Shown in pieces: positions 1 to 30,119 of a stretch of 30,119 nucleotides of DNA; the stretch's first letter is position 1, and every line of letters starts with the position of its first letter. Origin of the DNA: a virus; the IMG/VR virus record IMGVR_UViG_3300028388_001400, positions 1 to 30,119 of that record. One strand, written 5' to 3'. The notes under the pieces are model-generated. The model did not search any database and was not told the DNA's origin. It saw nothing but the letters and a program-made list of their open reading frames with translations. Position numbers and translations under genes: made by a program.

Positions 1-15
1 AAATAACACAATTAA

Positions 16-46
16 TTGTTAGTTAACACATTTTATTGTATATTGC
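16..46 (+). promoter_or_regulatory. Predicted early promoter, left copy of a 50-bp repeat
   Basis: TTG at 16-18 and TATATTGC at 39-46 are separated by 20 bases, close to the Bacteroidota primary promoter pattern (TTG near -33, TAnnTTTG near -7) with a weakened last part of the -7 element. The sequence 16-65 recurs at 28850-28899 with two mismatches, which supports a conserved regulatory role. The TTG at 36 opens a reading frame inside this element, but it would put the coding sequence inside the promoter, so the ATG at 72 is preferred as the gene start. Confidence 0.6.
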
Positions 47-71
47 TTATCGAACCCAAAAATTACACACG

Positions 72-344
72 ATGAAACGATTTGAGAACCCCATAAAAAC
101 TGAAATTCAATACGATTTTAAAGAGGGGAGTGATATTGCTATTGTTGGAGAAACGGAAAAAGCCTATTTAGTAGTTATAACAACTACTGTTAGAAGAGGC
201 ACAAGTAAAATTAACGACTATAAAGAACGTGAACAATGGATTCCTAAAAGCGTTTGGGATAACGATAAAAATTTTGAAACCTATAATTATATGGGTGGAG
301 ATTTAGAAGTAACAACATTTAAGCCGCCTTATTTTTTAAGATAA
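72..344 (+). CDS. Small hypothetical phage protein with WIPKS motif
   Basis: This is a 90-residue protein of unknown function. It has a short beta-rich core and an EQWIPKSVW motif near residues 54-62. A tryptophan followed by (I/L)PKS occurs in small phage proteins that I remember only as hypothetical, so no function is assigned. The ATG at 72 is chosen because the frame upstream runs into the promoter repeat. The stop overlaps the next start (TAATG), implying co-transcription with the lipoprotein gene. Its codons (AGA, GGA, TTA) are more AT-rich than the structural genes, which fits an accessory gene acquired separately. Confidence 0.6.
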   Translation: MKRFENPIKTEIQYDFKEGSDIAIVGETEKAYLVVITTTVRRGTSKINDYKEREQWIPKSVWDNDKNFETYNYMGGDLEVTTFKPPYFLR

Positions 345-583
345 TGAAACAACTATTTACAATATGTATATTACTGGGTACAATCGTAAGTTGTACCCCC
401 GACGAATCGGACATTTGCGAATGTACCGTTACCCGCGAAACCTTTATGAAAACCGACGCCGGTTGGCAATTAATTAATACCAGGGTCGACCAAAAAGACC
501 CGGATTTATGCAACCCGTTTTCGGACGACGCGATCAACGGTACGCAAAGGGTAGTTATTACCGAGGCTTTAAATTGCGATTAA
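344..583 (+). CDS. Predicted small lipoprotein
   Basis: The 79-residue product starts with a hydrophobic signal (residues 4-16) ending in the lipobox I-V-S-C, with the lipidated cysteine at position 17. Acidic residues follow the cysteine (TPDESD). In Bacteroidota, acidic residues just after the cysteine often direct lipoproteins to the outer surface, so surface exposure is possible. Three further cysteines (C25, C27 and later ones) could form disulfides. Phage lipoproteins of this size often act in superinfection exclusion; that is inference here. Start and stop overlap both neighbours by one base (TAATG), so it is translationally coupled. Confidence 0.65.
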   Translation: MKQLFTICILLGTIVSCTPDESDICECTVTRETFMKTDAGWQLINTRVDQKDPDLCNPFSDDAINGTQRVVITEALNCD

Positions 584-717
584 TGAATTACGACGACTGG
601 AAATTACAGACCCCGCCCGAACAACCCGAATACAATTGTAGGTATTGCGGGGAACCGAACGAAACCGACGGTTATTGTTCGCCACAATGCAAACGCGCCG
701 ACTACAACGAAAATTAA
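583..717 (+). CDS. Small zinc-finger-like protein
   Basis: A 44-residue protein with two cysteine pairs, C-x-x-C (CRYC) and C-x-x-x-C (CSPQC), spaced as in small zinc ribbons. The last part (CSPQCKRADY) resembles the end of short phage zinc-binding proteins. A longer frame exists from 508, but that part overlaps the lipoprotein gene out of frame; the ATG at 583 overlaps the preceding stop as TAATG and is the natural start. DNA or protein binding is likely from the fold, but no target can be named. Confidence 0.6.
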   Translation: MNYDDWKLQTPPEQPEYNCRYCGEPNETDGYCSPQCKRADYNEN

Positions 718-749
718 ACCCAAAAACTTTAACTCTAAATATTTATACA

Positions 750-935
750 ATGAAAACAAACGAATTAATTATGACAATTGGGCGTTTGGCTTACCAGGTC
801 GAAACCTTAAAAGCCAAAATCGAAAAACTCGAATCAAGCGAACAGCAAATGACCCGCTGGTGGTTGCAAGAAAAACAGAAACGCGAGGACCTGGAAAAGC
901 AATTGGCCGACATTAAGGAAACACAAGCCGCCTAA
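750..935 (+). CDS. Small coiled-coil protein
   Basis: A 61-residue, highly charged protein that is almost entirely a predicted coiled coil, with leucine/isoleucine spacing across LAYQVETLKAKIEKLESSEQ and further heptads to residue 57. No signal peptide or membrane segment is seen. The ATG at 750 follows an A/T-rich leader; an upstream frame from 645 overlaps the zinc-finger gene and is rejected. It lies just before the outer-membrane-like protein (4-base gap) and is probably in the same transcript. Function unknown; oligomerisation or a chaperone-like role is plausible. Confidence 0.55.
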   Translation: MKTNELIMTIGRLAYQVETLKAKIEKLESSEQQMTRWWLQEKQKREDLEKQLADIKETQAA

Positions 936-939
936 AGCA

Positions 940-1476
940 ATGGGCCGAAACACCGATACGCATTTGGAAGTTAAAACGATCATTGCCGTTGTACTGTTTA
1001 TCATAATGGCGATAGTCCACGCCAACGCCCAAACAGGGATCCGTTTGTCCGGGTCCCTGGACGGTCGGTTGTTGGTCCTGGGGGACGACCGAGGCAACGA
1101 CCCCGGAACCATAGACGGAACCTTTAAAATACATTTTGAGGAATTCGAAAACCGTTTGGGGTTTTGGACCGTTGGTTTAAAGTACCAAAACGCCGGGTTA
1201 AGTAGCGGCCGACTACAACGGTACGGGATCGAGGCCGGCCACGCCTTTAACGTCGGTCCTCTGCGAGCAACGCCTTTATTTGGGTACGGGGTATTGATCC
1301 GCGACCGTTCGTCGTTTCAATCGTTTGAATTCGCCGCGGATATTGAATACATTTTAACCGATCATTGGTCATTGCTAATGGCCGCAACCCTGACCCAGCG
1401 GTCCGAATACGGAATTTGGCGCGAAAACGTCGGGTTCGGAATCAAATATTTAATTAAATCTTATAGCCGGGAATAA
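940..1476 (+). CDS. Predicted outer-membrane beta-barrel-like protein
   Basis: The 178-residue product has an N-terminal hydrophobic signal (about residues 12-26) with a likely signal peptidase I site after A-N-A (residue 30), followed by Q as is common in Bacteroidota. The mature part consists of alternating amphipathic strands rich in glycine and aromatics (FENRLGFWTVGLKYQ, FGYGVLIRDRS, VGFGIKYL near the end), the pattern of a small OmpW/OmpA-type outer-membrane barrel. A TTG at 964 would give a shorter, more typical signal peptide and is an alternative start. Phage-encoded barrels can block or change receptors; here that is inference from location with the lipoprotein. A terminator-like hairpin follows the gene. 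Confidence 0.6.
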   Translation: MGRNTDTHLEVKTIIAVVLFIIMAIVHANAQTGIRLSGSLDGRLLVLGDDRGNDPGTIDGTFKIHFEEFENRLGFWTVGLKYQNAGLSSGRLQRYGIEAGHAFNVGPLRATPLFGYGVLIRDRSSFQSFEFAADIEYILTDHWSLLMAATLTQRSEYGIWRENVGFGIKYLIKSYSRE

Positions 1477-1491
1477 TCATTAGGGGATTAC

Positions 1492-1519
1492 GGGCGGATA
1501 AACCGCCCCCCGGTTTTTT
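1492..1519 (+). terminator. Rho-independent terminator candidate after the OMP-like gene
   Basis: A stem GGGCGG (1492-1497) pairs with CCGCCC (1503-1508) around the loop ATAAA, followed shortly by six T residues (1514-1519). An alternative fold pairs AACCG (1501-1505) with CGGTT (1511-1515) right before the T run. Either fold would end transcription of the accessory operon. Confidence 0.6.
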
Positions 1520-1521
1520 GT

Positions 1522-1538
1522 TAACCCCTAAACCCTAA
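1522..1538 (+). repeat. 17-bp direct repeat, left copy
   Basis: TAACCCCTAAACCCTAA occurs here and again, identically, at 1718-1734. The two copies bracket the small AT-rich gene at 1543-1734, and this copy lies in its leader, 4 bases before the ATG. Confidence 0.85.
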
Positions 1539-1542
1539 GAGA

Positions 1543-1734
1543 ATGAAAAAAGGAAATAGTAAATTACTAATAAGAAACCTGAGAAAAATGAAAACATTAA
1601 GCGAACATTTATTAGCGTTTTTAGAGTGGTATGATTCTAATGTGTGTCAAAACGATTGCAGAAGTAGAGAAGAGTTAGTTAAAGATTTTTTAAAAAGCAA
1701 TGGAACGAAAGAAAAAATAACCCCTAAACCCTAA
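1543..1734 (+). CDS. Small AT-rich cassette gene, unknown function
   Basis: A 63-residue basic protein with a predicted helix-rich core (LSEHLLAFLEWYDSNVCQND and a second helix EELVKDFLKSN). I do not recognise the family. The ATG at 1543 (M-K-K-G-N) is used; an internal ATG at 1588 (M-K-T-L-S-E) is also possible. Base and codon use is clearly more AT-rich (AGA, TTA, AAT codons) than neighbouring genes. The 17-bp direct repeat in the leader recurs at the 3' end, where it encodes the last residues T-P-K-P and supplies the stop. This suggests a recently gained or mobile single-gene cassette. Confidence 0.5.
   Translation: MKKGNSKLLIRNLRKMKTLSEHLLAFLEWYDSNVCQNDCRSREELVKDFLKSNGTKEKITPKP
1718..1734 (+). 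repeat. 17-bp direct repeat, right copy
   Basis: Identical to 1522-1538. This copy is translated as the C-terminus of the preceding small gene and contains its stop codon. Confidence 0.85.
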
Positions 1735-1773
1735 TATTTAGCCGTTTACTCAATTTTTTGTATTTTAGGGCAA

Positions 1774-1917
1774 ATGAAAGAAACCAAAATACAAATAACG
1801 ATTCGGGGGCGACAATCAGAAGTCAATATAAATGGCCGTAACAAACCGTACAAATTCGCGTTTTTACGTCGAATGACAATCAACGACCTATTGTTGGACC
1901 ACCCGTCAAAATTATGA
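1774..1917 (+). CDS. Very small basic protein, unknown function
   Basis: A 47-residue open frame, ATG at 1774 to TGA at 1917, encodes a basic peptide beginning M-K-E-T-K-I-Q-I-T-I and ending L-D-H-P-S-K-L. The N-terminal half looks like two beta strands (KIQITIRG, SEVNIN) and the second half like a helix. Codon choice (CGT/CGA, GAC, TTG) matches the resident phage genes rather than the AT-rich gene before it. It lies after the cassette gene, and its stop is the first base of a terminator stem. I do not recognise the family; it may be a small regulator. Confidence 0.5.
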   Translation: MKETKIQITIRGRQSEVNINGRNKPYKFAFLRRMTINDLLLDHPSKL

Positions 1918-1945
1918 CCGCACAACCCCAGGTGCGGTTTTTTTT
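1917..1945 (+). terminator. Terminator-like hairpin abutting the sigma-like gene start
   Basis: ACCGCAC (1917-1923) pairs with GTGCGGT (1932-1938) around an 8-base loop, and eight T residues (1938-1945) follow. The ATG of the next gene is at 1946, directly after the T run, so the hairpin occupies the place of the ribosome binding site. It is a good intrinsic terminator and possibly an attenuator of the sigma-like gene. Confidence 0.75.
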
Positions 1946-2425
1946 ATGGGTTGTTTAGATCAGATCAGTAAAAACGATTCGAAGTACCGGCAATTCGCCC
2001 GGCAATTATGCGGATGCGATTCATTGGCCGACGACCTGGTAAATGAAATGTATTTGCGGGTCCATAAGTACGAACAGGTAAACGATTTTTTTGTGTTTAT
2101 CACGATCCGAAACCTATTTTACAATTACGCAAAGCAAAGCAAAAAACGGGTCCCAGTTGACAATTTGTCTTACATTCCTTGTTATAGTCGTAAATTTGAA
2201 CCCGACGACCAGCAACAAAAGTTTTTAAAACGGTTCCGGGAAAATACCACCTGGGTACAACGGGAATTGATCGCGGAAAGTTTCGACCGATCGTTACGGC
2301 AAATTGAGGCGACCTACAAATTAATAAATTACGCATACGCACACCGGGAATTGACAAAGGCCAGGAAAGCAATATTAGGGGAAAAATTCCCCGACAAATA
2401 CGAAAATTCACGACGTAAAAATTAA
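1946..2425 (+). CDS. Sigma-70-like RNA polymerase factor
   Basis: The 159-residue protein resembles small sigma-70-like proteins of Bacteroidota phages. Residues about 15-66 look like sigma region 2 (LADDLVNEMYLRVHKYE, then FFVFITIRNLFYNYAK, the usual motif of a sigma helix that ends in N-x-x-x-x-Y). Residues about 116-146 (SLRQIEATYKLINYAYAHRE) resemble the region 4 helix-turn-helix. It would direct host RNA polymerase to phage promoters. The ATG at 1946 is the first usable start in this frame (stop at 1874), yet it sits on the T run of a terminator hairpin with no visible ribosome site, so its expression may be conditional or leaderless. It ends 4 bases before the HeH-like gene. Confidence 0.65.
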   Translation: MGCLDQISKNDSKYRQFARQLCGCDSLADDLVNEMYLRVHKYEQVNDFFVFITIRNLFYNYAKQSKKRVPVDNLSYIPCYSRKFEPDDQQQKFLKRFRENTTWVQRELIAESFDRSLRQIEATYKLINYAYAHRELTKARKAILGEKFPDKYENSRRKN

Positions 2426-2428
2426 ATT

Positions 2429-2629
2429 ATGGAATCATTACTAAAAAACACCCGAAAAGAATTGGACGAAATCGCAAAATCATTTGGTTTAAAACCCAGT
2501 AGTTACGCGAACAAAACGGAAATTGCAAAGGCGATATTTGAGGCCCAAAACACCCCTGCCGAACCGGAACCAAAATCAAAATTGCCTTACTACAAAGCCA
2601 AACACATTAACAAAAGACCAATAAATTAA
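2429..2629 (+). CDS. HeH/Rho-N-like small protein (paralog 1)
   Basis: A 66-residue protein. Residues 5-40 match a HeH/SAP/Rho N-terminal type helix-extension-helix pattern (T-R-K-E-L-D-E-I-A then F-G-L-K-P then NKTEIAKAI). The same pattern starts the next gene, and the two are evidently paralogs. The C-terminal tail is basic (KAKHINKRPIN). Such domains bind nucleic acid or act as small phage head/packaging accessory domains. The gene lies in a run with the sigma-like gene (3-base gap) and ends 1 base before the next start. Confidence 0.6.
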   Translation: MESLLKNTRKELDEIAKSFGLKPSSYANKTEIAKAIFEAQNTPAEPEPKSKLPYYKAKHINKRPIN

Positions 2630-2630
2630 A

Positions 2631-3242
2631 ATGGACGTAAAAAAATTAGCACGTAAAAAGCGGTCGGAATTAGAACAAATGGCCGTAAACGTCGGGTTGT
2701 TTCCTGAAAAATACAGCAACAAAAAGGAGTTGGCCGCGGCGATCCTGGAAACACAAAACAAAATGCAATCGGGCTTACAGTCCGCAAAGATCGACGGGGT
2801 TAAAAAACCCAGTAAAAAGGACGTCAAGTCAATGGCCAAAAAGACAAAAAGTTTAGGAGCCGGCGACGTTATCGAATCGGTCGCAAAGGCCACCGGGATA
2901 AAACGTTTTGTTGAATGGGCCAACAACGGCGACGACTGTGGTTGCGACGAACGAAAAAAAAAGGCCAACGAAAAATTACCGATCCGGTTTAAAGTGGTCG
3001 AATGTTTTACACAATCGGAATTTGAACGATACGGGGAATTTATCAAGACCCGCGGATTAACTATTGAGCGGCCCGAAATAAAATTCATTTGCCAGTTGTA
3101 CGCCAAAACATTTCAACGCCCGTATTGGGAACCCTGTTCGACCTGTTCGCCTAAACCCCTAATACAAATGATCGAAAAATTAGATACGGTATTCGAGGTT
3201 TACAAACGAGACAACCGAGGGGCGAAAACAAATAAATTATGA
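2631..3242 (+). CDS. HeH/Rho-N-like protein with cysteine-rich C-terminus (paralog 2)
   Basis: A 203-residue protein. Residues 5-43 repeat the HeH/Rho-N pattern of the preceding gene (RSELEQMAVNVGL, then NKKELAAAI). Residues about 75-105 contain a segment G-A-G-D-V-I-E-S-V-A-K-A-T-G-I-K followed by D-D-C-G-C-D-E-R-K, a hallmark I associate with hypothetical proteins near the terminase in Bacteroidota phages. Residues 110-200 add another cysteine pair (CSTC) and helices. The context, directly upstream of terminase genes, suggests a DNA-binding role in packaging or regulation. The molecular function is not known. The stop overlaps the next ATG (ATGA). Confidence 0.6.
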   Translation: MDVKKLARKKRSELEQMAVNVGLFPEKYSNKKELAAAILETQNKMQSGLQSAKIDGVKKPSKKDVKSMAKKTKSLGAGDVIESVAKATGIKRFVEWANNGDDCGCDERKKKANEKLPIRFKVVECFTQSEFERYGEFIKTRGLTIERPEIKFICQLYAKTFQRPYWEPCSTCSPKPLIQMIEKLDTVFEVYKRDNRGAKTNKL

Positions 3243-3415
3243 TTTTCAAACCGTATATGCCACTGGAATACACACCGAGTAAATCTCGACGGCAAAAATG
3301 CGAAAAGGGTTTACACCAATACAAACGCGGCGACGTGGAATCAGGCCGGGACGGTAAAATGATCGCGTACAGCGTCCTAACCTGTATTCATTGTGGTACA
3401 ACCAAACGCGCGTAA
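3239..3415 (+). CDS. Small CxxC protein
   Basis: A 58-residue open frame from the ATG at 3239, which overlaps the preceding TGA as ATGA, to the TAA at 3415. It has C-E-K-G-L-H-Q-Y-K-R-G-D in the first half and a T-C-I-H-C-G-T-T-K-R end, so a cysteine and histidine from the first half plus the CxxC could form a zinc site. Codon use matches the surrounding phage genes. This is consistent with the small zinc-binding proteins common in phage early/middle regions. No specific family recognised. Confidence 0.6.
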   Translation: MIFKPYMPLEYTPSKSRRQKCEKGLHQYKRGDVESGRDGKMIAYSVLTCIHCGTTKRA

Positions 3416-3583
3416 TTGTTTAAAAACAAATACTATATTTCGGTTATAGGCAATAAGGCCGACGGCTGGAAATGGGCGATAAGGGAAAACGCGTTAATCG
3501 TTAACGTTTCCAAACAGGTATTCGAATCGATCGACGCGGCAAAACAGGATGCCGCCCGGATTATTGACAAATGGCACGAATGA
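3416..3583 (+). CDS. Small DUF1508-like protein, TTG start
   Basis: A 55-residue open frame starts with TTG at 3416, immediately after the previous stop, and ends with TGA at 3583. Residues 5-45 run YYISVIGNKADGWKWAIREN followed by a strand and F-E-S-I-D-A-A-K-Q-D-A, which resembles the short beta-beta-beta-alpha unit of YegP/DUF1508-type proteins (a W-x-W-x-I/L core followed by a helix with S-x-x-x-A). No ATG is available in this frame, so the TTG start is inferred. The next gene overlaps it as ATGA. Function unknown. Confidence 0.5.
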   Translation: MFKNKYYISVIGNKADGWKWAIRENALIVNVSKQVFESIDAAKQDAARIIDKWHE

Positions 3584-3768
3584 CAGCAAAACAAAGCGCA
3601 ACCAATGTTTTAAACCACCTTTGCAAAAACGGGGTCCATTTGGATTTTGACGACGAAACCCAGGTTTACAATAATAAAACCGCGTCGGCAATATGCGGGT
3701 GCGTATTATGCGGTACGGTTTGGGTCGAAACGGTTTACACATTGGAAAACGGCAGGAAAACGGCGTAA
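3580..3768 (+). CDS. Small CxxC protein before terminase
   Basis: A 62-residue protein when started at the ATG of 3580, which overlaps the preceding TGA as ATGA; an ATG 9 bases earlier (3571) is a possible alternative. It has an N-terminal helix (KQSATNVLNHLCKNG), a short acidic stretch, and a C-G-C-V-L-C-G motif followed by two strands (VWVETVYTLENG). The cysteines suggest a zinc-stabilised fold. Other open frames across 3647-3875 are out of phase and lack phage-like codon use. Function unknown. Confidence 0.5.
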   Translation: MTAKQSATNVLNHLCKNGVHLDFDDETQVYNNKTASAICGCVLCGTVWVETVYTLENGRKTA

Positions 3769-3786
3769 AACGATTATTTTTAGAAA

Positions 3787-4200
3787 ATGGAACAGGACCA
3801 CCAAAAAGAAAAGAAACACCCGGAAAAGGTCGCCAAATTGATCGAGGCGGGCAAAAGTACCCGTTTCCCGAATAACGACCCGACAAAAGGCGGCCGGAAC
3901 CCGTCGGTAAGGAAACAAATAAGGCAATTGCTAAACGCCAACGGTCATTTTGTTATACCGCGCGACCTGGTGGTTAACGAAGCCCCGGACGAATTAACAA
4001 TCGAGTTACCGACCGAATTAGCGATCGCCCAAAGGTTATTGGATTTGGCGGCGCGGGGCGGAGCAAAAACCGCATTGGACGCGATAAAGGTAATTTTGGA
4101 TCAGATAGACGGCAAACCAACCCAGGAAATACAAGGCAATATGAATTTCAATGGGTTTAAGTTGTCCCAGTTAATAGAATTCGTTGATAACGACGACTAA
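3787..4200 (+). CDS. terS: Terminase small subunit-like protein
   Basis: The 137-residue protein begins with a basic stretch and the phrase GKSTRFPNNDPTKGGRNPSV (residues 23-42), the G-x-S-x-x-F-x-x-x-N-P-x-K-G-G/R-x linker seen at the start of DUF5681-like and small-terminase-like phage proteins. Helices follow (VRKQIRQLLNANG; AIAQRLLDLAARGGAKTALDAI). It lies immediately upstream of and overlaps the large terminase gene, the standard place for the DNA-recognition subunit of the packaging motor. The family assignment is from position plus sequence style; moderate certainty. Confidence 0.6.
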   Translation: MEQDHQKEKKHPEKVAKLIEAGKSTRFPNNDPTKGGRNPSVRKQIRQLLNANGHFVIPRDLVVNEAPDELTIELPTELAIAQRLLDLAARGGAKTALDAIKVILDQIDGKPTQEIQGNMNFNGFKLSQLIEFVDNDD

Positions 4201-5407
4201 AACAAAACTAAACAGTAGATACCGCCCGTTGTTTTCGGCGGACAGTCGGTATTTTATTATTATCGGTGGCCGGGGTTCGGGAAAATCTTTTGCGGTTTCA
4301 TTTTTCCCAACCTTATTAACTTTTGAGGCCGGCCACCGTATTTTATTCACACGTCAAACAATGACGTCCGCGCATTTATCAATAATACCGGAAGTTGAAG
4401 AGAAAATCGATTTGTTGGGGGCGGGCGGGTTGTTTCATTCTACAAAACGCGAAGTCATAAACAGGGCGACAGATAGCGCGATCATATTTCGGGGTATTAA
4501 GTCGTCAAGCGGGGACCAAACCGCAAATTTGAAATCGTTAAAGGGCGTTACAACCTGGATCGTTGACGAGGCTGAAGAGTTAACCGACGAAACCAAATTC
4601 GATACGATCGATTTATCAGTTAGGCAAAAGGGACCCCAAAACCGCGTTATCCTGGTATTGAACCCAGCGACAAAGGAACATTGGATTTATAAACGTTTTT
4701 ACGAGGCGGCCGGGGTCCCGGATATGTTTAACGGGACGGTCGGCGACGTTACGTATATCCATACGACCTATTTAGACAACCGCGAAAATTTAGACAGGAA
4801 TTACGTTAAGCGGTTGGACGAAATGAAAACGACCAACCCCAGCAAATACCAACACCGTATTTTAGGGACCTGGAAAGATAAGGCCGACGGGGTAGTTTTC
4901 AACAACTGGAAATTCGGACCGTTTAACCCCCAGGGGTTGCCGGTAATTTTCGGCCAGGATTACGGGTACAACCCGGACCCCACAACCTTAATCGAGGTTG
5001 CAATAAGCGTTAAGAAAAAACGTATTTGGGTAAAAGAACATTTATACAAAACGGGGTTGTCGACGTCCCAAATTGGAACGATCAATAAAGAGGTGGCCGG
5101 CAATAATTTAATCGTTGGCGATTCGGCCGAACCCCGATTAATTGCCGAATTAGAATCAACCCACCGGAATAACATTATAGAATCGATAAAGGGTCAGGGA
5201 TCTGTTAACCTGGGTATTACTCAATTACTGGATTTTGAAATAATTGTCGACCCGGATTCGGCCAACGTCGCAAAGGAATTAAACAACTTTGTTTATGCGG
5301 ATAAGAAAACGGCGTTAACTATTGACGACTACAACCATACGATCGACCCGTTGCGCTATGTGTTGACGTATTATTTAGGCGGGCGACAAACGGTTGAAAT
5401 TCGATAA
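4184..5407 (+). CDS. terL: Terminase large subunit
   Basis: A 407-residue packaging ATPase/nuclease. The Walker A motif is GGRGSGKS (residues 28-35), Walker B is WIVDEAEE (125-132, D128/E129), and a coupling-type motif is LVLNPAT (158-163). The C-terminal RNase H-like nuclease has acidic residues in FGQDYGYN (D259), VGDSAEP (D313) and the H-T-I-D-P-L-R-Y motif (D388). This matches PBSX-type (Terminase_3) large terminases in length and layout. No ATG is near the required start; TTG at 4184, overlapping the small subunit gene by 17 bases, is the best start. Unusually, the portal gene is not next; the tail module follows instead. Confidence 0.92.
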   Translation: MITTTKTKLNSRYRPLFSADSRYFIIIGGRGSGKSFAVSFFPTLLTFEAGHRILFTRQTMTSAHLSIIPEVEEKIDLLGAGGLFHSTKREVINRATDSAIIFRGIKSSSGDQTANLKSLKGVTTWIVDEAEELTDETKFDTIDLSVRQKGPQNRVILVLNPATKEHWIYKRFYEAAGVPDMFNGTVGDVTYIHTTYLDNRENLDRNYVKRLDEMKTTNPSKYQHRILGTWKDKADGVVFNNWKFGPFNPQGLPVIFGQDYGYNPDPTTLIEVAISVKKKRIWVKEHLYKTGLSTSQIGTINKEVAGNNLIVGDSAEPRLIAELESTHRNNIIESIKGQGSVNLGITQLLDFEIIVDPDSANVAKELNNFVYADKKTALTIDDYNHTIDPLRYVLTYYLGGRQTVEIR

Positions 5408-5440
5408 TAACAAAAACGGGGAAAAATTGTTTTATTAGTA
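5407..5440 (+). promoter_or_regulatory. Module-boundary box, copy 1 (tail module)
   Basis: ATAACAAAA, then variable bases, then TTGTTTTATTAGTA (5427-5440). The same two blocks with identical 20-base spacing from the first A to TTG occur at 13749-13782 and 17032-17065. This copy overlaps the ATG of the tail chaperone gene (5440). It is a candidate phage-specific promoter or leader element. Confidence 0.65.
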
Positions 5441-6087
5441 TGGACGTAAAGGTAAATTTACCAACCAATTTAGGCGGCATTACCGTTGGCCAATATCAAA
5501 AATACAGTAAGTTGTTAGCCGAACGCGACAAATTGAGCGAACGAAAATTCGCCGACCGTTTGGTTTCGATTATTACGGATATACCCCCGCGACGCGTTAA
5601 AGATTTGGCCGCCGACAGCTATGAAACGGTAATAAATCAGTTTTCCGAGGCGATCCAAACCCCAGCGGAATTTACCCCGACGTTTAAGTTAAACGGCCAG
5701 GAATTCGGGTTTATACCTAATTTCGACAACATATCAATGGGGGAATTTGCCGACCTAAACACATACGAGGCCGACGACGTTTCGTCGTATCACAAATTAA
5801 TGGCGATTTTATTTCGCCCGATCAAAAACAAAGATTACACCGGGAAAACATACGAAATTGAACCGTATAAAGGAACCGATAAATACGCCGAATTAATGAG
5901 GTCCGCCCCGTTTTCGGCCCTGGACGGCGCGTTGGTTTTTTTTTGTCAGATAATGAACGAATTAAAGGCGAATACCCTGAAGTATTCGGCCCAACAAATG
6001 ACGGCGGAAATTTGGAGTCAGGCGAACGACCGGTTGCCGCCGGAAATAGTGGATATTTTGAAAAATGGGGTTACTATGCCGCGTTAA
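5440..6087 (+). CDS. Tail assembly chaperone (short form)
   Basis: A 215-residue protein with the layout of Bacteroidota phage tail-assembly chaperones: an N-terminal part (VGQYQKYSKLLAERDKLSER and helical segments), a middle motif ISMGEFADLNTYEADD (about residues 98-113), and SYHKLMAILFRPI followed by a helical end. Tail chaperones coat the tape measure during tail assembly. The -1 reading frame is open from 5883 to 6242, has no plausible start of its own, and ends in an ATGA overlap with the next gene, which indicates a longer frameshifted form. The gene begins at the last base of a conserved module-boundary box. Confidence 0.65.
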   Translation: MDVKVNLPTNLGGITVGQYQKYSKLLAERDKLSERKFADRLVSIITDIPPRRVKDLAADSYETVINQFSEAIQTPAEFTPTFKLNGQEFGFIPNFDNISMGEFADLNTYEADDVSSYHKLMAILFRPIKNKDYTGKTYEIEPYKGTDKYAELMRSAPFSALDGALVFFCQIMNELKANTLKYSAQQMTAEIWSQANDRLPPEIVDILKNGVTMPR

Positions 6088-6242
6088 TAAAATGCGCGAA
6101 TTACAATTTGTTGGACCTGGAAAAGGCCGAACAACAAAACGTGCATAGGGCGTTGACGTTTTTAGCACACGACAACGACTATAAAAAGGAAATGGACAGG
6201 CAATACAGCCAACAGGCGGGTAAAAATACGTTGCAATTATGA
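5943..6242 (+). CDS. Tail chaperone frameshift extension (-1 frame)
   Basis: This -1-frame segment has no ATG before its conserved part and is best read as the C-terminal extension of the preceding gene, giving a 267-residue fusion. Residues encoded from about 6054 on (GYFEKWGYYAALIKCANYNL, then LDLEKAEQQNVHRALTFLAH) resemble the end of fused tail chaperones in related phages (F-x-K-W-G-Y/W-Y). A canonical slippery heptamer T-TTT-TTT in the correct phase lies at 5937-5943, within a run of nine T. A second candidate slip site is the G-AAA-AAT at 6060-6066 near the zero-frame stop. Exact site uncertain; the extension itself is well supported. Confidence 0.6.
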   Translation: MSDNERIKGEYPEVFGPTNDGGNLESGERPVAAGNSGYFEKWGYYAALIKCANYNLLDLEKAEQQNVHRALTFLAHDNDYKKEMDRQYSQQAGKNTLQL

Positions 6243-6712
6243 CAAACAATTTAGGGTTAAACCATTACAGCGAATTAATACGGTTAATTAATACGTTGGC
6301 CGGCCAGGATCAAACGGTTAAGACAGTCGTTATGGATGAAAATATCGACGACGAACATTCGACCCTGTACCCGTTATTGGATATTGCAATTGACGCCGGG
6401 CGGTTTACAGACGGTAAAACAATTGTATTGACCGTTGCGTTAACGTGCGTTGACCTTATCGACCACAACCCCGAACCAAACGACGACAGGTTGTATAAAA
6501 ACAACGATTTAGTCGACGTCTACAACGCGACGTTGGCCGTATTGAATGGTATTTACTGGAAATTGTTAAAGGATGTTGCCGAATTGGAAATTACCGCCCA
6601 ACCTAACCAGGGGTTCCAAAAAGTAGAACACGCCGGGAAAAACGACGTTTTCGGTTGGCAATTGACGTTTGACATTGAGTTACCAAACACAACAATAAAA
6701 TTATGTGAATGA
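6239..6712 (+). CDS. Tail completion/terminator-like protein
   Basis: A 157-residue protein following the chaperone with an ATGA overlap. It has an N-terminal helix (HYSELIRLINTLAG), a core with TIVLTVALTCVDLIDHNPEP, a helix DVYNATLAVLNGIYWKLLKD and a closing strand W-Q-L-T-F-D-I-E-L-P-N. This pattern (repeated V/L strands, a D-x-x-N-x-x-L helix and a G-W-x-x-x-F-x-x-x-x-P end) fits a conserved Bacteroidota phage tail/neck protein. The tail terminator role is inferred from position between chaperone and HK97 gp10-like protein, not from a recognised catalytic or binding motif. Confidence 0.5.
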   Translation: MTNNLGLNHYSELIRLINTLAGQDQTVKTVVMDENIDDEHSTLYPLLDIAIDAGRFTDGKTIVLTVALTCVDLIDHNPEPNDDRLYKNNDLVDVYNATLAVLNGIYWKLLKDVAELEITAQPNQGFQKVEHAGKNDVFGWQLTFDIELPNTTIKLCE

Positions 6713-7302
6713 CCCCCAGCGAAAAAAAAGAAGTAGCCCGCACGTTAAATGAATTCGGCACCCAGCTAAGAAATCGGGCGGTTCGGAATTTAAAACGTAA
6801 AGGAATGAACGCCAGCGGTAATTTGTCGCGGTCGATCGATCCGAAATTCCGGGTTATGCCAAATTCGTTTGAATTCGAAATGGATATGGCCGTTTACGGG
6901 TTGTTTCAGGACGCCGGGGTTGAGGGTACAGGCGGGCCGCGATTATACAAGAACGGCAAAAAAACAAAACCTGGGACCAAATGGAAAAAAAAGCGGGTTG
7001 ATAAAAAGTATTTTCAATTCAAATTCCGAAACAAAAAATATAGAATACCGCCGGCCGCCGTTGACGTTTGGCGATTACAAAAAAAGATCGTACCGCGAAA
7101 CACCCGCGGCCAATTCGCCCCGCGTCGGTCCGGTAATTATGCAATTGCCCGCGCGATATACGCCCAGGGTTTAGAGGCCAAAGGTTTTTTTACCCAGCCA
7201 TACGAACGGTTATTCGATAAATTGCCGGAAAATTTAACCCAGGCGTTCGCCCTGGACGTTGTGCGGTTTTTAGAAACAGGAATACAAAACGCCGAAAAAT
7301 AA
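6709..7302 (+). CDS. HK97 gp10-like minor tail/neck protein
   Basis: The 197-residue basic protein has the feature typical of the HK97 gp10/neck protein family: a beta-strand phrase FEFEMDMAVYGLFQDAGVEG (about residues 54-73), where Y-x-x-F/L-x-D-x-G-V-x-G is the recurring motif. A long lysine-rich middle and I-P-P-A-A-V-D-V-W follow, then helices to the C-terminus. Such proteins join or complete heads and tails. It overlaps the previous gene as ATGA and is followed after 4 bases by the next tail gene. Confidence 0.6.
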   Translation: MTPSEKKEVARTLNEFGTQLRNRAVRNLKRKGMNASGNLSRSIDPKFRVMPNSFEFEMDMAVYGLFQDAGVEGTGGPRLYKNGKKTKPGTKWKKKRVDKKYFQFKFRNKKYRIPPAAVDVWRLQKKIVPRNTRGQFAPRRSGNYAIARAIYAQGLEAKGFFTQPYERLFDKLPENLTQAFALDVVRFLETGIQNAEK

Positions 7303-7306
7303 AATT

Positions 7307-8380
7307 ATGATCCGTTTAAATTCGCCTTATTACGTTACAATTCCCTGGGTTTCGCCGGCCACCGGGTTAACCTGTACCGACTATACGTTAGCCCTTTTTG
7401 TATGGACGGGGGCCAAAGCGTCGCCGCCGGGTACGGCCGCCTACGAAATAACAAAGTTGAACGACCAGGGTTTGACAGGGAACGACAAAATCGACATTGC
7501 CCAATTGATCCGCGACGAAATAGAGGTGGCCCCGCAAATTGCAATTACCACCTCAATAAATGACGGCGTAAACAGGGTTTGGGTTAAATGGCAATACACA
7601 TACACAACGACCAACCCAACCGACGGGACCACCCCGCAGGGGGCCACCACCAAACCGGCCGGCCTGGGTTATTCCTTTGGCTTGGACGGGGAAAATGTTG
7701 AGGATAGCGAACAAAAGTTTTTTTTAACGGCCACCGATCAAAAAATAAATCGATCCGGGTTTTTTGCCGTTCCTGTTTATTGTAGCGAAACACTACAAAC
7801 GGACGTCGAAATTGTGAGTTACCCCAACAACGAAATCAATACCACGTTATCCAGGGCCGCAACCACGCAAAGCGACGAAATAACACAAATTGTTTGGATC
7901 AGGGGGGCCGACGCGCCAACCGATAAGTATATTACCGTAACGGTCGGGGTTCAGTCGAAAAACATTTTTATCGACGACGAGTATAAATACACCCCGTCGA
8001 CGTTCGTATTTTTAAATCGTTTCGGGGCCGAATCAACGGTAACGTTTTTTAAAGACAGTTTGAGCCGTACAAACGTCGAATCGCAGGTTTTCCAGTCCCG
8101 ATTTGCACAACCGGCCACCGGATCACACCAATACCAAACGTTTAAAAAGACAGGCCGACGAACCACGCGTTATTTTTCCGGTTGGGTTAATGAAAACGCC
8201 GTCGAAGAGTTCGAACAAATGTTATTAAGTCAGTACGTTTGGAAAGTTACCGCCGGGGGCGACGCCGAACCCGTCGAGGTGGTAACGTCCAGTATTGACA
8301 ACCTAACCAGGGAAAACGAACAGTTTATCCAATTTGAAATTGAAATTAGGGACGCGTACCAACTTATAAACAATGTTTAA
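7307..8380 (+). CDS. Tail/baseplate structural protein
   Basis: A 357-residue, beta-rich protein with no signal peptide. The segment F-V-F-L-N-R-F-G-A-E-S-T-V-T-F-F-K (about residues 229-245) and later helices (ENAVEEFEQMLLSQYVWKV) match a protein that regularly accompanies the tape measure in Bacteroidota siphovirus genomes, likely a distal tail or baseplate component. The overlap of 8 bases with the next, very large tail gene indicates joint expression. A precise structural role cannot be read from sequence alone. Confidence 0.55.
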   Translation: MIRLNSPYYVTIPWVSPATGLTCTDYTLALFVWTGAKASPPGTAAYEITKLNDQGLTGNDKIDIAQLIRDEIEVAPQIAITTSINDGVNRVWVKWQYTYTTTNPTDGTTPQGATTKPAGLGYSFGLDGENVEDSEQKFFLTATDQKINRSGFFAVPVYCSETLQTDVEIVSYPNNEINTTLSRAATTQSDEITQIVWIRGADAPTDKYITVTVGVQSKNIFIDDEYKYTPSTFVFLNRFGAESTVTFFKDSLSRTNVESQVFQSRFAQPATGSHQYQTFKKTGRRTTRYFSGWVNENAVEEFEQMLLSQYVWKVTAGGDAEPVEVVTSSIDNLTRENEQFIQFEIEIRDAYQLINNV

Positions 8381-10748
8381 CGTCGAATTAGAAATACAGG
8401 GGCAACAACTGGACGTTTTCCAAAACGAGGGAATCGAAATAGTTAACGCGGTCCAAAACATTGAGGAGATCGACCAAAATATTGGCGATTATTCCCAAAA
8501 CTTTAAATTGCCAGCGTCGCCGCGCAACAATAAGATTTTCAAACATTACTACAATGCCGAAATCGACAACGGATTCGACGCCCGTAAAAAAGTAAGTGGC
8601 GCGATCAGGTTTAACGGCGTACCATTTAGGCGGGGAAAATGGAAATTAAATAAAGTCAATGTAAAGGACGGCCAGCCGGTCAATTATGACGTTAACTTTT
8701 TTTCCCAGTTAGTCGATTTAAAAGACAAAATAGGTAAGGACGAATTAACGGATCTTGATTTGTCCGCCTTCGATCACGCGTATAATGCCACCACAGTAAA
8801 AACGGGGTTAACGTCGGGGTTGTTTTCGGGGGCGGTTCGTTATACCCTAATGACAAAGCGTCAATATTACTACAACAGCGCGGAAAATACCACCAACCAC
8901 AACGACGAATTACGAAATATTGCATACACCGGAACCCTGTTAAACTTTAACGGGGTGCATTTCGATGATGTGTTGCCGTCGATCCAGGCAATAAAGATTA
9001 TCGAGGCAATAGAAACCAAATACGACATTACGTTTTCGCGCGATTTTTTCGGGACCGCCGAATTTCAGTTGTTGTATTTATGGGTCAACGGGAACGCCGA
9101 CGACGGGTTGGCTAACGAACAGGTGATCGACTGGACGGGCGGCGACAATACATATATGAATTTGACAACCGACATTGGCCAATACCCGGTGCAAAATACA
9201 CCCGCGTCCGGCGATAGACGAATGTTTTGGTTATTCTGTAAAATTGTCCCGGAACCTGGGTTTGTCGATTTACCCTACACGTTACGCGCGTACCGCGACG
9301 GGACCGTTGTAAGTGAATTGGAATTTACGTTTGGAACCCAAACCCTGTTTACCATTTTACAGGCCGACGGGTTCGTTACATACGACGTGTATTACACGAT
9401 CGAATCAAACGTCGGGTCCGAATTCCAATTTACCGCCGTATTAACCCAGGAATTACGTAACAACGCCCTGGGGGTAATATCAACCTTCGTAACAAACGGC
9501 GCGGCCCAAACGGTAAATAACGAAGTCAAAATGGACCAAAATTTACCGGAAATCGAAACCCTGGAATTTTTGAAGGGGTTATTTAAGGCTTTTAAATTGG
9601 TGGTCATTCCCAACGGGGAAAATTCGTTGTACGTAAACACGTTAAACGCCTTTTACGCCACCGGGACCCGCCGGGACATTAGTAAATACATTGACTGGGA
9701 TAACGTCGAAATTGAGGCCGGAAAGCTACTAAACCCAATCGTTTTTAAGTTCCAAAACCCGACGACCATATTAAACGAACAGTTTTTCCGCAACGAGGGG
9801 TTGCCCTACGGCGACGAATTGGCAATCCTAACCGACGACGACGAACAATTGTTGGACGGCGAAGAGTACAAGGTCGAATTACCGTTTGAAAAGGTGGTAT
9901 TTGATCGCTTAATTGATTTGGACACCGAAGCCGAAACAAACGTTATGTATTCGCCAATTATCGATATTGACCGAAACCCGGTTAACTCAAAACCGATATT
10001 ACATTATACCGTTCCGATCAATATAAGTAGTTCGCCAATTAATTACTTTACAGGTTTGGTCAATGAGTTAATCGACGGGACGTTGTTTTTACCGTTTCAC
10101 GCCTGGACGTTAAACAACCCAATAAACGTTTTTTCGTTCGGGTCCGAGCGAAGCGAATGGAACGGGGAATTACTGGAAAACACGTTATACAAAAACCATT
10201 GGGAAAATTTCATTGCGGCGACGTTTGATCCTAAAAAGCGGGTTTTTAAGTACGACGCGTATTTACCCCGCGGGTTGGCCCGGCAAATAGAATTAAACGA
10301 CGTTATCGTCATAAAAGGGCGATCATTTAGAATTGACCGTTATACATACGAGGTCCAGTCCGGTAAAGCAAGTTTCAAGCTAATCAATACATTTGATAAC
10401 GCGGTCGATGTGTTGGACCCTGGGTCCCAAAGTGTATATTTAGATTTTACCGCCCAAACAACGGTATTAGGAATTGCTAATTTAACGGCGTCGGCAACGG
10501 ATAGTTTGGTCGATTATGGATTTGGGACGGGTTGGTTAAGTGTTACCCCCGGCGCGGGGACCCTGGACGTTACCGTTACCGAAAACACAACCGGAAAGGT
10601 TCGGGACGCCTTTATCGAAATGACGTTGGGGTCGTATAGTTCCGGGGTTTACGTGTTGCAATACCCAACGAACCCCGCCGCAATCGCATACGTACCGGAA
10701 TATAAATTCGACGACGAAAGAAACAGTTTTTATTTAACAATTATTTGA
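8373..10748 (+). CDS. Large tail/baseplate protein with C-terminal BACON-like domain
   Basis: A 791-residue protein. The N-terminal 150 residues include Y-S-Q-N-F-K-L-P-A-S-P-R-N-N-K-I-F and a following strand-rich region, recalling tail-hub-like proteins found in Bacteroidota phages (a phrase of the type F-x-L-P-x-S-x-x-N-N-x-I-F). The C-terminus (about residues 687-768) has a BACON-like pattern: GWLSVTPGAGTLDVTVTEN, then T-G-K-V-R-D-A-F-I-E-M-T-L. BACON domains are beta sandwiches associated with glycan or mucin binding in Bacteroidota and their phages. It probably forms the tail tip that contacts host surface glycans; that step is inference. Confidence 0.6.
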   Translation: MFNVELEIQGQQLDVFQNEGIEIVNAVQNIEEIDQNIGDYSQNFKLPASPRNNKIFKHYYNAEIDNGFDARKKVSGAIRFNGVPFRRGKWKLNKVNVKDGQPVNYDVNFFSQLVDLKDKIGKDELTDLDLSAFDHAYNATTVKTGLTSGLFSGAVRYTLMTKRQYYYNSAENTTNHNDELRNIAYTGTLLNFNGVHFDDVLPSIQAIKIIEAIETKYDITFSRDFFGTAEFQLLYLWVNGNADDGLANEQVIDWTGGDNTYMNLTTDIGQYPVQNTPASGDRRMFWLFCKIVPEPGFVDLPYTLRAYRDGTVVSELEFTFGTQTLFTILQADGFVTYDVYYTIESNVGSEFQFTAVLTQELRNNALGVISTFVTNGAAQTVNNEVKMDQNLPEIETLEFLKGLFKAFKLVVIPNGENSLYVNTLNAFYATGTRRDISKYIDWDNVEIEAGKLLNPIVFKFQNPTTILNEQFFRNEGLPYGDELAILTDDDEQLLDGEEYKVELPFEKVVFDRLIDLDTEAETNVMYSPIIDIDRNPVNSKPILHYTVPINISSSPINYFTGLVNELIDGTLFLPFHAWTLNNPINVFSFGSERSEWNGELLENTLYKNHWENFIAATFDPKKRVFKYDAYLPRGLARQIELNDVIVIKGRSFRIDRYTYEVQSGKASFKLINTFDNAVDVLDPGSQSVYLDFTAQTTVLGIANLTASATDSLVDYGFGTGWLSVTPGAGTLDVTVTENTTGKVRDAFIEMTLGSYSSGVYVLQYPTNPAAIAYVPEYKFDDERNSFYLTII

Positions 10749-10749
10749 T

Positions 10750-12060
10750 ATGAGTATTAAAGCATTAAACGCGGATTCAACCGTATTTTATTTAAAAGCG
10801 GCTCAGGGCGACGGGTCGGCGAACGATCCTATTGTCCCGTTATATTCAACGCAATTTACAGACGGGGCCAATACCGACGCTTTTAGCCGTTTAAGGGTTT
10901 CAAACCCCCAGGGTATATTTGACGCGCAATTAACATACGATTTGCAACCAACTTTGTTTGAGCAAATAACCAGCGGGGGTGGTTCAATCTCACACGATGC
11001 GACCGAACGGGCCGCATTACTCGATTTTACGTTGGCAACAACCGGCGACGACGCCGTTATGCAAACATTCGATTATTTTCCATATCAACCCGGAAAATCG
11101 CAACAAGTTTTCATTACGTTTAATATGATAGAGGCCGCGACGAATGTAAAGAAATACGCGCGATACGGCGACGCGTCAAACGGAATTGAGTTTTACAACG
11201 ACGGGACGAATAATTACGTACAAATAATGACCGGTACGTCCGCGGGCAATCAAACGATTTTACAGTCCGCGTGGAATTTGGATCGCCTGGACGGTAGCGG
11301 ACCGAGCGACGACAACCCCAGCGGTTTAACGTTGGATATTACCAAAACTCAAATTTTAGTAATTGATTTTCAGGCGTTATACGTCGGTCGCGTTCGCATT
11401 GGTTTTGATATTAACGGGATCGTATATTACGTACACCAATTTGAAAACGCCAACAATTTAGTTTACCCCTATATTCAAACGGCAAATTTACCGATTCGTT
11501 GCGGAATGGAGGCCAGCGGCGCGGCTACAACAACAATGTATTACATTTGTTCGTCGGTTATTTCAGAGGGGGGCCAGGAAATTACCAGTAGTTACGATTT
11601 TTCAATAAATGCCACCGGAACCGCCGGAAATGGAACGCGAACACACCTATTAAGTATTCGGCCAAAAACAACGTTTAATTCAATTATCAATAGGGTTAAA
11701 TTACTCATTGAAAGTATTGATATTTTAGTTACCGGAAACAGCCCGGTTTACTGGGAATTGGTTATTGGCCAGGCGTTAACGTTGCCGTCGTATACCGATG
11801 TAAACACCACTTATTCAGCGTTTGAAATAGCGGATAACGAAACGTTAAACGGATCACCGGCAATTGTTTTGGCGGCCGGATATGTGGCCAGCACCAGCCA
11901 GGTAAAAGGCGTTGTTAGGCAGTCTATAAACACGCGATACCCGATAACATTAGATGCCGAAGGGGCCAATCGGGATTTGGGAACCTTAACATTACTTATA
12001 ACAGGCCAGGGGGCAACGTCCGCAACCAGCGCGGCGATTAGTTGGCGCGAAGTACGATAA
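10750..12060 (+). CDS. Virion structural protein (DAFSRLRVS family)
   Basis: A 436-residue beta-rich protein. The segment T-D-A-F-S-R-L-R-V-S-N-P-Q-G-I-F-D-A-Q (about residues 42-60) is a signature I recognise from virion proteins of several phage groups (D-A-F-G-R-L-R-V-S-x-P). The remainder alternates strands and ends W-R-E-V-R. It begins 1 base after the BACON-like tail gene and is in the tail module, so it is likely a tail-tip or fibre-related component. The exact structural role is not known. Confidence 0.55.
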   Translation: MSIKALNADSTVFYLKAAQGDGSANDPIVPLYSTQFTDGANTDAFSRLRVSNPQGIFDAQLTYDLQPTLFEQITSGGGSISHDATERAALLDFTLATTGDDAVMQTFDYFPYQPGKSQQVFITFNMIEAATNVKKYARYGDASNGIEFYNDGTNNYVQIMTGTSAGNQTILQSAWNLDRLDGSGPSDDNPSGLTLDITKTQILVIDFQALYVGRVRIGFDINGIVYYVHQFENANNLVYPYIQTANLPIRCGMEASGAATTTMYYICSSVISEGGQEITSSYDFSINATGTAGNGTRTHLLSIRPKTTFNSIINRVKLLIESIDILVTGNSPVYWELVIGQALTLPSYTDVNTTYSAFEIADNETLNGSPAIVLAAGYVASTSQVKGVVRQSINTRYPITLDAEGANRDLGTLTLLITGQGATSATSAAISWREVR

Positions 12061-12061
12061 A

Positions 12062-12223
12062 ATGAAAATCGGGGAAATAGTACAGGTAATAAGATCCGAC
12101 GACCATTACGGGGTCGGCCCTACTATGGAAATCGCCAAAGGGAAAAACGAAATTTGCCGCGGTTATAAGTGTATGGCCCGTAAGATCAAACGCAAACGAA
12201 AAATGTTATGGCAAAAAATGTAA
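12062..12223 (+). CDS. Small basic protein between tail genes
   Basis: A 53-residue open frame from the ATG at 12062 to TAA at 12223, overlapping the tape-measure gene by 16 bases in another frame. It starts M-K-I-G-E-I-V-Q-V-I-R-S-D-D-H-Y-G-V-G, an SH3-like strand pattern, and ends strongly basic (KIKRKRKMLWQKM). It fills an otherwise empty 147-base interval and uses resident codons, which is the main support. Function unknown. Confidence 0.5.
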   Translation: MKIGEIVQVIRSDDHYGVGPTMEIAKGKNEICRGYKCMARKIKRKRKMLWQKM

Positions 12224-13752
12224 TTGAAACAATTTTACGGATCATTGGGGAAACCGACGACGCCGAATCGGGAGTCGATCGTTTGGCCGACAAAATGGAC
12301 GACCTTAAAAAAAAGGAAAAGGAAGTCCGGGACGAAACAAAAAAGGTTGGCGACGAATTAGAAAAGACAGGGGCAAAGGGTGAAATATTAGAGCGGTTGG
12401 ATTCAATAACGGGCGGTTGGGCGACAAAAGTAGTTGACGCGGCCGGTGGTATTCGTAAAATGAATTTGGCCCTTAAAGGGACCCGGACGGCGTTATTAGC
12501 AACCGGTATTGGCGCGGCGGTGGTGGCAATCGGTTTGTTAATTGAGGGGGTAAGTCAATTACGATCGCGTTACCAACGAATGACCCAGGCCAACAACGAA
12601 TACCGGGACGCGTTGGTCCAAACGTCGGGGACGGTCGCCAAATTTATGACCGATTTAATGACGGTCGAATCAAGTTTGGATTTGGCCCGTAAAGGGATCA
12701 TTAGCAAGGAAAAGGCGTTAAACACCTACAACGAAAAATTAGGCGAAACGGTAGGTTATGCCGGCGACATTAACGAGGCCGAACAATTAATGGCCGACAA
12801 TACCGACAAGGTAATAAAGTCCATTCAGTTACGCGCACAGGCCGAATTTTTATTGGCCCGCGCTGCAGAAATAAGGGCAAAGGTATTGGCCGGGGACGAA
12901 GAGGTTTTGGAAAATAATTTTTCCACCTGGGACGCCTTTAAAAATGGATTTAAAACCTTTGTTAAATCCGGATTTACCGACGTCGCCGGGGCAACGGTCG
13001 CCGGTACAGTTGGCGAAATAGCCGAAGCAACAAACGAGGTCCAAATATTAGCCGACGATTTAGAGGGTAAAGCGAAAACGTTATTACAACAGGCCGCCGA
13101 AATAAAGAACACCCAAACGCCGGGAATCGATCCAAACGCCGGACCCGCGCGACGGCCAACGGTAACACCTGTTTCAACCCTGGAATCAGAGGGCGCGATA
13201 CTGGGAAAAATAACAGATATAAACGCAAAGTCCGCTGAAGATATAAACGGAATTTGGGAACGAAACGCAGAGGCCCAGCGTATACGACAACAAATATTAC
13301 GCGATCAAATATTGGCGATCAACGCGGACACGTTCGGAAAATTGGCAACAGTTGTCGGGGAAAACACGAAAACCGGTAAAGTATTAGCGGCGGCCCAGGC
13401 CCTAATTAACGGGTATTTAGGTATTACCCAGGTATTAGCCACGCCGTCGACATTACCCGAACCGTTCGCGACGATCAATAAAATTGCCAACGCCGCGGTA
13501 ATATTTAAGACCGCATTAAAGGCTGTACAGGATATTAATAACGTCGACGTCCCAGGGGGCGGCGCGGCGCGTTCGTCAGGCGGTGGCAGGGGTAACGTAC
13601 CATCGTTTAATTTGGTCGGCGGATCAGGTCAAAATCAAATTATTGATACCTTAAACCGCGATCAGGAACCACCAAAGGCAATTGTTGTTAGCCGGGAAAT
13701 GACCACGCAACAAGAGGTCGACCGCAACACCCAGCGAAACGCAAGTTTATAA
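12208..13752 (+). CDS. Tape measure protein (short)
   Basis: A 514-residue protein with long charged coiled coils (residues 18-65 and 130-300), a hydrophobic segment (about 94-113, TALLATGIGAAVVAIGLL) and a C-terminal phrase A-I-V-V-S-R-E-M-T-T-Q-Q-E-V-D-R-N, matching the end of many Bacteroidota phage tape measures. The tape measure sets tail length; at 514 residues, using the usual rough proportionality, a fairly short siphovirus tail (some tens of nanometres) is expected. Glycine-rich stretches occur near residues 449-462. A 60-base gap with a conserved box follows before the head module. Confidence 0.78.
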   Translation: MAKNVIETILRIIGETDDAESGVDRLADKMDDLKKKEKEVRDETKKVGDELEKTGAKGEILERLDSITGGWATKVVDAAGGIRKMNLALKGTRTALLATGIGAAVVAIGLLIEGVSQLRSRYQRMTQANNEYRDALVQTSGTVAKFMTDLMTVESSLDLARKGIISKEKALNTYNEKLGETVGYAGDINEAEQLMADNTDKVIKSIQLRAQAEFLLARAAEIRAKVLAGDEEVLENNFSTWDAFKNGFKTFVKSGFTDVAGATVAGTVGEIAEATNEVQILADDLEGKAKTLLQQAAEIKNTQTPGIDPNAGPARRPTVTPVSTLESEGAILGKITDINAKSAEDINGIWERNAEAQRIRQQILRDQILAINADTFGKLATVVGENTKTGKVLAAAQALINGYLGITQVLATPSTLPEPFATINKIANAAVIFKTALKAVQDINNVDVPGGGAARSSGGGRGNVPSFNLVGGSGQNQIIDTLNRDQEPPKAIVVSREMTTQQEVDRNTQRNASL

Positions 13753-13782
13753 CAAAAAACTTTTCCCGTTGTTTTATTAATA
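13749..13782 (+). promoter_or_regulatory. Module-boundary box, copy 2 (head module)
   Basis: ATAACAAAA, variable bases, TTGTTTTATTAATA (13769-13782); the same two blocks and spacing as at 5407 and 17032. Here the box ends 30 bases upstream of the protease ATG (13813), showing that its distance to the start codon varies between copies. The first two bases lie in the stop of the tape measure gene. Confidence 0.65.
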
Positions 13783-13812
13783 GGAAACGTTTATTACAAT
13801 GTCGATTTTTTT

Positions 13813-15003
13813 ATGGCAAGAAAAACATTTGAGGCGAAATTTAAACCCGGAAAAAAAGGGGTTTTTGCTATTTCATTGGTAAACGATCCGGCTATGGAAT
13901 CGTTATTTGTCGCCCTGGGAAAACAAAAGGTTTTCAAGTTTAAAACCATTGACGAAGAGCAACGGTTATTGGTTGGTTTGGCAATGCAACCCGACAAATT
14001 AATACCGCGCGTCGATCAGGTTACAGGCGAGGAATACGATTTAGTTTTCCGATCCGATACAATCCGCGAATTATCCTATAATTTTTTCAAACAAAAGGCC
14101 CAGGATAAAAGCAAATTAGAACATTTGGACTGGATCGACGGCGTTAACGTTGTTGAAAGTTGGATTAAAACCGACGAAAAACACGATAAGTCCCACGCGT
14201 TCGGATTCAATAACCCGGTCGGGTCCTGGTTTGTCGCAATGAAAATCGACAACCCGTCAATTTGGGAACATTACGTTAAGACCGGAAAAGTTCAGGGGTT
14301 TAGCGTCGACGCAATGTTAAGTTTACAGGAAATCGAATTATCAAACAATAAGGAAATGAAAAATATCTTACAGCTACTTAAAAAAGCAAAACCCGAACCA
14401 ACGACCGAACCAAAACCCGAAACGTTCGGGTCGATCAAGTCGGGCGAAGTCGACATTATGTTTGACGGCGAAACGTTGGCCCAGGGTCAGAAAGTTTGGG
14501 CAATGGGCGAGGACGGAAACCGAATCGCAATTCCGGCCGGGGAATATGAGTTGGAAAACGGAATGAAAATTACCGTTAACGAAAATTCCGAGGTGGCCGA
14601 AATGGTCGAAATGAACCAGGAACCCGACGCCGGAACCCCGGACGCCGGAACCCCAGCACCCGCACCCGCCGCCGCCCCAGGTTTGAGCGAATCGGAAATC
14701 CAAAAAATAAAATCTGTATTGGTTAAGTTCGAAGTCGACGAAAACCAAACGGACGTATTCGAACAGGTGGCCGAATTGAGCGCGCAAAACACCGCGTTAC
14801 AAAAAAAGGTAAAGGAATTATTAACCGTCGACGCGAAGTTGGCGGAATTAACCGCGGCGAACGAAAAATTGGTTGAGCGAATCGAAGAGTTAGAAAGCCA
14901 ACCCGCCGGAACCCCGATCGCACCCAGGGCGGAAAACACAACCCCAGCGGTTGAATTGAACGCTACCGGGCGGATTTTGACCAAATTAAGGAAAGCAAAA
15001 TAA
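13813..15003 (+). CDS. XkdF-like prohead protease fused to scaffold region
   Basis: The 396-residue protein has an N-terminal protease region of the XkdF/Peptidase S78-like type: K-L-E-H-L-D-W (H104), N-V-V-E-S-W (112-117), P-V-G-S-W-F-V (135-141) and a G-F-S-V-D-A (S164) active-site motif. Residues about 190-396 are low-complexity and coiled-coil (PDAGTPDAGTPAPAPAAAP, then ALQKKVKELLTVDAKLAELT), typical of a scaffold joined to the protease. It would process the prohead and scaffold. The ATG at 13813 is used; an ATG at 13799 is out of frame. The major capsid gene lies one gene downstream. Confidence 0.75.
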   Translation: MARKTFEAKFKPGKKGVFAISLVNDPAMESLFVALGKQKVFKFKTIDEEQRLLVGLAMQPDKLIPRVDQVTGEEYDLVFRSDTIRELSYNFFKQKAQDKSKLEHLDWIDGVNVVESWIKTDEKHDKSHAFGFNNPVGSWFVAMKIDNPSIWEHYVKTGKVQGFSVDAMLSLQEIELSNNKEMKNILQLLKKAKPEPTTEPKPETFGSIKSGEVDIMFDGETLAQGQKVWAMGEDGNRIAIPAGEYELENGMKITVNENSEVAEMVEMNQEPDAGTPDAGTPAPAPAAAPGLSESEIQKIKSVLVKFEVDENQTDVFEQVAELSAQNTALQKKVKELLTVDAKLAELTAANEKLVERIEELESQPAGTPIAPRAENTTPAVELNATGRILTKLRKAK

Positions 15004-15024
15004 TAACACTTAAAACACCGAAAA

Positions 15025-15420
15025 ATGAGTACAGTAATAAATAGTCCAGCGGCGCGATTTGTCGAGGTTACAGGCGCGGCAACACTTACAGCTGAAGAAT
15101 CAGGGGCCGTAATAGTTTTAAATGCCGCCGGCGGTGGTGCAATCACAATGCCGACAGGCGTTGCAGGAATGGCGTATAAATTTGCCGTTGGCGCAACCGA
15201 ACCCACAACCAATTGGGTTGTAACATTTCAGGAATCAACGGTTAACGGCGCGTTAACTGTAAACGGCGCGTTGGTACAGGCGACCGACGAAAATACCATA
15301 ACGGTTGTAGCGTCGACAGCAATAAACGGCGACTGGTTTTCGGCGTATTTCGACGGGACCACCTGGTTTTTAGAGGGTGTAGCGGGGCCAGCCGGAGCGA
15401 TAACCGCAACGTCAGTATAA
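15025..15420 (+). CDS. Small head decoration/fibre-like protein
   Basis: A 131-residue, glycine/alanine/threonine-rich beta protein with few charges and no signal peptide (segments GAVIVLNAAGGGAITMPTG and TWFLEGVAGPAGAITATSV). Its place between protease and major capsid genes is typical for a capsid decoration or head fibre protein. The family cannot be named from sequence alone, but length, composition and position agree. It starts 21 bases after the protease gene. Confidence 0.55.
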   Translation: MSTVINSPAARFVEVTGAATLTAEESGAVIVLNAAGGGAITMPTGVAGMAYKFAVGATEPTTNWVVTFQESTVNGALTVNGALVQATDENTITVVASTAINGDWFSAYFDGTTWFLEGVAGPAGAITATSV

Positions 15421-15442
15421 CACAAAAAAAGAAAAATTAGCA

Positions 15443-16369
15443 ATGGCAACAACACAAACAACAAGTTCGAATTACGCCGGCAAAGTGGCCGGGGAAATTA
15501 TCGGGGCGGCCTTTAAAGAGGCCGACACCCTACGTTTGGGACTGGTAACGCTGGCCCAAAACGTAAACCATAAATTAAATTTGCGTAAGATCGCGTATTC
15601 CGACGGGACCGTCGATTATACGTGCGGGTTTACCCCACAAGGGGCCGTTACCTTATCGGAAAAGGTTATCGAGCCGCAAAAATTTATGGTTCCTTTACAG
15701 ATTTGTAAAGAAGAGTTTCGCCAAACCTGGTCGGAAGATCTTTTAGGCGGTTCAGCGCACAACGACAATATGCCGTCGGATATTTTCGAGGCAATCGAAT
15801 TGGAAGTATTGAGCCAACAGGCCGAAAAGGTCGACAGCGATATGTATTCCGGGGACGACGCAAACGTCGGGGAATTTGACGGGTTAATTACCCAGTTCGC
15901 CGCCGACGCCGCGATCATTAAGGACGGGAACGGCCTAACCGCCCCAGGTGCGGCCACAACTCAAGCAAACGTGGAATCGCATTTGAAATTGGCGTTGGCC
16001 GCAATTCCGGTGGCGTTAAGGCGTCGCGATTTGGTGGTTGCCGTTTCGCCGGACGTATACCAAGCCTATTGGTTTTACCTGGTTTCAAAAGGAATCGCCA
16101 ATGACGGTAACGCCGAACCAAAGCAAACGCGTTTTGGACGTTACACCGTAACGGAAGTTAACGGTATGCCGGACAACACGATTTGCGTTTGGGAAAAGAA
16201 AAACGTTGTATTTGCAACCGGATTAGTTGGGGACCACAACGAATTCCGTTTACGCGATGAGGACGAAATCGGACTAATGACCGGTTTAGTACGCGGAAAA
16301 ATGGTTTACAACGCCGGAATCGGGTATTACAATTCAAACGAAATTGTGTACCTTGATACGACCGCGTAA
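15443..16369 (+). CDS. Major capsid protein
   Basis: A 308-residue protein of the HK97-like capsid type found in Bacteroidota phages. It has an N-terminal helix (AGEIIGAAFKEADTLRLGLV), a middle region with K-V-I-E-P-Q-K-F-M-V-P-L-Q-I-C-K-E-E-F, an internal stretch rich in E/Q (DIFEAIELEVLSQQAEKVDS), a P-domain-like segment (RRRDLVVAVSPDVYQAYWF) and a closing Y-N-A-G-I-G-Y-Y-N-S-N-E-I-V-Y. Position after the protease and decoration genes supports this. No extra domain seen. A GC-rich hairpin follows the stop. Confidence 0.8.
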   Translation: MATTQTTSSNYAGKVAGEIIGAAFKEADTLRLGLVTLAQNVNHKLNLRKIAYSDGTVDYTCGFTPQGAVTLSEKVIEPQKFMVPLQICKEEFRQTWSEDLLGGSAHNDNMPSDIFEAIELEVLSQQAEKVDSDMYSGDDANVGEFDGLITQFAADAAIIKDGNGLTAPGAATTQANVESHLKLALAAIPVALRRRDLVVAVSPDVYQAYWFYLVSKGIANDGNAEPKQTRFGRYTVTEVNGMPDNTICVWEKKNVVFATGLVGDHNEFRLRDEDEIGLMTGLVRGKMVYNAGIGYYNSNEIVYLDTTA

Positions 16370-16384
16370 AATCATTTGTAAAAC

Positions 16385-16405
16385 GGGGCGTTGCAATGAC
16401 GCCCC
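16385..16405 (+). other. GC-rich hairpin after the capsid gene
   Basis: GGGGCGT (16385-16391) pairs with ACGCCCC (16399-16405) over a 7-base loop (a further T-G wobble would shorten it to 5). It is followed by AAATTAAATTT rather than a T run, so it is a weak terminator at best; partial termination or mRNA stabilisation of the abundant capsid message is a possibility. Confidence 0.6.
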
Positions 16406-16424
16406 AAATTAAATTTCGTGAACA

Positions 16425-16940
16425 ATGAGTTGTGATATTTCAAGCGGCCGGGCGCGGCAATGTAGGGACCAAATAGGGGGTAATTCAACCTTGTATTTGT
16501 TTAACTACGTCGAGGACCCCTTTACATACGCCAACGGCGCGGCGACCGCAATAAACGCCAGTTTAACCACCGTTTACGAATTCCCGTTGTTTGGGGACAA
16601 CAACACGTTAACCCAAACACAAACGCCGGATCGTAACGCTGGGACGACGGTAAACGAACAGGAATTAGTTGTTGAATTGCCAAAATTGGATGCGGTAACG
16701 TCCGCCCAATTTGATTTGTTGACATACGGTTACGCCCAGGCGGTTGTAAAGGACCGACAAGGCAATTACCACGCATTAGGGATTTTGGACGGTATGGACT
16801 GGACGGTTGAAGCCTTAACAGGTGGTGCAAAGTCCGGCGATTTTGTCGGTTATCGATTAACCGGAACGGCAGAAACAAAGGAATTGGCCCCGTTGTTGGA
16901 TGCGGCCACCGTTACCGCATTTTTATTGCTGGTTGCGTAA
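16425..16940 (+). CDS. Tail-tube-like protein, copy 1
   Basis: A 171-residue protein starting MSCDISSGRARQCRDQIGG, an N-terminus that I recognise from a Bacteroidota phage structural family (M-S-C-D-I-x-x-G-R-x-x-x-C-x-D-x-I-G-G). It contains T-L-T-Q-T-Q-T-P-D-R-N-A-G-T-T-V and K-D-R-Q-G-N-Y-H-A-L-G-I-L-D-G. It shares this plan with the gene at 20166-20726 (T-x-Q-T-x-R-x-N-G, R-x-G-N-Y-x-x-L-G). Likely a tail tube or tail-tube-related protein; assigned from pattern and position. It ends the head module before a terminator. Confidence 0.55.
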   Translation: MSCDISSGRARQCRDQIGGNSTLYLFNYVEDPFTYANGAATAINASLTTVYEFPLFGDNNTLTQTQTPDRNAGTTVNEQELVVELPKLDAVTSAQFDLLTYGYAQAVVKDRQGNYHALGILDGMDWTVEALTGGAKSGDFVGYRLTGTAETKELAPLLDAATVTAFLLLVA

Positions 16941-17004
16941 CATAAAGTACTTATTGGTTAGATAGGTAATTTTTTTCATAAGTGAAAATTGGTTAGTTGA
17001 AATT

Positions 17005-17031
17005 CCCCGGCCTTACAGTCGGGGTTTTTTT
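17005..17031 (+). terminator. Rho-independent terminator between head and portal modules
   Basis: CCCCGGC (17005-17011) pairs with GTCGGGG (17018-17024; one G-T wobble) around a 6-base loop, followed by seven T residues (17025-17031). The interval 16941-17066 has no other gene; it holds this terminator and then the third module-boundary box. Confidence 0.8.
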
Positions 17032-17065
17032 ATAACAAAATTGGGGTTATATTGTTTTATTAATA
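17032..17065 (+). promoter_or_regulatory. Module-boundary box, copy 3 (portal module)
   Basis: ATAACAAAA, variable bases, TTGTTTTATTAATA (17052-17065), identical spacing to the copies at 5407 and 13749. It starts directly at the end of the terminator T run and ends 1 base before the ATG of the next gene (17067). A terminator followed immediately by a restart element is strong evidence that this is a promoter. Confidence 0.7.
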
Positions 17066-17066
17066 G

Positions 17067-17372
17067 ATGAATGTAATAAACCACAACGACGCGTCGCATA
17101 CGATCCGGGTAATTCCCCGGCGGTATTGCGTCGGCGCGTTGACCCTGGAATTGCGCGACGAATACACAAAGACCACCACCACCCCAACCCCGACGTTTTA
17201 TTTTGACAGCGGATATTTGTATTTAACCTTTGCGTTGACCGCTGGGGAAAACGACAAATACAGGGTTAAAATAACCGATACCAGCGGGGTAATATACCGA
17301 GGCAAAATAATTGCCACCGCGCAATCAACCCAGGAATACGAATTAAACCCGACCGCATATCGTTATGACTAA
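17067..17372 (+). CDS. Small beta-rich structural protein of portal module
   Basis: A 101-residue protein with alternating strands (GALTLELRDEYTKT, TFYFDSGYLYLTFALTAGEND, KYRVKITDTSGVIYRGKI) and no membrane or signal segment. The strand pattern resembles small phage Ig-like or connector-associated proteins. It overlaps the portal gene by 8 bases and is the first gene behind the third module-boundary box. I cannot name the family. A structural or assembly role is likely from position. Confidence 0.5.
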   Translation: MNVINHNDASHTIRVIPRRYCVGALTLELRDEYTKTTTTPTPTFYFDSGYLYLTFALTAGENDKYRVKITDTSGVIYRGKIIATAQSTQEYELNPTAYRYD

Positions 17373-19599
17373 AAAAAAGGACAACAAAGATTTGACGTTT
17401 GAAATACGGACAATCGAATTAGGATCTTACACGCGGCCGGAAGTAAAGGAAAGCCGCGGTGATGATTTTGTATTGTATGGACGCGACAATTATTTTTTCC
17501 AAAAACTTATCGATTTAAACGAGGGGTCCCCGACCAACGCGTCAATTAACAAAACGTATTCCGACCTAATTTACGGCCAGGGGTTACGGGCGAAAAACGC
17601 CAGTTCAAATATTGAGCAATGGACCCGGTTTAAACAGATCATTACCGACGACCATATCAAACGCATTTGCATAGATTTTCAAATGTTCGGTTCGGCCGCA
17701 TTTCAGGGAATCGAAACAAAGGGTAAAGGGTTGGCCCAACTGGTCCACGTACCGCGAAATATGGTTGCACCTGGAAAAGCGGACGAAAAGGGCGATGTTA
17801 ACGAATATTGGTTTTGTCGGGACTGGGGTAAACGACGAAAAGATGAATTTAAACCAAAGGCGTACCCAGCGTTTGAGCGGGGAAAAAAGGAATGGATATA
17901 CGACGTTAAAAATTATTCCCCTGGAAAAGAATATTACGCCGACCCCGATTATTTGGCCGCCGTTCCTTATTGCGATATGGAATCGGAATTGGCCAACCTA
18001 AATATCAGGTCCATAAAACAAGGGTTGATCGCGGGTTATATTATCAACGTACCAAACGCCGCGAATTGGTCGGACGAACAAAAAGAAGAGTTCGAAAAAC
18101 GCATTAAACAAAAATTAACCGGCACAAACAACGCGTCGCAATTCGTGTTGTCTTTTAATGGCCGGGACGTTGAAATTACCGTTACCCCGTTCCCTGTAAA
18201 CGAACGCATACACAAACAATGGGAATTTTTGGTTAGTGAGGCCAGGCAACAAATATTAACCGCGCACCGCGCAACGTCGCCATCATTGGCCGGGGTAATT
18301 TCGTCGTCAGGATTCAGTAATACCGCCGACGAAATGGATATGGCCGAAAAACAATTGGTTAAGCGGGTTATAAAGCCAAAACAGGACGCAATTATTAACG
18401 CATTAAACGACGTTTTGACGTCCTACGAAATCAATTTGGACCTTTATTTCGAACCTTTAACACCGGACGAGCCCGATTTACTGGGTTTTAATCAGACCCG
18501 CCGCGGATCAACCCCAGGCGGACGGGTCGATTTGTCGGGGTTTGATCCTAACCAACCCCGCGATAAGGACGGGAAATGGACCGACGGCGGGAAAACAACA
18601 ACAAATAAACCAAAAATTGTTTTGGGTAACGCCGGACGTATAATTTTTCCCAGTCTCGACGAAAAATATAATGGATTAATTGATTACGATATTTACTACA
18701 ACGAATCAACCGGGATAATTACATTATCGCGAATTGTAGTTACTGAAAATGAGCGCGGCGGGGGAATTGGTGGTAAATACCTAAAAACACTAATTAATTA
18801 CGCTAACAGTATAGGGGCGACAATCGCGTTAACCCCCAGTTCAGATTTTGGCGGGGATAAGGAAAAGCTAATAAAGTGGTATAAAAAATACGGTTTTGTT
18901 TTAAATAGAGGCGAAAACAAAGATTTTTTAATACGTGATTTAATGTACCGCCCACCAAATACAACACAATTCGCGAAAATATCAACGGATCGCATTAACG
19001 AAATGAACGATTATTTGGACGCGATCGCCGAACCAATGCCGGAGGGGTTCCAGTTCTGTTTTGCGTACCCTGTAACGGAACCGGCGACCGAATTAAGGTC
19101 ATACGCCAATAGCGTACACGACAGCGACGACGGCCTTTGGAAAATACGTTATCGATATACCCAGGGGGTACGGGACGAATACTACAACGACGACGGTAAG
19201 GGGGAATCGCGCCCGTTTTGCAAGAAAATGACCGAGTTATCGAACAATGGCCGCGTTTTTAGGATCGAGGACATTTTAAAAATGGAACAGGACGGCGTTA
19301 ATAAAGAGTTCGGCCACCCCGACGCGGACGGGAACCCACAACCGTATTCGATTTGGTTACACGCCGGCGGTATTAATTGTTACCACCGCTGGGAACGGGC
19401 GATATTCAAAAAGAAACGAAACGACGACGGCGAACCCCTGGGGGGCAATGCCACGCAAAATACATTTCCAGTTAACGTAAACGAGGCCCGACGACAGGGC
19501 GCGCCAATTCCGGGTAACGATCCGGATGTTGCAAAGCCTGAAATAACCAAACCGTCCAGGGGCCACCACCCGGACAACCCGAATTACATACCCGAATAG
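17365..19599 (+). CDS. Portal protein with inserted GNAT-like domain and MuF-like C-terminus
   Basis: A 744-residue protein. Residues 1-385 look like a Bacteroidota phage portal (LYGRDNYFFQKLIDLNEGSP, then SASINKT-like repeats, I-T-A-H-R-A-T-S-P-S-L-A-G-V near 290). A linker FDPNQPRDKDGKWTDGG (393-409) is followed by a GNAT-like domain (about 417-525): core strand TLSRIVV, acetyl-CoA loop R-G-G-G-I-G-G (464-470) and W-Y-K-K-Y-G-F (505-511). Residues about 540-700 resemble a MuF/SPP1 gp7-like domain with S-R-P-F-C (C619) and N-C-Y-H-R-W (C672, H674). The GNAT stretch is more AT-rich than its surroundings, as expected for an insertion. The portal/MuF assignment is from recognition; the GNAT motif is clear. 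Confidence 0.7.
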   Translation: MTKKKDNKDLTFEIRTIELGSYTRPEVKESRGDDFVLYGRDNYFFQKLIDLNEGSPTNASINKTYSDLIYGQGLRAKNASSNIEQWTRFKQIITDDHIKRICIDFQMFGSAAFQGIETKGKGLAQLVHVPRNMVAPGKADEKGDVNEYWFCRDWGKRRKDEFKPKAYPAFERGKKEWIYDVKNYSPGKEYYADPDYLAAVPYCDMESELANLNIRSIKQGLIAGYIINVPNAANWSDEQKEEFEKRIKQKLTGTNNASQFVLSFNGRDVEITVTPFPVNERIHKQWEFLVSEARQQILTAHRATSPSLAGVISSSGFSNTADEMDMAEKQLVKRVIKPKQDAIINALNDVLTSYEINLDLYFEPLTPDEPDLLGFNQTRRGSTPGGRVDLSGFDPNQPRDKDGKWTDGGKTTTNKPKIVLGNAGRIIFPSLDEKYNGLIDYDIYYNESTGIITLSRIVVTENERGGGIGGKYLKTLINYANSIGATIALTPSSDFGGDKEKLIKWYKKYGFVLNRGENKDFLIRDLMYRPPNTTQFAKISTDRINEMNDYLDAIAEPMPEGFQFCFAYPVTEPATELRSYANSVHDSDDGLWKIRYRYTQGVRDEYYNDDGKGESRPFCKKMTELSNNGRVFRIEDILKMEQDGVNKEFGHPDADGNPQPYSIWLHAGGINCYHRWERAIFKKKRNDDGEPLGGNATQNTFPVNVNEARRQGAPIPGNDPDVAKPEITKPSRGHHPDNPNYIPE

Positions 19600-19601
19600 C
19601 T

Positions 19602-20165
19602 ATGGCTGAATACTTATTTATTACCCCAACCGATTTAAAGTCAACGACCGTATTAGGCGGCAACGTTGACGAAGATAAATATTTGTTTTGCGTTGCAGAT
19701 ATTCAAATTACGCTTATCGAACGCCTATTGGGTACGGAATTGTACGACAAAATAAAATCCGAGGCGGACGCGGGGACCATTACCGGCGATTACGAAACGA
19801 TTTTAAACGAATACGTAAAACCGATTACCAAACACGCGGCTTTAGCCAATTACATAAAAATCGCCAATTTCCAGGTCGGCAACGGCGGGGTATTCAAAAA
19901 CGCGCCCGATCAAAAACAAATTGTCGAGGCCGACGAAATAGACGAATTGGCCGAACGATACCGCAATATGGCCGACGTTTACGTATTAAGGTTTAACAAA
20001 TGGATCTGTAAAAATTCGGCGTCAATACCGGAATACAAATTAGAACAGGACGACGTAAACGCCAGCCGCGATATTTCTAATTCGTCGGGTTGGTGGCTGG
20101 GTAAATCCGGGTTAAGTGAGGACGAATTAATGGATATAAAAATGGGTTTCCCAATTGACGACTAA
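19602..20165 (+). CDS. Head-tail connector-like protein (DUF6712-like)
   Basis: A 187-residue protein, mostly helical. The N-terminal phrase FITPTDLKSTTVLGGNVDED, followed by I-Q-I-T-L-I-E-R-L-L-G-T-E-L-Y-D-K-I, matches a family (DUF6712 type) of Bacteroidota phage proteins near the portal that resemble gp6-type head-completion/connector proteins. It follows the portal gene after 2 bases and abuts the tail-tube-like gene. The role as head-tail adaptor is from family knowledge and position. Confidence 0.6.
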   Translation: MAEYLFITPTDLKSTTVLGGNVDEDKYLFCVADIQITLIERLLGTELYDKIKSEADAGTITGDYETILNEYVKPITKHAALANYIKIANFQVGNGGVFKNAPDQKQIVEADEIDELAERYRNMADVYVLRFNKWICKNSASIPEYKLEQDDVNASRDISNSSGWWLGKSGLSEDELMDIKMGFPIDD

Positions 20166-20726
20166 ATGGCAGACATTACAACCATACGACCCCGGCAAAA
20201 CAAAACTGTAATTGGTGGTATTGCGGCCGTTTACGTGTTTAAATACGCGCCCGTTGCGTTGTCCGCTATTGAGTACGACGGCAACCGGTTAACGTCATTT
20301 CCGGCAACGACTGTTTATCAAATTGACGGGGAAAACCTAAACGTTACCCAAACAACCAGGCGCGAAAACGGAACGGTGGTTTACGATCAGTCGTTACAAA
20401 TGGATATAAACGGCCCCGTTGTAGCGGACGAAATCCACAACCTTAATTTCCGGGATTACCGGGTTATTTACCGGGATCGAATCGGGAATTACCGCATTTT
20501 AGGGTTGTTTAACGGTTGTATTGCGGACGTCAACGAAAACACAGGAACGGAAAAAAGCGAAGCGAACGCTTACAACGTAACGTTTAACGGGGTCGAGCCG
20601 TTCGCGGCCAAATGGATTAACGATTTATCCGACGTTGGATTTACGATATTTGATTTAAACAACAAAGTATTCCAGTCCGGGTGCAATGCAATTACCCAGG
20701 CCGGTGATAATTTAATTTTTCAATAA
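20166..20726 (+). CDS. Tail-tube-like protein, copy 2
   Basis: A 186-residue beta-rich protein that follows the same plan as the gene at 16425-16940: I-G-G-I near the N-terminus, T-T-V-Y, then V-T-Q-T-T-R-R-E-N-G-T-V-V, then R-D-R-I-G-N-Y-R-I-L-G-L-F-N-G, then A-Y-N-V-T-F-N-G-V-E-P-F. Two proteins of one family in a single genome suggest either a major and a minor tail tube protein or a tube and a cap. It lies directly after the connector gene, in the portal module, which is unusual for a tail protein. It overlaps the fibre gene by 1 base (TAATG). Confidence 0.55.
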   Translation: MADITTIRPRQNKTVIGGIAAVYVFKYAPVALSAIEYDGNRLTSFPATTVYQIDGENLNVTQTTRRENGTVVYDQSLQMDINGPVVADEIHNLNFRDYRVIYRDRIGNYRILGLFNGCIADVNENTGTEKSEANAYNVTFNGVEPFAAKWINDLSDVGFTIFDLNNKVFQSGCNAITQAGDNLIFQ

Positions 20727-22150
20727 TGAGTGATAAAAGGGTTACAGATTTAACACGTAAAATACCGATTAGCGGCGAAGATTTAATACACCGCGTCGAA
20801 ACAGGCGATACCAGCCAACACCCCGACGGATCAAGTTATAAAAATACTTGGGCCGACCTGGAAAATTTTGTAGTTAATGCCGCCGACGTAATCGTTGGAA
20901 ACGCTATTTTAAAGGGTGGCGTCGTTTGGTTAGGCGGCCTGGATTATTTGGTTTGGGCGGATAAATATATTATCAATAACCGGGTATATTCAACGTCCGT
21001 ATCAACGGAAGTTACACTAAATGACGGGGACCCCACAAACCCCCGAATTGACGTTTTTATTATCGAGGTAAACGCGTTTCAAGAACCCCCCGTTATAACT
21101 GTTGACGTATTAGAGGGGACCCCGGCCGCGTCGCCGACAAAACCAACGGTTGACCAAACGTCCCAGGTTGAAGTAACGTTTAAATTGGTGGCCGCAACGG
21201 AAACGACCGACCCAATTAGTACCATTGACGAAATCTACAACGAAAACGCCGGCACACCGTCCGAATGGGCCAACGACAACACGCCGTCCCTGGGTTCGTT
21301 AGCGGCCAGCGCGGACCCCTACGACGGTTCGTTGTACGCAACCATACCGGCGACAAATTCAACGGGTGATTATTTCGAATGGTCGGACAGTTCAACCAAA
21401 AATTTTAGCGGGTCCGATCGCCTTATTTTTGCTTTACGGTTTACCGGGGCATTTTCAGATAATACGCCGGGGGCAATCGCAATCAAGCTAAACGAGGCCG
21501 CCGCGGATCCTGGGTATTTACATACGATTAATTTTACCGGTTTAACGGCGTCGTTGGGTTGGGTTATTTACGATATTCCATTATCGGATTTTCAGGCAAC
21601 GGGAATTAACGCAACCAGCGTTTACGATACCATACGTTTTACCTTTCAAAATTTACCGGCCGCCGAATTGGATTTTATACGGATTCAATCAGGATTAGCG
21701 CAACCCGCCCCGATCGCGACGCAATTAAGGCAATCCAGCGCGCAACAAAGCGGCAACGGTTGGGTATCGGTTGACCTGGACGCCGCGCAAATTAAGGCGT
21801 TGGGGACCACGTTTCCCACAATCATAAACGGGTTAGACGACGAAACAATTTTGTTTCCTGAATTTGTAATAGCAGAATTTAAAGGCGGCTCAACGGGATT
21901 TACCGGAAATTCTGTAATTATAGAAACGGAGGATGCCGAATCAGTTTTTATATTTAGCGGAACCCTTATAAGCGGTACGGCAGACGTTGTGCGTTTTGCC
22001 ACCTTTAACAATAACATATCGCTATCCGCAATGACCGGAAAAGGGTACAGAGTTAGCGGTACAGATTCGGTGGCGACCGGCGACGGGACGTTACGAATTC
22101 ACGTTAAATTCTCAACCGTTCCGGGATATGTGGGGGCGACATCATTTTAA
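20726..22150 (+). CDS. Tail fibre or receptor-binding protein
   Basis: A 474-residue, Thr/Ser/Asn-rich beta protein. The N-terminal 60 residues (D-L-I-H-R-V-E-T-G-D-T-S, then W-A-D-L-E-N-F-V) match the attachment part of Bacteroidota phage fibre proteins. The middle (about 165-330) resembles a beta-sandwich carbohydrate-binding-type module (SWEADND-like loops, G-D-Y-F-E-W-S-D-S-S, F-I-R-I-Q). The C-terminal 110 residues use somewhat more AT-rich codons, as if exchanged as a module. It likely decorates the tail tip and touches the host. No enzymatic motif seen. Confidence 0.55.
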   Translation: MSDKRVTDLTRKIPISGEDLIHRVETGDTSQHPDGSSYKNTWADLENFVVNAADVIVGNAILKGGVVWLGGLDYLVWADKYIINNRVYSTSVSTEVTLNDGDPTNPRIDVFIIEVNAFQEPPVITVDVLEGTPAASPTKPTVDQTSQVEVTFKLVAATETTDPISTIDEIYNENAGTPSEWANDNTPSLGSLAASADPYDGSLYATIPATNSTGDYFEWSDSSTKNFSGSDRLIFALRFTGAFSDNTPGAIAIKLNEAAADPGYLHTINFTGLTASLGWVIYDIPLSDFQATGINATSVYDTIRFTFQNLPAAELDFIRIQSGLAQPAPIATQLRQSSAQQSGNGWVSVDLDAAQIKALGTTFPTIINGLDDETILFPEFVIAEFKGGSTGFTGNSVIIETEDAESVFIFSGTLISGTADVVRFATFNNNISLSAMTGKGYRVSGTDSVATGDGTLRIHVKFSTVPGYVGATSF

Positions 22151-22178
22151 AAATCAATAAAACACAAAATAAAACATT

Positions 22179-22442
22179 ATGGCAACGAAACTATACGAGG
22201 ACGCGACCACAAAGGAATTGGTTATCGAGGACGCGAACGGATCACAAACGAGGTACGCCCCGTTTTGCGAAATGAGTAGAACGATAAACGGCGATTATAC
22301 GTCGATTAAGTATTTACCCACCGATAGAATCGTGTTAAGCGCGACAATATTTAGCGAATTACAGGATTCGGGCGGTTCGGCATACGCAAACGCGGCGGCG
22401 GTAAAAACGGCGTTGGACGGGTATTTTGACGCAACGGCATAA
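22179..22442 (+). CDS. Small fibre-associated protein, unknown
   Basis: An 87-residue acidic protein with strand phrases (KLYEDATTKELVIEDANGSQ, DRIVLSATIFSELQDSG) and an alanine-rich C-terminus (YANAAAVKTALDGYFDATA). It sits 28 bases after the fibre gene and 3 bases before the adhesin gene. A role as fibre chaperone or tip adapter is plausible from position, but no family was recognised. Confidence 0.45.
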   Translation: MATKLYEDATTKELVIEDANGSQTRYAPFCEMSRTINGDYTSIKYLPTDRIVLSATIFSELQDSGGSAYANAAAVKTALDGYFDATA

Positions 22443-22445
22443 GAT

Positions 22446-23672
22446 ATGAAACGACGTAAAATGCAATTAGTTTTTGCGGCAAACAACGCCTTTACCTTTG
22501 GTATTGATACCACTAATACATCGGTAGGGTCAAGCACAGCTACGCAGTTCGCCCTACCATTAATTAGTAGTGGTAGTTATGATATGACAGTAGACTGGGG
22601 TGATGGTAGTAGCGACGATATCACCGTTTGGGATGCCGCAGAGACTACGCACACCTACAATATAACAGACGGGATTAATTTACTCGGCGATGCTGCTATA
22701 TCAAATGCGGGCAGCACTACTTTGGTTGTGACGGGTGATAGTTTCAATGCCACAGGTGCATCAGACTCAGGTACATCGTTAAGACCTCGATTGTTATGGT
22801 CTGGGCTTACAGTAGGTGAAAAGTATAGAGTGAGGGCTACTTTTACAGTAAATAGTGGGACTACTAATATGGCATTATATGACGGGACATCTTATGTATT
22901 TCAAGCCGTTCCTATTGCTGATTTTGATGAAGTTGTGACCTGTAATAGTACAAACTTTTTTTTCGCTTTAGATGGTACGAATACATTCGATGTGGATGCT
23001 GATTTCTTTATCGAAAAAGTTGTAGAAGAAGAGTACACCATAAAGATAACAGGCACTTGTCAGGGTTGGCAGTTTAACAATGGTGGGGATAAATTGAAGA
23101 TGCTTGATATTAGTAAGTGGGGTGTGTTAGATATAAGCACAAATGCCGCTTTTTTTGGCTGTTCTAATTTGACAGTAAGCGCTACAGACGCTCCTATAAT
23201 TAGCACAAATGATTTATCAAATACATTTAGAAGTGCGGGAATAGGCTCTATAAATATGTCGGCTTGGGATTTTAGCGGGGTTACATTGTTTACAAATTTT
23301 ATGTTGAGTTCTGCAAGCGCAGCCCCAACAGGATTAGAGAATTGGGATATATCAAGTGCAACGAGATTATCTAATATGTTTTTTGGGACATCAATAAACC
23401 AAAATTTAAGCAGTTGGGACATTACATCGGTTACGCTTGCTGATAATTTTATGAATAATGTTATCACATTATCAACGGCTAATTACGATGCGCTACTTAT
23501 AGGATGGGAAGCCACGTTACAAGGCACTTACCCAGCAGGAGCGGGATATACAGCTACGATAAGCGTTAACTTTGGCGGTAGTACATACACAGCAGGAGGC
23601 GCAGCGGCTACAGCAAGAGCAAGCTTAGTTAGCACCTTTGGGTGGACAATAACAGATGGAGGAACAGCATAA
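22446..23672 (+). CDS. DUF285/BspA-like adhesin with inserted beta-sandwich domain
   Basis: A 408-residue protein. Residues 37-71 are a PKD-like start (D-M-T-V-D-W-G-D-G-S-S-D, then THTYN). The matching end E-Y-T-I-K-I-T-G-T-C follows only at about residue 196, so residues about 72-195 are an insertion with a carbohydrate-binding beta-sandwich style (SGLTVGEKYRVRATFTVNSG, ending F-F-I-E-K-V). Residues about 210-360 are DUF285/BspA-type repeats (MLDISKWG, S-W-D-I-T-S-V). This is a surface-binding adhesin, presumably a fibre tip. Codon use (AGA, GCT, ACT, TTT) is strikingly different from the rest of the window, so the gene was probably acquired from another source. Confidence 0.7.
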   Translation: MKRRKMQLVFAANNAFTFGIDTTNTSVGSSTATQFALPLISSGSYDMTVDWGDGSSDDITVWDAAETTHTYNITDGINLLGDAAISNAGSTTLVVTGDSFNATGASDSGTSLRPRLLWSGLTVGEKYRVRATFTVNSGTTNMALYDGTSYVFQAVPIADFDEVVTCNSTNFFFALDGTNTFDVDADFFIEKVVEEEYTIKITGTCQGWQFNNGGDKLKMLDISKWGVLDISTNAAFFGCSNLTVSATDAPIISTNDLSNTFRSAGIGSINMSAWDFSGVTLFTNFMLSSASAAPTGLENWDISSATRLSNMFFGTSINQNLSSWDITSVTLADNFMNNVITLSTANYDALLIGWEATLQGTYPAGAGYTATISVNFGGSTYTAGGAAATARASLVSTFGWTITDGGTA

Positions 23673-24247
23673 TGGAAATAAAGAAACCAAATAAACGGAC
23701 ATTTTGGAAAGCGGATGCGGGTATTGAAGGCGTTACAGAGACCTTTCAGGTTACCACAAGCCCGCACGTATTAGAAAGCAGCGAAAATGCCAGTACATTA
23801 TTTCCTGCATTACCCAATAGCGGTATGTTAACGGAGGGGGACATTTACTCTTACAATAGCGGTATGGTTATCGTGAGACAAACGCACGAACGAACCCAAT
23901 TCCCACCAGAAGAGACACCCGCCCTTTTTAGCGTATACAGGGCAAACACAGAGGGCGCAGAATGGGTGGCTAATGAAGAGGTAATAGCTGGTGATACACG
24001 CACATTCGATGGGAATACTTACGAATGTATTCAATCACACACCACGCAGGAAGGCTGGCAACCACCAAACGTGCCGGCGTTATGGAAATTAGTGGTTCAG
24101 CAAACAGACGAATGGCAAGCTGGCGTTTCGTATACCATAGGCGATGTAGTAGTATATCAAGGCGTAAGTTACGAGTGTAGGCAGTCCCACACATCACAAG
24201 TAGGATGGGAGCCGCCAAACGTACCTGCTTTATGGCTTGAGGTGTAA
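23672..24247 (+). CDS. Carbohydrate-binding protein with two CBM5/12-like repeats
   Basis: A 191-residue protein overlapping the adhesin gene as TAATG. Residues 10-85 (W-K-A-D-A-G-I-E-G-V-T-E-T-F, then S-P-H-V-L-E-S-S-E) match a phage module often paired with chitin-binding domains. Two tandem repeats follow, starting at W98 and W148 (50-residue period): W-x-A-x-x-x-x-x-G-D/Y, Y-E-C-I/R-Q-S-H-T, then G-W-x-P-P-N-V-P-A-L-W. These are CBM5/12-type carbohydrate-binding modules with surface aromatic residues. The frame from 23642 is rejected because it would lie inside the adhesin gene; the ATG at 23672 fits. Composition is foreign, like the adhesin. Confidence 0.75.
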   Translation: MEIKKPNKRTFWKADAGIEGVTETFQVTTSPHVLESSENASTLFPALPNSGMLTEGDIYSYNSGMVIVRQTHERTQFPPEETPALFSVYRANTEGAEWVANEEVIAGDTRTFDGNTYECIQSHTTQEGWQPPNVPALWKLVVQQTDEWQAGVSYTIGDVVVYQGVSYECRQSHTSQVGWEPPNVPALWLEV

Positions 24248-24265
24248 TTAGTCAAAAAAAGGAAT

Positions 24266-24829
24266 ATGGTTTATTTACGATACATATTTTTAGGGTTATT
24301 AATACACGCCCCGTTATACGTGGCCGGGGTTGTATTTTTCCCGTTGTATTACCTGTTTCGTAAACCAATTTACAAATACAAAATACCTATTTGGTGGTGG
24401 TTTCTAAATTCAGACGAGGGCGATTACATTTCCAATGTGTACGGCGATAAGAAATGGCGCGACCGAATCGGGTTTGATTATCAAAAAAGCGGTTGGATTA
24501 AAAAAACCTGGATCGCGTTTCGTTGGCTGGCAATTAGAAACAGTCATTATAATTTCAGGTTGGCAGTAACACGACCAAAACAGGGCGAATATAAGCGTAT
24601 AAAAGTATATTTTGTAGATACCGAACCGCAAACGTCCGGAATGACGTTTTGTAATAAGGAAATAAAGGGCCGGCAATTTGCGACGTATTACGTTGAGGGC
24701 CGAAAATATTTTCGTTATTCATTTACGAAACGAACGCCAAAATGGTTGTTTTTTTTACGCCCCTTTTGGAACGTGCAATTGGGTTGGTCGTCGGTAAGAG
24801 TTATCTTTAAAATGCGGTTTTTTAAATAA
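24266..24829 (+). CDS. Membrane protein, DUF7338-like
   Basis: A 187-residue basic protein. One or two N-terminal transmembrane segments (about 5-31, YIFLGLLIHAPLYVAGVVFF) are followed by a cytoplasmic or periplasmic domain containing W-W-W-F-L-N-S-D-E-G-D, then W-I-A-F-R-W-L-A-I-R-N-S-H-Y-N-F and tryptophan-rich strands. This order (N-terminal hydrophobic, acidic N-S-D-E-G, then W-L-x-I-R-N-x-x-Y-N-F) is typical of a phage family I know as DUF7338. Function unknown. Codon use returns to the resident type. Confidence 0.6.
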   Translation: MVYLRYIFLGLLIHAPLYVAGVVFFPLYYLFRKPIYKYKIPIWWWFLNSDEGDYISNVYGDKKWRDRIGFDYQKSGWIKKTWIAFRWLAIRNSHYNFRLAVTRPKQGEYKRIKVYFVDTEPQTSGMTFCNKEIKGRQFATYYVEGRKYFRYSFTKRTPKWLFFLRPFWNVQLGWSSVRVIFKMRFFK

Positions 24830-24834
24830 AAGAT

Positions 24835-25182
24835 ATGGCAGTAACAAATTATAAATTATCGGATCACATTAAAAATGACACGTTCGAGGGCGTCGAATTC
24901 ACGTTCCAGGACGGCGACGGGGTTGGTATTGACCTAACCGGGGCAACGGTAGCGATTAAATTTCGCCAATCGTGCAAAACGGGCGTCGAGGTGGCCGAAA
25001 AAACCACCGCGGCAGGGGTAACACTAACCGACGCGGTAAACGGCGTTGTAACGCTGGATAAGTTCGTTATTGACTGGGAAATTGGAACGTATTATTGGGA
25101 CGTCCAAATTACCGCGGCGGACGGCGACGTAAACACGTACATACAAGGGACGTTAAATGTAATTCAGGACGTAACGTATTAA
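24835..25182 (+). CDS. Baseplate upper protein-like (BppU-N-like) protein
   Basis: A 115-residue beta protein. It contains V-E-F-T-F-Q-D-G-D-G-V-G-I-D-L-T-G-A-T-V, then V-V-T-L-D-K-F-V and G-T-Y-Y-W-D-V-Q-I-T-A-A-D-G-D-V-N-T-Y, which matches the L-T-G-A-T-V ... G-x-Y-x-W/Y-D-x-x-I/V-T pattern of baseplate upper protein N-terminal modules in phages. Likely a fibre or baseplate accessory. It lies 2 bases before the next structural gene. Confidence 0.6.
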   Translation: MAVTNYKLSDHIKNDTFEGVEFTFQDGDGVGIDLTGATVAIKFRQSCKTGVEVAEKTTAAGVTLTDAVNGVVTLDKFVIDWEIGTYYWDVQITAADGDVNTYIQGTLNVIQDVTY

Positions 25183-25184
25183 TT

Positions 25185-25712
25185 ATGGATCAAGTCGTTG
25201 TACTGGTAAATGAGGCCCAACGAATAATCGTTGTAAAGGAATTAAAACCGCAAATAACGTTGTTTCAAAACGTCTATTTGACCGACGCGCCCGATTCAAA
25301 TTTTTATGTAAGACAGGCGGGGGCCTGGTATAAAATAGAAAACGTACAGCCGGCCGTATCTCAATTTTTGGCCCTGGGGGACGAGGTATCAGATATGGAA
25401 ACGGGCCAATTATTTTATTGGGAATTGCCGTTAACTATAACGAATATTCGGGGGTTTACAATTACCCTAACCAGCGCGCCGGACGACGCCGCAATTTCAT
25501 TTGACGTAACAAAAAACGGCGTTTCTGTTTTCGATACGGTCCCCACGATCGACGCGGGGGAAACGTCCACGTTAACAGCCGCAATCCCCCAGGTTGTAAC
25601 GGACGGTTCGGTTACTTTTACCGCTGGGGACGTATTAATTGTTACCTGTAATGTTGACGCGCCAACAACAAAACCAATTGGCCCGAAAATGGGGTTAATC
25701 TGTATTTCATAA
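25185..25712 (+). CDS. Fibre-like structural protein
   Basis: A 175-residue protein starting at the ATG of 25185 (MDQVVVLVNEAQRIIVVKEL); a longer frame from 25095 lies inside the preceding gene. The C-terminal half is of the type S-F-D-V-T-K-N-G-V-S-V-F-D-T-V-P-T-I-D-A-G-E-T-S, with F-T-A-G-D-V-L-I-V, a pattern seen at the ends of phage fibre proteins (D-x-x-K-N-G ... P-x-I-x-A-G-E). A receptor-contact role is inferred. It starts 2 bases after the BppU-like gene and ends 1 base before the propeller gene. Confidence 0.55.
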   Translation: MDQVVVLVNEAQRIIVVKELKPQITLFQNVYLTDAPDSNFYVRQAGAWYKIENVQPAVSQFLALGDEVSDMETGQLFYWELPLTITNIRGFTITLTSAPDDAAISFDVTKNGVSVFDTVPTIDAGETSTLTAAIPQVVTDGSVTFTAGDVLIVTCNVDAPTTKPIGPKMGLICIS

Positions 25713-25713
25713 A

Positions 25714-26535
25714 ATGGGGTTTTTTATTAATTCATATCGATTTAATTCCGTTCCAACATTGCTACATTCATATCTAACCACGGGATCAAGGAGTGATACG
25801 ATATTATCAGGAGCGCAAACCAGGGGAGGAGCGGACGCACAATTCAATGATGATGGCACTCAAGTTTTAATGGGCAATCATAATATCGCATTACAAAGGA
25901 ACAACGTTCCAACGCCCTGGGATATAAGTTCGATCACCACGTTCAGTAATTGGCTCGGCGGTAAAAGTTGCCCAAGTTTAAGCCAAGATGGAACGCATTT
26001 TTTAGTTAAAAATAGCGCAAACCCCACCACAATAACGAATTTCAGCATTTACCGATTAAATACCGCATTCGATTTTTTTTCAGGAGCGACAAATATGGGA
26101 ATAGTTACGGCTCTCACAACGGGATTTCGAGCGCATTTTGGGGATAACGGGCGGTACTTGATAAAAGTGAATGACCAGGCGGCATTTATTTGGGAAATGA
26201 ATACCCCATACGACCCGGCAAGCGCATCCACGTATCTGGGGAGTTTTTCTTATTCCGCATTTACGGATCAATGCCGTAGGGGGATATCAAAATTCGCAAA
26301 AAATGGTCTCGCATTAATAAGAAAAGGCCAAGTTTTTAACAATTTTAAACGCGATATTTTGGCAGTTCCTTGGGATATTACAACGGTGATAAGCACGACC
26401 GATTTTACCGTTTCGGGAATAGTAAGTAATAACTTTTACGGGATGGAAATCGGGGGTGAAAATGATGAATATTTGTATTATTTTGGATATAACCTATTAA
26501 CGAAAGTAAAAGCGCAGAGATGGAACTATTCATAA
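25714..26535 (+). CDS. Beta-propeller-like repeat protein (PWDIS repeats)
   Basis: A 273-residue protein with four repeats at about 47-54-residue intervals: each has (F/S)-x-x-(D/N)-G-x-x-hydrophobic, a short strand pair, then P-(W/Y)-D or F-D followed by S/T: PTPWDIS (D70), T-A-F-D (D120), NTPYDPAS (D167), VPWDIT (D221), and a last incomplete unit near 249. These resemble beta-propeller blades with the 'DGT...PWDIS' signature seen in phage and marine bacterial surface proteins. Probably a receptor-binding tip. Its codons are slightly more AT-rich than the structural genes. Confidence 0.55.
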   Translation: MGFFINSYRFNSVPTLLHSYLTTGSRSDTILSGAQTRGGADAQFNDDGTQVLMGNHNIALQRNNVPTPWDISSITTFSNWLGGKSCPSLSQDGTHFLVKNSANPTTITNFSIYRLNTAFDFFSGATNMGIVTALTTGFRAHFGDNGRYLIKVNDQAAFIWEMNTPYDPASASTYLGSFSYSAFTDQCRRGISKFAKNGLALIRKGQVFNNFKRDILAVPWDITTVISTTDFTVSGIVSNNFYGMEIGGENDEYLYYFGYNLLTKVKAQRWNYS

Positions 26536-26551
26536 ATTGACAATATTAACA

Positions 26552-26563
26552 GGGATCGATCCC
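26552..26563 (+). promoter_or_regulatory. Perfect 12-bp palindrome before the lysis region
   Basis: GGGATCGATCCC is a perfect 12-base palindrome in the 66-base gap before the holin-like gene, the only non-coding spot in this stretch. It could be an operator or a short hairpin in the leader; no T run follows, so it is not a terminator. Confidence 0.4.
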
Positions 26564-26601
26564 CAAATAAATCGATACGTTTAAACTTAACAGAAAGAAC
26601 A

Positions 26602-26910
26602 ATGGAAACAACAATTTTAACGGACATTTGGACCCAAATAAATACGTCGATCGACGTTGTTTTAATGATAACAATAATTGCCGTCGGGTACATTTTTGGC
26701 CGTACCGCGTTAGCGTCGGCCTTATTCCCGAAATGGCACACAACCGCAAAGGTTCTAATTGTGGCCGTCCCGGTTACGATCCTATACACCTATTTTCAAA
26801 AGGTGGCCCCAGGAATTGCGATCGCGTCGTTTTTTATCGCGTTCGGGTTTCATACGGTGGTTTTAAAATATATCGACCGGTTCGTGTTATCAATGAATGA
26901 TAAAAAATAA
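26602..26910 (+). CDS. Holin-like membrane protein
   Basis: A 102-residue protein with three predicted transmembrane segments (about 16-33, 49-65, 69-88) and a short charged C-terminus ending N-D-K-K, the topology of a class I holin. It heads the lysis region, followed by coiled-coil membrane proteins and a DUF5675 candidate lysin. It shows no other domain. Start ATG at 26602 follows the palindrome-bearing leader. The holin call is from topology and position. Confidence 0.5.
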   Translation: METTILTDIWTQINTSIDVVLMITIIAVGYIFGRTALASALFPKWHTTAKVLIVAVPVTILYTYFQKVAPGIAIASFFIAFGFHTVVLKYIDRFVLSMNDKK

Positions 26911-27355
26911 CGACTTGACCCAACAAGAAATAAATAAAGTAGTCGAGGCGTTGAGAAACGACCAACAACAAGTTCACGACCGCGAAAAGTGGATCGACTG
27001 GTTGTTTAAGGCGTTAATTGCCCTGTTGGTTTATTTTGGCCTGGAAATGCAAAAAGATATTCAGGAAATTAAAGATAATCAGGATGACCTTAAAGAAACG
27101 ACAATCGTAAATCAACAGACTGTCGGCGGAATTAACGAAACCATTAGACGTTTACAAGACTATACAAGCCAACCGAGGTTTACCCAACAAGATTATATCG
27201 AAAAGGTATCACCAATTTTAAATTCCATTAATCGCAACCGTTTAGAAATCGAAACAAACCGACAGGATATTAGGTCCTTGTCGGAACGGGTATTGGAAAT
27301 GGAAGTAATGAATCAACAAAACAATGACCCCAGAGGGCCAAACGTTAGACAATAA
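26897..27355 (+). CDS. Membrane-anchored coiled-coil protein, lysis region
   Basis: A 152-residue protein with one transmembrane segment (about 34-49, WLFKALIALLVYFGLEM) preceded by a polar N-terminus and followed by long coiled-coil stretches (DIQEIKDNQDDLKE; NRLEIETNRQDIRSLSERVL). The ATG at 26897 overlaps the end of the holin-like gene by 14 bases. It could be an accessory holin or a spanin-like inner-membrane protein. No further family recognised. Confidence 0.5.
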   Translation: MIKNNDLTQQEINKVVEALRNDQQQVHDREKWIDWLFKALIALLVYFGLEMQKDIQEIKDNQDDLKETTIVNQQTVGGINETIRRLQDYTSQPRFTQQDYIEKVSPILNSINRNRLEIETNRQDIRSLSERVLEMEVMNQQNNDPRGPNVRQ

Positions 27356-27602
27356 AATTATCCGGCTACGAATGGCAACGGCCGCGTCGGTATTGTTCGC
27401 GGTGGTTTCCTTTGCCGTTTCGGTTTCGTCGGCGTTTTGGAAGTTCAACCAAACCGACGTCGACCAACAAAACGAAACATACGCCCGACGTAATAACGAC
27501 AAAAAGTTACAGGACCAAATAAACGTTTTGACGTCCCAACAATATGACGCGACAATTAGGTTTTACGAATTCCAAATAGAACAGTTAAAATCAAAAAAAT
27601 GA
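27324..27602 (+). CDS. Small membrane protein with coiled-coil tail
   Basis: A 92-residue protein with a transmembrane segment at about residues 18-38 (AASVLFAVVSFAVSVSSAF) and a polar coiled-coil C-terminus (NDKKLQDQINVLTSQQ) ending in L-K-S-K-K. It overlaps the preceding gene by 32 bases in another frame and the next gene by the ATGA at 27599. Its arrangement resembles a second lysis-region membrane protein; function unknown. Confidence 0.5.
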   Translation: MTPEGQTLDNKIIRLRMATAASVLFAVVSFAVSVSSAFWKFNQTDVDQQNETYARRNNDKKLQDQINVLTSQQYDATIRFYEFQIEQLKSKK

Positions 27603-28054
27603 ACCAGGTATTAATATTCAGGACCCAGGGCGACGACCGATATACCATTGGGGATCTGTACGTCCGTTGTAATAAAGAAATCATTTTCCAATGTAAAACG
27701 ATCGAACGCGGTTGGTTAGACAACCAACAAAATATTAGTTGTATTCCCGACGGGGTTTACGATTTGCAGTTGGAATATTCCCCGCGGTTTCGAAAAAAGT
27801 TGTGGGAAATTTACGGGGTCCCTGGTCGGTCGGAATGTAAATTCCACGCGGCCAATTACGCCCGACAATTAAACGGTTGCATTGCCCTGGGGCGAAACCA
27901 CAAAGATATTGACGGCGACCGCATACCCGACGTTACCAGTTCGCGTTTAGCTATGGGCGATTTTCACAACGCAATGGGCGACGGCCCGGCCGAATTACAG
28001 ATTATTAGTCTGTACGATTCACAAATGTATTTACAACCAATGCCGTTCGCCTAA
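27599..28054 (+). CDS. DUF5675 candidate endolysin
   Basis: A 151-residue protein with the DUF5675 series of motifs: E-R-G-W-L-D-N-Q-Q (37-45), I-S-C-I-P-D-G (46-52), V-P-G-R-S (74-78), F-H-A-A-N-Y (82-87), N-G-C-I-A-L-G (92-98) and S-R at 115-116. The histidine and cysteine positions suggest a hydrolase or L,D-transpeptidase-like fold. Location among holin- and spanin-like genes suggests it is the phage lysin, but catalysis on peptidoglycan is inferred, not shown. It overlaps neighbours as ATGA and TAATG. Confidence 0.65.
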   Translation: MNQVLIFRTQGDDRYTIGDLYVRCNKEIIFQCKTIERGWLDNQQNISCIPDGVYDLQLEYSPRFRKKLWEIYGVPGRSECKFHAANYARQLNGCIALGRNHKDIDGDRIPDVTSSRLAMGDFHNAMGDGPAELQIISLYDSQMYLQPMPFA

Positions 28055-28440
28055 TGGATTTTAAAATAGTCAAACCAAATGTTAACCGCCAAACGTTGAT
28101 CGTGTTAGCCGTTGCGGGGTCCCTGGTGGCCGCCTTTGTGTTTTGGCCGGGTCAGGGGTATTGGGACACCCGAAAAGCAAAAAAGGCGTACAGCGACCGC
28201 CTAAATGCCGAAAAGAAAATTACAGATTCACTAACCAAACAATTAACCGGGTTTAAGGATCAGGACCAAACCGACGACGTTACCCAGCGGACGTATTATA
28301 GGGAATATTTACGCGAGCGTCAAAAAAGAAAGCAATATGAGAAATTACTATCTGTTTTTCGCAATTACAATATACGGTTTATCGACAGCGTTTTGTCAAA
28401 CCACCGATTCGTTAACATTAAGTTACCAGCGGGCCAATGA
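28054..28440 (+). CDS. Inner-membrane spanin-like protein
   Basis: A 128-residue protein with an N-terminal transmembrane segment (about 13-31, QTLIVLAVAGSLVAAFVFWPG) followed by a periplasmic coiled-coil with many K/E/Q residues (KAYSDRLNAEKKITDSLTKQ; QKRKQYEKLL). This layout (one anchor plus coiled coil) resembles the Rz-type i-spanin. The last 104 bases also encode the start of the next gene in another frame, a classic arrangement of spanin pairs. Start overlaps the lysin stop as TAATG. Confidence 0.5.
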   Translation: MDFKIVKPNVNRQTLIVLAVAGSLVAAFVFWPGQGYWDTRKAKKAYSDRLNAEKKITDSLTKQLTGFKDQDQTDDVTQRTYYREYLRERQKRKQYEKLLSVFRNYNIRFIDSVLSNHRFVNIKLPAGQ

Positions 28441-28741
28441 AATAACTAATACATTGCTGCAGGAAAAGCAATTACGCGCCGCGTTTTTGTCCTTGAGGTT
28501 AGAGAATGAAAAATTAGATTCGGCGTACCAGGTGGCCGAACGCCGCCGGACCCGTTTAAACGATTCGGTATTACCTACAATGCAACAATTATTGGAAAGC
28601 CAGCAACGAAAACAAAAGGACGGCCAAATTTATATCGATCAACTAACCGACGAATTAAAGCGACAGCGCAATAAAAAATGGAAGTGGTTGGGGGGCGGCG
28701 TTGTTGTTGGCGTAATTACTGGTTTGTTAATATCGATTTAG
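28337..28741 (+). CDS. Overlapping spanin-like coiled-coil protein
   Basis: A 134-residue protein starting inside the previous gene (104-base overlap). It has a signal-like N-terminus (residues 1-20, FFAITIYGLSTAFCQ), a long charged coiled coil (residues 35-110) and a C-terminal transmembrane segment (about 113-134, W-L-G-G-G-V-V-V-G-V-I-T-G-L-L). The cysteine of the N-terminus is not in a good lipobox (phenylalanine at -1). It resembles a spanin partner, but the C-terminal anchor is unusual for Rz1. A terminator and early promoter follow. Confidence 0.5.
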   Translation: MRNYYLFFAITIYGLSTAFCQTTDSLTLSYQRANEITNTLLQEKQLRAAFLSLRLENEKLDSAYQVAERRRTRLNDSVLPTMQQLLESQQRKQKDGQIYIDQLTDELKRQRNKKWKWLGGGVVVGVITGLLISI

Positions 28742-28742
28742 T

Positions 28743-28836
28743 TATATTTGTATTTCTACACGACCACGAATCGTTGTATAAATAATTTTTGGGTAGGCCC
28801 TGGATTCGTTTTGTTTTCCGTCCGGGGCCTTTTTTT
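28743..28836 (+). ncRNA. Possible small RNA between promoter-like element and terminator
   Basis: TATATTTG at 28743-28750 matches the Bacteroidota -7 element TAnnTTTG exactly; a TTTG lies at 28723-28726 but with a short 16-base spacer. A strong terminator ends at 28836. No open frame fits in between, so a short RNA of roughly 80 bases is possible. Support is only from these two signals. Confidence 0.25.
28795..28836 (+). terminator. Rho-independent terminator ending the late region
   Basis: AGGCCCTGGA (28795-28804) pairs with TCCGGGGCCT (28821-28830), ten pairs including one G-T wobble, around a 16-base loop, and is followed by a T run (28830-28836). It marks the end of the late/lysis operon directly before the early promoter. 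Confidence 0.85.
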
Positions 28837-28849
28837 ATTCCACAATAAT

Positions 28850-28880
28850 TTGTTGGTTAACACATTTTATTGTATATTGC
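28850..28880 (+). promoter_or_regulatory. Predicted early promoter, right copy of the 50-bp repeat
   Basis: TTG (28850-28852), 20 bases, TATATTGC (28873-28880), the same arrangement as at 16-46. The full 50-bp block 28850-28899 matches 16-65 with two mismatches (21/28855 and 52/28886). Placed directly after a terminator and before the early genes, so a promoter role is well supported. Confidence 0.65.
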
Positions 28881-28905
28881 TTATCAAACCCAAAAATTAG
28901 ATACA

Positions 28906-29169
28906 ATGGAAAATCCAAAATCAGAATTACCCGCAATTTTTACGCAAACGATCCAGCAATGGCGCGAGGCGTTCGGATCAGAAATGCCGACGGAAAACAA
29001 TTTGTTGAAGTTTTACGAAACAATGGACGCCGTATTTGATCGGTCGAACGTGCGTTTTGAGGACAAAAGTAAATTGAACACCGCCGCCGGAATATTGGCG
29101 TCAAAAGAGTACGAACGCGGATTTAACCACGCAAAAAAAATATTCACTAAAACCCGAAACAATGAGTAA
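28906..29169 (+). CDS. Small hypothetical early protein
   Basis: An 87-residue, mostly helical protein (QTIQQWREAFGSEMP, then L-L-K-F-Y-E-T-M-D-A-V-F, then K-E-Y-E-R-G-F-N-H-A-K-K-I-F). The ATG at 28906 is used because the frame upstream runs into the promoter repeat. It opens the early operon with the HTH gene, which overlaps its end by 8 bases. No family recognised; the conserved start behind the shared promoter repeat suggests an early function. Confidence 0.55.
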   Translation: MENPKSELPAIFTQTIQQWREAFGSEMPTENNLLKFYETMDAVFDRSNVRFEDKSKLNTAAGILASKEYERGFNHAKKIFTKTRNNE

Positions 29170-29386
29170 TTACAAATTAAATTGGCCGGCGATACAATCC
29201 GCGGTCGAACACAAAACAGGATATACCCCCAGTAAACCGGATATTTCCGGGGAATTGGGCGTACATATTAACACGTTACAAGGTTGGACTAATTACGAGG
29301 TCCCCGCGGCGGTTAACCAAATGGTCCGGTTATCACATTTAACCGGTTTACCGATCAACGAATTATTAATCCACGCAAACAAATAA
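29162..29386 (+). CDS. Helix-turn-helix regulator
   Basis: A 74-residue protein that fits a Cro/XRE-type HTH fold: helices AIQSAVEHKTGY, then P-D-I-S-G-E-L-G-V-H-I-N-T-L-Q-G-W (recognition-helix-like), then V-N-Q-M-V-R-L-S-H-L-T-G-L-P-I-N-E-L-L. The final L-P-I-N-E-L-L motif is frequent at the end of XRE domains. It may regulate the early promoter. It sits in an early operon with a tight overlap to the gene before. Confidence 0.6.
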   Translation: MSNYKLNWPAIQSAVEHKTGYTPSKPDISGELGVHINTLQGWTNYEVPAAVNQMVRLSHLTGLPINELLIHANK

Positions 29387-29388
29387 CA

Positions 29389-29946
29389 ATGGAAAAACCC
29401 AAAAAAGAAACGACAACGAAAAACGGATTTTACAACCGATTAATGAACGTACAATTGAATTGTCCCAAAATCGATTTGGACGGTTCGGTTTCCTTTAACA
29501 ACACCCGGTACAAATACGCGACGTTGCCAAACGTGCTGAAAATCGTTCGCCCGCTATTGGCCGAAAATAAACTTATGGTTTACTGGATAATGGACGGCGA
29601 CGTTTTAAAATGCGTATTGCGCGACGTTAAGGGTACAAATTTTATCGAATCAACGACCACCGTACCAACCAGTACAAACCCGAAAGTTTATGGGGCCAAT
29701 ATCACCTACCTAAAAAGGTATTTATTACTGGGGTTGTTGGGTATTATGCCGGACGAAGACGACAGCGAAATAAACCGAAACGAGGCGGCCAGTAAACCCG
29801 CATTATCGGACGCCGGGTTTAATAGCGCGTTAAAACGAATCGGTCGCGGCGAATCGGGCGTTATTGACCAATGTAAAGCGTATTTTACGTTGACAGCGGA
29901 TCAGGAAACGTCGTTACATTTGGCAAAATTGACGTCCGAAAAATAA
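29389..29946 (+). CDS. erf: ERF-family single-strand annealing protein
   Basis: A 185-residue protein with the ERF-type core: Y-K-Y-A-T-L-P-N-V-L-K-I-V-R-P-L-L-A-E-N-K-L (about 42-64), G-A-N-I-T-Y-L-K-R-Y-L-L-L-G-L-L-G-I (about 102-119) and a closing D-E-D-D acidic stretch. ERF proteins anneal single-stranded DNA in phage recombination and replication. The truncated gene downstream looks like a YqaJ-type exonuclease, its usual partner. The C-terminal region (about 140-185) is variable. Confidence 0.8.
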   Translation: MEKPKKETTTKNGFYNRLMNVQLNCPKIDLDGSVSFNNTRYKYATLPNVLKIVRPLLAENKLMVYWIMDGDVLKCVLRDVKGTNFIESTTTVPTSTNPKVYGANITYLKRYLLLGLLGIMPDEDDSEINRNEAASKPALSDAGFNSALKRIGRGESGVIDQCKAYFTLTADQETSLHLAKLTSEK

Positions 29947-29980
29947 AAAGTAGTATATTATAACACCTAAAAATTAGATT

Positions 29981-30119
29981 ATGGAACAATTCGACGAATT
30001 CGAACGGGCGTTAATTGACGCCAAACACGAACAAAGTAAAAACGACGAAACGGCCTGGTTACAGGAACGCGCCGGTAAGTTTACCGCGTCCCAAATTGCC
30101 CCACTATTAACAAAGGGGC
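29981..30119 (+). CDS. YqaJ-like recombination nuclease (5' part, truncated by window end)
   Basis: Only 46 residues are present; the frame is open to the end of the window. The N-terminus (M-E-Q-F-D-E-F-E, then T-A-W-L-Q-E-R-A-G-K-F-T-A-S-Q-I-A-P-L-L) matches the start of YqaJ-type phage exonucleases (W-x-x-x-R-x-G-x-F/I-T-A/G-S). The pairing with the ERF gene makes the assignment firm in context. The leader carries a C-T-A-A-A-A-A-T-T-A-G-A-T stretch similar to the one in the promoter repeat. Confidence 0.7.
   Translation, partial: MEQFDEFERALIDAKHEQSKNDETAWLQERAGKFTASQIAPLLTKG

Follow-up and report, generated by a model that had tools for sequence, protein, structure and literature searches.

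Why does a viral portal gene hold an acetyltransferase domain, and what might the virus do with it? Phage proteins that are delivered with the DNA are hard to find by reading genomes because such enzymes hide in head proteins annotated simply as "portal". The window analysed here, meaning the whole viral stretch of 30,119 nucleotides, comes from a virus whose hosts are probably Flavobacteria-like bacteria. A sequence-only reading had described in it a single 744-residue frame joining a portal-like part, a linker, a GNAT core and a MuF-like C-terminus. The frame proved to be open and complete, and the account of a portal with an inserted linker and GNAT was confirmed; its interpretation as an insertion behind an effector-type linker stands as well, while the assignment of the C-terminus to Mu-F is not established. 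None of the outcomes named beforehand as refuting the reading occurred: structure prediction gives a GNAT, its loop for acetyl-CoA is whole, and most relatives do without the segment.

A GNAT domain within a portal protein

The gene and its surroundings are laid out as follows.

4184..5407, + strand: terminase large subunit (PHROG 2, E 2e-42)
13813..15003, + strand: probable head-maturation protease (PHROG 15223 protease, E 3e-11; PHROG 34096 head maturation protease, E 7.5e-6)
17365..19599, + strand: portal-linker-GNAT-C-terminal-domain fusion gene (744 aa; open, complete frame)
17407..18471, + strand: portal core, residues 15-369 (PHROG 33693, TIGR01540, Foldseek)
18541..18591, + strand: cassette linker FDPNQPRDKDGKWTDGG, residues 393-409 (consensus over 105 instances; exchange boundary in relatives)
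18634..18969, + strand: GNAT acetyltransferase domain, residues ~424-535 (Pfam, family alignment, AF2, Foldseek)
18754..18774, + strand: acetyl-CoA pyrophosphate loop R464-GGGIG-G470
18880..18882, + strand: Tyr506 of WYKKYGF, candidate general acid
19135..19434, + strand: C-terminal domain, residues ~591-690 (invariant R-x-F-C and G-G-x-x-C-x-H-x-W-x-R)
19602..20165, + strand: next gene, DUF6712 family, starting three bases downstream of the fusion gene

The terminase places the fusion gene in a head/packaging module, and terminase, protease and structural genes are all present in the window; gene context, sequence profile and fold agree on a portal. Residues 15-369 match the PHROG 33693 portal profile with an E value of 1e-89 and TIGR01540 with 2e-16 (under the curated cut-off of the latter), and the AF2 model of this core finds the GTA, HK97, Milano and HFTV1 portals in Foldseek (E 1e-9 to 1e-7). 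Since the full-length alignment behind the AF2 model was misaligned at residues 541-645, the C-terminal part of the model was kept out of the evidence. The portal is flanked by two genes that both match PHROG 19091 (16425-16940, E 2e-32; 20166-20726, E 7e-16), an apparent duplication within the head module.

For the GNAT core, Pfam, AF2 and Foldseek agree on the fold. The excised domain matches Acetyltransf_7 and Acetyltransf_1 with E values of 3e-5 and 1e-4, the second passing its curated cut-off, and its AF2 model has a core pLDDT of 92-97 and returns GCN5 and PCAF as top PDB matches with a Foldseek probability of 1.0, at TM-scores to solved GNATs of only about 0.5. The RGGGIGG loop at 464-470 and the WYKKYGF motif at 505-511 lie exactly where they had been read and are near-invariant in 78 homologues. 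In the loop, R464, G467 and G469 supply the (R/Q)-x-x-G-x-(G/A) pattern of acetyl-CoA binding and are conserved to 95%, 100% and 100%, and G467, G469, Y506, K507, G510, F511, N514 and G516 are invariant. By analogy with other GNATs, the 100% conserved Tyr506 is a candidate general acid.

The domain could instead be a structural passenger without catalytic activity, as it is short, with a reduced N-terminal half in the model, and departs from the family consensus at four positions (P460T, D481N, F505W and E513L). We regard this as distinctly improbable, since the P-loop and Tyr506 are both preserved in the window, both hardly vary among the 78 diverse homologues, and the AF2 core is confident. 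As had been noticed from the letters, the GNAT stretch is AT-rich, with 36.2% GC against 44.1% in the portal, 59% in the linker and 52% in the C-terminus, and only 0.2% of equal-length coding stretches reach a GC content as low.

The insertion is absent from most portal relatives

If the GNAT were a normal part of this portal family it would be found throughout, and nearly all portal relatives lack it. The portal of Nonlabens phage P12024S (PHROG 33693) shares the portal core and the C-terminal domain with the window and has 560 aa with neither linker nor GNAT, against 744 aa with both in the window; L001 is likewise 560 aa long without either, as are, at about this length, most close relatives. 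The distance from the portal core to the C-terminal domain is 256 aa in the window and 87-180 aa in most relatives. An alignment-based scan of 83 portals found the linker in the window, L006, L012 and L013 only, and in all four the extra inserted domains come after it. On the portal tree the window pairs weakly with the cargo-free L007 (95/62), and the cargo-bearing portals stand in separate places; the two cargo changes counted on the tree were no different from those on shuffles, so that it shows scattered placement only and not the number of gains.

Other departures from the common layout occur in the family. The portals of L040-L042 have a different insert, without linker, and a domain of the form 'NAKRALEW...WGGxxGxxWA' is conserved in several relatives (L040:7240-7470, L041 and the C-terminus of L006) at the same portal position or C-terminally, also without linker, with a weak match to PHROG 2859 as its sole match. 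Two further portals (L017:2516-3718 and L021:391-1578) end after the core, at 395-400 aa, and have no C-terminal domain.

The linker behaves as a boundary of cargo exchange

The linker had been noted as resembling those that introduce effector domains in phage head proteins. Its pattern is found once in the window, with 0 expected and none in shuffles. A DNA-pattern scan of viral contigs recovered at least 119 stretches and at least 129 ORFs, and the consensus is FDPxQPRDxDGKWTxGG, or more generally FDPxQPRDxDGKW-(T/G)-x-GG. Positions that the pattern left free are conserved as well over 105 instances (P5 60%, D/G7 74%, K/R11 86%, followed by a glycine run).

The two sides of the linker differ in what they hold. 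Among the matches listed for the 105 downstream pieces and the window, the linker is followed by ART-PolyVal, ADPrib_exo_Tox, PBECR3, GNAT, Zeta toxin, PI3/4-kinase, topoisomerase IB, Acb1-like and 2H domains; most pieces have no Pfam match, and portal, Mu-F and protease families are not found there. Upstream (79 pieces and the window, again among the matches listed) are several portal families, Mu-F and a head protease, together with ART-PolyVal where a second linker comes after a first cargo. The expectation of effector-type domains behind such linkers is therefore borne out, with mostly structural domains in front of them among these matches.

In two pairs the portal genes diverge at the linker. 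The DNA of L155 and L171 agrees at 96.6% as far as the last position of the linker, then encodes different cargo, and agrees again at 97.5% from the C-terminal domain on. L006 differs from L155 by one additional ART cassette, which starts at the second linker of L006. As these differences begin at the linker, exchange at this site is seen directly in the two pairs, and on sequence evidence the linker behaves as a boundary of cargo exchange between phages. With relatives that have other enzymes at the same spot, these viruses seem to swap cargo for delivery with the DNA. Near-identical gene pairs differing only in cargo are natural comparisons for the function of each cargo, and a linker that marks where the carrier ends and the cargo starts would allow injected effectors to be catalogued directly in many phages.

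In bacterial polymorphic toxins, motifs such as VENN delimit the swapped toxin tips. In a comparable way FDPxQPRDxDGKW-(T/G)-x-GG may be a general tailed-phage adaptor that lets portals, Mu-F proteins and proteases, head proteins unrelated to one another, take up interchangeable effectors, and which would be recognised in virion assembly or cut to free the cargo; we put this forward tentatively, as a possibility somewhat short of an even chance. Searching the literature for the linker strings turned up nothing but an unrelated paper on norovirus; the test is a weak one, since many papers give motifs in a figure and not in the text.

Two other contigs have unusual linker arrangements. In one (L118:5292-11849) three ORFs lying side by side contain four exact linker matches between them, which suggests an array of cargo genes headed by linkers. 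In the other (L173:6140-7144) the cargo behind the linker, which a second linker variant, FNPSQKRDKYGRW, precedes, has a 'THNHPNNSSFSxxDL' motif and by eye looks like a JAB-type peptidase.

The C-terminal domain is a family feature

The C-terminus had been read as MuF-like with paired Cys/His. Its R-x-F-C and C-x-H residues are invariant, and the domain is a conserved part of the portal family of the window; the Mu-F identity was not recovered by profile. Pfam Mu-F (PF04233) gave no hmmscan match in 43 members of the domain, hhalign against Mu-F gave a probability of 0.1-0.3% (98% for the L189 domain, the positive control), and a PDB profile search with the domain returned no significant match. 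Mu-F identity is thus not established by hmmscan or hhalign over three tests, and the domain is Mu-F-like by position and motif pattern only. In the window it is fused to the portal; L189 and L213 encode it in a gene of its own, the next one downstream of the portal, an order that in L189 resembles Mu-F gene order.

A polymorphic cargo behind a conserved carrier is also what Mu-F toxins have (PMC5576092, PMC11699363), and the fusion protein might on that model be a toxin against competing bacteria with an immunity partner. We consider this very improbable: the DUF6712 gene starts right after the fusion gene and leaves no room between them for an immunity gene, no small immunity gene is adjacent, the cargo is internal and not C-terminal, and Mu-F homology of the C-terminal domain is not established.

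The same GNAT occurs on unrelated carriers

A scan of viral contigs with the GNAT sequence of the window alone found nothing, and the family was recovered with a GNAT alignment as query. Viral contigs gave 307 pattern matches, of which 234 were confirmed as members; 84,980 prokaryote genomes gave 433, of which 16 were confirmed, so that the family is largely phage-borne. The closest annotated homologues by tblastn are in DarB-like and PLxRFG giant virion proteins of Serratia phage Parlo, Klebsiella phage ZX1, Pseudomonas phage Skulduggery and Vibrio phages, and the domain is accordingly one held in common with polyvalent proteins. Among polyvalent proteins, Iyer et al. 2017 distinguish two GNAT families that resemble RimI, one of which had until then been met mostly next to ART domains in phages of gammaproteobacteria (PMC5512222), and we infer that the window GNAT belongs to this one, the first family of the paper.

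Portals are also among the carriers. L195 has the same portal family as the window with the GNAT placed after the C-terminal domain, L212 has the same GNAT fused to another portal lineage, and in L247 and L278 it sits on PF06381 portals (E about 1e-77 to 1e-80) behind the related linker DHPRxxxGKFG. In the split version of L189 and L213 the portal is followed at once by a gene that encodes the C-terminal domain, ART-PolyVal and the GNAT behind two linkers. The L189 portal itself (L189:7481-7981) bears a linker-borne cargo matching PHROG 2579 (E 1e-28), so that two adjacent genes of that contig hold three cargo domains. The view that a GNAT in this place is not a standard portal architecture is right in that the arrangement is uncommon and wrong if taken to mean unique, as at least four further portals are fused to a GNAT and one split version exists; the order portal, linker, GNAT, C-terminal domain is found in the window only, among the matches listed.

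Compared with the window, the GNATs of these carriers are 47-52% identical and the portals 24-44% identical or without detectable similarity, and between L189 and L195 the GNAT is 75% identical (over 44 residues, L195 being cut off) and the portal 28%. As judged from these identities, the contrast is what a domain that has passed from one carrier to another would show.

The GNAT might act while virions are still being made or inside the head, on portal, capsid, scaffold or packaged DNA-binding proteins of the cell that produces them, with no delivery to the next host. It lies covalently within a portal, which normally stays behind, and has the C-terminal domain attached after it, both of which would suit such a role. 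We think it rather unlikely, since the same GNAT occurs on proteins of very different architecture, adjoins ART-PolyVal in L189, and shares its position behind the linker with effector-type enzymes, which is unexpected for a morphogenesis enzyme.

A probable virion-carried effector

The reading that we prefer, and consider probable, is that the gene encodes a portal loaded with an acetyltransferase effector, carried by the virion in the capsid lumen and delivered or acting at infection. The adaptor FDPxQPRDxDGKWTxGG and the acetyltransferase would have been inserted between the portal core and the C-terminal domain of the family. Portals have their C-terminal side turned towards the inside of the capsid, so that up to twelve GNAT copies could lie in the lumen of each virion. 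As portals normally stay in the capsid, injection would need cleavage or another release step, for which the predicted protease at 13813..15003 is the only candidate; the GNAT might be freed during head maturation or genome ejection, perhaps by a cut close to the linker. It may then enter the host and acetylate host proteins in favour of infection; RNA polymerase and proteins of host defence are conceivable targets.

Some steps of this model have precedents. SPP1 gp7, which is bound to the portal, illustrates how such a protein gets inside the capsid (PMC6316719), and phage GNATs reported to act on the host are Rac, which acetylates RNA polymerase (cited in PMC7824862), and AcrVA5, which acts on Cas12a (PMC9114340). 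The polyvalent GNATs and portal fusions of PMC5512222 are precedents as well.

Comparison with known systems

Mu-F polymorphic toxins (Jamet et al. 2017, PMC5576092; Bxa, PMC11699363) place a variable effector behind a head-protein carrier that is conserved and encoded in the packaging module, as in the window, which differs in having an internal cargo, no Mu-F domain by sequence and no adjacent immunity gene. The polyvalent GNATs (PMC5512222) are of the same family by sequence and fold, are phage-enriched and may stand beside ART domains as the window family does, and occur in DarB-like and PLxRFG giant proteins, whereas the window has one cassette behind a linker on a 744-aa portal. In the fusions of portal or Mu-F proteins to PBECR, 2H, InPase, NUDIX and ART (PMC5512222, PMC9503650) a head protein bears an enzyme proposed to be packaged and injected, again as in the window, where the cargo differs in being a GNAT and in lying between the portal core and the C-terminal domain. 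In the passages of these papers that the comparison covered there was no portal fused to a GNAT, no such linker and no use of it as an exchange boundary. The window fusion belongs with these already known polyvalent and Mu-F effector fusions, and what is new here, and more interesting than the GNAT-portal fusion itself, is the linker-delimited swapping of cargo.
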